From Candidatus Sphingomonas phytovorans (lineage in GTDB: Bacteria > Pseudomonadota > Alphaproteobacteria > Sphingomonadales > Sphingomonadaceae): a DNA stretch of 64,000 nucleotides. The notes beneath the pieces are model-generated. The model had not been told where the DNA came from and did no database searches. It saw only the letters and a program-made list of their open reading frames with translations. The stretch is from positions 1,924,501 to 1,988,500 of the forward strand of contig CP119314.1 of assembly GCA_029202385.1 (NCBI GenBank). Direction: 5' to 3'. Positions within the stretch are counted from its first letter, which is position 1. Each line of letters opens with the position of its first letter. Of the stretch, positions 1 to 64,000 are shown in pieces. Made by a program: the position numbers and the translations under genes.

Positions 1-499
1 TAAGCGTCGCGGCGGCGGCCGCCATGAACATTGCCAGGCGCGTGACACCGCTCCAGTCGCGTTCAAGCATCAGCCAGGCGATGCGAAGATGCCCGAGGCC
101 AATCAACAACTGAAGAAACGCAAGCGAGGGGATGGCGGCCTGATAGACCCCACGCAGAAGGGCTTCATGCGCGCCGCCTTCAAGCAGCGCGCCGGAAAGC
201 CCGCGCTGTCCCGGATAGAGATAGGGCAGTCCGAGCAGCGCGCATCCGATCTGAAGCGCGGCCATCGGGATCATCAGGCCGAGTACCAGCGCGTAGCTCG
301 TCAGGACAAAGCGGCCTTGTTCCCGCGTCAGCAACTCGCGCCAGGCCGCCACCAGGCAGCCGGTCGCGAACAGCAGCGGTTTTCCTTCCACGATCGCTGT
401 CTCGAACTCGATGCGCATCGCCGCCGACCATTCGCGCCGGCTCTCGTCAAGGCAACATGCGGCCAGGGCCATCACGGCGCGCGCTACAGCGGTCTTCAT
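1..499 (-). CDS. Integral membrane protein downstream of PadR (partial, C-terminus outside window)
   Basis: An open frame of 166 codons runs from an ATG at 499 off the left edge. Its ATG overlaps the TGA of the PadR gene by 4 bp (ATGA), so the two are translationally coupled. It contains hydrophobic stretches around residues 68-90 (SYALVLGLMIPMAALQIGCA) and 125-165, with a short charged N-terminus. PadR genes in many bacteria are followed by a small membrane protein of this kind, which the regulator usually controls. I do not recognise a named family, so the function is unknown. Confidence 0.7.
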   Translation of the reverse strand, partial: MKTAVARAVMALAACCLDESRREWSAAMRIEFETAIVEGKPLLFATGCLVAAWRELLTREQGRFVLTSYALVLGLMIPMAALQIGCALLGLPYLYPGQRGLSGALLEGGAHEALLRGVYQAAIPSLAFLQLLIGLGHLRIAWLMLERDWSGVTRLAMFMAAAAATL

Positions 500-798
500 G
501 CCAGCGCCCTTCCCGATGGAAGAGTCTCGCCGTCATCGGGCATCTCCAGCGCGAGCGCCAAGCCAGCCGCGGTCAATCGGTAGGCGTGCCGGGCAGGCCG
601 GCCAGGCTGCGCCGGCTCGCGCCACTCGGCCTCGACGAGCCCCTGGTCGGTCATCCGCATCAACAAGGGATAGAGCGTTCCGGACAAGAGGCCGGTCTCC
701 TTCATGAGATCATATCCATGCCGCCATTGCTCTCGCTGCCCTGACAGCGAATCGAGGAGGATGCGCATCTGCTTCGACGGTTGTCGTTTTCGGGCCAT
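496..798 (-). CDS. PadR-family transcriptional regulator
   Basis: A 100-aa protein of the small PadR class (PadR-s2 type). The winged helix occupies most of the chain: the segment GYDLMKETGLLSGTLYPLLM holds the recognition region, and the wing follows with GLVEAEWREP. The usual C-terminal dimerisation helix (LTAAGLALALEM) is present. The ATG at 798 is about 8 bp from a dyad, ACATATGT (810-817), which fits an autoregulatory PadR operator. The gene is coupled to the downstream membrane protein through an ATGA overlap. The ligand is not predictable from sequence. Confidence 0.88.
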   Translation of the reverse strand: MARKRQPSKQMRILLDSLSGQREQWRHGYDLMKETGLLSGTLYPLLMRMTDQGLVEAEWREPAQPGRPARHAYRLTAAGLALALEMPDDGETLPSGRALA

Positions 799-809
799 GG
801 CTCAATACA

Positions 810-817
810 ACATATGT
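810..817. promoter_or_regulatory. Possible PadR operator dyad
   Basis: A perfect 8-bp palindrome ACATATGT sits in an AT-rich patch just upstream of the PadR start codon. PadR proteins commonly bind ATGT/ACAT-type dyads at their own promoters. The assignment rests only on position and symmetry. Confidence 0.35.
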
Positions 818-972
818 AGATTTAAGAGTCAAACCGGGTCGCGCGATGGGACCCGAACGACCCTGGGCGCGCCAGCAGCTATGGCGCGCAACATGTCCTT
901 TCCGCATTCTTCGCCGAGAGCATGGAGCGCGGCAGCAGAACCCTGTCCGCGCGGCGGCCCGAAAGCCGGCAG

Positions 973-2304
973 TCAATAAAGCAGCTTGCGGATGCTCGTA
1001 TCGGGGCCGAACTGACGATAGACCAGTTCGTCGAACATATATTTGAAAGGCGGGCACTGCTTGCCGTGGAAATTGCGGTTGAGGTCGCGCACTTTAGGAC
1101 AGCTGCCCATGCAGGTCGGCAGCAGCGCACAGGCACGGCACTCGCTGTCGTCAAGCGGGTCGCGCTCGCTGAGCGGGCTTTTCGCGAGGCGCGGCCATCC
1201 CGCCGGATCGTCGAGCCGACCGATGCAGCGCCCGTCATTTTCGAGCTCGGCCCAACATTTGTAGAGTTCGCCTTTCGCCGACACCACGAACGCGTTGATC
1301 GAATCCACCTGGCACACGCCAGTGAGGCTCGGCGTCGGGGCCGCGTGCGCGATCGGCCAGCCGTTTCGCGCGCAGACCGCGATGGCGTGGGACTTGAACT
1401 GCGCGAACTCGCGCGCGGTAAGCACCGTCGCGGCTGTCGGCTGACGGGAGAAATTCTCGACATGCGCAAGATCGACCTGGATACGGTCGAGCAGCCCCTC
1501 GGCATCCAGTTCGCGATACAGGTCCTCGAACCGGTCCTGATTCGAACGATCGACATTCATCCGCACCAGCACCGCCATCGACGCGGGAATATGGCGGATG
1601 TTGGCGACGATCTTGGCGAAGGTGCCGCCCCGGCTCCGTTTGAGGAAACGACGCGAATCGTGCACCTCGGCCGGTCCGTCGAGCGTGATCTGCACGTGCG
1701 AGACACCGCAATGATCGAGCATGGCGCAGGTCTTGACGCTCAGCCCATATCCGTTCGTGATAATGTTGGCCTTATAGGCCCCGATCGCGCCGCTGCGCTC
1801 GCGTTCCTGGAACATACCGCTCAGCCGCTCGATCACCGCGAGCCCCATCAGCGGCTCGCCGCCAAACCAGGTCACGCTGAGCGCCGGGGATGGCCCGGCC
1901 GACTCGCAAAGGCCATCGGCGAACGCGACCAGGCGATCCTGGACAGCGACGCTCATCATTCCTTTGACATGCGTTTCGAAACAATAATCGCAACCGAAAT
2001 TGCAATCCATCGTCGGGGTGATGGTCAGATGCGGCGCGTATTTGTTTTGCCGGGCGGTGTTGAAGGCGATGCCGACGGATTCGACCTCGTCGATCTGGCG
2101 GTCGACAGCGAAACCTGCCTGGTGGAGAATGTCGCCATCCTCCGCCAGCACATCGCCTGAGCGGATAGCGCCGTAGAGCGCGCGCAACCGATCGTCGAGG
2201 ACCAGGTAATTTCCCGTCGCCGTATTATAAATGGCCTCGAACGCGTCGCCATCCCGCTTCACCGCAACGTTGAACACAGACGCGGCGAGCGTAGCGGAGG
2301 TCAT
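973..2304 (-). CDS. Radical SAM/SPASM peptide maturase (RiPP-modifying)
   Basis: A 443-aa enzyme expected to install a radical-generated crosslink in a peptide. The radical SAM cluster motif C-x3-C-x2-C is at residues 101-108 (CNFGCDYC). A complete SPASM signature follows near the C-terminus: C-x13-G-x4-C (from GVCQ to KCW), then C-x2-C-x5-C-x3-C (CRACALLPTCMGSC), then a further Cys (KQCPP), enough for two auxiliary [4Fe-4S] clusters. Residues 1-90 form an extra N-terminal domain of the kind seen in maturases for Cys-rich peptides, possibly for leader recognition. The ATG at 2304 directly abuts the TGA of the 65-aa Cys-rich ORF, so the two are translated as a pair. The substrate is inferred from this context, not proven. 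Confidence 0.9.
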   Translation of the reverse strand: MTSATLAASVFNVAVKRDGDAFEAIYNTATGNYLVLDDRLRALYGAIRSGDVLAEDGDILHQAGFAVDRQIDEVESVGIAFNTARQNKYAPHLTITPTMDCNFGCDYCFETHVKGMMSVAVQDRLVAFADGLCESAGPSPALSVTWFGGEPLMGLAVIERLSGMFQERERSGAIGAYKANIITNGYGLSVKTCAMLDHCGVSHVQITLDGPAEVHDSRRFLKRSRGGTFAKIVANIRHIPASMAVLVRMNVDRSNQDRFEDLYRELDAEGLLDRIQVDLAHVENFSRQPTAATVLTAREFAQFKSHAIAVCARNGWPIAHAAPTPSLTGVCQVDSINAFVVSAKGELYKCWAELENDGRCIGRLDDPAGWPRLAKSPLSERDPLDDSECRACALLPTCMGSCPKVRDLNRNFHGKQCPPFKYMFDELVYRQFGPDTSIRKLLY

Positions 2305-2502
2305 TCAATTGGACTGTTTTTCAAGCGGCGAGCATCCCGGAGAGCTGAAATCCATGCATTGCGACACGGGATCGCAGCTCAGCATCTTCGGCTTGCAAGT
2401 GATCGTATAGGCGTCGCACTCATCACTCGAAGCGACCACGTTCTCGATCAGGCGACGCGCATGCTCGTTATTGTATGAATCCGCATTTTCCGCATCACTC
2501 AT
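2305..2502 (-). CDS. Cys-rich putative RiPP precursor peptide (65 aa)
   Basis: A small acidic peptide with a leader-like N-terminus (HARRLIENVV at residues 14-23) and a C-terminal half carrying five cysteines at positions 29, 36, 43, 49 and 57, spaced 7, 7, 6 and 8 apart. Asp follows Cys at 29/30 and 43/44. A good ribosome site (CTGGAGATAAACC) precedes the ATG at 2502. Its stop codon is followed without a gap by the start of the radical SAM/SPASM gene. Regular Cys spacing next to such an enzyme is typical of sactipeptide or ranthipeptide precursors. I do not recognise the peptide family. No protease or exporter is linked to it. Confidence 0.75.
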   Translation of the reverse strand: MSDAENADSYNNEHARRLIENVVASSDECDAYTITCKPKMLSCDPVSQCMDFSSPGCSPLEKQSN

Positions 2503-2919
2503 GGTTTATCTCCAGGCGAGTCGAGTACCGAGTGAAGATGCATCGACTCTTATACGATCGCAATTCAATTGTTTTGCAGTCACTGCACGGTCCTTTCCCG
2601 AATGCGCAAATGACGAAGGGGGTTCTCATCGGAATAACGCTCCGGGTACGTCTCGATGAACAAGGGAACTATGGTTTTTGATCCGATTCTGAGCTTTCGA
2701 TAGGCACGAAATTCCAACCCCGGTTACCGGAACAAGAACGCGGTCCATCATCGCAACCTGATTGGAATCACCATTTCTCCGCTGAGCTGATCAAGTCGGG
2801 GAGCCCGACGCCGCCAATTCGGCCCAGTCCCGCCTTGCCCCAGCACCAGCCAAAGCGCTCGCTCGTGCACGTGACGACTCGCGCCCGGGAGCAGCGCCCA
2901 TGTCCGATATCTTTGAATA
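2503..2919. other. Intergenic, AT-richer region upstream of the Cys-rich peptide
   Basis: This 417-bp stretch holds no convincing gene on either strand. It is noticeably richer in A/T than its surroundings, especially 2540-2700, and should contain the promoter of the peptide/radical SAM pair. A TATAAG hexamer on the minus strand (revcomp around 2550) is a possible -10, but I could not pair it with a good -35. Confidence 0.4.
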
Positions 2920-3234
2920 ATGAGATTTTTGATGAGCCTGCTCGGCGGCCGGAAGCGCCACAGCTCACAGCGGGTCGTGTCGAGCGAGCAAGCCCTCGGG
3001 CATCCGCTGGAAAGCACCGCGCGCGCGGCGATCAAGCGCGGTCGATATCGAATCTACGGTTCGGATGAGAGCCGCGCGACACTTCTTGTCGTGGGGACGC
3101 CAAGCCTCATCGTGACGGTATTTCGTTGTCCCGCCGATGATGGCCCGCAAGAGTCGCTATCAATCCAAACCATTGAAACGACTTATCTGACGGGGTTCGA
3201 CCTTCACGAACAACTCGATCCACTTTGGGGCTGA
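2920..3234 (+). CDS. Small hypothetical protein
   Basis: A 104-aa frame, or 100 aa from the in-frame ATG at 2932 (MSLLGGRKR). The chain has alternating hydrophobic segments (ATLLVVGTPSLIVTVFRC) consistent with a small alpha/beta fold, and no signal peptide or obvious motif. It stands alone on the plus strand, opposite to its neighbours. I do not recognise it. The composition looks protein-like, but support is limited to the open frame. Confidence 0.45.
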   Translation: MRFLMSLLGGRKRHSSQRVVSSEQALGHPLESTARAAIKRGRYRIYGSDESRATLLVVGTPSLIVTVFRCPADDGPQESLSIQTIETTYLTGFDLHEQLDPLWG

Positions 3235-3278
3235 CCGTCCGGCGCGATCCCGGCGATCTCGGTGACCACATATGACCT

Positions 3279-3698
3279 TCATTCGCCCTTCCGGCGTCGG
3301 GCGGGGCGACCGGTCGACATGTTGAGCGCCACCGCCGCGCGAACGAGCGTCTTCAGCGCCTCTTCGTCGACCTTGTCACCCTCGTGGAAATCGATCGCGC
3401 GCCTGACATTGCCATCGAGGCTCGAATTGAACAGGCCCGACGGGTCCTCCAGCGCGGCCCCCTTGGCGAAGGTCAGCTTCACGACATTTTTGTACGTCTC
3501 GCCAGTGCAGATCATGCCTTCGCGCTCCCACACCGGAACGCCGCGCCACTTCCATTCCTCGACCATATCGGGTTCGGCCTGCCTGATCAGGCCGCGGAGC
3601 CGGCCAAGCAACTCGCCCCGCCAGTCGCCCAGTTCCCTGATCCGCGCATCGATCAGTTGGGAGGCGGAGTCCCCGCCTTCTTCCTTCGAACTGGTCAT
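3279..3698 (-). CDS. DUF1801-domain protein (copy 1)
   Basis: A 139-aa cytosolic protein of the DUF1801 (YdhG-like) family. The hallmark is WKWRGVPVWEREGMICTGET followed by KLTFAKGAAL and a closing FHEGDKVDEEALKTLV helix. The ATG at 3698 is preferred because GGAGAAGAGG lies directly upstream; an upstream extension would read into tandem repeats and is rejected. It is the last gene of a minus-strand series (ArsR, AHSA1, membrane protein, two DUF1801). The biochemical role of the family is unknown, although members often sit beside AHSA1/ArsR genes. Confidence 0.85.
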   Translation of the reverse strand: MTSSKEEGGDSASQLIDARIRELGDWRGELLGRLRGLIRQAEPDMVEEWKWRGVPVWEREGMICTGETYKNVVKLTFAKGAALEDPSGLFNSSLDGNVRRAIDFHEGDKVDEEALKTLVRAAVALNMSTGRPARRRKGE

Positions 3699-3736
3699 CC
3701 TCTTCTCCATGATCGTTGTCGCCCGAGAGCCCCCGG

Positions 3737-3844
3737 GTTGCTCACATCCGTTCGAGTGCAAAGGTTGCTCACATCCGTTCGCGTACTAAGGTTGCTCACA
3801 TCCGTTCGCGGGCAAAAGTTGCTCACATTCGTTCGCCGGGCAAT
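3737..3844. repeat. Four tandem copies of a 27-bp unit
   Basis: Units start at 3737, 3764, 3791 and 3818. Each carries the 18-bp core GTTGCTCACATCCGTTCG (one mismatch in the last) and a 9-bp variable spacer. The fourth unit contains the stop codon of the upstream DUF1801 gene; in minus orientation the core encodes its last residues (ERM, then TGA). The other copies look like repeated duplications of that gene's 3' end. Confidence 0.9.
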
Positions 3845-4254
3845 TGACTGGCCTGCCTCACCCAGTCGGCGAGTTGCTGCTCATCGAGGTCGTCACCCTT
3901 GTGGATATGAAAATAGCGCGTGTCGTTGCTTCTGGATTCGCCGGGCGGCACCGGGTCCAGCGACGTGCCGCGGAAGAAAGCCAGCTTCACATATCGCTTG
4001 AAGCAATGGATTCCGAGGAACCAGCCCTCACCCTCGCCCCCGTATAACGGCGAGTTCCATTTGACTGCCTTGCGCACGCCGGGAACAGTTCGCTCGATCA
4101 GCGCGTCGAGGCGGCGCCCGACCTCGCTTTTCCAGTCAGGCATGGCCGCGATATAGGCCTGCACCGGAGCATCCCCCTCGCCCTTCGCGATCTGGGGGTT
4201 GCCCCCGGCGAGGAGAGACGGCGCGGCGGCGTCGCCCTTCGATTTGTCGGCCAT
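3823..4254 (-). CDS. DUF1801-domain protein (copy 2)
   Basis: A 143-aa protein with the same fold signature as its neighbour: VRKAVKWNSPLYGGEGEGWF, then KLAFFRGTSLDPVPP and FHIHKGDDLDEQQLADWV. An N-terminal stretch of about 25 residues (MADKSKGDAAAPSLL...) is low complexity and probably disordered. The gene starts 7 bp after the small membrane protein gene and belongs to the same operon. Its last codons lie inside the 27-bp tandem repeat. The two copies are clearly divergent, so this is an old duplication or two subfamilies. Confidence 0.85.
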   Translation of the reverse strand: MADKSKGDAAAPSLLAGGNPQIAKGEGDAPVQAYIAAMPDWKSEVGRRLDALIERTVPGVRKAVKWNSPLYGGEGEGWFLGIHCFKRYVKLAFFRGTSLDPVPPGESRSNDTRYFHIHKGDDLDEQQLADWVRQASQLPGERM

Positions 4255-4261
4255 TCCGCCA

Positions 4262-4480
4262 CTACCCGACGGCGCGCCGCCCGCCGCGCCATCTGGCGGC
4301 GTAGGGCAGCACGAACATGTACAGGCCGCTGAACAGCAGCAGGAAGAGCGGGAGCAGCGGCGAATAGACGATCCAGGGCGGCGGTGTCCCCAGCGCCATG
4401 GCGACGAAATTGGCGATGACGGTCGCCGTGAAGAGGATGGACAGCCAGCGATGGCCTTGCCGAATCCATGCGTTCAACAT
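4262..4480 (-). CDS. Small two-helix membrane protein
   Basis: A 72-aa protein with two predicted transmembrane helices, roughly residues 13-31 (LSILFTATVIANFVAMAL) and 42-60 (LLPLFLLLFSGLYMFVLPY), and a basic C-terminus. The ATG at 4480 is chosen because a longer frame upstream overlaps the AHSA1 gene in another phase. It lies between AHSA1 and DUF1801 genes in a co-directional series. Function unknown. Confidence 0.7.
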   Translation of the reverse strand: MLNAWIRQGHRWLSILFTATVIANFVAMALGTPPPWIVYSPLLPLFLLLFSGLYMFVLPYAARWRGGRRAVG

Positions 4481-4523
4481 GTACAGAATCTCCGTCGAAG
4501 GATGGCGCCGAAACGCCGGGGCG

Positions 4524-4934
4524 TCAGTCCATCCGCGCCAGGAGCTGTTCGAGATTGCCCAGGAACCGGGGCCACCCCGCCTTCGCACCGAAATAAGCCT
4601 GTTGCTGATCCGACTTGAAGCCCGACTGCTCCATGCGCAGGCGCGTCCCCGTGTCGGTCGGGCTGAGAGTCCAGGTAACGACGCTCTCGAGGCCAAGACC
4701 ACCCCAGCTATAGGACAGAATCCTGTTCGGCTCGACCTCAAGCACCCGGCAATCGACGCCACCCCAGTCGGCGCTGAAATGGAAACGATGGTCCACGATT
4801 GGCTTGATATCGCCCTTCATCAGCCATTCCCCGATCAGGTGCGGTTGAGTGAGCGCGCGCCAGATCTTTTCCGGCGGCCACGCTATCTCGCGTTCGACGG
4901 TGACGGTGCGCGTTTCGGTCGCGGTATCGTTCAT
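4524..4934 (-). CDS. SRPBCC/AHSA1-family protein
   Basis: A 136-aa START-like fold protein. The AHSA1 signature is visible: VEREIAWPPEKIWRALTQP at the N-terminus, then GGVDCRVLEVEPNRILSYSW, then VVTWTLSPTDTGTRLRMEQSG and a long C-terminal helix. Such proteins bind small hydrophobic ligands or act as Hsp90-activator-like factors. The ATG overlaps the upstream ArsR stop by 4 bp, and this ArsR-AHSA1 pairing is very common in bacteria, with the ArsR repressing the pair. Confidence 0.9.
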   Translation of the reverse strand: MNDTATETRTVTVEREIAWPPEKIWRALTQPHLIGEWLMKGDIKPIVDHRFHFSADWGGVDCRVLEVEPNRILSYSWGGLGLESVVTWTLSPTDTGTRLRMEQSGFKSDQQQAYFGAKAGWPRFLGNLEQLLARMD

Positions 4935-5254
4935 TGATCCATCCTTCTGAGCAAATCCTCGAGATCGTCGAACCGGCTCTGCCAGAAACCGGCCATCTGG
5001 CTCGTCCAGTCGATCAGCGGGGCCAGGGCACCGAGCTGCGCGCTGTAATGCGTCTGGCGACCGTCCGGCCGGTCGCGCACCAGCCCGGCCTGTTTCAGGA
5101 CCCCGAGATGCTTGGAGACGGCAGGCTGCGAAACGCCGGCACGCGCCGTCAACGCCCCGACCGTCTGCTCGCCGTCACGGCACAGCCGTTCGAAAATGGC
5201 CCGTCGCGTCGGATCGGCGAGCGTCCGAAAGAGTATGTCCTGAGTGTCGGGCAT
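4931..5254 (-). CDS. ArsR-family winged-helix repressor
   Basis: A 107-aa regulator. The helix-turn-helix is at residues 30-60 (VGALTARAGVSQPAVSKHLG) followed by a beta-wing (VRDRPDGRQTHYSA). The metal-binding Cys pair (ELCVC) of classical ArsR/SmtB proteins is absent; only one Cys is present. It therefore belongs to the metal-independent type usually fused or coupled to AHSA1 proteins. The stop overlaps the AHSA1 start (ATGA). A palindrome ATTGATCAAT lies upstream at 5278-5287 and could be part of an operator. Confidence 0.9.
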   Translation of the reverse strand: MPDTQDILFRTLADPTRRAIFERLCRDGEQTVGALTARAGVSQPAVSKHLGVLKQAGLVRDRPDGRQTHYSAQLGALAPLIDWTSQMAGFWQSRFDDLEDLLRRMDQ

Positions 5255-5418
5255 CCGGTATCGATAACTTCCTGGCTATTGATCAATCCATAACCATTGA
5301 GATATGAATGAGTCAAGTGGGCACAACTAGCCCTGCCACGGAAAGCGAACGCTGCGCACCACGGACGGCCAGTCACATAACCAGTAATGAATAGGTCCAG
5401 GGCGCCCTCGGGCTCCTG

Positions 5419-5901
5419 CTATTTGGCCGTGCGCCCCAGCGACCAGCGAGAAGCCTTGCCGGGACTGACATCGGCCCTGGCCAGGGTATCCTGACGCGCA
5501 CGGCTGCCGTCATGCAGCTCGCGTTCGCCCGCCAGATAGTCGCTCCGTTGCCCCTGCAGGCTCGACGCCGTCATCTGCAACGCACCCCGGACCATCTTGA
5601 TCGTGGCGAAATGGCGGTCGGCATAATCGTCGTCGAACCTCGACCAGTCGACATCGCCCCACAGGCGGTCATGGTCGAGGAATTCGGTGAGCTCCTGCTC
5701 GGGCAGTCGCCCGAAAGCGTCATGATATTCCTGGAACGACTCGATCAGGGCCAGCGCCTGACCGCCAACGTCCCGCGCCTTGCCGGCGCCGCGCGACACG
5801 AGAATGAGGTTCGCCGTCAGTTCTCGAACCGCGGAGGCGACTGCCATCGCGGCCGCCTCCTGCGCGATGACTGTTTCGGAGCGTTCACTGACCAGCTTCA
5901 T
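5419..5901 (-). CDS. Hypothetical cytosolic protein
   Basis: A 160-aa, largely alpha-helical, charged protein without signal peptide or membrane segment. The N-terminal 60 residues are Ala-rich helices (AQEAAAMAVASAVRELTANL). The middle contains an Asp-rich stretch (FLDHDRLWGDVDWSRFDDDY). I recognise no family. The gene stands alone between an ArsR operon and the NAD-salvage genes, with about 150 bp free on either side. Confidence 0.6.
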   Translation of the reverse strand: MKLVSERSETVIAQEAAAMAVASAVRELTANLILVSRGAGKARDVGGQALALIESFQEYHDAFGRLPEQELTEFLDHDRLWGDVDWSRFDDDYADRHFATIKMVRGALQMTASSLQGQRSDYLAGERELHDGSRARQDTLARADVSPGKASRWSLGRTAK

Positions 5902-6056
5902 GTAGCGCCCTTCACCCGGCCGGGCTGTCCCGCCGCGATTTCAGGATGATGATAGCGCAGGCGTCATGGCCGTTCCAAGGGCGGGCATGGGCCGTCGGCA
6001 TCCCAAAGCGGCACGATCCCGTCCACAATGGTGCAAGCGAACGTCGTCAATCGCTC

Positions 6057-6641
6057 TCACGCGAGAGCCACGGCGCGCCCTGCGAAGTCGTCGGCCAGGA
6101 CCTGCTCGATCGGCCTGGCGATGCCACGCGTGAGCGCTTCGGGCACGGTCACGCTTAAGCCGCGGTCGACAAGGCCGTCGATCGCCCAGCGCACGCAATA
6201 ATCCGCCGCCACGCCGATCACGATCGCTTCGCCGACACCCGATGCCTTCAGGTCACGGAAAAAGGCCTCGCGATCGACCGGCGCGCCACCGCCGATCGGC
6301 TCCACCGTAAGCCCGTCCTCCTCCCACATCGCGAACACGCCCTTTTCCAGCCGCCAGACCGGGATGGCCGGGTCGACCCGGCCAGCATCGAGGACATTGT
6401 GCCATCCGGCGGTCTCCCGGATGCAGTGGATCGGGAATTCGGCCGCTTCCGGCGACGACGGGTAGGTGTCGGCGAAATGCGTATCGAAGGTGAACAGCAC
6501 CGCGGCGGTCTCGTCGGGACTCAACGCTCCGAGCCAGGCGTTCATCGGCGCGACCAGCGCATCCGCTCCGCCGACCGCCAGAGCGCCGTCGGGGTTCATG
6601 AAGTCGGCCTGGGTGTCGACGACGATCACGATCTTCTTCAT
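6057..6641 (-). CDS. Nicotinamidase-like cysteine hydrolase (isochorismatase fold)
   Basis: A 194-aa cysteine hydrolase probably converting nicotinamide to nicotinate. The catalytic Asp is in [18 protein letters not shown] at the N-terminus and the nucleophile is in [15 protein letters not shown]. The segment [12 protein letters not shown]...FPIHCI resembles the D-x-H metal-site region of PncA, although it lacks the usual WH pair. The ATG at 6641 follows GGAGCGTGAG; the upstream extension is rejected. It is divergent from pncB only 62 bp away, which supports a nicotinamidase role in NAD salvage. Another isochorismatase-type hydrolase activity remains possible. Confidence 0.8.
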
Positions 6642-6703
6642 CTCACGCTCCGGCGGCATTTGTGGGGGTAGACGCTCGCGGCTTTTGCCGGAAAAAGGTT
6701 GCC

Positions 6704-8008
6704 ATGGTTCTGACCGACATCGCGACACGCTCCTACAATCACGGCTGGCGGCTCGACCCGATCGTGCGCAGCCTGCTCGACACCGACTTCTACAAGCTGC
6801 TCATGCTGCAGATGATCCGGCATCTCCATCCGGATGTCGAGGTGACCTTCTCGGTTCTCAACCGTACCAGGGCGGTCAGGCTCGCCGAGTTCATCGACGA
6901 GGCGGAATTGCGCGCCCAGCTCGATCATGCGCGCACTGTGCGGTTCGGCAAGAAGGAGCTGATCTGGCTCGCCGGCAACAGCTTCTACGGCAAGGAGCGG
7001 ATGTTCGCGCCTGATTTCATCGCCTGGCTCGCCGATTTCCAGCTGCCGCCCTATGAGCTCAGCATCGTCGACGGCCAATATGAGCTTCGCTTCGCCGGGC
7101 CCTGGACCCACACCATGATGTGGGAGATTCCGGCGCTCTGCATCATCAACGAGCTGCGCTCGCGTACTGCTCTGCGCAATCACGACCGCTTCGAGCTCGA
7201 CGTCACCTATGCCCGCGCCAAGGCACGCCTGTGGGACAAGGTCGAACGGCTGAAGCAGTTGCCCGATCTTGTCCTCTCCGATTTCGGGACACGGCGACGT
7301 CACGGCCATTTGTGGCAACGCTGGTGCGTCGAGGCGCTCAAGGAAGGACTCGGCGACCGCTTCATCGGCACGTCCAACGTGCTGCTGGCGATGGACGCCG
7401 ATCTCGAGGCGATCGGCACGAACGCGCATGAGCTACCGATGGTGGCGGCCGCCCTCTCCCGCGACGATGCCGAACTCGCCACCGCGCCCTATCGCGTGCT
7501 GGAGGAATGGCGCCAGCATTATGCCGGCAACCTGCTGATCGTCCTGCCGGACGCTTTCGGCACGACCGCCTTCCTGGCCGGCGCGCCCGACTGGGTCGCC
7601 GACTGGACCGGTTTCCGCCCGGACAGCGCGCCGCCGATCGAAGGCGGCGAACAGATCATCACCTGGTGGAAACAACATGGCGTCGATCCCCGTACCAAGC
7701 TGCTGATCTTCTCCGACGGCATGGATGTGGACTCGATCGAGCGCACCTATCGCCATTTCAACGGCCGCGTTCGCATGAGCTTCGGCTGGGGCACCAATCT
7801 CACCAACGATTTCCGTGGCTGCGATCCGCATGGCGGCGCCGGGCTCGAGCCGATCTCGCTCGTGTGCAAGGTGACGAGCGCCAACGGGCACCCGGCGGTC
7901 AAGCTCTCCGACAACCCGGCCAAGGCGACCGGCGACCCCGCCGAGATCCAGCGCTATCTGCGGGTCTTCGGCGAAGCTGGCCGCGTTGCGAGCGAGGTGG
8001 TCGTTTAG
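6704..8008 (+). CDS. pncB: Nicotinate phosphoribosyltransferase
   Basis: A 434-aa enzyme of the Preiss-Handler pathway, converting nicotinate and PRPP to nicotinate mononucleotide with ATP. Family landmarks are [15 protein letters not shown] at the N-terminus, [23 protein letters not shown], the phosphate-site region [10 protein letters not shown] and WGTNLTND. Length matches bacterial PncB. The ATG at 6704 follows AAAAAGGTTGCC. It is divergent from the nicotinamidase-like gene, and with NAD synthetase at 59.9 kb the window covers most of the nicotinamide-to-NAD route except NadD. Confidence 0.96.
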
Positions 8009-8046
8009 GACCGGATCGACTTTCACAACCGGCCGCCCAGGAAGAT

Positions 8047-8170
8047 GATTCGCGCGGAGGCGCGAAGGACGCTGAGAAAGTCGGGCCTGCGGCTCAGGCG
8101 GTTTGCGACTATAAGCACGTGGTGATCGAGTTCACATCAGCTCGGCGTCCTCCGCGCCTCTGCGCGAATC
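8047..8170. repeat. Long-arm inverted repeat (REP/BIME-like) in the 8009-8325 intergenic region
   Basis: Two 30-bp arms, 8047-8076 (starting GATTCGCGCGGAGGCGCG) and 8141-8170, are inverted copies of each other with about four mismatches, separated by 64 bp. The remainder of the 317-bp gap holds no gene that I can support. The position downstream of pncB suggests a mobile REP-like element or a transcript-stabilising structure. Confidence 0.75.
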
Positions 8171-8325
8171 CTTCTCTTTGCTGCAACCTTGCCAACGTGA
8201 ATGTCGCTCCGACTTAGACGTGACAATGATCCACGACATATTTCAGTCGCCGCAGAACGGCGTTCCCGCCACTTTACGGGCCTTTAATCCCCTATCGGCT
8301 ACTCGCTCCCGAACAAGCGAGCGGC

Positions 8326-8811
8326 ATGGATCGAAATGCGCTCGGCTATACGCAGTCGATCCGGTGGGGAAATATCGTGCCACAACCATTGTCGATCCGC
8401 CTGTTCGCGCTGCTGTTCGGCTTCTCCGTCATCCTCTCCGTCACGCTCGCGCTGTACACTGCGCGATCGATGGCCTTCGGCTTTCCGATCGCGCCTGAGG
8501 CAGCCGCGACCCTTGCCGGCAGGATCCTGGCGATCAGGATGTTCGGCGCCGCTTTCGCCTTGTCGCTGATGCTGCTCGTCTTCCTGTTCAAGTCGCGCTC
8601 AGCGCGCGGCGCGCTGGTCGCGCGATGGGTGCTGGGCGTGGTGACGAGCGTCGCCTTCCTGCGCAGCATCGGAATCGTCGATCCGGTCAATGATGGCGGC
8701 ACGGCGGCGCTGGCGGTTTCGCTCGTCCAGCTGACCATTGAGGCGTTTGCCATCCTCCTGCTCTATGGGGAGGACGCGGCCGACTGGTTCGATGTGCGGG
8801 TCTGGCGCTAG
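8326..8811 (+). CDS. Four-helix membrane protein (possibly DUF4345-like)
   Basis: A 161-aa protein with four hydrophobic segments, roughly residues 24-46, 67-86, 95-115 and 130-148, and short hydrophilic loops. The organisation resembles the small DUF4345-type membrane proteins, but no decisive motif is visible. The ATG at 8326 has only a weak ribosome site; an in-frame GTG at 8377 preceded by GGTGGGGAAA may be the true start and would give 144 aa. It ends convergently with the next gene (4-bp overlap). Confidence 0.65.
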   Translation: MDRNALGYTQSIRWGNIVPQPLSIRLFALLFGFSVILSVTLALYTARSMAFGFPIAPEAAATLAGRILAIRMFGAAFALSLMLLVFLFKSRSARGALVARWVLGVVTSVAFLRSIGIVDPVNDGGTAALAVSLVQLTIEAFAILLLYGEDAADWFDVRVWR

Positions 8812-9011
8812 CCGTCGATCAGGTCGAGATACGCCACCACATCATTGTCCGTCGCCAGAAACAGGCCGCCCTGAACCTCTTCCGGCTGGGCCGCGGCAAT
8901 GGCCATGGCCTCGCCGAGCGGGCCGTAGAACAGGGTCGAAGCCCCTCCCCCGTCATCACCATCGGACAAATGATAGAGGCGCACGGATACGCTGTCGGAA
9001 GTGGTTCGCAT
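8808..9011 (-). CDS. Small hypothetical protein
   Basis: A 67-aa acidic protein starting at the ATG at 9011 (MRTTSDSVSVRLYHL). It alternates short beta-like and Ala-rich helical segments and ends with VVAYLDLIDG. It lies 40 bp downstream of the DJ-1/PfpI gene on the same strand and is probably co-transcribed. No family recognised. Confidence 0.5.
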   Translation of the reverse strand: MRTTSDSVSVRLYHLSDGDDGGGASTLFYGPLGEAMAIAAAQPEEVQGGLFLATDNDVVAYLDLIDG

Positions 9012-9051
9012 CGCCGTTAGATGCGGCGCGTGAGGGCCCGCTGCAACCCCG

Positions 9052-9735
9052 TCAGCAGGGAATGCAGAGCGGGATCCTATCCCCGGCGGTATCCAGCGGA
9101 CACTCGTCGGTGCCGGGGATCGCACCGCCGACCGGCGGGCAGGGATAATATTGAGTCGTGAGCTGGACCTGCTTGGCCGCCTCGGTTCCCTTCAGCAGTT
9201 CGATCAGTCGCAACGACTCGTCGAGCCCGGAGGATATGCCGCCGCCAGTGAGCCGGTCGCGGTCGAGGTGGTAGCGCGGATAGCCCTCGACCACCTTCAC
9301 TCCCTGGTAGCGCTTGAGGCACGGGATGAAGGCCCAGTGAGTCGTCGCCTCATAGCCGTCGAGCAGCCCCGCCGCCGCCAGCAGCATCGCCCCTTCGCAC
9401 ACGGAAGCGACCAGAGGCGTGACCGCCGCCTTGTCGCGCAGGAAGCCAAGATAGGTGTCGTCCTTCATCAGCACGTTAAGCGCGGCCGGGTCGCCGCCTG
9501 GCACCCACAGGGCAGCATAGTCCGGGCTCGCTTCGGCGAACGTCGTCAGCACCTCGAAACGGAAACCTTCGCGAAAGCAGTGCATGCGGCTCTCCGCCGC
9601 GACCAGTTCGACCTCGAACCCCGCCCAGGTGAACATCTCATACGGACCGGTGACGTCCAGCATGTCGACTGAATCATACACCGGCATGCCGATGACCGGC
9701 TTGCCGCTGTCTTTTCCTTCCCCATGACCTTCCAT
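9052..9735 (-). CDS. DJ-1/PfpI-family protein (isonitrile hydratase-like)
   Basis: A 227-aa class I glutamine amidotransferase-like protein. The nucleophile elbow is VASVCEGAMLLAAAGLLDG with the conserved Cys, and GVPVYDSVDMLDVTGPYEMF-type sequence near the N-terminus is typical of the InhA/AraC-N-terminal subgroup. ATTHW after the elbow supplies the usual His. No AraC DNA-binding domain is attached. The ATG at 9735 follows GGTGGAGGATGCGGCG, a better site than the ATG at 9768. The C-terminus has an unusual Cys/Pro-rich tail (PCPPVGG...PLCIPC). Confidence 0.85.
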   Translation of the reverse strand: MEGHGEGKDSGKPVIGMPVYDSVDMLDVTGPYEMFTWAGFEVELVAAESRMHCFREGFRFEVLTTFAEASPDYAALWVPGGDPAALNVLMKDDTYLGFLRDKAAVTPLVASVCEGAMLLAAAGLLDGYEATTHWAFIPCLKRYQGVKVVEGYPRYHLDRDRLTGGGISSGLDESLRLIELLKGTEAAKQVQLTTQYYPCPPVGGAIPGTDECPLDTAGDRIPLCIPC

Positions 9736-9893
9736 CGCCGCATCCTCCACCCAGCCCGGACGCAACATAGCGCGTCACCCGGCGGAACCGATGCTGTGAT
9801 GACGCCATATCGGGGCTTTTTGCCGTCGCCGAAGACTGCAAAGCGCTCCATGATGCCGTCGACAGCCGCTTACGCGCCGCGGATCGCTGCCGC

Positions 9894-10223
9894 TTGAGGA
9901 AAGGGCGTTGCGTGCCGGAGGAAGAGAGCCGTTGCGACGAAGATGAATCCGGCCCGCGCCGCCGCCTGTCCGGCGAGCGCCCGGGTCTCCTGCTGATCGG
10001 GCCAGCCCTGTTCGTCCTGTCGGCATCGCCGGTGCAGGCCGCTGGCCCCGGCCAGCATCTTGTCGAACTCTGCACGGCCGAGGGCATCTCCTGGATAGCC
10101 CTTCCCGACACCGGCCAGTTTCCGCCGGAAGATCCCGCCAAGGCGAACAGCCACGCCGCCTGCGCCCATGTCCTCCGCCCCCGCGCCGTGCTGCGCCCTC
10201 ACCGGAATCGTGCTGAAACCTGA
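9894..10223 (+). CDS. Possible DUF2946-like small secreted protein
   Basis: A frame of 109 codons from a TTG (or GTG at 9912). The middle is a hydrophobic, signal-like stretch (LLLIGPALFVLSASPVQA) followed by HLVELCTAEGISWIALP and a Cys/His cluster (SHAACAHV), a pattern reminiscent of DUF2946 proteins found near TonB systems. The N-terminal 28 residues are highly charged and unusual for a signal peptide, so the start is unclear or the gene may be damaged. No ATG is available. Confidence 0.4.
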   Translation: MRKGRCVPEEESRCDEDESGPRRRLSGERPGLLLIGPALFVLSASPVQAAGPGQHLVELCTAEGISWIALPDTGQFPPEDPAKANSHAACAHVLRPRAVLRPHRNRAET

Positions 10224-10332
10224 TTCATGCCCGTACGCTGGCGGATCGATTCAACGGGCGTGAAGAATGGCGCAGCGTGGCGTCGGGCGAAGGCTCCCGT
10301 CCACGCTTTTTCTCATTGTGGTCAACATCGAA

Positions 10333-10502
10333 TTCCCTGTTCCGGCGGAATTTTCCCTGTTCCCGGGTTTGAAATTCCCTGTTCTTCGATAACAGGGAAT
10401 CTTGCTATAAGGTTCTTTTATATAAAGAGAATATTGAACACAGAGCCCACAGAACGGCTGAAGAAAAAACAAAATTCCCTGTTAATCGGGAATAACAGGG
10501 AA
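10333..10502. repeat. Cluster of TTCCCTGTT direct and inverted repeats
   Basis: The 9-mer TTCCCTGTT occurs at 10333, 10353, 10375 and 10475, and its complement AACAGGGAA at 10391 and 10494. The pairs 10375/10391 and 10475/10494 form perfect 9-bp stems with 7- and 10-nt loops. The segment is markedly AT-rich (about 10380-10480) compared with its flanks. It lies in the roughly 400-bp convergent gap (10224-10630) downstream of virB11, which holds no other gene that I can support. Confidence 0.85.
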
Positions 10503-10630
10503 TTGCCCGTCAGGCAGCAGCTTCTCGACCGCCCATGCCGGATCTGGAGAAAGGGAAGTCGTGTCGATAGCACGCGCCGACAAGCTGCCCCGCGCAGGCA
10601 ACTAACCAGCCACAACGTGACCGAAAACCA

Positions 10631-11629
10631 TTATCCCCGCCGGCGTAGCACCACCTCGGCCACATGCCGCCGCCCACCCGCGCGGGCGAGCTGGACGAAC
10701 ACATCGACCGTGCTGCGGACATAGTGAAGCACATCGTCCCGGTTAAGCCGCGTGCCGGTCTGCAACACCAGCAAGGCGATCTGCTCGACCGCTCGTTCGG
10801 CGCTGTCGGCATGGACGGTGGTCATCGATCCGGGATGGCCGGTATTGACCGCGCGCAGGAACGCATAGGCCTCCTCGCCACGCAGTTCGCCCAGGATGAT
10901 CCGGTCGGGCCGCATGCGCAGCGACGCACCGAGCAGATCGTCAGCGCTCACCCGCGCCTCGCCCAGCGCGCTCCGTGCCGCGAGCAGGCCGACGGCATTG
11001 TCATGGCGCAGATGAAGCTCGGGGGTATCCTCGATCAGGATCAGCCGCTCCTCAGCCGGGATCTCGCGGATCAGCGCGTTGAGGAAGGTGGTCTTGCCCG
11101 TCGAGGTACCGCCGGAGACGAGGATATTCTTGCGCGCCTTGACCGCCATGGCCAGCATGCCGGCGATATCGCCTGAATCGAGCATCGACGTCAGCGCACG
11201 ATCCACGTCGGTCGTGTCTTCTTCGCCATGCCGCGTTTCGGCAAAGGCCCCGCTGGCGACATAGTCGCCGAGTGCGAGGTCGGGCGAAACATGCTTGCGG
11301 ATCGCGAGGGCGAGCGGCCCGCGCGTCGCGGGCGGCCCGACGACCTGAACGCGCGCGCCATCCGGTAAGGTAGCGGAGAGCAACGGATGCTCGCGACTGA
11401 TACCCTGGTGCGAGAGTGCCGCGATCTGGCGCGCGAGTCGCGAGAGCGTCGCCTCGTCGAGCCCGGGCGTTTCGTGCCGCTCGATCGTGCCACTGGTCGT
11501 CTCGACCCAGACCTCGCCGGGACGATTGACATAGATGTCGGTCACGTCCGTCCGTTCGAGCACGCCCGCGAGCGGCGAGAGATAGCTGCGCAGATAGACC
11601 GGGCGGTCGTCCCGCGCCGCCGCGCTCAC
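10631..11629 (-). CDS. virB11: VirB11 ATPase of type IV secretion
   Basis: A 332-aa hexameric traffic ATPase on the cytoplasmic face of a T4SS. Walker A is GGTSTGKT at residues 173-180 (the more usual form is GGTGSGKT), Walker B RIILGELRG at about 243-251, with the Asp box (LIEDTPEL) and His box (TGHPGSMTTVHAD) present. The GTG at 11629 overlaps the virB10 stop (GTGA), giving a start consistent with the N-terminal domain beginning at RPVYLRSYL. It is the last gene of the vir operon. Confidence 0.93.
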   Translation of the reverse strand: MSAAARDDRPVYLRSYLSPLAGVLERTDVTDIYVNRPGEVWVETTSGTIERHETPGLDEATLSRLARQIAALSHQGISREHPLLSATLPDGARVQVVGPPATRGPLALAIRKHVSPDLALGDYVASGAFAETRHGEEDTTDVDRALTSMLDSGDIAGMLAMAVKARKNILVSGGTSTGKTTFLNALIREIPAEERLILIEDTPELHLRHDNAVGLLAARSALGEARVSADDLLGASLRMRPDRIILGELRGEEAYAFLRAVNTGHPGSMTTVHADSAERAVEQIALLVLQTGTRLNRDDVLHYVRSTVDVFVQLARAGGRRHVAEVVLRRRG

Positions 11630-12735
11630 CGTTTGGTCTCGACGCTGGTGAAATCCAGGTCGCGCGCCACGAACACGCTGATCGCGGTGCCCTGCTTCAC
11701 TTTCAGGGTCGGCTGGATCTGCTGGGCCTGGGTCAATCCCCCGGTCGCGTTCTGCAAGGTGTTCGGCAGCGCGACGATCACCGGCGAGTTCGAATTGCCG
11801 ATGCGCGAGGCGAGATTGACCCCCACATCGAGCGCCGATTGCAGGATCGCCGAGCTGAAACGCTCGAAGAAATGGGTATTGACCTTGCCCTTGATCCCGA
11901 CGCGTCCGAGCGGGTCGGCGGCGGGCGACCCCAGCGCGATGGTCACGCCATCCGGGCGGACGAGGCGGGTCCACATCACCATCGCGCGATTCTGGCCGGG
12001 CTGGAGATCGGCGCGATACTCGCCGATCAGCCGGCTGCCGCGCTGGATCAATACCCTGCTGCCGTCGAAGCCGCGCACGTCGCGTTGAATGAGCGCGCGG
12101 GCAAGGCCTGGCCTGGTCGAATCGAGCGCCGTCTCCAGCACGGCGGGGATCAGCGTGCCCTGCGGCACGGTGGTCGGGCGATGCCGCATCACGCTCGCGC
12201 GGGCACGCGTGGCGAGTGCGGTACCGCCGCCGTCTCCGGCAGCAGCCGGCGCGCCGTCGGCGGCAGCGACAGCCCCGGCATCGCCCGTCGTCGTATCGAG
12301 GACCAGTGCCGGATCCGCGGTGGCACGCGCCCGTGCCGGCGGCTCCATATTGACCGGTGGCTGCGCCATCGGTTGCGGCACGTAGACGATCTGCGGCGGC
12401 TGCATGCGCGGCGGCGATGGTGGTGGCGGCGGCGGTGGTGCCGGGGTCTCGACCGCGACCGGCGCGGGTGGCGCCGGCGGTATGTAGAGCGGTGCCGGCT
12501 GCGGGGCGGCACCACCGAGATTGTCGTCGAAGCGTGGCTTGATGATCGGCGCCGTCAGCGACCGTCGCCGCATGTCGAGAACGCTGAACAGGATCACCGC
12601 GACAAGGCCGAGACCGATCGCGAATATCCACCAGGGCATGCCCGACGGCGGCAACGCGACCACCGGTCGAACGCTGGATTCCCCCTCGGCGCCGATCCGG
12701 GGATCGCCGCGATCGGCAGAGGATGATATCCCCAT
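11626..12735 (-). CDS. virB10: VirB10/TrbI core-complex protein
   Basis: A 369-aa protein that links inner and outer membranes. A short cytosolic tail is followed by one transmembrane helix (about residues 34-53), a Pro-rich periplasmic linker (residues 75-130, with PPPPPPPSPP) and the C-terminal VirB10 beta-barrel domain (from TVPQGTLIPAVLETALDST). Family motifs RVLIQRGSRLIGEY and PLGRVGIKGKVN are clear. The ATG overlaps the virB9 stop by one base (TGATG) and the stop overlaps the virB11 GTG. Confidence 0.95.
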   Translation of the reverse strand: MGISSSADRGDPRIGAEGESSVRPVVALPPSGMPWWIFAIGLGLVAVILFSVLDMRRRSLTAPIIKPRFDDNLGGAAPQPAPLYIPPAPPAPVAVETPAPPPPPPPSPPRMQPPQIVYVPQPMAQPPVNMEPPARARATADPALVLDTTTGDAGAVAAADGAPAAAGDGGGTALATRARASVMRHRPTTVPQGTLIPAVLETALDSTRPGLARALIQRDVRGFDGSRVLIQRGSRLIGEYRADLQPGQNRAMVMWTRLVRPDGVTIALGSPAADPLGRVGIKGKVNTHFFERFSSAILQSALDVGVNLASRIGNSNSPVIVALPNTLQNATGGLTQAQQIQPTLKVKQGTAISVFVARDLDFTSVETKR

Positions 12736-13430
12736 CAGCGCTTCGCCCTTGGGATCACGCGCACCGCGCTCGCCAGATCCTTGTCGAGACGGAACAACAG
12801 CTTCGGCTTGATGCTGTCGATCACATACTGGCCGTCGCGCATCGCGCCGTCGACCAGCATCTCCCGCCCCTTCTCGTCGATCGCGAAGATCGCCGGCAGC
12901 GGCCTGTCCGGCGGCCAGACGATATAGGTTTTCTCGCCATCGTCATCGATTTCGGTCGGTCGGATCGCACGCGACCCGCCGAGCTTGTAGCGGCCGGGCT
13001 GCTTAGCTGGCGTGGCCGTCGCGATGCTCGCGACGGCGGGCGCTGGGTAGGTGAAGCGCACCGTATAGGCCATGTCCGGCAACGGTCCGTACAAGGGCAG
13101 CAGATCGAACACATAGGTGCGGGCGTCGGTCACCACGGTCAGGTTGGTGGTGACGCCTGATTGCACCGCCTTGATGAACAGGTGATCGCCGCGCTTGTTG
13201 GGTGTGACCTGCCACGCGCCGCTGTCGCCGATCGCGACATTCTCGACCCGCTCGTCCGGCGCGAATTCCACACTGAGCTGATAGCCCGTCGCGACCTGCA
13301 ATTGCACGACCTGGTTGGTGTCGTAGAGCACCGACTGGACTCGCGGATCGCCCGGGCCCGGCGTAGGCCGTATCTGGGCCGTGACCGCCACCGGCAGGAG
13401 CAGGGCAAGCAGGAACGCCGCAAACCTCAA
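12735..13430 (-). CDS. virB9: VirB9/CagX outer core protein
   Basis: A 231-aa periplasmic protein with an N-terminal signal peptide (RFAAFLLALLLPVAVTA). The VirB9 N-domain (GDPRVQSVLYDTNQVVQLQV, IAIGDS-type loop) and C-domain (GRYKLGGSRAIRPTEIDDDG, TYIVWP, LFRLDKDLASAVRVIPR) are present. The best start is a TTG at 13430 that overlaps the virB8 stop (TTGA). VirB7, the lipoprotein partner, is not encoded next to it, so the outer-membrane ring must use another lipoprotein or none. Confidence 0.93.
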   Translation of the reverse strand: MRFAAFLLALLLPVAVTAQIRPTPGPGDPRVQSVLYDTNQVVQLQVATGYQLSVEFAPDERVENVAIGDSGAWQVTPNKRGDHLFIKAVQSGVTTNLTVVTDARTYVFDLLPLYGPLPDMAYTVRFTYPAPAVASIATATPAKQPGRYKLGGSRAIRPTEIDDDGEKTYIVWPPDRPLPAIFAIDEKGREMLVDGAMRDGQYVIDSIKPKLLFRLDKDLASAVRVIPRAKR

Positions 13431-14275
13431 AGCTCGACCTCCGGCCGCGCTGGACGGTTCGGCGCGCGCTGGGGAACCGGAAAGGCGGGCGGAGCCGCCG
13501 CCGGGACACCGTTCTGCACCGGCGCCTGCGTGGTGGTCGTCGTCGTTGTCGTCGTGGACGAATCGGTCGCCGCGGCCGGCGCCGGCTCCGGCGGCGACAC
13601 ATCCTCGGCATCGCGGCGATAGCCGGTGACCTGGAAGCCGAGCGGGTTCACGAAACGATCCTCGCGGGTCATCGGCTCGCCCGAGAAGCGGTAGCGGATC
13701 ACCGCGACCCATGACTGGACCGGCTGGGCATGGCCACCGGCATCCTGGCGCTGCGTGTCGAACCGGACGAGGGTCGAATTGCCACCCAGCGGCGACACGC
13801 TCTTCACCCGGGTGCTCACGACGGTCGTCCGCGGATAACGGGCGAGCGGGCTGGCCGGGTTGGACACCTGGACGCTCGATACATAGTCGGCCTTGGCGGG
13901 ATCGGCCGACCACAGGGTGGTCTTGCGGTAATTGGCCTGAAGCTCCGCGATATCGAAGCTTTCACGCGCGATGACATATTGCACCAGGAAGGACTGGGTC
14001 AGCGCCTTGTCCGGCGCGATCCGATTGGCGTCGAGCGGCTTCAGTGCTTCGACGAAGCCGGTGTGGCGATCGACCAGCAACGTATAGGGCTCGACCGTCT
14101 TGAGCGGCATCAGCACGATCAGCGCGATCGCTTCGCACACCGCGACCGTGCCGGCAGCCGCCGCGACGATCCACGCGGTACGGCGCGAGGCACGCAGCAG
14201 ATCCTGCCGGTCGCTCGCCCAGCTTTCCGCCTCACGATAATAGGCGTCGAGCGATTCTCGTGAAGTCTTCTTCAT
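13427..14275 (-). CDS. virB8: VirB8 inner-membrane/periplasmic assembly protein
   Basis: A 282-aa bitopic protein: cytosolic helix (residues 1-32), a single transmembrane segment (34-56) and a periplasmic NTF2-like domain beginning TVEPYTLLVDRHTGFVEAL and ending near GFQVTGYRRD. Beyond residue 222 it has an unusual extension of about 60 residues with a run of nine Thr (codons 13529-13555) and Pro/Ala-rich sequence. The ATG overlaps the virB6 stop by 4 bp. VirB8 nucleates the T4SS core with VirB9 and VirB10. Confidence 0.93.
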   Translation of the reverse strand: MKKTSRESLDAYYREAESWASDRQDLLRASRRTAWIVAAAAGTVAVCEAIALIVLMPLKTVEPYTLLVDRHTGFVEALKPLDANRIAPDKALTQSFLVQYVIARESFDIAELQANYRKTTLWSADPAKADYVSSVQVSNPASPLARYPRTTVVSTRVKSVSPLGGNSTLVRFDTQRQDAGGHAQPVQSWVAVIRYRFSGEPMTREDRFVNPLGFQVTGYRRDAEDVSPPEPAPAAATDSSTTTTTTTTTQAPVQNGVPAAAPPAFPVPQRAPNRPARPEVEL

Positions 14276-15537
14276 GCGTTCCTGTCCCGCCGGGACGCGC
14301 CGACCGATACGCGTCCGCGCGTGCGGCGCCGATAGCTTTGGCCCAGCGGCACCGGTGCCGCCACCGGAATATCACGCGACACGGCCTGGGTCGTCCCCCG
14401 ATGAGAAAGCTGCGCGGGGGGCGGCGGCGCCACGCCGGCCTCGCGCCGCTGGCTGGCGGCGACCGCGTCGGCCACCGAATGAGCGCGGGTGCGCGGGTCG
14501 GCGATCTCGTGCTGCTGGGTGCCGGCCAGCGCAGGCCGTGGAGCCTGATCGCGCAATATCTCGGCCCAGCGCGACACCGTGCCGCGCCACGCGACCGGCA
14601 TGCGGAACCCCTGCGCAACGCGCGCGGTTGCGATCAGCGCCGCGAGCAGGGTCAGCGCGAACACCAGGGTCAGCGCGAGCAGCTCGGTCGGCACCGATGG
14701 CGTCGGGATGTTCTGGCGACGCAGTTCCAGGATCTGGAGGAGCCATGGCTCCATCAGCGCCAGTTCGACGCCCAGCACGATCGCCGTCGACAATGCGCCT
14801 AGCGCCGCCCCGGCGATTCCGCGCACCCAGCCCTCGAACAGGCCCCGTGTCGCATCGAACAGCAGGAACAAAGCAAACAGTGGCCCGAGCGCGAGGAGCA
14901 GCCCGGCGACCACCCGCACCGACGCGAACGACGCGATCGCGCCGGTCAGGTACAGGGTCCGCGCCTGGCTGAGCATGGTCGCGTCGCGGGTCGGGTCCCA
15001 GCGCGGCTTTTGCTGCAATTGCTGCAGCCGCTGATATTGCTGCTGCTGTTGCTGCGGCGTCAGCGGCTGGGTCGGCCCGACGATCTCCTCGGCGTCGGCC
15101 GGCTTGCCGGTGCCGATCCGCTGAAGCTCCGACAGGCCATTGTCGATCCCCTGGAGCCGCCCGACCAGGCCACCGCCCGACCCGGGCAGCCCGGCTGAAC
15201 CGCCAATGCTCGCCGCCAGTTCGGCCGGCCCGTGCATCGCGACATTATAGGCAAGCGTGCGGAAAGCGGGCCAGCTCGTCGCCAGCGCCAGCACCACGCC
15301 GATCTTGACCAGCGCCAGCACGCCGTCGCGCGCACCGGGCACCTGCCCCAGGATCATGCGATAGCCGAACAGCGCGACGAAGATGGTCAGCAGCCCGGTC
15401 AGCAGCACCGCGACGGTCGAGCCCGGCGCGGTCAGGGCCTGATAGCCATTCTCCCCGATCGCCTGGACCTGGCAATCGACATAGTTCAGCACGCCGGCAA
15501 GGAAGGCGCCGCCGGGAGAGATCGATGGGCATGCCAT
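14272..15537 (-). CDS. virB6: VirB6/TrbL polytopic membrane protein
   Basis: A 421-aa inner-membrane protein. Hydrophobic helices occur around residues 42-62, 72-92, 199-232, 238-262 and 285-312. Between the two helix groups is a periplasmic or cytosolic loop with a Gln-rich tract (TPQQQQQQYQRLQQLQQK). The C-terminal 90 residues are basic and Pro-rich, likely cytosolic. The ATG overlaps the virB4 stop by one base. Size and topology match the T4SS channel component VirB6. Confidence 0.9.
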   Translation of the reverse strand: MACPSISPGGAFLAGVLNYVDCQVQAIGENGYQALTAPGSTVAVLLTGLLTIFVALFGYRMILGQVPGARDGVLALVKIGVVLALATSWPAFRTLAYNVAMHGPAELAASIGGSAGLPGSGGGLVGRLQGIDNGLSELQRIGTGKPADAEEIVGPTQPLTPQQQQQQYQRLQQLQQKPRWDPTRDATMLSQARTLYLTGAIASFASVRVVAGLLLALGPLFALFLLFDATRGLFEGWVRGIAGAALGALSTAIVLGVELALMEPWLLQILELRRQNIPTPSVPTELLALTLVFALTLLAALIATARVAQGFRMPVAWRGTVSRWAEILRDQAPRPALAGTQQHEIADPRTRAHSVADAVAASQRREAGVAPPPPAQLSHRGTTQAVSRDIPVAAPVPLGQSYRRRTRGRVSVGASRRDRNA

Positions 15538-17909
15538 CAGACACGCTCCAGCAGGCGCGGGATCCAGCTCTGCGGATCGTCCCCGCTCTCGGCGCGGATC
15601 TCGTCGAGCAGTCGCACCGTGCGCTCGCGGCCCGACAGGATCGTCAGGATATCGCGCTCGCCCGACAGGTTGAGCCGCGCCACGACGCTGTCGGTGCCAT
15701 GCTTGATCAGGAAACAGTGCGCGTCGTCGGGCAAGGTCCGTACGATCTCATATTCGTGCGGCGTCAGGCCGAAACCGTCGACATAATCGGCTGCCCGCGC
15801 CTTCGGATTGGTCATGAAGATCTGGGTCGCTGCCTGCTCGATGATCGCGCTGGCGATCTTGCTTTCCAGCGCGTCCTGCGCGCTCTGGGTCGCGAAGCCG
15901 ACGATGCCGTTCCTTTTCCGGATCGTCTTCTCCCAATCCTTGATGCGGCGGACGAACACCTCGTCGTCGAGCGCCTTCCATCCCTCGTCGACGACGATGA
16001 TCGCCGCCGTCCCGTCGAGCCGTTCCTCGACGCGGTGGAAGAGGTACATCATCGCTGGGGTCCGCACCGCCGGATCGTCGAGGATCGCGGTCATGTCGAA
16101 CCCGACTGCCTCGGCGGAGAGATCGGTCAGATCCTCCTCATTGTCGAACAGCCAGGCCCGCTCGCCCTCGCCCCACCAGGGCCTCAGTCGCGCCCAGAGA
16201 TCGGCAGCATGCGGGCGATGCCCCCCGCGAAACAGCTCGGCGAAATGGCGAAGTCGCCGATGCTCGCGCGGCTGGGCGAAGTTCGCGTCGACCGCGTCCC
16301 TGATCTTCGCCATGTCGTCGATGTCGGCGCCGCCGGCGAGTTGCGCGACCCAGTCGATCAGGAACTGGCGGTTGCCCGGATTGTCCTCGATCTGAAGCGG
16401 GTTGAGGCCGGACGCCTCGCCCGGACGCAACAGATCGTACCGTCCGCCGATCGCGCGGATGAACAGTTCCGCGCCGCGATCCTTGTCGAAGAAGATCACG
16501 CGCGGATGGAACTTTCGCGCCTGGGCGAGCAGGAAGTTGAGCACCACCGTCTTGCCCGAGCCCGATGGTCCGATCACAGTGAAATTGCCCAGATCGCCCT
16601 GGTGGAAGTTGAAATAATAGGGTCCCGCCGCCGTCGTCTCGAGCAGCGTCACCGCATCGCCCCAGTGATTGCCCTCCGCACGCCCGAGCGGGAAATTATG
16701 GCTGCTGGCGAATCCCGCGAAATTGCCGGTCGAGATCAGCCCGCGCCGCGCGATATATTTGAAGTTGCCCGGAAACTGGGCCCAGAAGGCCGGCTCCAGC
16801 GCAATCTCCTCGCGCACGGCGATGATACCGAGATCCGCGAGAGATGCCTGTACCTCGGCCACGCCGGCATCGACCGCGGCGGGCGTGTCGCCGCGCACCG
16901 CGATCGTCATGTGATGTTCGCCGAACCCGGCGCGGCCGGCGGCGACCTCATCCTTCGCGTTCGACAGTTCGCCGCGCAGGCTCACCGCCTCGTCCTCGGC
17001 GGAACGCATGCGCCGGAGCGCCAGGTTCATCTTGCCAAGCGCCGCCTGCCGGTCGACGAAACCGAACGACTGCGACACGGTCAGTTCGAAGGGCAGCCGC
17101 AGCAATTCGTCGAGCATGCCCGGCGCGGTCTGCGCCGGATAATCCTTGATCGAGACCAGCCCGACAAAGCCGCGCGCGGTGTTGCCCGCCGGACCAAGCT
17201 CCACCGTCTCCTCGCCGAAACTGACTCGGCGATAGGGGATATAGCTGCCGGCATCCTGCATCGGCATCAGCACCGGCCGCATCTCGCCATTGTAGAGCGC
17301 TGACAGGAATTCGAGCGGCTCCGAGCACATGCCCTGCCTGGTTTCATAGGCACCAAGCAGTCGCGGCGCGTAGCTGCCGAGTTGCGCCAGCAACGCATCG
17401 CGCGCACCGTCGAGCTGGCGCAGCTCATTGGCTGACGCCGCCTCCGACGTGGTGGTCGCGCGTCCGAATATGCCGCGCACCCGATCGGCGATGCCGACGC
17501 GCCCCTGCAATGGCCGCCGGATCAGCGTCACGAACAGGTCGTTGACGTAAAGCTGCTTGGTCGCCAGCCGCGCCCGCCACGCAGCATCGAGTTGCCCGGA
17601 GAATTCATCCGGGAATTTTGCCGGCAGCTCCACCTCCGCCTGGCGACGGATGACATGGTGATACAGCGCGAAGCGCGACGATCCGATCGCCTGCAGCATC
17701 GCGTCGCGAAGCACCTTGCGATAGTTGATCTCGTCGGTGTCGGCCGTCTCGAACAACAGGCCGCGCAGATGGATGAACTGCATGAGCAGTCCATCGCGCG
17801 TCTCGATCGTATGATCGTCGACGTGCCGCGCGTATGGAAGATGGGATCCCGCGAATTTTTCGCGGGCGACCGCCCGCCGGTCGGATGTCAGGGGCGGTAG
17901 GAGTTGCAT
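15537..17909 (-). CDS. virB4: VirB4 ATPase of type IV secretion
   Basis: A 790-aa AAA+ ATPase that energises substrate transfer and pilus assembly. The N-terminal VirB4/CagE domain (residues 20-400) contains HLRGLLFETAD and RRVSFGEETVEL. Walker A is GPSGSGKT at 447-454, and Walker B is IIVVDEGWKAL with the downstream GFATQSAQDALES motif. The start overlaps virB3 by 22 bp. Length is normal for the family, with no degenerate motifs, so the system is probably active. Confidence 0.96.
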   Translation of the reverse strand: MQLLPPLTSDRRAVAREKFAGSHLPYARHVDDHTIETRDGLLMQFIHLRGLLFETADTDEINYRKVLRDAMLQAIGSSRFALYHHVIRRQAEVELPAKFPDEFSGQLDAAWRARLATKQLYVNDLFVTLIRRPLQGRVGIADRVRGIFGRATTTSEAASANELRQLDGARDALLAQLGSYAPRLLGAYETRQGMCSEPLEFLSALYNGEMRPVLMPMQDAGSYIPYRRVSFGEETVELGPAGNTARGFVGLVSIKDYPAQTAPGMLDELLRLPFELTVSQSFGFVDRQAALGKMNLALRRMRSAEDEAVSLRGELSNAKDEVAAGRAGFGEHHMTIAVRGDTPAAVDAGVAEVQASLADLGIIAVREEIALEPAFWAQFPGNFKYIARRGLISTGNFAGFASSHNFPLGRAEGNHWGDAVTLLETTAAGPYYFNFHQGDLGNFTVIGPSGSGKTVVLNFLLAQARKFHPRVIFFDKDRGAELFIRAIGGRYDLLRPGEASGLNPLQIEDNPGNRQFLIDWVAQLAGGADIDDMAKIRDAVDANFAQPREHRRLRHFAELFRGGHRPHAADLWARLRPWWGEGERAWLFDNEEDLTDLSAEAVGFDMTAILDDPAVRTPAMMYLFHRVEERLDGTAAIIVVDEGWKALDDEVFVRRIKDWEKTIRKRNGIVGFATQSAQDALESKIASAIIEQAATQIFMTNPKARAADYVDGFGLTPHEYEIVRTLPDDAHCFLIKHGTDSVVARLNLSGERDILTILSGRERTVRLLDEIRAESGDDPQSWIPRLLERV

Positions 17910-18172
17910 CGCCAGATCTTATGGTTGCGCACACGCGGGCAGCGACCAAGGCGCGTCAGCCACAAGTCGAAGATGCGCGGCTCCCGCACGCACAGCACCA
18001 CCCCGACGAGATGGACGATCAGCGCGACCCCAAGCACCCAGAAGGCGTGGAAAATCAGGAACAGCTCGGTCGCGATGACCGCGTTGAACACGAAATAGCT
18101 GTAGGTAACCCCGGCGAACATCTGCGGCCGGGTGAGCGCGACGAACAGCGGGTCCCGCTCCAGCCCGTTCAT
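17888..18172 (-). CDS. virB3: VirB3 inner-membrane protein
   Basis: A 94-aa protein with the VirB3 pattern: short N-terminus LERDPLFVALTRPQMFAGV, then hydrophobic helices between residues 22 and 62, and a basic tail (EPRIFDLWLTR). It begins 3 bp after the virB2 stop and overlaps virB4. It works together with VirB4 in the inner-membrane complex. Confidence 0.9.
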   Translation of the reverse strand: MNGLERDPLFVALTRPQMFAGVTYSYFVFNAVIATELFLIFHAFWVLGVALIVHLVGVVLCVREPRIFDLWLTRLGRCPRVRNHKIWRCNSYRP

Positions 18173-18175
18173 GCG

Positions 18176-18511
18176 TCAGTATCCGGCGCTGGCGGTGGAC
18201 TGGATGCCGGCCACGATGCTTGCCGCCCCGAACAGGATGAAGCACCCCAGGATCACCGTCGCGCCGTAGCGCCAGTTGATCCGGCCGGTCAGCATCAGGA
18301 AACCGACCGAGGCAACCGCTATCACGGCGACGACCGTCGCGACCGTACCGAGCAAAGTGCCCTGAAGCCACCGCACGGCAGAAACGATCGCGCCCGAGCC
18401 TTGCGGATCGGCAAGTGTGTCCTGCGCAAGGGCAGCACTGGATTGGATCGTCGCCCAGGCAGCAGCCAACCAGCCACCGCCGCGTATTTTCTTGCCGTTC
18501 AACCCGTACAT
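18176..18511 (-). CDS. virB2: VirB2 major pilin precursor
   Basis: A 111-aa pilin-like protein. A long signal region ends near AALAQ (residue 30), followed by two transmembrane helices (about 52-75 and 82-103) separated by the short polar loop TGRINWRYGA, as in VirB2/TrbC pilins. The ATG at 18511 follows GCGGGG; an upstream extension to 18670 has non-pilin composition and is rejected. It is the first gene of the vir operon, so the operon promoter should be in the 131-bp gap to the divergent nucleotidyltransferase gene. Confidence 0.88.
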   Translation of the reverse strand: MYGLNGKKIRGGGWLAAAWATIQSSAALAQDTLADPQGSGAIVSAVRWLQGTLLGTVATVVAVIAVASVGFLMLTGRINWRYGATVILGCFILFGAASIVAGIQSTASAGY

Positions 18512-18642
18512 CCCCGCGTAACAGTCTGATTCGCCCGATCTCGACTTTGCGCGCTGGCTCGGCACTTGCCAACAGCTTTCGGCAACGGGTTTCCAGCAGC
18601 GGGACGAAGCGCGCGATTGCCAATCGCCCTTTTTCCAGCGGG

Positions 18643-19860
18643 ATGCTACGCTGTACCGGCCCCATTCCACGATCAGGCAGCAGCACCATTCGCCTCAAGG
18701 CATCCCCTGAATTCGCGCTCGTCTGCGCCAGTATCGCCCGACCGCAGTCGGACGAGCGCACCGCGCGGATCGTCGCCCTGGCCGCCACCGGCATGGATTG
18801 GGGATGCGTCGAACGGATCGCCGCCCGGCACCGCGTGGCAGGACTTGTCCGCGAGGGATTGACCCATGCCGGGCTCCCGGCGCCACGCGGCATCGCCAAC
18901 CGCGCTCACCAGACGACCCTATCGGCGCTCAAGAATGCGGGAGAGGCGCTTCGCCTTCAAAACCTGCTGGAGGAAACAGGGATCGAGCCGCTTTTCCTGA
19001 AGGGCTCGGCGCTTGCCATCCGCGCTTATGGGTCGATCGCGGTACGCGATTCGATCGATATCGATATGGTCGTGGCCCCCGCCGACGTCGCCCGGGCGTG
19101 GACCGTGCTCGATCAGGCCGGCTACAGGATGACCGCACCGTCGCGACCTCTCCCGCCCGGCGCGCTCAGAACCTATCAGACGATCTCCAAGGACAGCGTG
19201 CACGTCCATTCCGAACGCCGGGTAAGGGTGGAATTGCACTGGCGGCTTTCCGATGCTGCGGGCGAAGCGGGTATGCCGCCCGTGAGCGATCATCGAATGG
19301 TCGAGGTTCCCGGCTCCGGCGCGCTTCGGACGCTCGCCGATCCGGCGTTGTTCACCTATCTGTGCGTCCACGGTTCAGGCCACGCCTGGGCCCGGCTGAA
19401 ATGGCTGGCCGACATCGCCGCCCTGCTTGGCACCAGCGAGGATGGCGGCGCCGGCCTCTGGGCAGCGGCGCAGGCCGGCGGCGCGGCGCGGCCCGCCGCA
19501 TCGGCGATCATGCTCGCCAACGCAGCGTTCGGAACACCCCTCCCCCCCGGTTTCGTCCCGCCGCGATCCCTCCGGCTGGCGCTGCTCAACCGGCTGGCAC
19601 TGCGGGTGATGGCTGCCGGCGGCGGCGCCCGGGAATTGGCTGACACGCCGTGGAATTCGGTGGTCGAACCAAGTGCGACGCTACTGACCCTGTCGCGCTG
19701 GCGCGATGCCTGGTCGCACGTCCGGCGCGTGGCGATCCCGGCTGAAGACGTGGTGCTGCTTCGCCTGCCCGCCGGATTGAGCGGACTCTACCCTCTGCTG
19801 CGCCTGCCGCTCTGGATCTGGAAGCGATCGCCCTGGTCGCCGCGAAAACGGACTGCCTGA
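18643..19860 (+). CDS. Nucleotidyltransferase-fold protein (NTP_transf_5 type)
   Basis: A 405-aa protein of the large uncharacterised nucleotidyltransferase family. The active-site region is PLFLKGSALAIRAYGS followed by VRDSIDIDMVV (Asp139 and Asp141 as likely metal ligands), then VELHWRLSD and FTYLCVHGSGHAWARLKWL, both typical of the family. Members often accompany lasso-peptide, polysaccharide or other secondary pathways, but here the gene is alone, divergent from virB2. The substrate is unknown. The ATG at 18643 is preferred over a far longer frame that overlaps virB2. Confidence 0.85.
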   Translation: MLRCTGPIPRSGSSTIRLKASPEFALVCASIARPQSDERTARIVALAATGMDWGCVERIAARHRVAGLVREGLTHAGLPAPRGIANRAHQTTLSALKNAGEALRLQNLLEETGIEPLFLKGSALAIRAYGSIAVRDSIDIDMVVAPADVARAWTVLDQAGYRMTAPSRPLPPGALRTYQTISKDSVHVHSERRVRVELHWRLSDAAGEAGMPPVSDHRMVEVPGSGALRTLADPALFTYLCVHGSGHAWARLKWLADIAALLGTSEDGGAGLWAAAQAGGAARPAASAIMLANAAFGTPLPPGFVPPRSLRLALLNRLALRVMAAGGGARELADTPWNSVVEPSATLLTLSRWRDAWSHVRRVAIPAEDVVLLRLPAGLSGLYPLLRLPLWIWKRSPWSPRKRTA

Positions 19861-19882
19861 GCCAAGCCAGCGGGAAATGGTC

Positions 19883-19922
19883 CCGTTCGCATCGACAAGC
19901 TCGGCTTGCTCGACACGAACGG
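19883..19922. repeat. REP-like palindromic element
   Basis: CCGTTCG (19883) and CGAACGG (19916) bracket an imperfect palindrome with GCTCGGCTTGCTCGAC in the centre. The same CGAACGG-bounded design recurs at 25.07, 45.98 and 47.32 kb. It sits between convergent genes. Confidence 0.6.
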
Positions 19923-19956
19923 TGATTTTCAGTTCGATGGACAAGCGCGCTCGACT

Positions 19957-21249
19957 TCACTTCACGCGGGCGAGCCTCGGCGACAGCAGATGCACCACGC
20001 CGACGGCGACCAGATAGACGCTGCCGGCCACCGCGAAGATCAGCGTATAACTGCCCGTGGTCTGCAGGATGTACCCGGTGAACCAGGCCATCCCCATGCC
20101 CCCGACAGCGCCGACCGTGCCGCCGATCCCGACGACCGACCCTACCGCCCCACGCGGGAACATGTCCGAGGGGATGGTGTAGAGGTTCGCCGAAAAAGCC
20201 TGGTGCGCTGCGGTAGCGAGCCCGACAATGCCGACCGCAAGCCACAGATTGTCGACATATTGAGCAAAGAAGATCGGCATCACCAGGAAGGCGCAGGCAA
20301 GCATGGTCAGCTTGCGCGCGACGTTCGCGGAAACGCCGCGCTTCATCATCGTCGAGGATGACCAGCCGCCGGCGACGCTGCCGAGGTCGGAGATGAGATA
20401 AATCACGATCAACGGTGGACCGAAGCTCTTGAGATCGAGATGATAGGTCTTGGCGAGGAAATCCGGCGTCCAGAACAGGAAAAGCCACCAGATCGGGTCG
20501 ATCAGGAATTTGCCCAGCGCATAGGCCCAGGTCTCGCGGTAGCGTATCAGGCGCAGCCAACCGATCTTCTCGACCGGATCAGCCGGGTCGCTCTCGATAT
20601 GGGCGAGTTCCGCCGCCGACACGCGCGGCTGCTCGCGCGGGCGGCGATAGATCGCGATCCACGCGACCAGCCAGACCAGGCTTGCCGCGCCGGTGATGAT
20701 GAAGGCCATCCGCCAGCCGAGCCCGAGCGTTACCACGATGAAGGGCACGACCACCGGCGTCACGATCGCGCCGATATTCGCGCCGGCATTGAAGATGCCA
20801 GTGGCGAGCGCCCGCTCCCTGGCGGGGAACCATTCCGACACTGCCTTGATGCCGGCGGGGAAATTCCCCGATTCGCCGACGCCGAGCACGAAGCGCGCCG
20901 CGGAGAATTGCGCGGCGGTGCCGGCGAAACCGCAGAGGGTATGGCCAAGCGTCCAGATGACGAAGGCGACCGAATAGCCGATGCGCGCGCCGATCCTGTC
21001 GATGAACCAGCCGAATGTGACATATCCGAGCGCATATGCCGCCTGGAACCAGATGATCACGGTGGCGAAATCCGTCTCGTCCCACCCGAGATCGTGGGAA
21101 ATCGGCGCCTTGAGCACACCGATCATCTGACGGTCGACATAGTTGATCGCGGTGGCGGCAAAGAGCAGCCCGCAGATCACCCAGCGATACCGGCCCACCC
21201 GGGTCGCCGCCGCGTCGGCGATCTCCGGCATCGTCGATTCAGCCATCAT
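19957..21249 (-). CDS. MFS transporter, anion:cation symporter family (ExuT-like)
   Basis: A 430-aa permease with 12 predicted helices. The N-terminus WVICGLLFAATAINYVDRQ and the loop FGWFIDRIGARIGY are typical of the hexuronate/glucarate branch of the anion:cation symporter family. ARFVLGVGESGNFPAGIKAV is the family signature in helix 4. Its placement with kduI/kduD/KDG kinase genes supports uptake of galacturonate, glucuronate or an unsaturated uronate. It starts at ATG 21249 after GGGAGGG and is 19 bp downstream of the FAH-fold gene. A LacI-type operator lies upstream of that pair. Confidence 0.92.
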   Translation of the reverse strand: MMAESTMPEIADAAATRVGRYRWVICGLLFAATAINYVDRQMIGVLKAPISHDLGWDETDFATVIIWFQAAYALGYVTFGWFIDRIGARIGYSVAFVIWTLGHTLCGFAGTAAQFSAARFVLGVGESGNFPAGIKAVSEWFPARERALATGIFNAGANIGAIVTPVVVPFIVVTLGLGWRMAFIITGAASLVWLVAWIAIYRRPREQPRVSAAELAHIESDPADPVEKIGWLRLIRYRETWAYALGKFLIDPIWWLFLFWTPDFLAKTYHLDLKSFGPPLIVIYLISDLGSVAGGWSSSTMMKRGVSANVARKLTMLACAFLVMPIFFAQYVDNLWLAVGIVGLATAAHQAFSANLYTIPSDMFPRGAVGSVVGIGGTVGAVGGMGMAWFTGYILQTTGSYTLIFAVAGSVYLVAVGVVHLLSPRLARVK

Positions 21250-21268
21250 TCCCTCCCGAAGAGCCCCT

Positions 21269-22063
21269 TTATGATGCCTTTATCACGCACTCCACGATCA
21301 GGTCCGCGGCGAAGCGCGCCTCGATCCGGTCCCCGATCCTGACAGCGTGTACCCCGGTTACCGCGCCACTGGAAATCCATTGTCCGGGCCTGAGCGCGAT
21401 GCCCCGCTCCGCCATCAGCTCGAACAGGAAGCGTGCCGCCCCGATCGGTCCGTCGAGCATGTCCGCCGCCTTGCCGCTGCCGATGACCGCGCCGTCGATC
21501 GCGACCGATAGCGGCCAGGCATCGATGTCCGCGCTCCGCCAGTCAGGAATGGCAGCCCCTATGACGAGGCCGTTATTGTTGCCGAAATCGGAAATCGTCA
21601 CCGCCGCACCGAGATCGTTGATCGCCGCCAGCGGCGAACTGGCGATCTCGATCCCGACATGCACCGCGTCGATCAACGCCGCCGCTTCCGCATGGGTGAA
21701 TTGGATCTTCCCGACCGGGGGTGTCGCGCCGACACGCAACAGGAATTCGGCCTCCGCGGCGGCGAAGCCGCCGAGGAACACAGACATTGCAACGGGCTCC
21801 GCGCTAGCTGCGACGATCTGGCGCGTGAAGATCGGCCCGGCGAGCCGGTCGACGCCGTCGATCGGCGGGTTGATCCGGCCGACCTTCCAGCCGCCGATCT
21901 CCGCCTCGTTCAGCGCGATCGCGGCATCCTGCACCGCATAACCATCGGCGAGCGCGACCGGCACGGTTCCCGGATAGTCCGGCAAGGACCGCCCGGCGCG
22001 GCGCGCATCGACGAAAGATTGCGCAATGTGCCCCACTTCATGGGCGAAATCGGTGGAATCCAC
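21269..22063 (-). CDS. FAH-superfamily hydratase/hydrolase (MhpD-like)
   Basis: A 264-aa enzyme of the 2-keto-4-pentenoate hydratase/fumarylacetoacetate hydrolase superfamily. Visible features are GYAVQDAAIALNEAEIGGWK, the metal-site region AAEAEFLLRV and GAARFLFELMAERGIAL with SSGAVTG near the end. The GTG at 22063 preceded by GGGAGGG is the best start. Co-transcription with the ExuT-like transporter suggests action on a keto-deoxy sugar acid, but the exact substrate cannot be read from sequence. Confidence 0.82.
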   Translation of the reverse strand: MDSTDFAHEVGHIAQSFVDARRAGRSLPDYPGTVPVALADGYAVQDAAIALNEAEIGGWKVGRINPPIDGVDRLAGPIFTRQIVAASAEPVAMSVFLGGFAAAEAEFLLRVGATPPVGKIQFTHAEAAALIDAVHVGIEIASSPLAAINDLGAAVTISDFGNNNGLVIGAAIPDWRSADIDAWPLSVAIDGAVIGSGKAADMLDGPIGAARFLFELMAERGIALRPGQWISSGAVTGVHAVRIGDRIEARFAADLIVECVIKAS

Positions 22064-22113
22064 CCTGGTAACCCTCCCGCACGCTCTACTGGCGCTGTGT
22101 TGTTGGACCCTAA

Positions 22114-22128
22114 GGTAAACCGGTGTCA
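22114..22128. promoter_or_regulatory. LacI-type operator, site 1 (transporter/FAH operon)
   Basis: GGTAAACCGGTGTCA, complement TGACACCGGTTTACC, lies between the divergent FAH-fold and LacI genes. It shares the TGACACCGGT core with three other sites in the window, with one extra base in the right arm. The central CCGG and dyad symmetry are typical of LacI-family operators. Confidence 0.75.
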
Positions 22129-22216
22129 ATGAGAAAGCCCAACTGACAGCGTTCGGGAAGTCGGTGGAAGCCGGCACGCGTTTGGCGATTTGACGAGATA
22201 CGCGCTATGCCACCTG

Positions 22217-23239
22217 ATGATACGCAAAACGGGCCTTCCCACGATCAACGATGTCGCGCGTATCGCCGGCGTTTCCAAAAAGACGGTCAGCCGCGTCATC
22301 AACCGCTCGCCGCTGCTCAGCGACGACACGCGAAAGCATGTCGAGGGCGTGATAGGCAATCTCGGCTATGTCCCTAACCCACAGGCGCGCGCGCTTGCGC
22401 TGCGACGCAACTTCCTAATCGGGCTGATCCACGACAATCCGAATGCGCAGATGGTGATGAACGTCCAGCAGGGCATTCTCGAATCGCTGCATGGCACCGA
22501 ATTCGAACTGGTCGTCCGGCCGATCGACCGCGGCTCAGCCACGATGCTCGACGATGTGCGCAATTTCCTGGAGCGGCAGCGGCTGTTCGGCGTCGTCCTG
22601 CTGCCCCCCGTCAGCGAGAACAACCAGCTAGCCCAGCTCTGCGACGATATCGGGTGCCGCTATGTCCGCATGGGCTCGGCCGAGCTTGACGATTCTGCGC
22701 ATATGGTCGCCTCCAACGACTGCGAGGCGGTGGCGGCGGCGGTCGATTATCTGATCGACCAGGGGCACAAGCGCATCGGGCTCGTGCTTGGCCCGCACGG
22801 CTTCCGTTCTGCGCGCGAACGTCGCCAGGGCTTCGAGCAGGCATTGAACAGTGCCGGGATCACCCTGCCCCGCTCGATGATCGCCGAGGGCAACTACACG
22901 TTCGAATCCGGGGTGATGGCGGCCGATCGCCTGCTCGACCTGATGCCGCGCCCGACCGCGATCTTCGCCTGCAACGACGAGATGGCAGCCGGCGTGCTCC
23001 ATGCCGCGCGCCAACGCGGGATCGACGTGCCCCGCGACCTGTCGATCGTCGGCTTCGATGATACGCCGATCGCCGCGCATATCTGGCCTCCGCTCACGAC
23101 GGTGCGCTGGCCGATCATTTCCATGGCCCGTTCCGCTGCATTGAAGCTTACCGCAGATGGGGACGAGATAGTCGAGGAGCCCTCGATGTTTCGCTCGACG
23201 CTCATTCGACGTGGCTCAGTCGCGCCTCCTCGCGATTGA
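22217..23239 (+). CDS. LacI-family transcriptional regulator of uronate genes
   Basis: A 340-aa repressor. The N-terminal helix-turn-helix TINDVARIAGVSKKTVSRVI and hinge GYVPNPQARAL are canonical, followed by a periplasmic-binding-protein-like effector domain (FACNDEMAAGVLHAARQRG, SIVGFDDTPIAAHIWPPLTT). ATG at 22217 (MIRKTGL) is preferred over a TTG at 22190. It is flanked by the transporter/FAH operon and kduI, and operator-like sites occur on both sides and near two further genes, so it is probably the local regulator, sensing a KDG-type intermediate. Confidence 0.94.
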   Translation: MIRKTGLPTINDVARIAGVSKKTVSRVINRSPLLSDDTRKHVEGVIGNLGYVPNPQARALALRRNFLIGLIHDNPNAQMVMNVQQGILESLHGTEFELVVRPIDRGSATMLDDVRNFLERQRLFGVVLLPPVSENNQLAQLCDDIGCRYVRMGSAELDDSAHMVASNDCEAVAAAVDYLIDQGHKRIGLVLGPHGFRSARERRQGFEQALNSAGITLPRSMIAEGNYTFESGVMAADRLLDLMPRPTAIFACNDEMAAGVLHAARQRGIDVPRDLSIVGFDDTPIAAHIWPPLTTVRWPIISMARSAALKLTADGDEIVEEPSMFRSTLIRRGSVAPPRD

Positions 23240-23264
23240 TCGCCGGGGATATTGCGAAAGCACG

Positions 23265-23278
23265 TGACACCGGTTACC
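23265..23278. promoter_or_regulatory. LacI-type operator, site 2 (kduI promoter)
   Basis: TGACACCGGTTACC lies 50 bp upstream of the kduI start, identical over 14 bp to the site before the TBDR at 27992. Confidence 0.8.
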
Positions 23279-23327
23279 CAGCGTCACGAAGAATCATGCG
23301 CGACAAGGGCGCAGCAGGAGGGACCTG

Positions 23328-24167
23328 ATGTTCGACCGGACCTATTACGCGACGCATCCTGACATGATGGAGTGCGTGTCGAACGACGAGTTGCGGGACC
23401 GGTACCTGATCGAGGGGTTGTTCCGTGCGGGGGAATGCGTGCTGAACTACACCCATGCCGACCGTTTCGTGATCGGCGGGGTCGAGGTGGCGGATGCGCC
23501 GGTGAGGCTGCCGGACCAGACCGAGCCGGCCTCCGCCATGGGACATCCGTTCCTCGAACGGCGCGAGCTGGCGATCGTCAATGTCGGCAAGGCCGACGGC
23601 ATGGTGGTGGTCGATGGCGAGAGCTTCGCGCTGGGCAACAAGGACTGCCTCTACGTCACCATGGGGGCGAAGGACGTGACCTTCTCGGGCGCCGGCGCGC
23701 GCTTCTACCTCGCCTCCTGCCCGGCGCATAAGGGCTTTACCACGCGCAAGCTCTCGATCGCCGACGCCAACGCGCTTGAACGCGGCAGCCTCGAGGAATC
23801 CAACGAGCGCACCATCTTCCAGCTCGTCATCCCGGGCGTGTGCGACTCCGCCCAGCTCGTCATGGGCCTCACCGTGCTCAAGCCGGGCAGCGTGTGGAAC
23901 ACCATGCCGCCCCATGTCCATGAACGCCGCAGCGAGATCTATTTCTACTTCGAGCTCGACGGACCCAATGACCGCGTCATGCACTTCATGGGCGAGGGCG
24001 ACGCCATGCGCCACATCGTCGTCGCCAACGAACAATCAGTGATCAGTCCACCATGGTCGATCCATATGGGATCAGGCACCAAAGCCTATGCCTTCATCTG
24101 GGCCATGGCCGGCGAAAACCAGGATTATACCGACATGAAGGTGCTGGATATCTGCCAGCTGGCTTGA
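23328..24167 (+). CDS. kduI: 5-dehydro-4-deoxy-D-glucuronate isomerase
   Basis: A 279-aa cupin-fold isomerase converting 5-keto-4-deoxyuronate (DKI), released from unsaturated uronates, to 2,5-diketo-3-deoxygluconate. Zinc ligands are visible in [16 protein letters not shown] and in the later [11 protein letters not shown] segment. The N-terminus [20 protein letters not shown] is characteristic of KduI. Length is as expected. It is followed by kduD and the KDG kinase gene, forming the usual pectin/uronan intracellular pathway, and is preceded by a LacI operator. Confidence 0.97.
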
Positions 24168-24170
24168 TTG

Positions 24171-24281
24171 CTCCCCTCCCGCCTGCGGGAGGGGCTGGGG
24201 GTGGGCTAGCGCTCTCCCCCCAATGCTGCGCTTGTTAATTACGGGCGCCCACCCCCGCCCCTCCCGCAAGCGGGAGGGGAG
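24171..24281. repeat. GC-rich paired REP-like repeat between kduI and kduD
   Basis: Arm 1 (24171-24206) and arm 2 (24247-24281) are inverted copies; each also holds its own hairpin (CCCCTCCCGC, 4-nt loop, GGGAGGGG). The second arm ends 11 bp before the kduD start and supplies the purine-rich GGGAGGGGAG that serves as its likely ribosome site. Confidence 0.85.
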
Positions 24282-24292
24282 AAAGATGGAAA

Positions 24293-25048
24293 ATGCAAAA
24301 CCCCTTCGACCTGACCGGCAAGGTCGCCATCGTCACCGGTGCCAATACCGGCATTGGCCAGGCGATCGCGCTGGCGCTTGCCGCCGCCGGTGCCGATATC
24401 GCCGCCGTCGGCCGCACCCCGGCCGAGGACACCGTGACCCAGGCCCGCGCGCTCGGCCGCCGCGCGGAAATCGTCTCCGCCGACCTTTCCACCATCGAGC
24501 CGGTCCAGCGCGTCGTCGACGAGACGCTCGGGAAGCTCGGCGGCCTCGACATCCTGGTCAACAATGCCGGGATCATCCGCCGCGCCGATGCGGTCGACTT
24601 CACCGAGGAGGATTGGGATGCGGTGGTCGACACCAACCTGAAATCCGTGTTCTTCCTGTGCCAGGCGGCAGGTCGCCACATGATCGCGAAAGGCAATGGC
24701 AAGATCATCAACATCGCCTCGATGCTCACCTTCCAGGGCGGCATCCGCGTGCCCAGCTACACCGCCTCCAAGGCCGGCATCGGCGGACTGACCAGGCTGC
24801 TCGCCAACGAATGGGCGGGCAAGGGCGTCAACGTCAACGCGATCGCCCCGGGCTATATCGCCACCAACAATACCGCCGCGCTCCAGGCCGACGAGACGCG
24901 CAACCGATCGATCCTCGAACGCATCCCCGCAGGTCGCTGGGGCAACGCATCCGATCTCGGCGGCGCCGCCGTCTTTCTCGCATCCGCCGCCGCCGATTAT
25001 GTCCAGGGTCATATCCTCGCCGTCGATGGCGGATGGCTCGCTCGATGA
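24293..25048 (+). CDS. kduD: 2-deoxy-D-gluconate 3-dehydrogenase / DKII reductase
   Basis: A 251-aa short-chain dehydrogenase. The cofactor motif TGANTGIG is at residues 15-22, NNAG at 90-93, catalytic Ser143 and Y156-x3-K160 (YTASK). Closing sequence YVQGHILAVDGGWLAR is typical of KduD, which reduces 2,5-diketo-3-deoxygluconate to KDG with NADH. It directly follows kduI and precedes the KDG kinase gene, so the assignment is well supported. Confidence 0.95.
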   Translation: MQNPFDLTGKVAIVTGANTGIGQAIALALAAAGADIAAVGRTPAEDTVTQARALGRRAEIVSADLSTIEPVQRVVDETLGKLGGLDILVNNAGIIRRADAVDFTEEDWDAVVDTNLKSVFFLCQAAGRHMIAKGNGKIINIASMLTFQGGIRVPSYTASKAGIGGLTRLLANEWAGKGVNVNAIAPGYIATNNTAALQADETRNRSILERIPAGRWGNASDLGGAAVFLASAAADYVQGHILAVDGGWLAR

Positions 25049-25065
25049 ATCTCCCGATTTCCGTT

Positions 25066-25140
25066 CCGACCGACCTTGTCGAAGCCTGGTTCTTTCCTTC
25101 ACAGGAAGCACCGACCTTCGATCATGCGAAGGCGAACGGA
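25066..25140. repeat. Degenerate REP-like element
   Basis: TCCGTTCCGACCGACC...GGCGAACGGAG between kduD and the KDG kinase gene has CCGTTC/GAACGG ends and an internal partial dyad (GACCTTGTCGA...CGACCTTCGA). It resembles, weakly, the elements at 19.88, 45.98 and 47.32 kb. Confidence 0.4.
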
Positions 25141-25154
25141 GAAGCGGGAATCCC

Positions 25155-26162
25155 ATGAGCAAATTTGTCGCCTTCGGTGAAATCATGCTGCGCTTCTCGC
25201 CCCCGGGACGGGAATTGCTGCTCCAGACGCCAAAGCTCGACGTGTGGATCGCCGGCGCCGAAGCCAATGTGGCGAGCGGCCTTGCCCGCCTGGGCCATGA
25301 TGTCGGCATGGTCACAGCCGTGCCCGACAATGATCTCGGCCGCGCCGCCATCTCCGGCATGCGCGCCAATGGCGTCGACTGCTCGGGCGTGCGCTTCAGC
25401 GGCAATCGCATGGGGTTGTATTTCGTCACCAGCGGTGCCGGCATGCGCGCGACCGATGTGATCTATGATCGTGCTGGCTCCTCCTTCGCCGAAGCGCCGG
25501 CAAGCGCGTGGGACTGGGACCGGCTGCTGGCGGGGGCCGACCGTCTCCACCTTTCAGGCATCACCCCTGCCCTCGGTCCCGTTCCTGCCGAAGCCGCTAT
25601 CGCCGCTGCCGAGGCAGCGAGCGCGCGTGGCATAGCCGTCTCGTTCGACGGCAATTATCGCGCGCGGCTCTGGGAAAGCTGGGACAGCGACCCGCGCGGC
25701 GTGCTGACGAGGCTCGTTCAGCATGCCGACATCATGTTCGGCAACCACCGCGACGTCGCCCTGCTGCTCGGAAAGGATTTCGGCGGCGACGGCGAGGACC
25801 GCCGCCTCGCTTCGTCGGAAGCCGCTTTCGCCGCCTTTCCCAAGCTGAAGCTGATCGCCTCCACTGCGCGGCACGTCGAAGATGCCGACCGGCACCGCCT
25901 CTCGGCGCGGATCGATGGCCGCGGCGAGCATGCCCAGACCGAGGAGGTGCTGCTCGCGGGGATCGTCGACCGGATCGGCGCGGGCGATGCCTTTGCGGTC
26001 GGCGTGCTCCACGCGCTCCGCTCGGGCGGCGACATCGCCGAGGCAGCGCGCACCGGCCTTGCCCTCACAGCATTGAAACATTCGCTCCCGGGTGATGCAA
26101 GCCTGTTCCGCCAGGCCGATATCGACGCCTATCTCGCGGGCGGACTCGATGTACGCCGATGA
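25155..26162 (+). CDS. kdgK: 2-keto-3-deoxygluconate kinase (PfkB family)
   Basis: A 335-aa sugar kinase phosphorylating KDG to KDPG. N-terminus VAFGEIMLRFSPPG and AGAEANVASGLARLG are typical of KdgK. The second PfkB signature with the catalytic Asp is DRIGAGDAFAVGVL. The ATG at 25155 is preferred. It overlaps the next gene by 14 bp. KDPG aldolase (eda) is not in the window and must be elsewhere. Confidence 0.95.
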   Translation: MSKFVAFGEIMLRFSPPGRELLLQTPKLDVWIAGAEANVASGLARLGHDVGMVTAVPDNDLGRAAISGMRANGVDCSGVRFSGNRMGLYFVTSGAGMRATDVIYDRAGSSFAEAPASAWDWDRLLAGADRLHLSGITPALGPVPAEAAIAAAEAASARGIAVSFDGNYRARLWESWDSDPRGVLTRLVQHADIMFGNHRDVALLLGKDFGGDGEDRRLASSEAAFAAFPKLKLIASTARHVEDADRHRLSARIDGRGEHAQTEEVLLAGIVDRIGAGDAFAVGVLHALRSGGDIAEAARTGLALTALKHSLPGDASLFRQADIDAYLAGGLDVRR

Positions 26163-27711
26163 CGGAATCTCGCGACGTGGCCTGATCGGCGCCGGTGCGG
26201 CGCTGATCATCGCCGGTTCAGCGCAGGCAGCGCGATCCGGCAGCGTTCGGACATCGTCAGGCGTCTTCGCTGGATCGAACGAAGGCGGTGTCCTCGCGTT
26301 TCGCGGCATTCGCTACGGTACCGCCGAGCGCTTCCAGCCGCCCCGGCCGGTATCCCGCGCCGGCGAGACAATCCTTGCCCGGGCGTTCGGACCGGTGGCA
26401 CCGCAGAAGGACGATCGTTACGGCGCGCAGAGCGAGGATTGCCTGTTCCTCAACATCTGGACCGCCGAAGCCAATCCGGCCGCGAAGAAGCCGGTCATGC
26501 TCTACATCCATGGCGGCGCCTATTCGAACGGCAGCAGCACTGACGCGCTCAATGATGGACAGGCGCTGGCGGCACGGGGCGATGTGGTGGTCGTCACCGT
26601 CAACCATCGGCTCAATGCGTTCGGCTATCTTTATCTGGCGCGGCTCGATCCGCGGTTCCCCGACAGTGGCAACAACGGCCAACTCGACCTGATCCTTGCC
26701 CTCAAATGGGTGCGCGACAATATCGGCGCATTCGGCGGTGATCCGTCTCGCGTGATGGTGTTCGGCCAGTCGGGCGGCGGTGCCAAGATCGCGACGATGA
26801 TGGGCATGCCTGCCGCCAGGGGCCTGTTCCACCGTGCCGCGACAATGAGTGGCCAGCAGGTGACCGCCTCGGGCCCGCTCAACGCCACCCGCCGCGCGCG
26901 GGCCTATCTGGCCACGCTCGGCGCCAGCGAAAAGGACCTGTCAGCCCTGCTGACCATGCCGACCGAAAAGCTGGTCGCCGCGCTCGACACGATCGATCCG
27001 ATCCTTGGCGGTAGCGTGTATTTCGGACCGGTGCTTGACATGAAATGGCTGGTCCGCCACCCTTTTTGGCCGGACGCCAACCCGCAATCCAACGCGATCC
27101 CGATGATCCTCGGCAATACGCATGACGAGACCCGCGCCTTCATATCGCCGGATTCGCCGCGGGTGCAGAGCTTTACCTGGGACAATCTCGCGGAGCACAT
27201 CGCGCCGGAACTGCGCATCGATGCACTACCGGAATGGGTGGTCGCCGAATATCGAGGCCGTTTTCCCGAATGGTCGCCAGCCGATATCTTCTACCAGGCG
27301 ACCACCGCCGGCCGAAGCTGGCGCGGCCAGGTGATCGAGGCAGAGGCAAGGGCCCAGGCAAAGACCAATGCATGGGTCTATCAGCTCGATTTCACCTCGC
27401 GCACCGATCCCCGGCGCGGGGCCTATCATTCGCTCGATATCGCGCTGGTTTTTGGCACGCTCGGCGCGAAGGGATCGCAGACCGGCATCGCCGCCGACGC
27501 GCGAGCAGCCTCGGCCGCGCTGCAGGAAAGCTTCGTCGCCTTCGCCAGAACCGGCGATCCGAACCATGTCGGGCTACCCGAATGGCCGGTTTACGATCTG
27601 ATCCATCGTCCGACGATGATCTTCGACGCGCGCAGCCAGATCGAGAACGATCCGCGCAAGTGGCAGCGAGAATTGTTCGCCCGGATTCCCTACATCCAGC
27701 CCGGAAGCTGA
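26149..27711 (+). CDS. Type B carboxylesterase, exported
   Basis: A 520-aa alpha/beta hydrolase. An RR-containing signal (SRRGLIGAGAALIIAGSAQA) suggests Tat export. The type B signature EDCLFLNIW is at residues 96-104, the oxyanion loop HGGAYSNG at 121-128 and the nucleophile elbow FGQSGGG with Ser208. The start overlaps the end of kdgK, so it belongs to the kdu operon. In this context it may remove acyl or methyl esters from uronic-acid polysaccharides; that substrate is inferred only from neighbours. Confidence 0.88.
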   Translation: MYADDGISRRGLIGAGAALIIAGSAQAARSGSVRTSSGVFAGSNEGGVLAFRGIRYGTAERFQPPRPVSRAGETILARAFGPVAPQKDDRYGAQSEDCLFLNIWTAEANPAAKKPVMLYIHGGAYSNGSSTDALNDGQALAARGDVVVVTVNHRLNAFGYLYLARLDPRFPDSGNNGQLDLILALKWVRDNIGAFGGDPSRVMVFGQSGGGAKIATMMGMPAARGLFHRAATMSGQQVTASGPLNATRRARAYLATLGASEKDLSALLTMPTEKLVAALDTIDPILGGSVYFGPVLDMKWLVRHPFWPDANPQSNAIPMILGNTHDETRAFISPDSPRVQSFTWDNLAEHIAPELRIDALPEWVVAEYRGRFPEWSPADIFYQATTAGRSWRGQVIEAEARAQAKTNAWVYQLDFTSRTDPRRGAYHSLDIALVFGTLGAKGSQTGIAADARAASAALQESFVAFARTGDPNHVGLPEWPVYDLIHRPTMIFDARSQIENDPRKWQRELFARIPYIQPGS

Positions 27712-27791
27712 GCGCCCACCTCGCTATTGCGCACGATCCATCGACAGCGCCGCCTTCAAAAAGACCGGCAAGGATCATTGTCCATAGGCAT

Positions 27792-27805
27792 TGACACCGG
27801 TTACC
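27792..27805. promoter_or_regulatory. LacI-type operator, site 3 (TBDR promoter)
   Basis: TGACACCGGTTACC, identical to site 2, lies in the 280-bp gap between the carboxylesterase and the TBDR gene, about 190 bp upstream of the TBDR start. Confidence 0.8.
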
Positions 27806-27991
27806 AAAGGCGACAAGTTGCAGCTGAGGAAGATCAGCCGAGATTGGTCACCGTAGGAGAGGGCGAATCGCTGGCCGCGTCATGGCCTCCCTCTTCAAAT
27901 GTATCGACGGCCTTGATGGGCGGCTTGGTCGCCCTGTTCGGCCACCGGTGTCAGCAACGTCGCAAAGCGGCGCAGGAAGGGGTGTGGGGAA

Positions 27992-30970
27992 ATGGGGAAT
28001 TCAGCTCGAGCCTCGCGGGGCGCAATCTCTCGGAAAGCCGCGAGCGCATCCGTCGGGGCGCTGGCGATCGGCCTGTTGATGCCGGCGATCGCGACGGCGG
28101 CCGAGATCAAGCCAGCGGAGACGCCAACCGCCCCAGCCCCTGTCCAACCGTCCGTCGACGCGCAGGAAAGCAGGGCTCCCGGTGCGCCCGTGGAGGAACA
28201 GGTCCCGGCCGACGAGCAGGATATCGTCGTCACCGGTTTCCGGCGCTCGCTCGAACAGGCTTTGACCATGAAGCGCGATTCCGTTTCAGCCGTCGATGCC
28301 ATCGTCGCGGAGGATATCGCGAAGTTCCCCGACCAGAATCTAGCCGAATCGCTGCAGCGTATCCCGGGCATCACTATCCAGCGCGATGGCGGCGAAGGCC
28401 GCGCTATCACCGTTCGCGGCCTCGGCGCCCAGTTCACCCGCGTTCGGGTCAACGGCATGGAAACGGTCGCGACGTCGACCGACGGCGCCAGCGCCAACCG
28501 CGACCGCGCCTTCGATTTCAATGTCTTCGCCTCCGAGTTGTTCAGTTCGATCGTCGTCCACAAGACGGCCGAGGCATCGCTCGACGAAGGCTCGCTCGGC
28601 GCGGTGGTCGATCTGAACACGGGGAATCCGCTTGGCGGCAAGGCCGGTTTCACCGGTGCCCTCTCGGCCCAGGCATCGTACAACGATCTCAGCAAGAAGG
28701 TCGGCCCGCGCGTCGCGGGACTGCTGTCGTGGCGGAACGACGCCGGGACCTTCGGCGCGTCGGTTTCAGCCGCCTATTCGAAGATCAACACGCTCGAGCT
28801 CGGTAACAATTCGGTCCGCTGGGCGCAGGCGCGCTTCGACTCCGTCGACGGAACGCCCTGCTTCTACAATACGGCCACAGGTGCCCCAAACGTCCCGACG
28901 ACACCCCGCGCCAACACGGGTGGCACCTATTTCCAGAATGCCGCCTGCGACAAGGCGGCGCTTGCCTTCCATCCGCGTATCCCACGCTATGGCGTGATCG
29001 ATCATCGGCGCGAACGGCTCGGCATCACCGCCAGCATCCAGTTCGCGCCGACGGATTCCACCAAGGTTTCGATCGACGGCCTCTATTCGCGTTTCAAGGA
29101 AGAGCGTGAGGAGAAATGGGCCGAGGTCCTGCTGCGCAGCAACGAGCGCTCGATCGATGTGCTGAACCCAGTCTATGACAGCAACAACAACCTGATCGCG
29201 GCGACCTTGAACGATGCCTGGGTCCGCACCGAGCATTATCTGCGCAAGTCGCAGACCGAATTCTACCAGCTTGGCGGCACCTGGGATCAGGACGTGACCG
29301 ACAGCTTACGGTTCACCCTGCTCGGCGGATTCTCGAAATCCAGCGCTGATATCCCCGTGGAGACGACCTTCGTCTATGATGATCGCGACGCCGCCGGCTA
29401 CAAATACGACTATCGCAACGCGGCCAGCCCGACGCTGACCTTCGGCACGAGCGTGACCGACCCGGCGAACTTCCAGCTCGCCGAAATTCGCGATCGTCCG
29501 TCAAACACCACCAACAAGTTCCGCACTGCCCAACTCCGCACCGAATGGGATGTCGTCGACGGCTTCAAGCTCAAGGCCGGCGCGGTGTATCGCCGCTTCA
29601 GCTTCAATACGGTCGGCTTCCTGCGCGACACTGCGGTGTGCGGCAATGGTGGCAAGGATCTTGTGCTGGGCACGATCGACTGCTCGGCGAGCACCGTGTT
29701 CGGCCCCTCGGCCATCTACGGCTTTCAGGCAACGCCGGCCATGTCCGACACCATCAATCTGGGCAATGCCGGCCAGCCGACCGGCACGACCACTCAGTGG
29801 CTTGTCCCGAACATCGATGCTGCGGCGGCGCTTACCAAACTCTACAGCCGCACTCCGCTGGTCGACGCCGGCAATACCCGCAGCGTGACCGAGACGGTCA
29901 AGGGCGGCTATTTCCAGGTCGATGTAAAGGGCGATCTCTTCGGCCTTCGTTACGCGGCCAATGCCGGCGTTCGCTATGCCCATACGGACCAGTCGTCGAC
30001 CGGACTGAACAGCGGCACGGCGGTGTCAGTCACGCGCGACTATGATGATTGGCTTCCGTCGCTGAACGTCGCCCTGTTTCCGATAGAGAATGTCGTGGTG
30101 CGCGGCGCGATTTCGCGGGTCATCACGCGGCCGACCCTGGGCAATCTGACGCCCGGCGGTTCGGTGGACGGCTTCAACTATCGCATCACTTTCGGCAACC
30201 CACTCCTCAATCCGTTCCGGGCCACCGCATACGACCTTGCGCTCGAATGGTATTTCGCGCCGCAGTCGATCGCCTCGGTCGCGGTGTTCAAGAAGAACGT
30301 GGAAAGCTTCCCGGTCGCCCAAACCTATAGCGGCACCTTCGCCTCGACCGGCCTGCCGAAGTCAGTGCTCCCGACCAGCTCGCCGGCCTATATCAACTTC
30401 GATCCCAACCAGATCTACACGATCACCGGCAACGTGAACGGGACGGGCGCAAGCCTGAAGGGCATCGAGCTGTCGATCCAGGCCCCCTTCAAGTTCCTGC
30501 CCGGCTTCCTGTCGAACTTGGGCGGCATCGCCAACGCAACCTTCATCGATTCAAGCGCATCCTATACGTTGGCCGGCCCGACGACGGTGGTGAAAACCTC
30601 GACCGGCGCGTTCGGGCCAAACGTCGCGACTACACGCACGTCGACCCTGTACGGCCTTTCGAAGACGGCGATCAACGGCACGCTCTATTATGAAGACAAG
30701 AAGTTCAGCGCCCGAGGCTCGATCAGTTATCGCGGTCCCTATGTCGACCAGGGCAGCGCCAATGGCAACCTGTTCGAAGGCTATGGCTCGACGATCAACA
30801 TTGATGCCTCGGTGCGCTATCGCTTCACCGAATGGCTCGAAATGTCAGTCGAGGGCGTGAACCTGACTGACGAATATCGCTATCGTTACAACGACATCGA
30901 CGCAAACCGGAGTTACGAGAACAATCATTTCGGGCGCACGATCCTGGTTGGCGCACGCGTGAAGATGTAA
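27992..30970 (+). CDS. TonB-dependent receptor, oligosaccharide type
   Basis: A 992-aa outer-membrane receptor. A signal peptide (to about residue 36) and a linker precede the plug, which starts DIVVTGFRRSLEQAL and contains DAIVAEDIAKFPDQNLAESL, a hallmark of the large proteobacterial carbohydrate-type TBDR subfamily. The 22-strand barrel ends GRTILVGARVKM. With an upstream LacI-type operator and kdu genes next to it, it probably imports oligogalacturonides or related uronic-acid oligosaccharides. Confidence 0.93.
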   Translation: MGNSARASRGAISRKAASASVGALAIGLLMPAIATAAEIKPAETPTAPAPVQPSVDAQESRAPGAPVEEQVPADEQDIVVTGFRRSLEQALTMKRDSVSAVDAIVAEDIAKFPDQNLAESLQRIPGITIQRDGGEGRAITVRGLGAQFTRVRVNGMETVATSTDGASANRDRAFDFNVFASELFSSIVVHKTAEASLDEGSLGAVVDLNTGNPLGGKAGFTGALSAQASYNDLSKKVGPRVAGLLSWRNDAGTFGASVSAAYSKINTLELGNNSVRWAQARFDSVDGTPCFYNTATGAPNVPTTPRANTGGTYFQNAACDKAALAFHPRIPRYGVIDHRRERLGITASIQFAPTDSTKVSIDGLYSRFKEEREEKWAEVLLRSNERSIDVLNPVYDSNNNLIAATLNDAWVRTEHYLRKSQTEFYQLGGTWDQDVTDSLRFTLLGGFSKSSADIPVETTFVYDDRDAAGYKYDYRNAASPTLTFGTSVTDPANFQLAEIRDRPSNTTNKFRTAQLRTEWDVVDGFKLKAGAVYRRFSFNTVGFLRDTAVCGNGGKDLVLGTIDCSASTVFGPSAIYGFQATPAMSDTINLGNAGQPTGTTTQWLVPNIDAAAALTKLYSRTPLVDAGNTRSVTETVKGGYFQVDVKGDLFGLRYAANAGVRYAHTDQSSTGLNSGTAVSVTRDYDDWLPSLNVALFPIENVVVRGAISRVITRPTLGNLTPGGSVDGFNYRITFGNPLLNPFRATAYDLALEWYFAPQSIASVAVFKKNVESFPVAQTYSGTFASTGLPKSVLPTSSPAYINFDPNQIYTITGNVNGTGASLKGIELSIQAPFKFLPGFLSNLGGIANATFIDSSASYTLAGPTTVVKTSTGAFGPNVATTRTSTLYGLSKTAINGTLYYEDKKFSARGSISYRGPYVDQGSANGNLFEGYGSTINIDASVRYRFTEWLEMSVEGVNLTDEYRYRYNDIDANRSYENNHFGRTILVGARVKM

Positions 30971-31047
30971 GTCCGTCCCCCCCCTTGGACTATCCTGACG
31001 GACGCGCGCTCACCTGGCGGCGTCCGTTTCTTTTTTCCGGAGGTTCC

Positions 31048-32043
31048 ATGTTCGATCGCCGCGACCTGATCCTTGGAACTCTGGCGGCAAGCGTTGCGAC
31101 GAGCGCATGGCCGCAGACTCCACCTCCGGCCAAAGCCGGCGAAGCGCCAGTGCCCGGCCTTCCCGATCCGGTGGAGACAATCGATCTCTGGCCTGAAGGC
31201 GCGCCGGGCATGCCGGCCGTCCCGCCAGTCGAGACGGTCGATCAACGCGGCACCGACCCCGACCTGCCCGATCGAGCGGTGCGGGGCATCACCCGCCCGC
31301 GCCTTGTCGTATTCCGGCCCCGTATCCCCAATGGCGCCGCCGTTCTCGCGATGCCCGGTGGCGGTTATCTGCGCATTGTCATCGACAAGGAAGGCTATGA
31401 GATCGCCCAGTGGCTCAGCGCCCGCGGCTACACGGTGTTCGTGTTGTTCTACCGCCTGCCGGGCGACGGCTGGCGGGCCGGATCGGATGTCGCCCTGTCG
31501 GACGCACAGCGCGCGATGCGGCTGATCCGCTACCGCGCGCGAGATTTCGCGATCGACCCCGACCGCGTGGCGGCAATGGGTTTTTCCGCCGGCGGTCATC
31601 TCTGCGGCGATCTCGCCACCCGGTTTGCGGCGAAGACCTACAATCCGGTCGATGGCGCCGACAAGCTCAGCGCACGCCCGTTCGTCGCTGCACCAATCTA
31701 TGCGGTACAGTCGATGACCTTGCCGGTGGCCCATGCCGGCTCGCGCGAGCAACTGATCGGCAAGGATGCCGGCCCCGCACTGGAACGGGCGCACACCCCC
31801 GCCGGCAACGTCACGAAGCAGACCCCGCCCTGTTTCCTCCTCCATGCCGAGGACGACGCGACCGTGCCGGTCGAGAACAGCCTGTTGTTCCGCGCGGCGC
31901 TGAAGGCGCAGGGCATCACGGTCGAGACTCACCTGTTCACCAATGGCGGCCACGGTTTCGGCCTGCGCAGGACGATCGGCAAACCGGTCGAGGCATGGCC
32001 CAACCTGTTCATCGAATGGGCGAAGACCCAAGGCCTTGCCTGA
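31048..32043 (+). CDS. Exported alpha/beta hydrolase (acetylesterase-like)
   Basis: A 331-aa esterase with an N-terminal export signal (FDRRDLILGTLAASVATSAW). The oxyanion segment AVLAMPGGGYLRIV, nucleophile MGFSAGGHLCG and the acid/base pair (HAEDDATVP, GGHGFGL) give a complete triad. This arrangement is found in xylan/pectin acetylesterases of the BD-FAE or AXE type. The ATG at 31048 follows CCGGAGG. It follows the TBDR gene by 77 bp and probably deacetylates the imported or surface-bound polysaccharide. Confidence 0.87.
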   Translation: MFDRRDLILGTLAASVATSAWPQTPPPAKAGEAPVPGLPDPVETIDLWPEGAPGMPAVPPVETVDQRGTDPDLPDRAVRGITRPRLVVFRPRIPNGAAVLAMPGGGYLRIVIDKEGYEIAQWLSARGYTVFVLFYRLPGDGWRAGSDVALSDAQRAMRLIRYRARDFAIDPDRVAAMGFSAGGHLCGDLATRFAAKTYNPVDGADKLSARPFVAAPIYAVQSMTLPVAHAGSREQLIGKDAGPALERAHTPAGNVTKQTPPCFLLHAEDDATVPVENSLLFRAALKAQGITVETHLFTNGGHGFGLRRTIGKPVEAWPNLFIEWAKTQGLA

Positions 32044-32049
32044 TCGAGG

Positions 32050-33666
32050 CTATAGTGCTCGGTAGGTGAAATTGGAGAACCGCGCCTCTCCGGCTCCAGC
32101 CGAATAGAGCCCGGGCCGCAGCATCAGGAAACCGCCACGGACATTATGGTGGTATCCCGAGACCTCCATCCCGCGATCGAAGCGAACCCAGGTCAGTCCG
32201 CCATCCCCGCTGGTATGTATCGCGACGATATGGCGCTTGTTGGCGATCCGCATCCGCATCTTCCGCCCATGCGGATTGGCGGGTCTGCCGCGCTCGATGC
32301 CATATTGGTGCGTGACGAAGCGATCCTGGTCGAACCCGAGCCCACAATAGAGCTTCTCGTCATAGAACAGTACGAGCCCTGCCGTACCACCCGGCGCGAT
32401 CTCGATATCGCATTCGACCTGATAGCCAAGATCGCCGGCGATCAGCAGCAGCGGCGATGAATCGACCGGCGCGGCACCACTCGCGGTGAGGATCAGGACA
32501 CCCTTCTCGACGCGGGCCCGCGCGCCTTCCCGCAGGCCCGGCTTGAAGAAATTCCATTTGCTGCCGAGCGCCAACGTCTTGAAATCATCGGATAGTGGCT
32601 GGCCATGGGGCAGCGCCTCACCACCCTTGGGTTTCGCAATCGGCGACGAAAGATCACCGCCCTTCATCCGGAACCAGCCATCGGCGGTCCATTCGATCGG
32701 GTCGAGCAGCGCCTGACGACCAAGTGTCCAGAACCCGTTTTCGAACCCGTGATAGACCGACCACCAACTGCCGTCCGGCGCCTCGACCAGCGAGGCATGG
32801 CCGCGCGACCACCATTTCTCGTCATTGTCGACGGTGCGGACCAGGGGGTTGTGTGGGCAATTCTCCCATGGACCGTGAAGGGACCGGGATCGGGCCGCGA
32901 TCACCATATGCCCGGTGGGCGGCCCGGCGGTGCCGCCCACAGCAGTGATCATGTAAAACCAGCCGCCGTGCCGGACCAGCTTCGGTCCTTCTGGCGAAAA
33001 TCCCTCCACATCCCAATCGTCGGGATAATGCCAGGGATCATAGACATGCTCGACCTCGCCGACCGTGGACAGTCCATCCTCGCTCAGCCGGATGCGGTCG
33101 CCGCCCGACAGGAACAGCCAGCGCGATCCGTCTTCCCCAACGATATGGCACGGATCGATATGACGGTGCAGGCCCAGATCGACCGGCTCGCTCCAGGGGC
33201 CGTCGATATGATCGGCCCAGATCACCCAGATCGAATTGGGCGATGCCTTGGTCGGGATATAGATGAAATAGCGCCCGCCATGCTTCTCCAGCGAGACAGC
33301 CCAGACCGACCCTATGTTCCTGGTCAGCGCAGCGCCACGCGGCTGCCAGTTCACGAGATCGCGGGAATGCCAGATCGGAATCCCCGGATAGGAATCGAAG
33401 CTGGAGAAGGTCATGTAATAGTCGCTGCCGTCCTTCAGGATCGCCGGATCCGGATGGTCGCCCGCCAGCAGCGGATTGAGGAAGCGCCCATCGCCCAGAT
33501 CCGCGATACGCTGATTGTCATGGCCGCGGCGCCAATCGGGTATGGCAGGCGTTCGCGCGACCGCCGCCAGCGTCTCGCCGGAACCGACCAGCGCCGCCGC
33601 GGTGCCGACAAGCGCCGTGCCGAACATATCGCGCCGATTGATCATGCCGTTACCATTGTCCGCCAT
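32050..33666 (-). CDS. Glycoside hydrolase family 43-type enzyme, exported
   Basis: A 538-aa protein with a Tat-like signal (INRRDMFGTALVGTAAALVG). The five-bladed propeller begins FLNPLLAGDHPDPAILKDGS, with the catalytic Asp typical of GH43 in GDHPDP. The general acid region is DVEGFSPEGPKLVRHGGWFY, and GHASLVEAPDGSWWSVYHG closes the catalytic domain. A C-terminal beta-sandwich of about 190 residues follows (DDFKTLALGSKWNFF...), as in beta-xylosidase/arabinofuranosidase subfamilies. Likely acts on xylan or pectic side chains. Confidence 0.92.
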   Translation of the reverse strand: MADNGNGMINRRDMFGTALVGTAAALVGSGETLAAVARTPAIPDWRRGHDNQRIADLGDGRFLNPLLAGDHPDPAILKDGSDYYMTFSSFDSYPGIPIWHSRDLVNWQPRGAALTRNIGSVWAVSLEKHGGRYFIYIPTKASPNSIWVIWADHIDGPWSEPVDLGLHRHIDPCHIVGEDGSRWLFLSGGDRIRLSEDGLSTVGEVEHVYDPWHYPDDWDVEGFSPEGPKLVRHGGWFYMITAVGGTAGPPTGHMVIAARSRSLHGPWENCPHNPLVRTVDNDEKWWSRGHASLVEAPDGSWWSVYHGFENGFWTLGRQALLDPIEWTADGWFRMKGGDLSSPIAKPKGGEALPHGQPLSDDFKTLALGSKWNFFKPGLREGARARVEKGVLILTASGAAPVDSSPLLLIAGDLGYQVECDIEIAPGGTAGLVLFYDEKLYCGLGFDQDRFVTHQYGIERGRPANPHGRKMRMRIANKRHIVAIHTSGDGGLTWVRFDRGMEVSGYHHNVRGGFLMLRPGLYSAGAGEARFSNFTYRAL

Positions 33667-33743
33667 CAGCCGGCTCCTGCCTTGAAATCAGCGCCCGCGG
33701 CGCGGTTAGGTCTCCGCGCCACGCCCTGCTATTCCCACCGATA

Positions 33744-34688
33744 GTGGGGGCAGTGCGGGATCGGCATATCGTGGAACTGGCGTGGCTTGAGGATTTCGTG
33801 GCGCTTGCTGAAAGCGGCAGCTTCTCCCGCGCCGCCGAAGCGCGCGGCATCGCGCAGCCCGCCTTCGGTCGCCGGATCCGGGCGTTGGAGAGTTGGGTCG
33901 GTGTAGCCCTATTCATCCGGTCGTCCAGCGGTGCGACGCTGACGCCGGCCGGCGTTCAATTCAACCAAGGCACGGCCGGGCTGATCGAAACGATCGAGCT
34001 TTTGCGCCGCGATGCGCGGGATGCGGCGGAATCCAGCGATAGCGACGCGGCCACGCTCCGTTTCGCCGCGACACACGCGCTCGCCTTCACCTTCTTTCCC
34101 GGCTGGATCCGCCAGGTCGAGCAACGTGGCCCGATCGGCCCCATGCGACTGTTCTCCGATACCATGGCTGGGTGCGAGGACTTGATGTTGCAGGGCCAGG
34201 CGCAATTCCTGCTCTGTCATCGCCACGCACTGGCAGCGAGCAGGTTCGAACCCAGCCGTTTCAGATCGATCGCCGTGGGAATGGACTCGCTCGTACCACT
34301 GACCGCGCCGGACGCGGCCGGAGCCCGGCGCTGGTCGCTCGATCAGATGAGCGTCCCCCTGCCCCTGCTGTCCTACACCGAAGAATCCGGGCTCGGCCGG
34401 ATCTTTGCGGCGCATCATATCGCAGACCGGATACCGGCGCTTGAGAGCGTGTTCTCCGCCCAACTCGCGGCGACACTGCTTGGCAAGGTGCGCGAGGGTG
34501 TTGGCATCGCCTGGCTGCCGGCGGGACTTGCCGCAAAGGACATGGCGGCCGGCACACTGGTGCGCGCGGGAGGACCCGAGTGGGACGTCCCGATCGAAAT
34601 CGGCCTGTTTCGCCCTCTTGCGCCGCAAAGTGCGGCGGCGGAACGCTTCTGGGCCAGCCTCACCTCCCTCCCCGCAGGGCCAGCATGA
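33744..34688 (+). CDS. LysR-family regulator
   Basis: A 314-aa LTTR, divergent from the GH43 gene. Helix-turn-helix: LAWLEDFVALAESGSFSRAA and GIAQPAFGRRIRALES. The effector domain follows from about residue 95. Starts are all GTG (33744, 33753 or 33771). The first overlaps an inverted repeat CCCAC-N5-GTGGG (33734-33748), which may be its own operator, so the true start may be 33753 or 33771. Position suggests control of the GH43 gene. Confidence 0.88.
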   Translation: MGAVRDRHIVELAWLEDFVALAESGSFSRAAEARGIAQPAFGRRIRALESWVGVALFIRSSSGATLTPAGVQFNQGTAGLIETIELLRRDARDAAESSDSDAATLRFAATHALAFTFFPGWIRQVEQRGPIGPMRLFSDTMAGCEDLMLQGQAQFLLCHRHALAASRFEPSRFRSIAVGMDSLVPLTAPDAAGARRWSLDQMSVPLPLLSYTEESGLGRIFAAHHIADRIPALESVFSAQLAATLLGKVREGVGIAWLPAGLAAKDMAAGTLVRAGGPEWDVPIEIGLFRPLAPQSAAAERFWASLTSLPAGPA

Positions 34689-34746
34689 CGGGTCCCGTGA
34701 TCCGGGAGAGCATCGGACCTGCAAAGCCAACCGCCTTACGCCGGGG

Positions 34747-37700
34747 CTATCTGGCAGGAAACGCAACGACATTGTTCAACAAGGTCGTCTCCGGCGCATT
34801 GCCCGCCAGCGCGACCCGAACCCGCACCGCGCCTGCCGGCACAATGAGCTTCACCTTTGCCGTCTTCGACTGAAGATCGAGCGGCGCCGCCAGCGGCGGC
34901 ACCGAGGCGGTCACGAGCACCCGACCCGCAGCGTCTTCCAGCGACAGCGTTCCGCCGGGCGCATCGATCGCGCCGAGACTGTGAACCGTGACGGTCACCA
35001 CGCGCTTCGTCACCGCAATATCGTCGACGCCAATCCCAAGATCCGCCCGCTGATCCGTCGGCACGCCCGGCGCGACCAGCGCGAACTCGAACACATTCTC
35101 CCCTGGCGCGAAAACCAACGGGATCGACGCGCTACGTTCAAGCGTGATCTCGCTAGTGCCGGAAGACCCCGTCATTTTCCACCGCCCCGCGGTCACGTTC
35201 CATGCCGTCATGTCCGCCCTTTGCGGCCTGCCGCTGGTGTTCCAGGCGATCACCTTGAACGTGCCCATGGTCGCGCCGGGCACCAGAATGGCCACCTGCT
35301 CCGCCGCGCCCGCCTCGGCGAACCGCCAGCTTACGCTGTTGCCCGGCCAAGTCTGGTTCCGGCGCAGGGCGATCCCGCCCAGCCGTTCGCGCTGCAGAAT
35401 CTCGTTGGGCTGATCGACCCGGTCGGACCACCAATGCCCTTCGGTGTACATATATCGATGCTGCGCCTTGTCGGCGATCGCATCGGCGTGCAGCGCGTCG
35501 AGCCATTTGGTGTCGCCGGTCGCGTTCCATGCCGCATAGCGTTCGAATGCGCCGCCGCCCGTCGCCTTCGCGATCAGGGCCGCCCCCCAATCCTTTCGAC
35601 GATCGAGTGCATCGACCGCATTCTCGTTGATATCGGCGAGGGACGCAGGCCCGCTCTTCGCCGTGCGCCCCAGCACCGGGCAGAGATATTTCTCGTCGCC
35701 GGTGAAGCGCCACGCCGCCCAGGCCGATTGAAGCGGCGTCGACACGCCTCCGCCATCGCCCGCCCGCTCCGCGTCGGTACGCCAGTTGATTTCGTTCGGG
35801 TATGTCCAGTTCCCGTCCTTGTCCTGGCGGCCATGTGCCATCCAGCCGTCCATCGTACCGGTCACAAGTCCGCGAGCAGCTGGGTTCCCGTTATAGAGGC
35901 CGATCAGGATCGGCGCGTGCATCACCGTAAAGCTGTAGGGCTTCTGCCATTCCCACGGTCCCTCGCGGTACATCTTCGTGCCGCCGTACCAGTTGCTGGC
36001 GAAATGCAAGTGACCGGCTGAATTCTTCTGAACCACACCGGACAGCGCGCGAGCAGTCGCCATCAGCCGCTCGACCGCCTTGGGCTCGCCCCAATTGAGG
36101 TAAAGCCGTTCAGCGTCGCTGTTGAGCCCTTCCTCATAGGCATGCAGTTCGTCGGTGGTGATCGTGCCGAGCCCATTGGTGATCATGCGGTTGGCATATG
36201 CAGCGTCGGACAGCGCACGGACCGATGCGTTGATCTTGTCCGGTTCCACCCCCATCAGCGCGAGGCCCGGCCATTGCTGCACCAGATCGGTATCGTCTGA
36301 GATGCCGCCACCGAAATCGCCATAGGGCACCTGTCGGTTGTCGATCCACCAGGTCACGAACTGGCGGACCAGCTTTAGATCCTCGAGCTGCCGGAACGCC
36401 CAGAGCGGTACGCCGGCCGGCGCCTGGGGCTGGGTAAAGGCCGGAAAATTATGCTCGCCATAGCTGATGTCGGCCCAATAGCGCCGAGCCTCGGCGTTGT
36501 CGGGGTCGACCCGCAGCAGGTCGGAGACATCGGTATAGAGGCGACGATAGAGCCCGGCGCGCTTGGACGAGGTATGCTCCTCGACCAGGAAACCCCAATT
36601 GTCCTTCACCTGGTTGAACCGGTCGGCGATATGCTCCGGCAGCGCGGCCGCGCGATCCTTGAACACCAGCCGCACTTTCATCCCATCAAGCGACTGCGCC
36701 CCAAAATCGGGCGCGGCGGAGGCCATGGTCAGAAATAGGCTGTCGTCAGTCAGAATACGATCGCGCAGGTCAAGCCAGACGGTCCGTTTCTCCCCCGGCC
36801 GCACCGAGACCGACACGTCGATCATGTCGCGGCCTGGCCAGATCGGGTCCTTCACCCGGATATTGAGCGGGATCAGCCCGTCCGCACCGGGGGTCGCCTT
36901 CAGCCCCGGGATATCGAGCGCGATGCCGTCGAGCCCGTCATGCATATTCTCCCAGCCATAGTTCCATGAGCGTGCGGAGGGGCGCCCGGGAAACGCATCG
37001 CCAAAGCCCGACGGGACCAGGATATGGACGATCGGCGCGCTACCCTCGACATGTACGGCCGCGGTCGTGGCAGCCGCGTTGCCGGCACCCGCCGCGGCAC
37101 GCGCACCGGCGGGCAGCGCCACCACCGTCGTGCGTTCGTCCGGGGCATAGCGACCGGCGATATAGTCGTTAAGCGCGGAGAGCGCGGCAAAGGCCGGCGC
37201 GGCATTGGCCTGCACGGTGTAACTCAGCGTGAAGCTGCCCTCGGGCTCGGCCGCGTCGGTCACCTCATAGGCCCAGATTTCCTGGATCGGTGTCTCCTGC
37301 GCGGTGTTCGCGAAGCGCAGCTTCCCGCCCGCCCTGCGCCCGAAGCTGTCGATGCTGCGCACCATCCCCTGCGGGCGCCGTCCCAGCGTGGCGTACGACG
37401 CACCGTCCTCCGACCAGCTCAGCGAACCATAGGCAGCACCCCGGATCTCGACCCGGTTGAAGTGCACGCCCGCCGGCACCGTCAGATCATAAGTCTTGCC
37501 GCCCTCGACATAGGTGTTCCAGTCAGGCAGCTGGAAATAATCGTTGCGTCCGGGCAGGCGCGAGCGGTTGTACACGCCCGGCCAGGTCGTCTCCGCAATC
37601 CCGTCGATCCCCTTCCAGTTCCACTGCTTCAGATCCCTCGCATCGGCAAACTCGACCTTGCGGATGCTGGTGGTATTGCTCGTCAGCGCGGGCGGCGATG

Positions 37701-38517
37701 CAGTATCCCAGCCGAAGCGATGGAGCCAGGCGACGCGCCGCGCTGCTTCGGTGCCGGCAGGGGCTGCGGCCGGCTCGCGATTGTCGGCCAGTGCCGCGAC
37801 ATCGGCGGCGGCGAGCATATGATCATAGACGCGGATTTCATCGACGTCGCTGCCACGCATGAAGTGGTAGCGGCTCTGCACCTGATGCGGCGAGATGATC
37901 CGCCCGGCCAGGCCGAACTGATCGAGACCGGAATCGAGATCGGCCTTGCCGTCCTTGCGTGCCACTTCCTTGCCGTCGACGAACAGCCGAACGCCGACAC
38001 CCTCGTCCCACGAAAAGGCAATATGCTTCCACTGGTCCGCGGCGGGCAACTGGTCGATCCGGAACGACACGCGACTCCGCGCGAGATTGGCATCGGTAAC
38101 GAAGGCATCGAAGCCGTGACCGTTCCAGTCGATGCGCAGGAACGCCATGTCCCAGCTCGAATGATCGGCGAATCCAACGCGGAAGATCGCAAACGGGGCC
38201 TCACCCACCGGCGTGCGCGGCCGCCAGAAGAAGGAAAGCGTGCCGCGCTGGGCATAGATATTACCCGGCGCGCGCCAGGCCACATAGCCATCGTCTTCCC
38301 ACCGGATCGCCCCGCCCGACTTGCCGCCGGGCACGATCGCGACATTGCTCTGGAAATTGGGTTCAGCCTCGCCCCCGGCGCGCTCGGCGATCAGGCTCTG
38401 GTCGGCGGAGACGCGGAACAGCAAGCCGGCAGGATCGGGCGCTGACCGGGCATGGGCGCTGCTGGCGGCCAGTGCGATCCCCAACGCGATCCAGGACGTG
38501 CGAAGGGCCAATGTCAC
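34747..38517 (-). CDS. Large secreted LamG-domain protein, putative polysaccharide-active enzyme
   Basis: A 1256-aa exported protein (signal peptide ending near AHA, residue 23). Residues 85-235 look like a LamG/concanavalin-type jelly roll (GTLSFFWRPR, KHIAFSWDEG, LFVDGKEVARKD). After beta-rich linkers, residues 640-1090 are helix- and Trp-rich with clustered acidic motifs (YGDFGGGISDDTDLVQQWPG near 735-755, and EGHWWSDRVDQPNEI), resembling an (alpha/alpha)-toroid catalytic domain. A C-terminal beta-sandwich follows. The GTG at 38517 follows AGGGAGAG, with a LacI operator 64 bp upstream. I do not recognise a CAZy family; a lyase or hydrolase of uronic-acid polysaccharide is plausible. Confidence 0.8.
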   Translation of the reverse strand: MTLALRTSWIALGIALAASSAHARSAPDPAGLLFRVSADQSLIAERAGGEAEPNFQSNVAIVPGGKSGGAIRWEDDGYVAWRAPGNIYAQRGTLSFFWRPRTPVGEAPFAIFRVGFADHSSWDMAFLRIDWNGHGFDAFVTDANLARSRVSFRIDQLPAADQWKHIAFSWDEGVGVRLFVDGKEVARKDGKADLDSGLDQFGLAGRIISPHQVQSRYHFMRGSDVDEIRVYDHMLAAADVAALADNREPAAAPAGTEAARRVAWLHRFGWDTASPPALTSNTTSIRKVEFADARDLKQWNWKGIDGIAETTWPGVYNRSRLPGRNDYFQLPDWNTYVEGGKTYDLTVPAGVHFNRVEIRGAAYGSLSWSEDGASYATLGRRPQGMVRSIDSFGRRAGGKLRFANTAQETPIQEIWAYEVTDAAEPEGSFTLSYTVQANAAPAFAALSALNDYIAGRYAPDERTTVVALPAGARAAAGAGNAAATTAAVHVEGSAPIVHILVPSGFGDAFPGRPSARSWNYGWENMHDGLDGIALDIPGLKATPGADGLIPLNIRVKDPIWPGRDMIDVSVSVRPGEKRTVWLDLRDRILTDDSLFLTMASAAPDFGAQSLDGMKVRLVFKDRAAALPEHIADRFNQVKDNWGFLVEEHTSSKRAGLYRRLYTDVSDLLRVDPDNAEARRYWADISYGEHNFPAFTQPQAPAGVPLWAFRQLEDLKLVRQFVTWWIDNRQVPYGDFGGGISDDTDLVQQWPGLALMGVEPDKINASVRALSDAAYANRMITNGLGTITTDELHAYEEGLNSDAERLYLNWGEPKAVERLMATARALSGVVQKNSAGHLHFASNWYGGTKMYREGPWEWQKPYSFTVMHAPILIGLYNGNPAARGLVTGTMDGWMAHGRQDKDGNWTYPNEINWRTDAERAGDGGGVSTPLQSAWAAWRFTGDEKYLCPVLGRTAKSGPASLADINENAVDALDRRKDWGAALIAKATGGGAFERYAAWNATGDTKWLDALHADAIADKAQHRYMYTEGHWWSDRVDQPNEILQRERLGGIALRRNQTWPGNSVSWRFAEAGAAEQVAILVPGATMGTFKVIAWNTSGRPQRADMTAWNVTAGRWKMTGSSGTSEITLERSASIPLVFAPGENVFEFALVAPGVPTDQRADLGIGVDDIAVTKRVVTVTVHSLGAIDAPGGTLSLEDAAGRVLVTASVPPLAAPLDLQSKTAKVKLIVPAGAVRVRVALAGNAPETTLLNNVVAFPAR

Positions 38518-38580
38518 GCGCTCTCTCCCTTACAGGAGACGGTTACATCCCGCCTTCCCTCGCCTGACTATGCCAGTACA

Positions 38581-38594
38581 TGACACCGGTATCA
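38581..38594. promoter_or_regulatory. LacI-type operator, site 4 (1256-aa protein)
   Basis: TGACACCGGTATCA, nearly a perfect 14-bp palindrome (one mismatched pair), 64 bp upstream of the GTG start of the large LamG protein. It is the most symmetric of the four sites. Confidence 0.75.
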
Positions 38595-38642
38595 ATCCAC
38601 GTTTCGGGCTATGTGCTTCGGAGATCGGCCGATACGGGAAAG

Positions 38643-38669
38643 AAGGCGGCGGGCCTTGCCCGCCGCCTT
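38643..38669 (-). terminator. Rho-independent-type hairpin after the TBDR gene
   Basis: A perfect 12-bp stem (AAGGCGGCGGGC/GCCCGCCGCCTT) with a 3-nt loop, 7 bp past the TBDR stop on the minus strand, followed by a short CTTTC tract. Confidence 0.75.
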
Positions 38670-38675
38670 GCGTTC

Positions 38676-41258
38676 TCAGAACTTCGCGCCCGCCCTCACG
38701 CCGATCGTGCGCGGCGTGACCGGAACGATATAAGGCCGCTGCGAGCAACTTCCGCATTCCTGGAACCGCGAAAGCTGGCCGCGCTCGTCGAAGGCGTTCT
38801 GCACGAAGAACTCGAGCGAATAGCTGCCCAGATCCGTACCGATCGCGAAATTGGCGATGGTATAGGCCGGCAGGCGCCCCTGCAGCGCGGCCGGGTTGAC
38901 CACTGCCCCTGTCCCGGTCTGAATGACCGCGGTGCGGATATCCGATGCCGCCGAACTCTGATGCGCCACGATACCCTGGATATAGGGTTTTATCGAACCG
39001 AGGTCGAAGGTGTAGCGCGCCGTGGCATTAACCTTGACGCGCGGCGTGACCGGCAGCCTCGTACCCGCCGGAGCCGAGATGAGGTTGGCCTCGCCCCCCG
39101 GCCCCGGCAGGGTGCAGGAGAAGCTCGGGTCGTCGAACAGGCACAGATTCTTCCTGGTCTTCGCGTCGGTGTACGACCCCGCCGCGGTCAGCACGAGCGC
39201 GCCGAGATTGAGATTGGCATCCATCTCGATACCGCGAATCCGCGCATCCGGGCCGTTGTGGATTTCGGTGAAGCTGTTCTGGCCAAGGAAGGAGAACTGG
39301 AACTTCTTCCATTCCTGCTGATAGATGGCACCGTTGAAACGAAGCTTGCCGCCGGCAAGCGTGGTCTTCCAGCCGATCTCGTAATTGGTCAGATAATCCG
39401 CTGCATAAGGCGGGATAGTACCGCGCCGATTGATGCCGCCCGGCCGGAAACCGCGCGACCATGTGGCATAGAGCAGCACATCCTGAACGGGTTTCCATGT
39501 GAGGTTCAGCTTGTGCGTGAACCCCTGGCCCTGCGTGTTGACCGGTTGCAGCCCCCGACCGGCCGCGTAGACGGCCAGGTTGGTGCACGGGCTGCCCGCG
39601 ACCGCCGGCGGAAGCAGGGTGAGCGAGCTGCTATAGGTATCGGTATCGCGATCATAGAGCCGCTGGCCCGAGGTCGTGAAACATTGCGCGACGCCGGTGC
39701 GGTTGCTGCCGGCGGCGTTGGGCGGCGAATCCGAGAAACCGTTGCCCGGATTGCGTCCGAAGCCGAAGAAACCGATCAGCGAATTATCATAGATGAAGGC
39801 GCGACCGCCCGCCGTGAAGGTCAGGTTCGGCAGGATGTCGAAGGCAGCCTCCCCGAACATCGCGTAATCCTTGTCGACGCGGTGCTGCTGAGTGAGCCAC
39901 AAGGTCCCGGGGGAGCCGTTCACCGACAGCTCCGGCGCAAGACCCGGCACCTGGTAATCCTGGTGGATGTCGTTGCTCTGGCGCTGATAGAAGGCGCCGG
40001 CCACCACGCGGAACCGCTCACCCTGCGGCGAGGCGACGCGGAACTCCTGGCTCATCTTCTTGAAGTGATCGCTGCCGAGCACGTTCTGGCGCGGGTCGAT
40101 CGTCGCACCGGCAGCATTCTTGAAGTAGAAATAGTTGCTGATGCCGCCGACCGACGCATAGAGATGGTCATATTGCTCGGCATAATCGGTATAGTCGGTC
40201 GAGGAAAAATCCTTCCGGTCGAGATAGGCACCGGCATAGGTGAGATCCCAATTGCCGAGCTTGCCCTCGATCGTCAGCGCCGCCTGGATGAAGCGGTCCC
40301 GCCGATATTCGGGATAGAAATGCTGGACCTTGAGGTCACCGACCCGGGGATCATAGCCGTAGCTGCCGTGCGAGCGGGTATCCTGATAGATCGCCGCAGG
40401 CGTGATCGTCCAGTTGTCGTCCAGGTCGATCTTCAGCGCGGCGCGGCCACCCCAGATCTCCGTGTCGTTATAGTCCTTCTTCACGAATTTGGCGTTGTTG
40501 ACCGAGATGCCGCCATTCGTTGCCGTGCATCCGAGCGGATTGGTTTCGGGCAGGAAGCTGCGGCAGCCGGGCACGTTGTCGATATAGCCGGCGTCCTTCT
40601 GGTAGAAGCCGACCGCGCGGAACGCGATGTCCTGCGAGATGGGCACGTTGATCATGCCCTCCAGCTTGCCGCCCACGCCACCCTTGTTGACGCTGTTCAC
40701 CTCTCCGTCGACTCGGCCGTACAAACCGCTCGTATCGGGCTTGTTCGTGATGATGCGGACCGTACCCGCCTCGGACGATGCGCCGTACAGCGTGCCCTGT
40801 GGGCCGGCGAGACTCTCGATGCGGGCGATGTCGTAGACATGGACGTCAAGGTTGCCGCCGATCGTGGTGACGGGCTGCTCATCGAGATAGACGCCGACCG
40901 ACGGCAGCGACCCCGAATGGTTGCCGTCGCCGCCCGACGCGACGCCGCGCATATAGACGACATTGGTGCCGGGCGTGCCACCCAGCGCCTGGAAGGATAC
41001 CGACGGCAGCAACTGGGAATATTCGGCGAAGTTGGTGATGTTCAGCTGGTCGAGCTTCTTCGTGCCGATCGCCTGGATGCTGATCGGCACGTTCTGGATA
41101 TTCTCCTCGCGCTTCTGCGCGGTGACGATGATGTCGTCCTGCCCGCTGGGAGCAGCCTCTTGGGTGTCGGCGGACGTCGATTGTGCGAACGCCGGGGGTG
41201 CCAGGCTCGTGCAGGCGAGCAGAGCGGTGACGGCGAGTTTACGCTTGGTGACATGCAT
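38676..41258 (-). CDS. TonB-dependent receptor
   Basis: An 860-aa outer-membrane receptor with signal peptide (LAVTALLACTSLAPPAFA). The plug begins DDIIVTAQKREENIQNVPIS, typical of the very large sphingomonad TBDR group used for diverse organic substrates, and contains VYLDEQPVTTIGG and the QGTLYGASSEAGTVRI motif. The barrel ends PRTIGVRAGAKF. It follows the TPR-sulfotransferase gene on the same strand by 114 bp, an association seen often in sphingomonads. It has no recognisable LacI site, so its link to the uronate locus is uncertain. Confidence 0.93.
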   Translation of the reverse strand: MHVTKRKLAVTALLACTSLAPPAFAQSTSADTQEAAPSGQDDIIVTAQKREENIQNVPISIQAIGTKKLDQLNITNFAEYSQLLPSVSFQALGGTPGTNVVYMRGVASGGDGNHSGSLPSVGVYLDEQPVTTIGGNLDVHVYDIARIESLAGPQGTLYGASSEAGTVRIITNKPDTSGLYGRVDGEVNSVNKGGVGGKLEGMINVPISQDIAFRAVGFYQKDAGYIDNVPGCRSFLPETNPLGCTATNGGISVNNAKFVKKDYNDTEIWGGRAALKIDLDDNWTITPAAIYQDTRSHGSYGYDPRVGDLKVQHFYPEYRRDRFIQAALTIEGKLGNWDLTYAGAYLDRKDFSSTDYTDYAEQYDHLYASVGGISNYFYFKNAAGATIDPRQNVLGSDHFKKMSQEFRVASPQGERFRVVAGAFYQRQSNDIHQDYQVPGLAPELSVNGSPGTLWLTQQHRVDKDYAMFGEAAFDILPNLTFTAGGRAFIYDNSLIGFFGFGRNPGNGFSDSPPNAAGSNRTGVAQCFTTSGQRLYDRDTDTYSSSLTLLPPAVAGSPCTNLAVYAAGRGLQPVNTQGQGFTHKLNLTWKPVQDVLLYATWSRGFRPGGINRRGTIPPYAADYLTNYEIGWKTTLAGGKLRFNGAIYQQEWKKFQFSFLGQNSFTEIHNGPDARIRGIEMDANLNLGALVLTAAGSYTDAKTRKNLCLFDDPSFSCTLPGPGGEANLISAPAGTRLPVTPRVKVNATARYTFDLGSIKPYIQGIVAHQSSAASDIRTAVIQTGTGAVVNPAALQGRLPAYTIANFAIGTDLGSYSLEFFVQNAFDERGQLSRFQECGSCSQRPYIVPVTPRTIGVRAGAKF

Positions 41259-41372
41259 CGTGGGCCCCCGATGAAATTATCTGTCGGGATGCTGTTCGCG
41301 GCCGCAACATCCGTCAATCGCAACGGGCGCCTCAAATCATTTCGCGGCCGCATCGTGACAGTTTTGCAACGT

Positions 41373-42989
41373 TCAGACGAAGGCGGGCACGCCCGGATAA
41401 CTGTCCAGCACGTCGCCCAGCGCTGCCTTCAGCGGGTCGAGCCACGGCTCGAACGGTTTCCAGCTTTCGGTGCCTTCGCGAAAGATAGGCCGGCGCACCT
41501 GCTCCGAGCTCGCGGTGCGAACCGCGCGCTCGGTCTTGTGAAAATCGAGGCAGGCCGGGTCGAACTCCAGTCCGCACGCCCCCAGCAACGCCCGCACTTC
41601 AACTTCGGTATCGTCCACCATCCGCTCATAGATCACGCGGTGGACGAGGCCGGGCAGCACCCTGTCGACATGCGCCAGCAGCCGCACATAGTCGCGATAA
41701 TATCGCCCCATGTCCTCAAGCGCGTAGGTGAACGCCTGCCCTCGCGCGAAATGCTGCTTGAAGTTGGAGAAGCAGCAGCCGAGCGGATGGCGCCGCGCAT
41801 CGACGATCTTCGCCCCGGGCAGGATCAAGTGGATGAACGGCAGATGCGCCCAGTTGTTGGGCAGCTTGTCGATGAAGAAAGGGCGGTCGGTGCGCCGCTG
41901 AACGCTCGCCCGGCGCAGATATTCCTCGCCGATCTCACGAAGGCGCGACGGCGCAAGGGCATCCACGCCCTGAGGATAATCAGCGATCTGCCGGGCGAGG
42001 AAGGGAATATCGGGAAGCTCCGACGTCCCCTCGACCAGCGGGTGGCTCGACAGGATCTGCTCGACCAGTGTCGATCCGGCGCGCGGCATGCCCAGGATGA
42101 AGATCGGATCGGACGCGTCGCACCCCTGCCCCGCCCGTGCGGCAAAGAAATCTGGCGTGAAAAGTGCCACGCTCCGGTCGACGAACGCCTCGGTCTCGTC
42201 CGCATCATAGACGATCTTCGTCCGCCGCAGCGCATTGCCCGCCGCATAATGACCGAACGCGGCATCCGCCTCTTTGCGATCCTCGAATGCCTTGCCGAGC
42301 GCGAAATCGAGATGGAAACGGTCCTCGGCCGAAATATCGTCGCGGCCAAGGGCAGACCGCATCGCCGCGATATCGGCTTCGTCGAAGCGAACGGTCTTCA
42401 GGTTCGCGAGACTCCACCACGCCTCGCCCAGTCCGGGCGTCAGCGCGAGCGCCCGGCGATAGGCCGCGACGCCGTCAGCCTGCCGACCGACCGTCTTGAG
42501 CATATGGCCATAGCTCATCCAGACGCGCGGCTGGTGCGGCGTGCCCTTCAGCACAGCTTCGTACAGGTCGATCGCCTCGTCGAAACCGCCAATCCGCCCA
42601 AGCGCCGCCGCCTTCAGATTGGCATGGCCCGGATTGTCCGGCTCATCGTCGAGCACGAGGTCGAGCTGGGCGATCGCCTCGGCCGACCGGTTCTGCCGGT
42701 AAAGCGCGATCGCGAGGTTCGCGCGCGCCGCGGTGAACTCAGGCGACAAGTCGAGCGCGCGGCGCAACAGGGTCTCGGCGTCCTTGTAGCGACCGATCCT
42801 TCCGGCAAGCTCCGCCAGCATGCGGATCGCGGCAACATCGAACGGGTCCTCCTTGAGGTGCGCACGCAGCAGCGGCTCCGCCACCGACAGCGCATTGTCG
42901 TGCAGCGCCAGCGCGGCGTCGATCAGCCGTGGCGGCCAGCGGCTGCTCTCCGGATGCCATGTCGATTGCGAGGGGGGGATGCTTGCCAT
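41373..42989 (-). CDS. TPR-repeat sulfotransferase
   Basis: A 538-aa protein with N-terminal TPR repeats (about residues 30-200: AAIRMLAELAGRIGRYKDAETLLRRAL-type helices) and a C-terminal sulfotransferase domain. The 5'-phosphosulfate loop is PIFILGMPRAGSTLVEQILS near residue 300, and the 3'-phosphate region DARRHPLGCCFSNF follows. Such enzymes transfer sulfate from PAPS, some of them to proteins or polysaccharides. ATG 42989 is preferred over a TTG at 43028. Divergent from the APC permease and upstream of a TBDR. Confidence 0.88.
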   Translation of the reverse strand: MASIPPSQSTWHPESSRWPPRLIDAALALHDNALSVAEPLLRAHLKEDPFDVAAIRMLAELAGRIGRYKDAETLLRRALDLSPEFTAARANLAIALYRQNRSAEAIAQLDLVLDDEPDNPGHANLKAAALGRIGGFDEAIDLYEAVLKGTPHQPRVWMSYGHMLKTVGRQADGVAAYRRALALTPGLGEAWWSLANLKTVRFDEADIAAMRSALGRDDISAEDRFHLDFALGKAFEDRKEADAAFGHYAAGNALRRTKIVYDADETEAFVDRSVALFTPDFFAARAGQGCDASDPIFILGMPRAGSTLVEQILSSHPLVEGTSELPDIPFLARQIADYPQGVDALAPSRLREIGEEYLRRASVQRRTDRPFFIDKLPNNWAHLPFIHLILPGAKIVDARRHPLGCCFSNFKQHFARGQAFTYALEDMGRYYRDYVRLLAHVDRVLPGLVHRVIYERMVDDTEVEVRALLGACGLEFDPACLDFHKTERAVRTASSEQVRRPIFREGTESWKPFEPWLDPLKAALGDVLDSYPGVPAFV

Positions 42990-43061
42990 GTCGTGCCACC
43001 AAGAAACATGGTGCGCGCCGCCGATCAAGCCGTAGAGTGCGCGATAGGGGAGATCGTCCGA

Positions 43062-44375
43062 ATGTCAGTACCGCCCTCACGTGCCGCCCTGGGCTTCTGG
43101 ACCTGTCTTGCGCTGGTCGTCGGCAACATGATCGGCTCCGGCGTCTACATGCTGCCCGCGACACTCGCCCCGCTCGGCTGGAACGGCATGATCGGCTGGT
43201 TCGTCACGATCGGCGGCGCGCTGTGCCTCGCCTTCGTCTTCGCGCGGCTCGGCGCGAAGCTGCCGCTCGCTGGCGGGCCTTATGCCTTCACCCAGGCAGC
43301 GTTCGGCCCAGGCGTCGGCTTTGCGGTAGCCTGGAGCTATTGGGTGCTGATCTGGGCCGGCAACGCCGCGATCGCTGTCGCCGTGGTCAGTGCCCTCAGC
43401 CTGATCGTGCCCGCACTCGGCTCGACACCGGGCCTGCCAGCGATCGCAGCACTCGCGGTCATCTGGATATTGATCGCGGTCAACATCCGCGGAGTAGCGC
43501 TCGCCGGCCAGGTTCAGTTCGTGACGACGGTGCTCAAGCTGGTGCCGCTCGCGGGTGTCATCATCCTCGCGGCGTGGCTGTTGCTGCGGGACGGCAGCGG
43601 CGCGATCGCCCCCAGCACGCCGGTACCGCTCGGCGCCGGCGCGATCGCCGGTGCGGCGGCGATCACCTTCTGGGGCTTTCTAGGCGTCGAATCCGCGACC
43701 GTCCCCGCCGACAAGGTGGAAAATGCAGCGCGCGTCGTGCCGCGCGTCACCCTAATCGGCACCGTGCTGACCGGGCTCGTCTATGTGCTTGTCTCCGGCG
43801 CCGCCATGTTCATGATGCCTGCGGCGATCACCGCAGCCTCCCCGGCCCCGATCGCCGAGTTCCTGGGTCGCAGCTTCGGGCCGCGCACGGCCGAGATCGT
43901 CGCCCTGTTCGCCGCGATCAGCGCTTTCGGCACACTCAACGGCTTCATCCTGCTGCAGGGAGAGATGCCCTGGGCGATGGCGCGCGGCGGCGTGTTTCCG
44001 GCCTGGTTCGGCCAGGAGAGCCGCTTCGGCACGCCGGCCCGCGCCCACCTCGTCTCGGGCCTGCTCGTCACGGTGGTGACGCTGATGAACTATGCCAGCT
44101 CGATGGGGCAGCTCTTCCAGGACATCGCGTCGATCTCGCTCGCCGCCGGCATGCTCGCTTATCTGGCGTGCGCGCTCGCTGCGATCCGCCTGCTGCCTCA
44201 TGACTTGCCGTTGAAGATCGCGGCCGGGATCGCCGCGATCTTCGTCGTGTGGATGGTCTACGGCCTGGGCCTGAAGGCCGATCTCTGGGGTCTCGCGCTG
44301 CTGCTGCTCGGCCTGCCGGTCTATTGGTCGGTCAGGCGCGGCCGGGTCACTTCCAGCGCCGCCACCGGCCCATGA
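43062..44375 (+). CDS. APC-family amino acid/amine permease
   Basis: A 437-aa inner-membrane transporter with about 12 helices. The substrate-binding helix 1 signature VVGNMIGSGVYMLPATLAPLG is typical of the APC superfamily (arginine/agmatine or putrescine antiporter type). FWGFLGVESATVPADKVENAARVVPR in helix 6 is also characteristic. The ATG at 43062 follows AGGGGAG. It ends convergently, overlapping the FAD oxidoreductase gene by 29 bp. Confidence 0.93.
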   Translation: MSVPPSRAALGFWTCLALVVGNMIGSGVYMLPATLAPLGWNGMIGWFVTIGGALCLAFVFARLGAKLPLAGGPYAFTQAAFGPGVGFAVAWSYWVLIWAGNAAIAVAVVSALSLIVPALGSTPGLPAIAALAVIWILIAVNIRGVALAGQVQFVTTVLKLVPLAGVIILAAWLLLRDGSGAIAPSTPVPLGAGAIAGAAAITFWGFLGVESATVPADKVENAARVVPRVTLIGTVLTGLVYVLVSGAAMFMMPAAITAASPAPIAEFLGRSFGPRTAEIVALFAAISAFGTLNGFILLQGEMPWAMARGGVFPAWFGQESRFGTPARAHLVSGLLVTVVTLMNYASSMGQLFQDIASISLAAGMLAYLACALAAIRLLPHDLPLKIAAGIAAIFVVWMVYGLGLKADLWGLALLLLGLPVYWSVRRGRVTSSAATGP

Positions 44376-45960
44376 TCCCGCGATCGGCGATGATCTCGTG
44401 CGCCGCATTATGCCCCGGCGCGCCGGTCACGCCGCCGCCCGGATGGGTCCCTGCGCCGCACATATAAAGGCCCCTGATCGGCGACCGATAGTCGCCGTGG
44501 CCAAGCACCGGCCGCGACGCCCAGAGCTGGTCGAGCGACATGTGCCCGTGCATGATGTCGCCGTCGATCAGCCCGAACTTCCGCTCCAGGTCGAGCGGCG
44601 AATGAATCTGCCGCGCGATCACCGCGCTCTTGAAGTTCGGTGCATGCTTCGTGACCGTGTCGATGATCAGGTCGGCGGCCGCCTCCCGCTCGTCGTCCCA
44701 TGACCGGCCATCGGGCAATACCGGCGCGAATTGCTGGCAGAACAGGCTGGCGATGTGCATGCCCGGCGGCGCCAGGCTGTCGTCGATCGAGGTCGGCAGC
44801 TTCATCTCGACGATCGGCTCGTCGGACCACCCCTTCACCTTCGCGTCGGCGAACGCCTTGTCCATGTAATCGAGCGTCGGCGAGATGATGATGCCGCAGG
44901 TATGATGTTCCGCGACATCCTTGCCTGGCAACACCGAGAAGTCGGGCAATTCTGACAGCGCGACGTTCATTCGAAACGTGCCCGAACCAGTCTTGAAATT
45001 GTCCATCCGTCGCGCGAATTCCGGCGTCATGTCGGCTCGGTCGACCAACTGGCGGTAAAGCAAGGCCGGGCCGACATTCGCCGCGACGATGTCGGCCGCG
45101 ATCTCTTCCCCGCTCTCGAGCTTCACGCCGGTGGCTCGGTTGCCGTCGACCAGCACCCTAGCGACCGGCGCCTCCAGGCTGATCTCGACGCCCATATCGG
45201 CGCACGCCTCGGCCATGAACTGGGTGATCGCGCCCATGCCACCAACACTGTGGCCCCAAGCGCCTTTCTTGCCATTCACTTCGCCGAACACGTGGTGGAG
45301 CAGGACATAGGCGCTGCCCGGCGTATCGACGCTGGCGTAATTGCCGACCACGGCGTCGAAGCCGAAGGCGGCCTTAACATATTCGTCCTCGTACCAGCTA
45401 TCGAGGAAGTCGCGCGCCGACTTCACGAACAGGTCCATCACGTCGCGCTGCGCCTCGATCGACATGCCGGCGAGGCGCTTGCCCTGTGCCGCAGCCGCCA
45501 GCAGCGCGCGGATGCCACCACCGGCATTCGGGGGGGTCTTGAGCGCCATGTCACGCAGCACTTCGGCAACACGTTCCAGCGCTTCCTCATATTTCGGGAA
45601 GGTGTCCGCATCCTTCCGCGAATAACGCGCAAACTCCGCCCAGGTGCGATCCTCGCCCCCGCCGAGCTTGAGATATCCGTTCTCGTTCGGGAAGAAGTTG
45701 GAGATCGTCCGCTCGATGATTCGCCAGCCGCGTTCGTGCAGGCGCATGTCCCTGATCACCTTCGGGCGGAGCAGGCTGACGGTGTAACTCGCGGTCGAGT
45801 TGCGGAAACCGGGGTGGAACTCCTCGGTGACGGCCGCGCCGCCGACAACGTCGCGGCGTTCCAGCACACGGACCTTCAACCCTGCGCGCGCGAGATAGAA
45901 GGCGCAGACAAGGCCGTTATGGCCACCGCCGATGATGAGCGCGTCGTATTTCTGGGTCAT
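44347..45960 (-). CDS. FAD-dependent oxidoreductase of the phytoene desaturase/retinol saturase type
   Basis: A 537-aa flavoprotein. The N-terminal Rossmann motif is DALIIGGGHNGLVCAFYLAR, followed by RVLERRDVVGGAAVTEEFHP (GG-doublet). The C-terminal FAD motif is GLYMCGAGTHPGGGVTGAPG. The sequence belongs to the bacterial phytoene-desaturase-like group that is not linked to carotenoid clusters; no other carotenoid gene is nearby. It is co-directional with the Rieske oxygenase gene, 98 bp apart across a REP element. Substrate unknown. Confidence 0.9.
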   Translation of the reverse strand: MTQKYDALIIGGGHNGLVCAFYLARAGLKVRVLERRDVVGGAAVTEEFHPGFRNSTASYTVSLLRPKVIRDMRLHERGWRIIERTISNFFPNENGYLKLGGGEDRTWAEFARYSRKDADTFPKYEEALERVAEVLRDMALKTPPNAGGGIRALLAAAAQGKRLAGMSIEAQRDVMDLFVKSARDFLDSWYEDEYVKAAFGFDAVVGNYASVDTPGSAYVLLHHVFGEVNGKKGAWGHSVGGMGAITQFMAEACADMGVEISLEAPVARVLVDGNRATGVKLESGEEIAADIVAANVGPALLYRQLVDRADMTPEFARRMDNFKTGSGTFRMNVALSELPDFSVLPGKDVAEHHTCGIIISPTLDYMDKAFADAKVKGWSDEPIVEMKLPTSIDDSLAPPGMHIASLFCQQFAPVLPDGRSWDDEREAAADLIIDTVTKHAPNFKSAVIARQIHSPLDLERKFGLIDGDIMHGHMSLDQLWASRPVLGHGDYRSPIRGLYMCGAGTHPGGGVTGAPGHNAAHEIIADRGIMGRWRRWK

Positions 45961-45977
45961 TCAGCCAACCATTCATT

Positions 45978-46037
45978 TCGAGCGAAGTCGAGAAACCGCG
46001 TCAGGCGGGCCCGTGGCCGTGTCTCGACTTCGCTCGA
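45978..46037. repeat. REP-like inverted repeat
   Basis: TCGAGCGAAGTCGAGA (45978-45993) and its exact complement (46022-46037) with a 28-bp loop, between the FAD oxidoreductase and Rieske genes. The same sequence type recurs at 47319-47394. Confidence 0.85.
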
Positions 46038-46058
46038 CACGAACGGGGTGGATCTCAA

Positions 46059-47261
46059 CTACTCCACGACTCTGGGCCGCCGGCTCCATCCGGGTGCCGG
46101 AGCGCGAGGCAACCGGGCCTCGGGAATCAGGCCCCGGATCTTCTTCGCAAAACTTCGCAGGCACACCTCGCTCGCCCCGATCGGACCGACCGTGTAGCTT
46201 TGCGACGCCATGCCCTGCTGCACGCGGGTGATCAGCCAGGTATCCTCGGCATTCACCGTCCGGTTGATCCGCCAGTTCGCGTAGCGCACCAGCTTCATCT
46301 CACGCCGGTCATCAGGCAGCGCGAAGGCCATCTCGCGCAGCACGCAGGTGGTCGGCGACAGCGGCAGCCACTGCATGAAATCGACCTGGTCGGGATAGAT
46401 GTCGAAGGCCATGTTCGGCCACAGCTTGTAATAGAGCCACAGCTTCTGCTGCGCCTCGGGCAGATGCTCGGCGCGAGGCAGATAGGCCTGGTACAGCCGC
46501 TCCCACCGGTCGTTCGAGGGCTTGTCGGCGAGATAGCCCGACATCTTGTCGACCCAGGGCTTCGCCTCGATCGCGTAGCTCTTGCCGAACAGGCGGGTCA
46601 GCCCGGCATGGGCGACCGGGATGTGCAGATTGTCCGAATAATTGTCGCCAACATTCTTCCAGTTCACCGTCCGCTCGCGCAGCCGCACCGGGCTGAGCGT
46701 TCGCATTTCCTCGAAACGATACGGCGCGATCTCCGGCTCATAGGGCGCCATCATCTCAGCGACCGACGGCCCGCCATTATCCTCCAGCCGAACGAACACG
46801 AAGCCGTTCCAGATCTCGATATCGACGGTCGCGAGGCCGTTCTTCGTCATGTCCAGCGCCGGATAGTCGCCCTTCATCGGCACGCCGGTCAGCCGGCCGT
46901 CAAGTTCATAGGCCCAGGCATGGTACGGGCAGACCAGCTTCCTGGCGCACCCCGCCGGCCCTTCGACCAGCCGCATCGCGCGATGGCGGCAGACATTGGC
47001 GAACGCGCGCACCGTGCCGTCCTCGCCGCGCACCACGATCACGCTTTCACCGATATAATCGAGCGTATGATAATCACCGGGCTTCGGGATGTCGCCGACA
47101 TGGCAGACGATCTGCCACGACGGCCGGATCACCCGAGCCACCTCGACGTCGAAATATTCGGGATCGGTATAGAGCCAGCCTGGCAGGCTGAAATCGGCGT
47201 CGGGGTCATTGCCCTCGGCCCCCATGGCTCCTTCGCCCGTGTCCGCGTAGCGATGCGCCAT
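46059..47261 (-). CDS. Rieske non-haem iron oxygenase, alpha subunit
   Basis: A 400-aa oxygenase. The Rieske [2Fe-2S] ligands are C91-x-H93 (VCRHRA) and C111-x2-H114 (CPYHAW). The mononuclear iron site is NVGDNYSDNLHIPVAH with His213 and His218. The sequence style (WQIVCHVGDIPKPGDY, ESVIVVRGEDG) resembles the glycine-betaine/carnitine/stachydrine monooxygenase branch. The ATG at 47261 follows GAGGAGG. A BetI-type operator lies just upstream, and a reductase is not encoded nearby. Confidence 0.92.
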   Translation of the reverse strand: MAHRYADTGEGAMGAEGNDPDADFSLPGWLYTDPEYFDVEVARVIRPSWQIVCHVGDIPKPGDYHTLDYIGESVIVVRGEDGTVRAFANVCRHRAMRLVEGPAGCARKLVCPYHAWAYELDGRLTGVPMKGDYPALDMTKNGLATVDIEIWNGFVFVRLEDNGGPSVAEMMAPYEPEIAPYRFEEMRTLSPVRLRERTVNWKNVGDNYSDNLHIPVAHAGLTRLFGKSYAIEAKPWVDKMSGYLADKPSNDRWERLYQAYLPRAEHLPEAQQKLWLYYKLWPNMAFDIYPDQVDFMQWLPLSPTTCVLREMAFALPDDRREMKLVRYANWRINRTVNAEDTWLITRVQQGMASQSYTVGPIGASEVCLRSFAKKIRGLIPEARLPRAPAPGWSRRPRVVE

Positions 47262-47276
47262 GCCGGCCTCCTCTGC

Positions 47277-47298
47277 TTGTTGGACGATCGTATAACAA
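47277..47298. promoter_or_regulatory. TetR (BetI-like) operator
   Basis: A 22-bp dyad: TTGTT and AACAA flank a perfect ACGATCGT core (47284-47291), with 18 of 22 bases paired. It lies 16 bp upstream of the Rieske start and between it and the divergent TetR gene. It resembles the BetI binding site, whose core is also ACGATCGT-like. Confidence 0.7.
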
Positions 47299-47318
47299 CG
47301 TTGCGCAAGACGCAACCA

Positions 47319-47394
47319 CCGTTCGTTTCGGATGAGTCGAGAAATTAGGACCAGCTCAGCGCAATTGTTTCTCGACTTCGCCCGGCACGAACGG
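47319..47394. repeat. REP-like element
   Basis: CCGTTCGTTTCGGATGAGTCGAGA and the closing TCTCGACTTCGCCCGGCACGAACGG are imperfect inverted arms, the same family as 45978-46037. It occupies most of the space upstream of the TetR start and includes part of what would be an N-terminal extension of that gene. Confidence 0.7.
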
Positions 47395-47406
47395 GAGAAG
47401 GGGCGC

Positions 47407-48009
47407 GTGCACAAACCCGCCTTCACCCGCGCCGAACCCGATGCGCGCCGCCTCAGCCTGATCGAAGCGACGGCGCGCGTGCTCGCGAGCCATGGCGCGG
47501 CCGGCGTGTCGGTACGGACGATCTCCGCGGAGGCCGGCGTATCGTCCGGCCTGCTTGGTCATTATTTCGACGGCATCGATGCGCTGATCGCCGCAACCTA
47601 TGCCCATGTCGATGCGCAGGTCTCCGCTGCCTTCGAAGCCGCCATGGCGGCCGCCGGAACGGAACCCCGCGCCCGCCTGCTCGCCCATGTCACCACCAGC
47701 TTCACGCCCCCGATCGCCGATCCCGGGCTGCTCTCGACCTGGATCGCCTTCTGGAGCCTGGTGAAGAGCAACGCCGACATCGCCGGCCTGCACCGAGACC
47801 TCTACGCGGCGTACCGGCGTGACCTCGAAAGCCTGCTCGCCGCCTGCGGCGTTCCCGAACCCGACCGCCGCCTTGCCGCGATCGGCATCAGCGCGATCGT
47901 CGACGGGTTATGGCTTGAACTCTGCCTCGCGCCCGACGCCTTCACGCCCGCCGAGGCAAGCGCGATCGCTGAGCGGCACATCGACGCGCTGCTTCAGATC
48001 CGGCGATGA
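47407..48009 (+). CDS. TetR-family regulator (BetI-like)
   Basis: A 200-aa repressor. Helix-turn-helix: LIEATARVLASHGAAGVSVR and TISAEAGVSSGLLGHYFDG. The C-terminal domain STWIAFWSLVKSNADIAGLH and DGLWLELCL resemble BetI. The GTG at 47407 after GGGAGAAGGGG is chosen since longer frames read through a REP element. Divergent from the Rieske gene with a strong dyad between them, so it probably represses that operon and itself. Confidence 0.9.
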   Translation: MHKPAFTRAEPDARRLSLIEATARVLASHGAAGVSVRTISAEAGVSSGLLGHYFDGIDALIAATYAHVDAQVSAAFEAAMAAAGTEPRARLLAHVTTSFTPPIADPGLLSTWIAFWSLVKSNADIAGLHRDLYAAYRRDLESLLAACGVPEPDRRLAAIGISAIVDGLWLELCLAPDAFTPAEASAIAERHIDALLQIRR

Positions 48010-48107
48010 GAAAGAGGCGAGAGCCGGTTTCCCGTCACTACCATCGCGTCGATAGAGTGCGTTGTGCAGCGATTGAATCGAAGCCCCTGATGCGTCGCGC
48101 CTGTTGG

Positions 48108-48133
48108 AAATGTCAGGAGGGTCACTGACATTT
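48108..48133. terminator. Hairpin after the TetR gene
   Basis: AAATGTCA (48108-48115) and TGACATTT (48126-48133) form an 8-bp stem with a 10-nt loop, followed by T and a TTGCCTTG stretch. It may act as a terminator for the plus-strand TetR gene. Confidence 0.45.
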
Positions 48134-48200
48134 TGCCTTGCTTCCAGCAAGCTTGCATTCAATATTCACTTTATTATCAGATAGATAATTGAATTTCGCT

Positions 48201-48236
48201 CACATGGCGGCTGACGAAAATGTCAGCCGCCATGTG
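48201..48236. terminator. Perfect 15-bp stem-loop between convergent genes
   Basis: CACATGGCGGCTGAC / GTCAGCCGCCATGTG with a 6-nt loop (GAAAAT), between convergent TetR and O-methyltransferase genes. There is no T-run on either side, so it may be a transcript-protecting structure rather than an intrinsic terminator. Confidence 0.6.
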
Positions 48237-48294
48237 ACACACCACGCGATCCCGTCGGCGAGCGGGCGTTTCCGTTCGGCCGTATCGAGGCACC

Positions 48295-48960
48295 TCACGC
48301 GAGACGGATCGACAATTCGACATCGTCGGTAAACGGCATCGACCAATAGCCGTTCTCGGGCGAGCTGACTCGCTCAAGATAGTCGGGGCAATAATCAGTA
48401 TTGTCGGCGATGATCACCGCGCCCGGCCGCAGGCGGCTTTCGACCAGTGCCAGCACATCCATGTACAGCGACTTGGCGCCATCGAGCAGCAGCAGGTCGA
48501 CCGTTTCGGGCAGATCGGACGCCAGTGTCTCCAGCGCGTCACCTTCGCGAAACTCGACAAGGTCCGACAAGCCACCAGCGGCAAGGTTCTCCCTGGCCCT
48601 GGCCAGCTTCGACGGTTCGAATTCGGAGGTGATGAGCCGCCCGCCGCCATTGTCCCGCAGCGCAGCCGCGAGGTGAAGCGTCGACAGGCCGAACGAGGTG
48701 CCGAACTCAACGATCGATCGGGCATTGCCCGCGCGGGCCAGCATGTAGAGAAGCTTGCCGGTCTCGCGCGAAACGGGGAGCGCGAACTCCTTCAACTGGC
48801 CGTAAAGCTCTCGGTAGCCAGTCTTGCTCGCCATGAGCCGGCGGCGTTCCTCGCCCGACAGGGAGGCAAAGGCAGGGCTCGCCATCGGAGAGGCGGCCTC
48901 GGCCTCAGCGAACAGGCGATCGAGCAGCGGCGCCACAGGCGCGCTGGTGAGGATAGTCAT
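48295..48960 (-). CDS. SAM-dependent O-methyltransferase
   Basis: A 221-aa class I methyltransferase. SAM-binding motif I is SIVEFGTSFGLSTLHLAAAL, motif II is GRLITSEFEPSKLARAREN, and DLLLLDGAKSLYMDVLALVE with GAVIIADNTDY matches the catechol-type O-methyltransferase group. The substrate is unknown. It is divergent from a TetR gene 90 bp away, which carries ACTAGT-centred symmetry near 49009-49014, so the TetR may control it. Confidence 0.88.
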   Translation of the reverse strand: MTILTSAPVAPLLDRLFAEAEAASPMASPAFASLSGEERRRLMASKTGYRELYGQLKEFALPVSRETGKLLYMLARAGNARSIVEFGTSFGLSTLHLAAALRDNGGGRLITSEFEPSKLARARENLAAGGLSDLVEFREGDALETLASDLPETVDLLLLDGAKSLYMDVLALVESRLRPGAVIIADNTDYCPDYLERVSSPENGYWSMPFTDDVELSIRLA

Positions 48961-49050
48961 CGATTTTCTCCAGTTTCGAGCAGGTGTTTGCTCGCCCGAA
49001 TAAATACGACTAGTTCGTCATGTTTCCTATTCGCATTGGTCAAGCCGCAC

Positions 49051-49683
49051 ATGACGACCCGACACAGCGCCCGCGTCTCCTCGCGCAAGCAGCCAAAACA
49101 GGCCCGCTCGAACGACCTCGTCGCGGCGGTGCTCAATGCCGCTGTTCAGGTTTTGGCGGCCGAGGGCGCGCAGCGATTCACCACCGCCCGGGTGGCGGAG
49201 CGCGCCGGTGTGAGCGTCGGCTCGCTCTATCAATATTTTCCCAACAAGGCCGCGATCCTGTTCCGACTGCAAAGCGACGAGTGGCGCACGACCAGCAACA
49301 TGCTGCGCACTATCCTGGAGGACGCCTCGAACCCGCCGCTCGAACGCCTGCGCATCCTGGTACATGCCTTCCTCCGCTCGGAGTGCGAGGAGGCGCAGAT
49401 CCGCGGTGCGCTCAACGACGCGGCACCGCTCTATCGCGATGCGCCCGAGGCGATCGACACCCGCGCGGCCAGCGCCCAGATCTTCCAGTCGTTTCTGCAC
49501 GAGGTGCTGCCGGATGCCACCGAGGACGCGCGATCACTGGCAAGCGATCTGATCGAGACGACGCTGAGCGAGGTGGGCAGCAGCTTTTCAGCGACACCAC
49601 GCACGACGGCGGAGATCGACGCCTATGCGGGTGCGCTGGCTGATATGTTGTGCGCATATGTGGAGCGGTTGATCAGCGCCTGA
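49051..49683 (+). CDS. TetR-family regulator
   Basis: A 210-aa regulator with the DNA-binding domain VLNAAVQVLAAEGAQRFTTA and RVAERAGVSVGSLYQYFPNK. The C-terminal ligand domain is of the AefR/TetR_C type (LHEVLPDATEDARSLASDLI). The ATG at 49051 is selected over a longer frame that crosses the divergent methyltransferase gene. Likely local regulator of that gene. Confidence 0.9.
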   Translation: MTTRHSARVSSRKQPKQARSNDLVAAVLNAAVQVLAAEGAQRFTTARVAERAGVSVGSLYQYFPNKAAILFRLQSDEWRTTSNMLRTILEDASNPPLERLRILVHAFLRSECEEAQIRGALNDAAPLYRDAPEAIDTRAASAQIFQSFLHEVLPDATEDARSLASDLIETTLSEVGSSFSATPRTTAEIDAYAGALADMLCAYVERLISA

Positions 49684-49722
49684 GATCATGCCCCCTCAGC
49701 GAACGTTCTGCGGCGCATATAT

Positions 49723-50631
49723 TCAACGCTCGCTCGCGGCATCAATCTCAGCCTCCATTGGCGCGCCAGCGACCGATGACGGAGAGCCCTCCATCGCAAT
49801 CAACATCTGACCAAAGGCATGGGCAACTTGCGACTTGCCACCGTTGCTCCAGATCAGCATGAAATCGGCGTCGGGTAGTGCCGGCAGGCCATATTCACCA
49901 TCGATGACCCTCATTCCCGGCTCGAGATCTTCCCGCATCAGCACCGCGATGGCCAGACCGGATCGCACCGCCGCCCGCAGCCCCTGCTCGCTGGGCGACG
50001 TGAAGGCGATATGCCACGGGATCGGCGCACTCTCCAGCGCAGCAACGCCCAACTGCCGGTTGATGCAATTTGGCGGGTGAAAAGCGAGTGGCAGGGACGC
50101 GCCGCGCGGAAGCGCGAAACTATCAGCCGCCACCCAGGCGAATTGCGTCCGGCGCAGCCTGATACCCCCCTCACCGCCGGCGATCGACAACGCAACCGCG
50201 AGGTCCAGCTCTCCGGCGGCCACCATCGTCGCCAGATCCAGGTAACAGCTTACATGAACATCGAGCCTTACCGCGGGAAAGGCCCGGGCGAATTGGCACA
50301 GGAGCATCGGCAGCCGTTCTCCCATGAACGTCTCGGGGGCGCCGAAACGCACTATTCCCGAAACGGAGGATTGGCGAAAACGCAGCGCCAGCGCGTCGTG
50401 GCCCGCAAGAATCTGACGCGCATGATGGAGCAGGTCCTGGCCGTCCTCGGTCAGCCTCAACTGACGCGTCGTGCGGGACATTAGCGGTCGCCCGACCTGT
50501 TCCTCCAATCGCCTGATTTGATGACTAACCGCTGACTGGGTGAGGTTCAGTCGCCGTGCGGCACGGGTAAAGCCGCCAGCTTCGGTGACCGCGACAAAAG
50601 CGCGCAACAGAACCGGCTCGATATCCATCAC
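49723..50631 (-). CDS. LysR-family regulator
   Basis: A 302-aa LTTR. Helix-turn-helix: LLRAFVAVTEAGGFTRAARR and LTQSAVSHQIRRLEEQVGR. The effector domain extends to about residue 285, followed by an Ala/Ser-rich tail. It is divergent from the MFS exporter gene with 109 bp between them, where TTAATGA-N4-TCATAA (50638-50654) forms an LTTR-like dyad. It probably activates or represses the exporter. Confidence 0.92.
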   Translation of the reverse strand: MMDIEPVLLRAFVAVTEAGGFTRAARRLNLTQSAVSHQIRRLEEQVGRPLMSRTTRQLRLTEDGQDLLHHARQILAGHDALALRFRQSSVSGIVRFGAPETFMGERLPMLLCQFARAFPAVRLDVHVSCYLDLATMVAAGELDLAVALSIAGGEGGIRLRRTQFAWVAADSFALPRGASLPLAFHPPNCINRQLGVAALESAPIPWHIAFTSPSEQGLRAAVRSGLAIAVLMREDLEPGMRVIDGEYGLPALPDADFMLIWSNGGKSQVAHAFGQMLIAMEGSPSSVAGAPMEAEIDAASER

Positions 50632-50740
50632 TCCACATTAATGAGAGATCATAATAATTCCCAGAAAATAAAATCATTTCCGTCATGGGTTATGCACCGC
50701 CAGATACCAGGCCGAATTTCCCAGTCCCGGAAGGCCAATC

Positions 50741-52279
50741 GTGACCGCCCTATCCTACCGCAACGATATGACCGCCCTGGTCGCCATTTGTCTTGGCGCA
50801 CTGATGTTCGGCCTGGAGATCACCAGTGTCCCGGTGATCCTGCCGACGCTCGAGCGGCTGCTTCATAGCGACTTCACCGCCATGCAATGGGTGATGAACG
50901 CCTATACCATCGCCTGCACGACCGTCTTGATGGCCACTGGAACGCTGGCGGACCGCTTCGGCCGACGGCGCGTCTTTCTCGTCAGCGTCGCCGCGTTCGC
51001 CCTCACATCGATGATGTGTGGGCTGGCCACCGATATGCCCCTGCTGATTGCCAGCCGATTTCTGCAGGGCATGGCCGGTGGCGCGATGTTCATCTGCTCG
51101 ATCGCCCTGCTCTCGCATCAGTTCGAAAATCCGCACGAGCGAAGCAGGGCGTTCGCCGCCTGGGGCATCGTGGCCGGCGTCGGTCTCGGCTTCGGCCCGC
51201 TCATCGGCGCCGCGATCACCGCTCAGCTAAGCTGGCACTGGATCTTCCTCGTGCACGTTCCCCTTGCCGTCGTGACACTGGCGCTGGCGGCCAGTTCGGT
51301 GTCGGAATCGCGAGATCCGCAGGCACAGCGACTGGACCTCGCCGGCGTCGTCACCTTGTCGCTTGCCGTGTTCGGACTCACATTCTTCATCACCCAGGGG
51401 CCGGCGCTCGGGCTCTCGAGCCCCGGCGCTCTCGCTATCCTTGCCGCCTCGGCGGCATGTGCCGTCGCGTTTGTTATCGCCGAGCGGCGACAGTCACGTC
51501 CCATGTTCGATTTTGCCGTCTTTCGGATCCGCCCATTTACCGGGGCGATCCTCGGCTGCATGGGCATGAACTTCAGCTACTGGCCCCTGATGATCTACCT
51601 GCCGATCTATTTTCAGATCGGCCTGGGCTACGGCACGATGGCCGCCGGCCTCTGCCTGCTCGCTTATACGCTGCCCACCCTGCTGTTTCCGCCCTTGGGT
51701 GAGCGTCTCGCTCTTCGTTATGGAGCAGGGCGCATCATCCCCGTCAGTCTGTTTACGATCGGCTTCGGCTTCATGCTCATGAAGCTCGGGATCGCTGCGG
51801 ATCAGCCAAGCTGGCTGACGCTGCTGCCCGGCCTGATCATCGCCGGAATGGGGCTCGGCATCACCAACACACCGGTGACCAATACGACGACCTCCTCGGT
51901 TCCTTCCGACCGAGCCGGAATGGCGTCCGGCATCGACGTCAGCGCTCGATTGATCACCCTGGCGGTGAACATCGCCCTGATGGGCTTCATCCTGATCGAA
52001 GGAATCACTTCCGCGCTCGGCCGCGCATGGGTTGGGCCCGTCAATGCCAGCCAACTGCGCGCCCTGGCCGAGACAATAGCGACGGGAGATGCCGCTTCCA
52101 TTGCGGGAGGGGCACACGGAATATCTCGTGAGATCATCCGGGCGGCGATCGCCCAGGGATTCGGCGCCGTCCTGCTCTACGGCGGCCTGGGTGTCTGGGT
52201 CCTGGCCGGCCTGAGCTTCGCCTTCTTTCGTGCAGAGAGAACGCCGGCGATGCTTCAGACAGGTGAAGATCTCCGATAG
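50741..52279 (+). CDS. MFS drug exporter, DHA2 (EmrB/QacA) type
   Basis: A 512-aa inner-membrane exporter with 14 predicted helices. Motif A is GTLADRFGRRRVFLVS, motif C-like GIVAGVGLGFGPLIGAAI, and the early QWVMNAYTIACTTVLMATG is characteristic of the EmrB/QacA branch. The GTG at 50741 after GGAAGG is taken as start; ATG 50768 is an alternative. No EmrA-type adaptor is next to it. Divergent LysR regulator. Confidence 0.92.
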   Translation: MTALSYRNDMTALVAICLGALMFGLEITSVPVILPTLERLLHSDFTAMQWVMNAYTIACTTVLMATGTLADRFGRRRVFLVSVAAFALTSMMCGLATDMPLLIASRFLQGMAGGAMFICSIALLSHQFENPHERSRAFAAWGIVAGVGLGFGPLIGAAITAQLSWHWIFLVHVPLAVVTLALAASSVSESRDPQAQRLDLAGVVTLSLAVFGLTFFITQGPALGLSSPGALAILAASAACAVAFVIAERRQSRPMFDFAVFRIRPFTGAILGCMGMNFSYWPLMIYLPIYFQIGLGYGTMAAGLCLLAYTLPTLLFPPLGERLALRYGAGRIIPVSLFTIGFGFMLMKLGIAADQPSWLTLLPGLIIAGMGLGITNTPVTNTTTSSVPSDRAGMASGIDVSARLITLAVNIALMGFILIEGITSALGRAWVGPVNASQLRALAETIATGDAASIAGGAHGISREIIRAAIAQGFGAVLLYGGLGVWVLAGLSFAFFRAERTPAMLQTGEDLR

Positions 52280-52553
52280 ACCAATACCGATTTCCGGGCG
52301 TTCAAGGTCGATCACCCGCCGTATCGATTAGACGCATCGGGCCCTGCCCATCGGCCCGAGATCGCGCGGCGCATGCCGCATCACGTGAAAAATCTTTGTC
52401 CGGATCCTCGCGGTTTCCCGTCTTCTCCTGTGAGGGTGTGCGGGACCGATGGCCAGCGACCGTGAAGGATTTTTCGAACTCGACTTCCGCGCCGTTCCGA
52501 ATGCGGAAGTGAGTGAGTGAGTGCGTAGATCACCTTCTGCAACGGGAGTTTGT

Positions 52554-53456
52554 ATGAAAAGCCTATTTCAAACGGCATGTGGACCGCATGACAATCGGTC
52601 GCGAACGAGTATCGTCGCCTTCCCGGTTCGGGCATGGTCAGGCGCTACCCTCGCGGCGCTCATGCTGCTGAACGCCGGATCGGCGATGGCGCAGGGATGG
52701 CCAGCGCCGGTCACGCCGCTGCCGGAACTGGCGACCGCGCTGGACAAGCGGTTCCAGCCCGCGGTCGACTTCGACACGGACGTCTGCTTCAACGTTTCCG
52801 CCGTCAATGCGTCGGGCGGTATCAGCGCGGGTGCCTCCACCTATGCCACCCGGCCGCCAGCCTCGTGCCGCAACCCCAATTATCTCGCGCAGAGCAACGT
52901 CTATTCGCGGAGCCGATGCAACAACGGCTATTGCGCGCGCGTCTACAGCTATTTCTGGCAGTCGGACTTTTCGCACGCCTATGACTGGGAATCGATCATC
53001 GTCTGGACCACCGACCAGGGTACCAGCAGTACCGTGGTAGGCGTCACGCGCGGCGATCACGGCAATTGGGACACCCGCGCCACGAGCGGGGGCCAGTTGC
53101 GCTTCCTCAGCGATTCGACCGGGCAACACGTCAAGATGGTCTATCATTACGAGACATGGGGCTTCTCCCATCTGTGGCGCTTCTCCAAGACCGACAATGG
53201 CGACGAGCCGCCCGAGAACGGCACGGGCGGCTGGGTGATCCAGCCGCTGGTGAGCTGGAACGGCTATCCGTCGGTCAGCGTCCGCAACACGGTGTCGAAC
53301 TATAATTTCGCCGGCACGAACTTCGACAACAAGGATGCCCGCTTCTCGGGCGTGCTGACGGCTGCCTTGAACACCAGCATCACGCCGGGGTTCAATCCCA
53401 ACCTCGATTCCGGCGCCAATTCCCCGGGTTGCCCGTCCGGATCGACCATCTGCTGA
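52554..53456 (+). CDS. Secreted NPP1-family (NLP-type) protein
   Basis: A 300-aa exported protein with an extended signal peptide ending near SAMAQ (residue 47). The NPP1 core is recognisable: FDTDVCFNVSAVNASGGISA (equivalent of the PAVNA segment), CARVYSYFWQSDF and the heptapeptide region SHAYDWE at 140-146 (canonical GHRHDWE), followed by IIVW. Two of the three acidic/His residues that bind the metal in plant-active NLPs are conserved, but the heptapeptide is modified. In the family it is linked to membrane damage in plants; activity here is uncertain. Confidence 0.82.
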   Translation: MKSLFQTACGPHDNRSRTSIVAFPVRAWSGATLAALMLLNAGSAMAQGWPAPVTPLPELATALDKRFQPAVDFDTDVCFNVSAVNASGGISAGASTYATRPPASCRNPNYLAQSNVYSRSRCNNGYCARVYSYFWQSDFSHAYDWESIIVWTTDQGTSSTVVGVTRGDHGNWDTRATSGGQLRFLSDSTGQHVKMVYHYETWGFSHLWRFSKTDNGDEPPENGTGGWVIQPLVSWNGYPSVSVRNTVSNYNFAGTNFDNKDARFSGVLTAALNTSITPGFNPNLDSGANSPGCPSGSTIC

Positions 53457-53467
53457 CCTAGTGTCCC

Positions 53468-53493
53468 GCCCCGCGCCGGATCCGGCGCGGGGC
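53468..53493. terminator. 26-bp perfect palindrome after the NPP1 gene
   Basis: A perfect 13+13 palindrome, no loop, centred on GGATCC (53478-53483), 11 bp past the NPP1 stop. It could form a strong hairpin and attenuate transcription into the next gene; no T-run follows. Confidence 0.6.
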
Positions 53494-53523
53494 ACCCTGT
53501 CCGTTCTTTCCACCGGAGGTCGC

Positions 53524-54045
53524 ATGCCAGAGAATACGAAGCGGGCGTCGTCGCCTGGATATGTGTTGATCGCGGTCGTGGCCGCTGCGCTGGCCGTCTG
53601 GTCAGTTCGGCAGACATTCGAGGCCAGCCGGGCGCCCGGCGCCGACGGTGCCGTCGTGGTTCAGGTGCCGACTCCCGCCCCCAGCATTGCCGCACCGTCC
53701 GCAACGGCAATTCAAACGCCGGCGGCAAATCTTCCCGTCGCACCCGACATCGCGGTCGCGCATGTCCGCCGGGCCTATCCCAGGCTGATGGAAGTGGCCC
53801 TTGCCTGCGACGTCAACGAGTGCGCCCTGACGGCAACGATCCCGCCGCCGACCGGGGACGACGATGTGAAGAAGCGGGAGGAACTGCTGCTCGGCGGGCT
53901 TGCCGCAACGCTCAATGCCGACGGATACAGGATGCTCGGGCCGGTTCAGATGAAGGAGATCGACGACAATAAATTCCGCATCCGCGCGTCGATACCGCGC
54001 GAACGGAAACCGCCCGCGCAAATCGGAGAAGGCTCGCGATTCTGA
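53524..54045 (+). CDS. Membrane-anchored periplasmic protein, unknown
   Basis: A 173-aa protein: a short basic start, one transmembrane anchor (YVLIAVVAAALAVWSV, about residues 13-29), a Pro/Ala/Thr-rich linker to about residue 75, then a small globular domain with one Cys pair (LACDVNECALTATIPPP) and GGLAATLNADGYRMLGPVQM. The start has a strong ribosome site (CCGGAGGTCGC). It follows the NPP1 gene by 67 bp. I recognise no family. Confidence 0.7.
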   Translation: MPENTKRASSPGYVLIAVVAAALAVWSVRQTFEASRAPGADGAVVVQVPTPAPSIAAPSATAIQTPAANLPVAPDIAVAHVRRAYPRLMEVALACDVNECALTATIPPPTGDDDVKKREELLLGGLAATLNADGYRMLGPVQMKEIDDNKFRIRASIPRERKPPAQIGEGSRF

Positions 54046-54142
54046 CAGCGGCGCGCGGGGCTATCCCCGCGAGCTCTACTCCAGGAACGAGCCGAAGAGC
54101 CTACCGCCCCGGCGGAGACAGCACGTGCGTCGCGGGAAGGAA

Positions 54143-54169
54143 GGCGGATGCAGCAAGCGTGCATCCGCC
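54143..54169. terminator. Hairpin between convergent genes
   Basis: GGCGGATGCA and TGCATCCGCC form a perfect 10-bp stem with a 7-nt loop, 10 bp beyond the peptidase stop on the minus strand and 98 bp past the plus-strand gene. Confidence 0.65.
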
Positions 54170-54179
54170 GACGCTGGCC

Positions 54180-55571
54180 CTATTTCGACAGATCCGTGAA
54201 CAGCGACAGATAATAGCTGATCCCCGGCGCGATGTTCGACACCTGGGCGCGCTCGTTCAGACCGTGGCTGAAATCGTCCGAATCCTTGCTGAAGGTCGGA
54301 CTCGCGCCATAGCTTGCCACGTTGCGCGAGCGGAACCACATGCTGTCGCTGGCCCCCGAGGACATGGACGGGAACACCGGCACGCCGGGATAGGTCGCCT
54401 TCATCGCCTTGTTCACCGCAGCGATGAAATCGGGCCGCATCGGTGACGCGTCGTTCGGGATCGAGCCTTCGGTGACGTCCTTGAAGGTCACCGCCGGCTC
54501 GGCCGCGACCTTCTGCAACTCCGCCATGATGTCGGCCGGCTTGTGGCCGGGGAAGATTCGGCAATTGATGTTCGCGGTCGCCTTTTGCGGCAGCGCATTG
54601 AGCGCATGGCCGCCACTGACCATGGTCGAGACGCAGGTCGTCCCGATCTTGCCGATCGTCGCCGGATTGGCGGTCAGCGTGGCGATCGCCGCCTTGTCGG
54701 TCGGGTCGGCGGCGAAGGCGCGCATCGCCGCCCCGGTTTCCGGATTCTCATATTTCGCCGCCTCGACGAAATAGGCGCGGGTCAGGTCGCTGACCTCCGG
54801 CTTGAACTGATACGCACCGATCCGTGCCAGCGCCGCCGACAGCTGGTTGATCGCATTGGCCTTGCGTGGCGCCGAGCTGTGGCCGCCCGGATTGGTCACG
54901 GTCAGTTCGAAATCGGCATAGGTCTTCTCGGCACCCTGCCAGGTCCACAGCACGGGCTTGCCAGTCTTCTCGTCAAGCAGCCCGCCACCCCCATCGATGT
55001 TGAGCACGATATCGGCATTGGACAGCTTGTCGGCGATGATGCCGGAAGTCTTCATCGTCGTTTCCTCGTCGCCCGAGAATTCGATGATGATGTCGCGCCT
55101 GGGCTTGTAGCCCGAGCGCTTCAGTTCGATCAGCGCCGCGATCGCCGTGGTCCCATCAAGCTTCATGTCGCTCGCCCCGCGCCCGAACAAATAGCCATTC
55201 TCGACGACGGGGGTGAACGGATCGCGCTGCCAATCGGACGGCTTGGCCTCGACCACGTCCATATGGCCGGAAATGACCAGCGGCTTCGCCTTGGGATCGG
55301 ACCCGCGCCAGCGCCCGATCAGATAGGCGGTATCATCCACCGGCGTGATCTCCACATCGCCATCGGCAAACCCGCCTTCGACCAGCGCCGCCTTGTAGAG
55401 CGCGGCGACCTTGGCCGTCTCGTTGCCCGGCCCGCGCACCGATCGAAGCGCGATCGCTTTCCTGGCGAGATCGAGCGCCTGCGCCTCCGCCTGGGGATGG
55501 CCGGTCGTCTTCGCCTGGACCGGGCCGGTGGTCGCCAGAATCGTGAGTGCCGCAAGCGCGATATGCCGCAT
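54180..55571 (-). CDS. Exported M20-family metallopeptidase
   Basis: A 463-aa zinc peptidase with signal peptide (MRHIALAALTILATTGPVQA). Metal ligands and catalytic residues appear in order: VISGHMDVVEA (His, Asp), GRGASDMKLDGT (bridging Asp), EFSGDEETT (catalytic Glu-Glu), LNIDGGGG, and FSHGLNERAQVSN with the final His. The lid dimerisation domain lies at about residues 215-340. Typical of M20/M25/M40 carboxypeptidases; the periplasmic location suggests peptide scavenging. Confidence 0.92.
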   Translation of the reverse strand: MRHIALAALTILATTGPVQAKTTGHPQAEAQALDLARKAIALRSVRGPGNETAKVAALYKAALVEGGFADGDVEITPVDDTAYLIGRWRGSDPKAKPLVISGHMDVVEAKPSDWQRDPFTPVVENGYLFGRGASDMKLDGTTAIAALIELKRSGYKPRRDIIIEFSGDEETTMKTSGIIADKLSNADIVLNIDGGGGLLDEKTGKPVLWTWQGAEKTYADFELTVTNPGGHSSAPRKANAINQLSAALARIGAYQFKPEVSDLTRAYFVEAAKYENPETGAAMRAFAADPTDKAAIATLTANPATIGKIGTTCVSTMVSGGHALNALPQKATANINCRIFPGHKPADIMAELQKVAAEPAVTFKDVTEGSIPNDASPMRPDFIAAVNKAMKATYPGVPVFPSMSSGASDSMWFRSRNVASYGASPTFSKDSDDFSHGLNERAQVSNIAPGISYYLSLFTDLSK

Positions 55572-55654
55572 CGAAAAACCTCCCTGAGTTGCGGGGCGAG
55601 GCTAGGAGCCCCGCCGCCGTACCGCAATGGCCGATCGATGCGCCGACGATCCGA

Positions 55655-57796
55655 TCAATAGCGGGCGCGGATGCTTGCGTAGAAGCTGCGGCCCGGTTCC
55701 GGGAAGCCGTCGACCAAAGTGTAGTTCTGGTCGAACAGATTGCGGGCGCCCACACCGATATCCACGCCTTCGCGCACCGTCACGTCGACCCGCAGGCCGG
55801 CATTGGCGTAGCTGCCGGTGCGATAATAGACGATCGGTGCGATGTCGGTGACGGTCCAGCGGTCAGACGCGATATCGACGCTCGGCACGATATGCACTGC
55901 GCTGACCGGAGACCAGTCGGCATAGAGGAATGCCTTGTGGGTCGGCACGTCGGTTGGCCGGAACGCGCTATTGGACGGATCGCGCAGAGTGCGGTGAGTC
56001 CAGGTGTAGTTGCCGCCGACCGAGAGGTTTGGACCGAACCGCGCATCGATCGACAGTTCCGCACCGTAATAGTCGCCCGAACCCAGGTTGCGGCTCTGCA
56101 CCAGGCTCACCTGGGTGCAGCCAGGCACCGGTGCGGGCGGCGGCGTGGTCGTGCCGGTGCAGCTATAGGCAAGCGTCGGATAGGACACGATCGCATCGTC
56201 GATATGCGAATAGAAGGCGGCGCCCGACGCACGGACAATGCCGAAGCGGCGCGACGCGCCGATCTCGTAATTGGTCGCCCGTTCCGGATTCAGCTCGGGG
56301 TTGGGAATCGAGGTACCGAAGCGCTGGCTGAACCGTTCGAAGATCGTCGGAAAGCGCGCGCGCGACGAGACGCTGGCGTGAAAGCGCGTATCGGCATCGG
56401 CCTGCCAGGCCAGTTGCCCCTGAAGGCTCCACGCCCCAGTGTTGCGAAGGGGATAGGAGAAGATGCGGCTTGGCGTCGTGGCCGGATTGGAACCGAGCGG
56501 GGCACCATATTCCTCAGCCTTGATCAGGTTGCGCCAGTCATAGCCGGCACCCAGCGTCAGGATCAGCCCCGGCGCAAGCGTCAGCCGGTTTTCCGCGCCG
56601 AGGCTGTAGGTTTCCTCGAGGCTCTGCTGGTCGGGCTCGGTGGTGCCGTTGGGCAGCGTCGCCGGGGAAAAGCTCTGCTGCGCCTCGATATGCTTGTCAC
56701 GGCGATATTGCGCGGCGAGGCTGAACAGGTCGGCCTCGGTAAGCTGGACCGCAAGCTCAGCCGACCCGCCGATCGCCTCGTCATGATAGGGGCTGTTGAA
56801 CGCCTTGGGCGTGACCTGGGTGTTTTCCGCGGCAGTGCTGAACGACCGCAGCAAGTTATAGAAGCTGTTGCGATAGACGCGGGTCTTCAGCGTCGCCTTG
56901 TCCCCCAGCGCGGTGATCGACAGGAAATAGATGCTGTCGATGTTCCAGGCGGGCCACGTCCAGTAGCGCTGGCCGGCAATAGGATCGGTGATGTGCAGCG
57001 GGGCCGCCTTCGATCCTTCCTGGCGCGTATAGCTGATCGAATATTCGTCGGTGGCGTTCGGCGTGAAACCGAACTTGACGTTCCCGCGCCAGTCCATCGT
57101 GCGCGAAAGGCCGCGATGCCCGCCATCCTCAACGGCGGTCGGCTTGTAGCCGCTGGCAAGGTCCCAATGATCCTGGAAATTGCGGGTATAGCTCGCCTGG
57201 GCATACCAGTTGTCGTGCCGCGTGCCGACCAGCCCGAACAGATTGTAGCCGGTATATTCGGCGTCATGCCCGAGCGACAACGTGCCGCGTACCTCGACGT
57301 CGAGCGCCTTGGTCGGCTTTCGCGTGACGAGGTTCACCGCGCCGCCCATGCCGTCCGGCCCGTTCAACACCGACACATAACCCTTGGCGACCTGAATCTC
57401 GGCGATATCGGGCGTGAGGAAGCGGCCGTAATCGAGCCGGTTGTCGGCGGGCAGGTAGACACGGATGCCGTCGATCGTCAGCGGCACCTGGAAGCGATTG
57501 AAGCCCCGCACGAAGATCAGCCGCTCGTTGCGCGATCCGCCGCTATTGCCCGACGACACGCCGGGGATCAGGTTCGCGGCATCGTCAAGCGTCGCGCGGT
57601 TGAAGGTGTAGATCGCCTGCGACGACAGGGTCGACTCGCCGATCGTCGCGTCGCTGTCCTTGTGGCCGGTGACGACGATCTCGCCCAATCCGAAAGCCTG
57701 GTCGTTCCTGCCCGTGTCGGCCGGCGCAGTCTGCGCCCAGGCCGAAGATATCGTCAGAAAGGCGGCGGTGCCGGCCAGAATCCCCAGCTTGCGCAT
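55655..57796 (-). CDS. TonB-dependent receptor with Mo-box promoter
   Basis: A 713-aa outer-membrane receptor, smaller than the two other TBDRs and similar to metal/siderophore-type receptors. Signal peptide to about residue 21, TonB box region LGEIVVTGHKDS, plug with FVRGFNRFQVPLTIDGIRVY and NGPDGMGGAVNLVTRKPT, and a 22-strand barrel ending RSFYASIRARY. It is divergent from the secreted 185-aa protein/di-haem peroxidase pair, and both promoters flank a ModE-like palindrome (57836-57857). The cargo is probably a metal or metal complex; molybdate control is inferred from the operator. Confidence 0.9.
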   Translation of the reverse strand: MRKLGILAGTAAFLTISSAWAQTAPADTGRNDQAFGLGEIVVTGHKDSDATIGESTLSSQAIYTFNRATLDDAANLIPGVSSGNSGGSRNERLIFVRGFNRFQVPLTIDGIRVYLPADNRLDYGRFLTPDIAEIQVAKGYVSVLNGPDGMGGAVNLVTRKPTKALDVEVRGTLSLGHDAEYTGYNLFGLVGTRHDNWYAQASYTRNFQDHWDLASGYKPTAVEDGGHRGLSRTMDWRGNVKFGFTPNATDEYSISYTRQEGSKAAPLHITDPIAGQRYWTWPAWNIDSIYFLSITALGDKATLKTRVYRNSFYNLLRSFSTAAENTQVTPKAFNSPYHDEAIGGSAELAVQLTEADLFSLAAQYRRDKHIEAQQSFSPATLPNGTTEPDQQSLEETYSLGAENRLTLAPGLILTLGAGYDWRNLIKAEEYGAPLGSNPATTPSRIFSYPLRNTGAWSLQGQLAWQADADTRFHASVSSRARFPTIFERFSQRFGTSIPNPELNPERATNYEIGASRRFGIVRASGAAFYSHIDDAIVSYPTLAYSCTGTTTPPPAPVPGCTQVSLVQSRNLGSGDYYGAELSIDARFGPNLSVGGNYTWTHRTLRDPSNSAFRPTDVPTHKAFLYADWSPVSAVHIVPSVDIASDRWTVTDIAPIVYYRTGSYANAGLRVDVTVREGVDIGVGARNLFDQNYTLVDGFPEPGRSFYASIRARY

Positions 57797-57835
57797 TGAT
57801 CTTCGTTCCCCGTTCCACGATCATCCAGCGACCAT

Positions 57836-57857
57836 GCTATATCCGTCCGTATATAGC
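57836..57857. promoter_or_regulatory. Mo-box-like palindrome (putative ModE operator)
   Basis: GCTATAT-N8-ATATAGC is a perfect 7+7 inverted repeat; read from the other strand it is CGCTATATA-N6-GATATAGCA, the 9-6-9 layout of alphaproteobacterial Mo-boxes. It lies 40 bp upstream of the TBDR start and 23 bp upstream of the TTG of the divergent gene. A ModE-type protein gene is 1.6 kb away. Confidence 0.7.
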
Positions 57858-57880
57858 GAAAGTCGGGCAGGAGAAGTCGT

Positions 57881-58438
57881 TTGAAATCCATCGTCATGAC
57901 GGGCCTGTTTGCCCTGGCCGCCGCGACCGGCGCCGCTGCCCAGCAGCCTCCGCAGCAGCCAGCGGCGCGGATGCCGATGGCCGAGGCTCAGCCGGTCTGC
58001 CCGCGCGACGCCGCCCCGATCCCACCCGAGCTTGCTGGCTGGCCAAGCCGCAAGCCGATGGCCGCCGCGGTCGATTCAGCCTCGCTCGCGAATACGACGC
58101 TGGCACCGGGCGCCGCGGTCGATCTCGCTCTCACCCCCACGCCCGCCGTCACCTATGTGCTCCGCCCGTCGCGTCCCGGCGGATCGGTCAGCCATGGCGG
58201 TATGGCCACCGTGACCATCGGTGAAGCCGGCACCTTTCGCGTCGCGATCGGTTCGGCGGCCTGGCTCGATATCGTCAGGGATGGCGCGTCGCTCGAGTCG
58301 GTCGGGCACGGCCATGGTCCGGCGTGCAGCGGCATCCGGAAGATGGTGGACTTCGCGCTCAAGCCGGGCAGCTATATCCTGCAGATCGTCGGCAACGGCA
58401 GCGCGACCCTGCCGCTGGCGATCGTCAAGCTGCCCTGA
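57881..58438 (+). CDS. Secreted 185-aa protein paired with a di-haem peroxidase
   Basis: An exported protein with signal peptide (MTGLFALAAATGAAAQ). After a Pro/Gln-rich region it has one Cys pair (C40 and C149), two Trp (W54, W128) and a His-rich turn SVGHGHGPACSGIR, then a beta-strand end (FALKPGSYILQIVG). The start is a TTG at 57881 after CAGGAG. I do not recognise the family. Its place between a TBDR and a MauG/MbnH-like enzyme is that of MbnP-type proteins, but it lacks the four-Cys motif of MbnP. It may be a metal-binding substrate of the peroxidase. Confidence 0.7.
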   Translation: MKSIVMTGLFALAAATGAAAQQPPQQPAARMPMAEAQPVCPRDAAPIPPELAGWPSRKPMAAAVDSASLANTTLAPGAAVDLALTPTPAVTYVLRPSRPGGSVSHGGMATVTIGEAGTFRVAIGSAAWLDIVRDGASLESVGHGHGPACSGIRKMVDFALKPGSYILQIVGNGSATLPLAIVKLP

Positions 58439-59430
58439 TCGTATCGCTGCGCCTCGCCGCGCTGGCGACGGCCGCGCTGATGCTGGCCGGGGCGGCCACG
58501 CCATGGCGCTGGGCCCTGCCGCCCGGGCAGTCCGCGCCGCGCGTGCCAGCCGACAATGTTATGAGCGCCGCCAGGGTCGAGCTTGGCCGGCGCCTGTTCT
58601 ACGATGCCGACCTGTCGATCGACGGCAGCATGTCCTGCGCCACATGTCACGAGCAGCACCGTGCCTTTGCCGACGGCAATGCGACCCATGCCGGCGTCCA
58701 TGGCGACCCCGGCCGCCGCAATGTGCCTGGCCTCGCCAATGTCGCCTGGGCGAAGAGCCTGACCTGGGGCGATCCACGGATCAGGACGCTTGAGACACAG
58801 GCGCTGGTGCCGATCGCCGGCCTGCGCCCGGTCGAGATGGGCATGGCCGGACAGGATTCGGAGATCGCGCGGCGGCTCGGGCGGGACGGCTGTTATGTCG
58901 ACATGTTCCGCACCGCCTTTCCGGAAGCGGACGGGCGAATCGATCTCGCGCAGGTCGCAAAGGCGCTGGCTGCCTTCGAACGCACGCTGATCTCGTTCGA
59001 TACGCCGTATGACGCATGGCGGCGCGGCGATGCCGCCGCGATGCCGGCGCAGGCAATAGCCGGCCGCGCGCTGTTCGCCCGGACATGCGCTGCCTGTCAT
59101 TCAGGCCCGTTGCTCAGCGACGGCGCTTTCCACCGTATAGTTCCTGCGACCACCGGCGATCCTGGCCTGGGCGAGATCAGCGGGCATTCAGCCGACAATG
59201 GCCGGTTCCGCACCCCGAGCCTGCGTAACGTCGCCCTCACCGCGCCCTATTTCCACGACGGTTCCGCGCCGACGATCGAGGCGGCGATACGCCGGCATCC
59301 GGGCATGGAGGTGATTCGCGACGCCGACATGGCATCCCTGACTGGCTTTCTGTCGATGCTCACTGACCGCCATTTCGTCACCGACAAGGCCTTTGCCCTG
59401 CCCGATACGGTATGCGGCAAGGCGCTATAG
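58435..59430 (+). CDS. Di-haem cytochrome c peroxidase-like enzyme (MauG/MbnH type)
   Basis: A roughly 331-aa periplasmic di-haem protein. Haem sites are CATCH (Cys68-x2-Cys71-His72) and CAACH (Cys217-x2-Cys220-His221). GRRLFYDADLSIDGSMSCAT and LETQALVPIAGLRPVEMG are strongly reminiscent of the MbnH/MauG group. The start is unclear: the frame continues upstream through the preceding stop region, and the best signal-peptide start is a CTG at 58435 overlapping that stop; the first ATG is at 58480. It is coupled to the 185-aa protein gene. Confidence 0.85.
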   Translation: MIVSLRLAALATAALMLAGAATPWRWALPPGQSAPRVPADNVMSAARVELGRRLFYDADLSIDGSMSCATCHEQHRAFADGNATHAGVHGDPGRRNVPGLANVAWAKSLTWGDPRIRTLETQALVPIAGLRPVEMGMAGQDSEIARRLGRDGCYVDMFRTAFPEADGRIDLAQVAKALAAFERTLISFDTPYDAWRRGDAAAMPAQAIAGRALFARTCAACHSGPLLSDGAFHRIVPATTGDPGLGEISGHSADNGRFRTPSLRNVALTAPYFHDGSAPTIEAAIRRHPGMEVIRDADMASLTGFLSMLTDRHFVTDKAFALPDTVCGKAL

Positions 59431-59799
59431 GGCGCTCTTCAAGGGCATTTCGCGAAGCAACCCATCAAGCAGGGCCAGTGGATCACCCGCGCTCGCCTTC
59501 GCCAGCGCCGCCTCAAGATCGCGATAGGCCTGGAGCACCGAATGCCCGGCCTCGGTGAGACGCGCGCCCCTGCCGCGGCCGCCTCCGGGCGTGGTCTCGA
59601 CCAGCTTCTCGCGGAAGCAGCGATTCATTTCGTCTACCAATATCCAGGTCCGCCGATAGCTCATGCCCAAGTCCCGCCCGGCAGCGGAGATCGAGCCCTC
59701 GCGCCCAATCGCCTCGAGCAGGTCCGCCTTGCCGGGACCCATGGCAGCTTCGTCGCCGCAGAAGAGCTGCACCTTCACCTTGAGGGGACCGACCCGCAT
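59425..59799 (-). CDS. One-domain ModE-type regulator
   Basis: A 124-aa winged-helix protein matching the N-terminal DNA-binding domain of ModE: DLLEAIGREGSISAAGRDLG and MSYRRTWILVDEMNRCF, then the wing GGGRGRGARLTEAG. The two C-terminal TOBE/Mop domains that bind molybdate in full ModE are missing. It ends 6 bp inside the end of the peroxidase gene (convergent overlap). Presumed target: the Mo-box at 57836. How it senses molybdenum is unclear. Confidence 0.9.
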   Translation of the reverse strand: MRVGPLKVKVQLFCGDEAAMGPGKADLLEAIGREGSISAAGRDLGMSYRRTWILVDEMNRCFREKLVETTPGGGRGRGARLTEAGHSVLQAYRDLEAALAKASAGDPLALLDGLLREMPLKSAL

Positions 59800-59889
59800 C
59801 TACCTTCTCCTGTCGACCGAGCCTATCAGGTCGCGCCCGGATTTCGAGGGTGTCGCTTTGGCAGGGAAACCCCGCTAAGCGCTTGGCCC

Positions 59890-61938
59890 ATGGCGAAGGC
59901 ACATCCTTTCCACTCGATCCACAGCCATGAGCTGATCCGCGTGGGCGCCTGCACGCCGCGCGCAACCGTCGGCGATCCGGCGGCCAACGCAGCCGCGGCA
60001 ATCGCGCTGGCGAAAGACGGGCACAAGCGCAGCGCCGACCTGCTGGTCTTTCCCGAACTCAACATCAGTTCCTACGCGATCGACGACCTGCACCTACAGG
60101 ATGCGCTGCAGCGCGCTACGCATGACGCGCTGGCCGCCCTCGTCGCGGCGAGTGCGAAACTGCGCCCGGTTCTGCTGGTCGGCGCGGCGCTGCCTCGCAA
60201 CGGGCGGCTCTACAATTGCGCCGTCGTCATCGCGCGCGGCCGGGTGCTGGGCGTGGTGCCCAAGACTTTCCTGCCCAATTACCGCGAATATTACGAGAAG
60301 CGCTGGTTCGCGAGCGGCGCAGGCCAGAGCGGCGAGATCGAGGTCGCCGGCCAGACCGTGCCCTTCGGCACCGACATGATCTTCGCGGCAAGCGACCTGC
60401 CGCACTTCATCTTCCATGCGGAGATCTGCGAGGATTATTGGGCCCCTGCCCCGCCGTCGACCATGGGCGCGCTGGCGGGGGCGCTGGTGTGCTGCAACCT
60501 CTCGGCGTCCAACATCGTGGTCGGCAAGGCGCGCGAGCGGGCGCTGCTCTGCGCCTCGCAAAGTGCGCGTGCCCTGTGTGCCTATGTCTTCTCCGCCGCC
60601 GGGCCGGGCGAGAGCACGACCGATCTTTCCTGGGACGGCCAGGGTATGATCCATGAGCTTGGCGACCTGCTCGCCGAATCCGAACGCTTCCCGCAAAAGC
60701 CCGGCATCCTCGTCGCCGATGTGGATTGCGGGCGCTTGCGGCAGGAACGGATGCGTAACGGCACGTTCAACGATTCAGCCGCGCTCGCCGGCCATCCGGA
60801 GACTCGCTTCCGCCGCATCGCCTTCGCGCACAAGCCCGATTTCGCCGATATCGGGCTGGCGCGCGACGTCCGCCGTTTCCCCTTCGTGCCCAACACGCCC
60901 GAAAAGCTCGATGCCGATTGCTACGAGGCGTTCAACATCCAGGTCGAGGGGCTGCTCAAGCGCTTCGAAGCGGCGAAGGCCGAAAAGCTGGTGATCGGCG
61001 TCTCGGGCGGGCTGGATTCAACCCATGCGCTGATCGTCGCGGCCAAGGCGATGGACCGGCTCGGCCTGCCCCGCGACAATATCCTCGCCTTCACCATGCC
61101 CGGCTTCGCCACCAGCGAGCATACCAAGAGCAATGCCTGGGCGCTGATGCGTGCGCTTGGCGCCGATGGCGACGAGATCGACATTCGTCCCGCCGCCAAG
61201 CAGATGCTGGCCGATATGGGCCATCCGTTCGGCCGTGGCGAACCGGTCTATGACGTGACCTTCGAGAACGTCCAGGCGGGCCTGCGCACCGACTATCTCT
61301 TCCGCCTTGCCAACCAGCGCGGCGGGCTGGTGGTCGGGACCGGCGACCTATCGGAACTGGCGCTTGGCTGGTGCACTTACGGCGTCGGCGACCAGATGAG
61401 CCATTATGCCGTCAATGCCGGCGTGCCCAAGACGCTGATCCAGTTCCTGATCCGCTGGTGCATCCGCACCGACCAATATGACCGCGATACCGACTCGATC
61501 CTCGAGGCGATCCTGTCGACCGAGATCTCGCCCGAACTCATCCCCGCCGATGCGTCGGGCGCGATGCAGAGCACCGAGGCGCGAATCGGGCCGTACGAGC
61601 TGAACGACTTCTTCCTGCACTATGTCGTGCGGCACGGCATGGCGCCATCGAAGGTCGCGTTCCTTGCGCTCAACGCCTGGCGCGATGCAGCAGCCGGTCG
61701 CTGGCCGCGCGATTTTCCGCCCGCCTCACGCCATGAATATGATCTCGCGACGATCCGCGGCTGGCTGGAGAAATTCCTCGTCCGCTTCTTCGTGACGAGC
61801 CAGTTCAAGCGCTCGGCGATCCCCAACGGGCCGAAGGTCTCGGCCGGCGGCGCGCTGTCTCCACGCGGTGACTGGCGTGCGCCATCGGACGGCACAGCCG
61901 CGCCCTGGCTCGACGAGCTGGCGAAGAACCTGCCCTGA
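59890..61938 (+). CDS. nadE: Glutamine-dependent NAD+ synthetase
   Basis: A 682-aa bifunctional enzyme forming NAD from deamido-NAD with glutamine nitrogen. N-terminal nitrilase-type glutaminase: Glu56 (FPELN), Lys125 ([10 protein letters not shown]) and Cys180 (HAEICEDYW). C-terminal synthetase with the PPi loop SGGLDST at 372-378. Length is normal for the two-domain class. The ATG at 59890 is chosen; a longer frame overlaps the divergent ModE gene. Completes NAD salvage with pncB at 6.7 kb. Confidence 0.97.
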
Positions 61939-62013
61939 CCTGATGTAATCTTCCGCGGGGCTTTGCCGGGGGAAGCAACTGGAGGCGGCGGCCCTTGGGC
62001 CGCTCGCCGAAAA

Positions 62014-62346
62014 TTACTTGCGGGCCTTGCGGGCGGCGTAGCGTGCGTCGCGCGCCGCCTTCTTCTCTGCCTCGGTCATCTGCGAGCGGGCAGCGGCCTG
62101 CTCGGCCTCGAGCCTGGCTGCCTCGGCCTTGGCGATCTTGTCGAGCTTGGCCTGCTCGATCGCCGCCTTCTTCTCGGCGCGCTTCTGCGCCTCGGCGGCT
62201 TCCTTGGCGGCGCGCGCGGCGGCGCGCTCCGCAACGACGGCCGGGTCGACCGGCGGTTTCGCCTTCAGTTTTTCGAGAGCAGCCTGCTTGGCCTGCGCGG
62301 AAAGCGCGGCCCGGTCCTTGAACGAGGGTTCTTTATACGATGCCAT
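62014..62346 (-). CDS. DUF6481-like Ala/Lys-rich coiled-coil protein
   Basis: A 110-aa, highly charged, helical protein: Ala, Lys and Glu make up most residues, in long heptad-like stretches (AERAAARAAKEAAEAQKRAE). The N-terminus MASYKEPSFKDRAALSAQAK matches the small DUF6481 family common in Sphingomonadales. No signal peptide. Function unknown; the coiled coil suggests a structural or nucleic-acid-associated role, which is inference. Confidence 0.82.
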   Translation of the reverse strand: MASYKEPSFKDRAALSAQAKQAALEKLKAKPPVDPAVVAERAAARAAKEAAEAQKRAEKKAAIEQAKLDKIAKAEAARLEAEQAAARSQMTEAEKKAARDARYAARKARK

Positions 62347-62507
62347 CGGCGCCCCTTAGAGCTTTTTCGCGCGATAGGAAATGGTCCAGCACGAGTGCCG
62401 CCATCGCCTGGGCAATCGCGCCGAAATCGCAGGAATTCCGCGCCGGCCACGAGCGTGATCGTTTTGCGCTACGCGCAGCGAATACGGTTCTCGCGCCCTG
62501 CCCCTGC

Positions 62508-63446
62508 TCATCGCTCCCTGGTTGAGGCCGGCGACTCATCCTGAAAATCCTCTTTGTGGCGGCGAACCCAAGCCTCGACGCCGGTAGGCTGGAAGTCCTC
62601 CAGGCCCGGCTGGGGGACGAATGAGCCCGACAACATGGTTTCTGCCTCATCCCGGTGCGCGGCGAAGAAGCGGAACCTGGATGCGACGCGCCGCCCGATA
62701 CCCGGCCCCATCGCCGCATCGATCTCATCCTCGAATTCGTCGAGCGGCTGAGCACGATAGACAATGCGGCGCCCAAGCCCGGCCGAGACTCGCGCCGCGA
62801 GTTCCTCGCCGGTGACGCTTTCAGGCCCCGCGATCCGGTGGTCACCGCCATAGGCCCCGCACTCAAGCAGGGTCAGGGCGGCCTCGGCGCAATCATCCAC
62901 CGAGGTCCACGCGATCCGCTGCGACTCGGCGATCGGGGGCGCAAACACGCCGTGCCTGATGATCTCCCGCCGCGCCGAGGGCTTCAGAAGATTGTCGAGA
63001 TACAGGGTCGGCCGAACGACGGCGAAAGGCATTCCGGACCGGCGGACCATATCCTCGACCATCGCGTTGGCAACGAAGCTCGGCTCAGGGCACGCCGCCG
63101 GCCGGCTTGCACTGGCAAGCCTGAGGATAACTGACCTGAGGCCGCACGCGATCGACGCTGACAGGGCATTGTCAGTCGCCGCCCGCGTCTCGTCCTGCGC
63201 CCCGATCGGAATCTGGAGCACGGCATGGGCAACGCCGGTGCTGGCCATCCGGAGCGACGAGGAATCGCGAAGATCGCCCTCGACAATGTCGACTCCGGGC
63301 ACCGCCAGCGCCCGGGCGCGCTCCCGGTCCCGGACAAGCGCCCTGACCTTCAAGCCCCGCCGAAGGGCGGCACGGACGACGGCCCCGCCCTGCACGCCAT
63401 TGGCGAGATAGACGAGGATCGACGAGGATGGATCGATAGCTGACAT
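62508..63446 (-). CDS. NmrA-family NAD(P)-binding oxidoreductase-like protein
   Basis: A 312-aa atypical short-chain dehydrogenase. The N-terminal cofactor loop is ILVYLANGVQGGAVVRAALR, then RALVRDRERARAL and GDLRDSSSL, matching NmrA/HSCARG-type proteins that sense NADP. The Tyr-Lys catalytic pair of true SDRs is not obvious. The ATG at 63446 follows AAGGAAGCAG; a longer upstream frame is rejected. Role unknown, possibly a quinone reductase or redox sensor. Confidence 0.88.
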   Translation of the reverse strand: MSAIDPSSSILVYLANGVQGGAVVRAALRRGLKVRALVRDRERARALAVPGVDIVEGDLRDSSSLRMASTGVAHAVLQIPIGAQDETRAATDNALSASIACGLRSVILRLASASRPAACPEPSFVANAMVEDMVRRSGMPFAVVRPTLYLDNLLKPSARREIIRHGVFAPPIAESQRIAWTSVDDCAEAALTLLECGAYGGDHRIAGPESVTGEELAARVSAGLGRRIVYRAQPLDEFEDEIDAAMGPGIGRRVASRFRFFAAHRDEAETMLSGSFVPQPGLEDFQPTGVEAWVRRHKEDFQDESPASTRER

Positions 63447-63727
63447 AACACTGCTTCCTTCGAACAAGGTCCGCCGGAAGAGCATCGTCGAGACGGCTAA
63501 CCGGACAGACCCGAAGCGCGCGCGGCGCCGGGGCTGTCGGGGGATCCACGCGGTGCGCGGACCAGAGCTTCTCCAGCAAGAAGAAGGGTCTGGGCCTACC
63601 GAGACCAGACCAGCCATTTTCGACACTGGAAAGGTAGGCCGCGCTTGTCGCAGGTGTCAATCATACGCGAAGCCAGTGGCATCGGACGCTGCTTCCAGTC
63701 CAGCACGGCGGGAAGACTGTGCGGCGA

Positions 63728-64000
63728 TCAGCCAGCGACGAATATCTTTCCGGGATTGAATATCCCGCGTGGGTCGAGGGCGCGCTTTATCTGGCGCATG
63801 ATATCGACGCTGTCGCCAAGCTCATCCACCAGCGCTTCTCGCTTGCCCAGGCCAACACCGTGCTCGCCGGTGCAGGTTCCGTCCATCGCCAGTGCCCGGG
63901 CGATCAGGCGGGCGTTGATCGCGCCCGCCTCTTCCATTTCATGGGGCGCGGCGGGATCGAGTGAAAAGATCACGTGGAAATTCCCGTCGCCGACATGGCC
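63728..64000 (-). CDS. FAD-linked oxidase, C-terminal part (GlcD/D-lactate dehydrogenase type; partial)
   Basis: The C-terminal 90 residues of a VAO-family flavoprotein; the 5' part lies beyond the right edge. The motif GHVGDGNFHVIF at the very edge is the family's substrate/metal-site signature, and TGEHGVGLGKREAL plus IKRALDPRGIFNPGKIF are the standard C-terminal motifs. It belongs to the 2-hydroxyacid (D-lactate/glycolate) dehydrogenase group. Confidence 0.93.
   Translation of the reverse strand, partial: GHVGDGNFHVIFSLDPAAPHEMEEAGAINARLIARALAMDGTCTGEHGVGLGKREALVDELGDSVDIMRQIKRALDPRGIFNPGKIFVAG

Follow-up and report, generated by a model that had tools for sequence, protein, structure and literature searches.

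A two-gene cassette of a cysteine-rich peptide and a radical SAM/SPASM maturase in Sphingomonas, probably a minimal RiPP system

The window, a stretch of 64 000 nucleotides from the single-contig genome of Candidatus Sphingomonas phytovorans (G000), carries on its minus strand a gene for a 65-residue peptide with five cysteines and, directly following it, a gene for a radical SAM/SPASM peptide maturase. Judging from the sequences, the pair is probably a minimal two-gene RiPP cassette, in which the precursor would dock on the maturase through its leader, acquire Cys-to-carbon thioether rings and either leave the cell by housekeeping export or remain inside it. Within the sphingomonads, such a cassette enlarges the Cys-rich radical SAM RiPPs by an unassigned group of maturases and a likewise unassigned family of precursors and, consisting of only two genes, offers an easy system for testing which carbon the cysteines join. 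No paper on this peptide–maturase pair was found in the open-access literature; an antiSMASH 'ranthipeptide' cluster of unspecified type has been reported in a Novosphingobium (PMC13292080).

The precursor ORF (2305..2502, minus strand) has its cysteines at positions 29, 36, 43, 49 and 57, in steps of 7, 7, 6 and 8, just as the preliminary description had placed them. Its TGA (2305–2307) directly abuts the ATG (2302–2304) of the 443-residue maturase (973..2304, minus strand; ORF call and domain models), so that the gapless junction proposed earlier is confirmed by the coordinates. This arrangement is compatible with translational coupling and is present in both of the diverged genomes compared, that of the window and a second genome of the same genus (G043). 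Upstream of the peptide, a conserved 5′ flank (2503..2573, minus strand) reaches to the limit of DNA similarity between the two genomes, with a GGAG at 2510–2513 that by eye resembles a Shine–Dalgarno sequence. A scan for promoters and terminators gave no minus-strand match, the 5′ flank (2503–2573) included, and a 7 bp inverted repeat seen by eye in the flank of the window is not conserved in G043. No signal peptide was recognized by eye on the sphingomonad precursor.

By its number of cysteines alone the peptide is unremarkable: among the 369 ORFs of 40–110 residues in the window, 22 (the peptide itself included) hold at least five cysteines within 45 residues. It is judged to be more than a chance frame because of its conservation, not its Cys number. 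A database search with the peptide returned four clusters, and in the comparison with orthologues that the preliminary description had proposed all five cysteines are common to the six aligned peptide sequences, in which the EHARRL stretch of the leader is also invariant, as are 23 of the 26 positions from 32 to 57. The core, C29–C57 (CDAYTITCKPKMLSCDPVSQCMDFSSPGC; 2332..2418, minus strand), differs from that of G043 by nonsynonymous changes in 3 of 29 codons, and the leader in 13 of 28. Rough estimates, the sequences being short, put dN at 0.052 in the core, 0.337 in the leader and 0.060 in the maturase, and dS at 0.238, 0.694 and 0.532, respectively. The leader thus appears to diverge and the core to be under purifying selection. 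The peptide matches no NCBIfam model at E values up to 1, in keeping with the earlier description of it as unassigned. Pfam gave a sub-threshold score for DUF5733 (12.6 of 27 bits, E 0.15), which was taken as chance.

The maturase exceeds the cut-offs of the radical SAM model PF04055 (48.5 bits against 29.5; Pfam) and of the SPASM model TIGR04085 (45.3 bits against 27; NCBIfam). Its CxxxCxxC motif reads CNFGCDYC (C101, C105 and C108; 1981..2004, minus strand), and the SPASM region (C331–C417; 1054..1314, minus strand) comprises C331, C350, C389, C392, C398, C402 and C417. All ten of these cluster cysteines, first noticed in the window by itself, are retained in each of the 31 rows of an alignment that includes the window (A1; P0001, P0003 and P0004 were left out as near copies). 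Residues 9–88 (2041..2280, minus strand) are predicted to form an RRE-like domain, to judge from where the alignment with CteB begins and from the predicted order strand–strand–strand–helix–helix–strand–helix (residues 12–85, the part before residue 84 being barely tested). In eight other maturases of the group described below (P0010, P0011, P0012, P0014, P0015, P0018, P0019 and P0021) the common start is preceded by an additional N-terminal stretch, with K(E/Q)PLxC in six of them, which may be a start-site miscall or a real extension.

Two trees, each of 70 rows, were made by quick searches from hand-chosen rows, with SH-aLRT as the only support and no outgroup. In both, the window maturase and 35 others lie on one side of a branch with an SH-aLRT value of 100; in the second tree, control maturases of the TIGR04463 and Clo7bot families fall among the other 34 rows, outside this group. 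The first tree comprised 36 of 78 loci, a Myxococcota locus (L127), 32 proteins and the window; for the second, three long-branched loci were dropped and L131, L132 and L133 added. The rows were realigned with MAFFT, which drops gaps from its input, some of the protein rows having been taken from a gapped alignment.

Four of the 36 group members come with DNA (two of them from one species) and 32 as protein only, among which P0002 is near-identical to the maturase of G043. At all four readable loci (the window, Sphingomonas QA11, G043 and the Myxococcota genome G715) the maturase is accompanied by a peptide, and the pairing on which the preliminary description was built holds there without exception. 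QA11 (G228, L003), of the same species as the window, carries both genes, with 2 of 198 bases different in the peptide and 50 of 1332 in the maturase. In G043 (L002) the maturase is 88% and the peptide 69% identical to those of the window. Overall, the cassette was found in three of 251 Sphingomonas genomes, the own and the same-species genome counted, and the own genome was the sole match at the family level (1 of 397 at E 1e-55) and at the class level (1 of 289 at E 1e-62). A search of 392 Streptomyces genomes at 1e-62, with no positive control, gave no match, yet the group member P0016 bears a Streptomyces name. Viral contigs contained 36 relatives, the longer matches at no more than 30% identity, and 83 plasmid records had relatives, all below 60% identity and at 26–35% among the 15 matches listed.

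The DNA similarity between a 20 kb stretch of the window genome and the 12.4 kb contig of G043 covers window positions 966–2573 and nothing else; the DNA around the cassette is unrelated in the two genomes. In G043 the cassette is found at the contig end, with a tRNA-Pro gene some 270 bases upstream and an MmyB-like regulator downstream (the nearest ORF, and the one scanned there), and in the window its neighbours are PadR, an ORF, a 104-residue ORF without a Pfam match and two DUF1801 ORFs. As had been remarked at the outset, neither an exporter nor a protease adjoins the cassette among the window neighbours, nor is either the nearest downstream ORF in G043, and no gene for a radical SAM C-methyltransferase was seen among the neighbours scanned. 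Homologues of the left-hand ORF are present in 11 of 61 genomes and of the DUF1801 ORF in six of 61 (own genome in both); no empty site was readable, G005 and G012 holding both flank homologues on different contigs. The lower G+C content of the peptide gene (52.5%) and flank (54.7%) relative to the window (64.7%) would fit acquisition but proves nothing. Because of its rarity and changing neighbourhood, the cassette is suggested to be an accessory rather than a housekeeping trait.

These observations bear on a reading in which the product acts inside the cell, binding a metal or a cluster or taking part in redox reactions, with the cysteines kept as thiols and the maturase making one activating modification, as a housekeeping function without secretion. 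While the absence of an exporter or protease beside the pair, in the window and to the extent of the contig in G043, would suit such a role, as would the missing signal peptide and the purifying selection on the core, an occurrence in three of 251 Sphingomonas genomes is unlike a housekeeping function and the precursors of relatives from two other lineages have Tat-like N-termini, and we regard this reading as improbable.

Other features of the surrounding DNA were recorded. At 3736–3836 of the window a 27 bp unit is repeated 3.7 times (GGTTGCTCACATCCGTTCGCGTGCAAA), its 18-base core being found nowhere else in the genome with up to two mismatches. To the left of the window, a stretch of about 7.4 kb at a tRNA-Arg gene in QA11 (L129:3713-11147), the flanks of which overlap by 11 bp, is absent at the same place in the window genome, and a 706-residue ORF (L128:7684-9804) with HEAWH (HExxH) is DUF4157-like by eye.

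In the phylum of the Myxococcota locus, one of 377 genomes (G715, a Deltaproteobacteria MAG) matches the maturase at E 1e-62 or better, with 41% identity. Its precursor (EP330_04055, annotated as a hypothetical protein; L127:5960-6286) has 108 residues and six cysteines, begins with MNRREFLEVLGVLGVSG and ends 60 bp before its maturase. HAQKLI and NPLSCD of this protein pair with HARRLI and KPKMLSCD of the window peptide, so that HAxxLI is common to both. Six peptide comparisons were made with shuffled sequences: 11 of 2000 shuffles were as good as the window–Myxococcota alignment (130 with the leader alone and 380 with the core alone), eight as good as that of the G043 peptide with the Myxococcota one and 36 as good as that of the window peptide with a Bradyrhizobium precursor, and the Hyphobacterium precursor showed no similarity to the window peptide (1280 of 2000). 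The likeness of the leader to the Myxococcota peptide appears modest.

Maturases about 29–36% identical to that of the window also adjoin Cys-rich ORFs in, among others, Bradyrhizobium, Hyphobacterium, Magnetovibrio, an Acidimicrobiia MAG and some Bacteroidales. In the Acidimicrobiia MAG, three different Cys-rich ORFs stand in a row before one maturase (L031:7013-7993). Across the superfamily, an upstream ORF with at least five cysteines within 45 residues was found at 23 of 71 loci and at 84 of 539 control positions, a weak enrichment in which most loci fail the crude count, downstream precursors or those with fewer cysteines score as misses and some of the positives (such as L019, L032 and L040) look like chance frames. 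The 71 loci are 70 of the 78 together with L127, eight with too short an upstream stretch having been excluded, including the peptide-bearing locus of G043. This low yield, together with the frequency of chance Cys-rich ORFs in the window, is what a reading would draw on in which the peptide is an unrelated small ORF or a leader and the maturase acts elsewhere; given the coupled TGA–ATG in both diverged genomes, the invariant cysteines and the Myxococcota parallel, we consider it very improbable that the peptide is not the substrate.

The relatives also suggest how a product might leave the cell. The precursors of Hyphobacterium indicum (L024:7345-7959) and of a close alphaproteobacterial MAG (L018:7342-7959), the maturases of which are more distant from that of the window than the Myxococcota one, contain CGxNxC repeats as well as NRRLFLKS close to the N-terminus, and score 25.4 and 27.2 bits with the CefA model (cut-off 30). 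NRRLFLKS, and MNRREFLEVLG of the Myxococcota precursor, look Tat-like by their twin-arginine motif. The Myxococcota precursor reaches 19–22 bits with TIGR02811, 'formate dehydrogenase region TAT target' (cut-off 48; NCBIfam), the other two match no Tat model in NCBIfam, and none of the three matches one in Pfam. These N-termini hint at export of already crosslinked peptides. A tentative and rather unlikely extension of this idea is that the group and its neighbours have no exporter of their own, the substrate undergoing radical crosslinking in the cytoplasm and, in certain lineages, passing out folded through Tat, and that the Sphingomonas product, lacking a Tat-like part, stays inside. The missing exporter and the Tat-like N-termini of relatives provide a testable answer to how the peptide exits, if it does.

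The preferred reading, a leader-docked thioether RiPP, can be set out as a mechanism. The translated 65-residue precursor would dock on the RRE-like domain of the maturase through its leader around NEHARRLI (residues 12–19; 2446..2469, minus strand), the proposed RRE-binding element. The CxxxCxxC cluster would cleave SAM, the 5′-deoxyadenosyl radical would abstract hydrogen from a core residue that serves as acceptor, and a core Cys thiolate on an incompletely ligated auxiliary cluster would then form Cys-to-carbon thioether rings, each lowering the mass by 2 Da. Housekeeping functions would remove the leader and carry out any export, or the product would stay in the cell. In a ranthipeptide the thioether joins the Cys sulfur to a non-α carbon, and in a sactipeptide to the α carbon. 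Several short rings appear likelier than one nested hairpin, because the cysteines are spread along the core and not clustered at one end. Streptosactin is described as unnested, in contrast to every other sactipeptide, all of them with nested hairpins (PMC8172795), and the spread in the window core suggests the unnested kind.

In CteB the RRE holds the leader as a β-strand and one auxiliary cluster has an open iron, a possible site of contact with a substrate Cys; the clusters of SuiB, PqqE and anSME are fully ligated (PMC8326336). Seven SPASM cysteines are reported for CteB, QhpD and Tte1186 (PMC10352776). By eye in the alignment, CteB has one Cys between the positions matching C331 and C350 that the window maturase lacks, and we infer that C331, C350 and C402 ligate the first auxiliary cluster, with one place open unless D334 fills it. 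This aspartate near C331 is invariant in the aligned group members; an Asp serves as a cluster ligand in PqqE (PMC8326336), and D334 as a fourth ligand could leave no free place for a Cys. Because of the open iron of CteB, the seven-Cys set and the presumed open ligand place, Cys-to-carbon thioether formation seems the likeliest chemistry.

CteB is also the first match of the maturase by sequence profile, but it is tied with anSME by Z (27.3–27.6, r.m.s.d. 3.2–3.3), with ChlB (26.0) and TigE (24.8) close behind, and this tie lowers the odds of the preferred reading a little. It lends some weight to another radical chemistry, with C–C crosslinks as made by SuiB and PqqE, side-chain oxidation as by anSME or changes of the TigE type, and the cysteines free or in disulfides. 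Such an outcome is nevertheless unlikely, if the least so of the alternatives, considering that CteB tops the sequence profile and aligns with the N-terminal part as well (from residue 9 of the maturase, against residue 2 for TigE and 89 for anSME), that the five core cysteines are invariant and that the named families nearest to the maturase act on Cys-rich substrates.

Among known systems, anSME (PDB 4k36–4k39) differs in that its alignment, starting at residue 89, leaves the RRE-like part uncovered; its substrate is a sulfatase, in which it makes formylglycine and no crosslink. The chemistry of TigE (PDB 8vpo), which forms cyclopropylglycine, is not Cys-based. PapB/PapA, the freyrasin ranthipeptide system, has in common with the cassette a related SPASM maturase and a multi-Cys substrate, but the window protein misses the cut-off of the PapB model NF047865 (93.4 bits against 340) and the core is without the CX3D/E motif of the PapA type (PMC9413430). 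In the case of CteB/CteA, a SCIFF ranthipeptide system (PDB 5wgg and 5why), the window maturase falls far below TIGR03974 (57.8 bits against 425), and in place of the six cysteines in forty-five residues of SCIFF the window peptide has five in 29 residues, with 6, 6, 5 and 7 residues between them.

The Clo7bot system (CtpM; TIGR04333/TIGR04334) provides the second-ranked family model (TIGR04334, 206.6 bits, cut-off 600) and likewise has short Cys-rich precursors, but its Paraclostridium control (727.5 bits) lies outside the group of the window, and its locus has seven annotated peptides and a nearby ABC transporter gene where the window has one precursor and no transporter. The top-ranked model, TIGR04463, describes maturases with a Cys-rich substrate, CefA, encoded upstream, as on a Methylomagnum plasmid. 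The window protein scores 230.4 bits with it against a cut-off of 525, and 219.7–267.5 bits were obtained for five further members of the group, P0008, P0016, P0022, P0026 and that of Myxococcota; the Methylomagnum control (589.6 bits) is outside the group. CefA (NF038108) has a Cys at every fifth residue, whereas the spacing in the window peptide is not C-x4-C; the control peptide reaches 60.7 bits, with the cut-off at 30, and the window peptide has no match. The CefA of the Methylomagnum plasmid pRS11DPr1 (L131:1334-3373) is itself a 679-residue fusion of ricin-type lectin, β/γ-crystallin and FRG1-like parts with a long Cys-every-fifth tail, adjoining the TIGR04463 maturase and an annotated radical SAM C-methyltransferase gene. 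No paper naming Clo7bot, TIGR04463, TIGR04334, TIGR04280 or the Cys-every-fifth pattern was found in the open-access literature. With the FlmE/OhkG and CefB models the maturase scores 166.3 of 500 and 161.6 of 600 bits, and no equivalog model reaches its cut-off among the best 25 of 59 NCBIfam matches. Of the unrecognized RiPP class proposed in the preliminary description, the precursor–maturase pair stands, neither protein reaching a named-family cut-off beyond the general radical SAM and SPASM domains, but the separate class does not, since the maturase is nearest to known maturases of Cys-rich peptides. On the evidence of these models and trees, the maturase represents a new subfamily within a known kind of enzyme that also includes those of the Clo7bot, Cef and TIGR04463 systems, and the precursor appears to form a family of its own, new alongside it.
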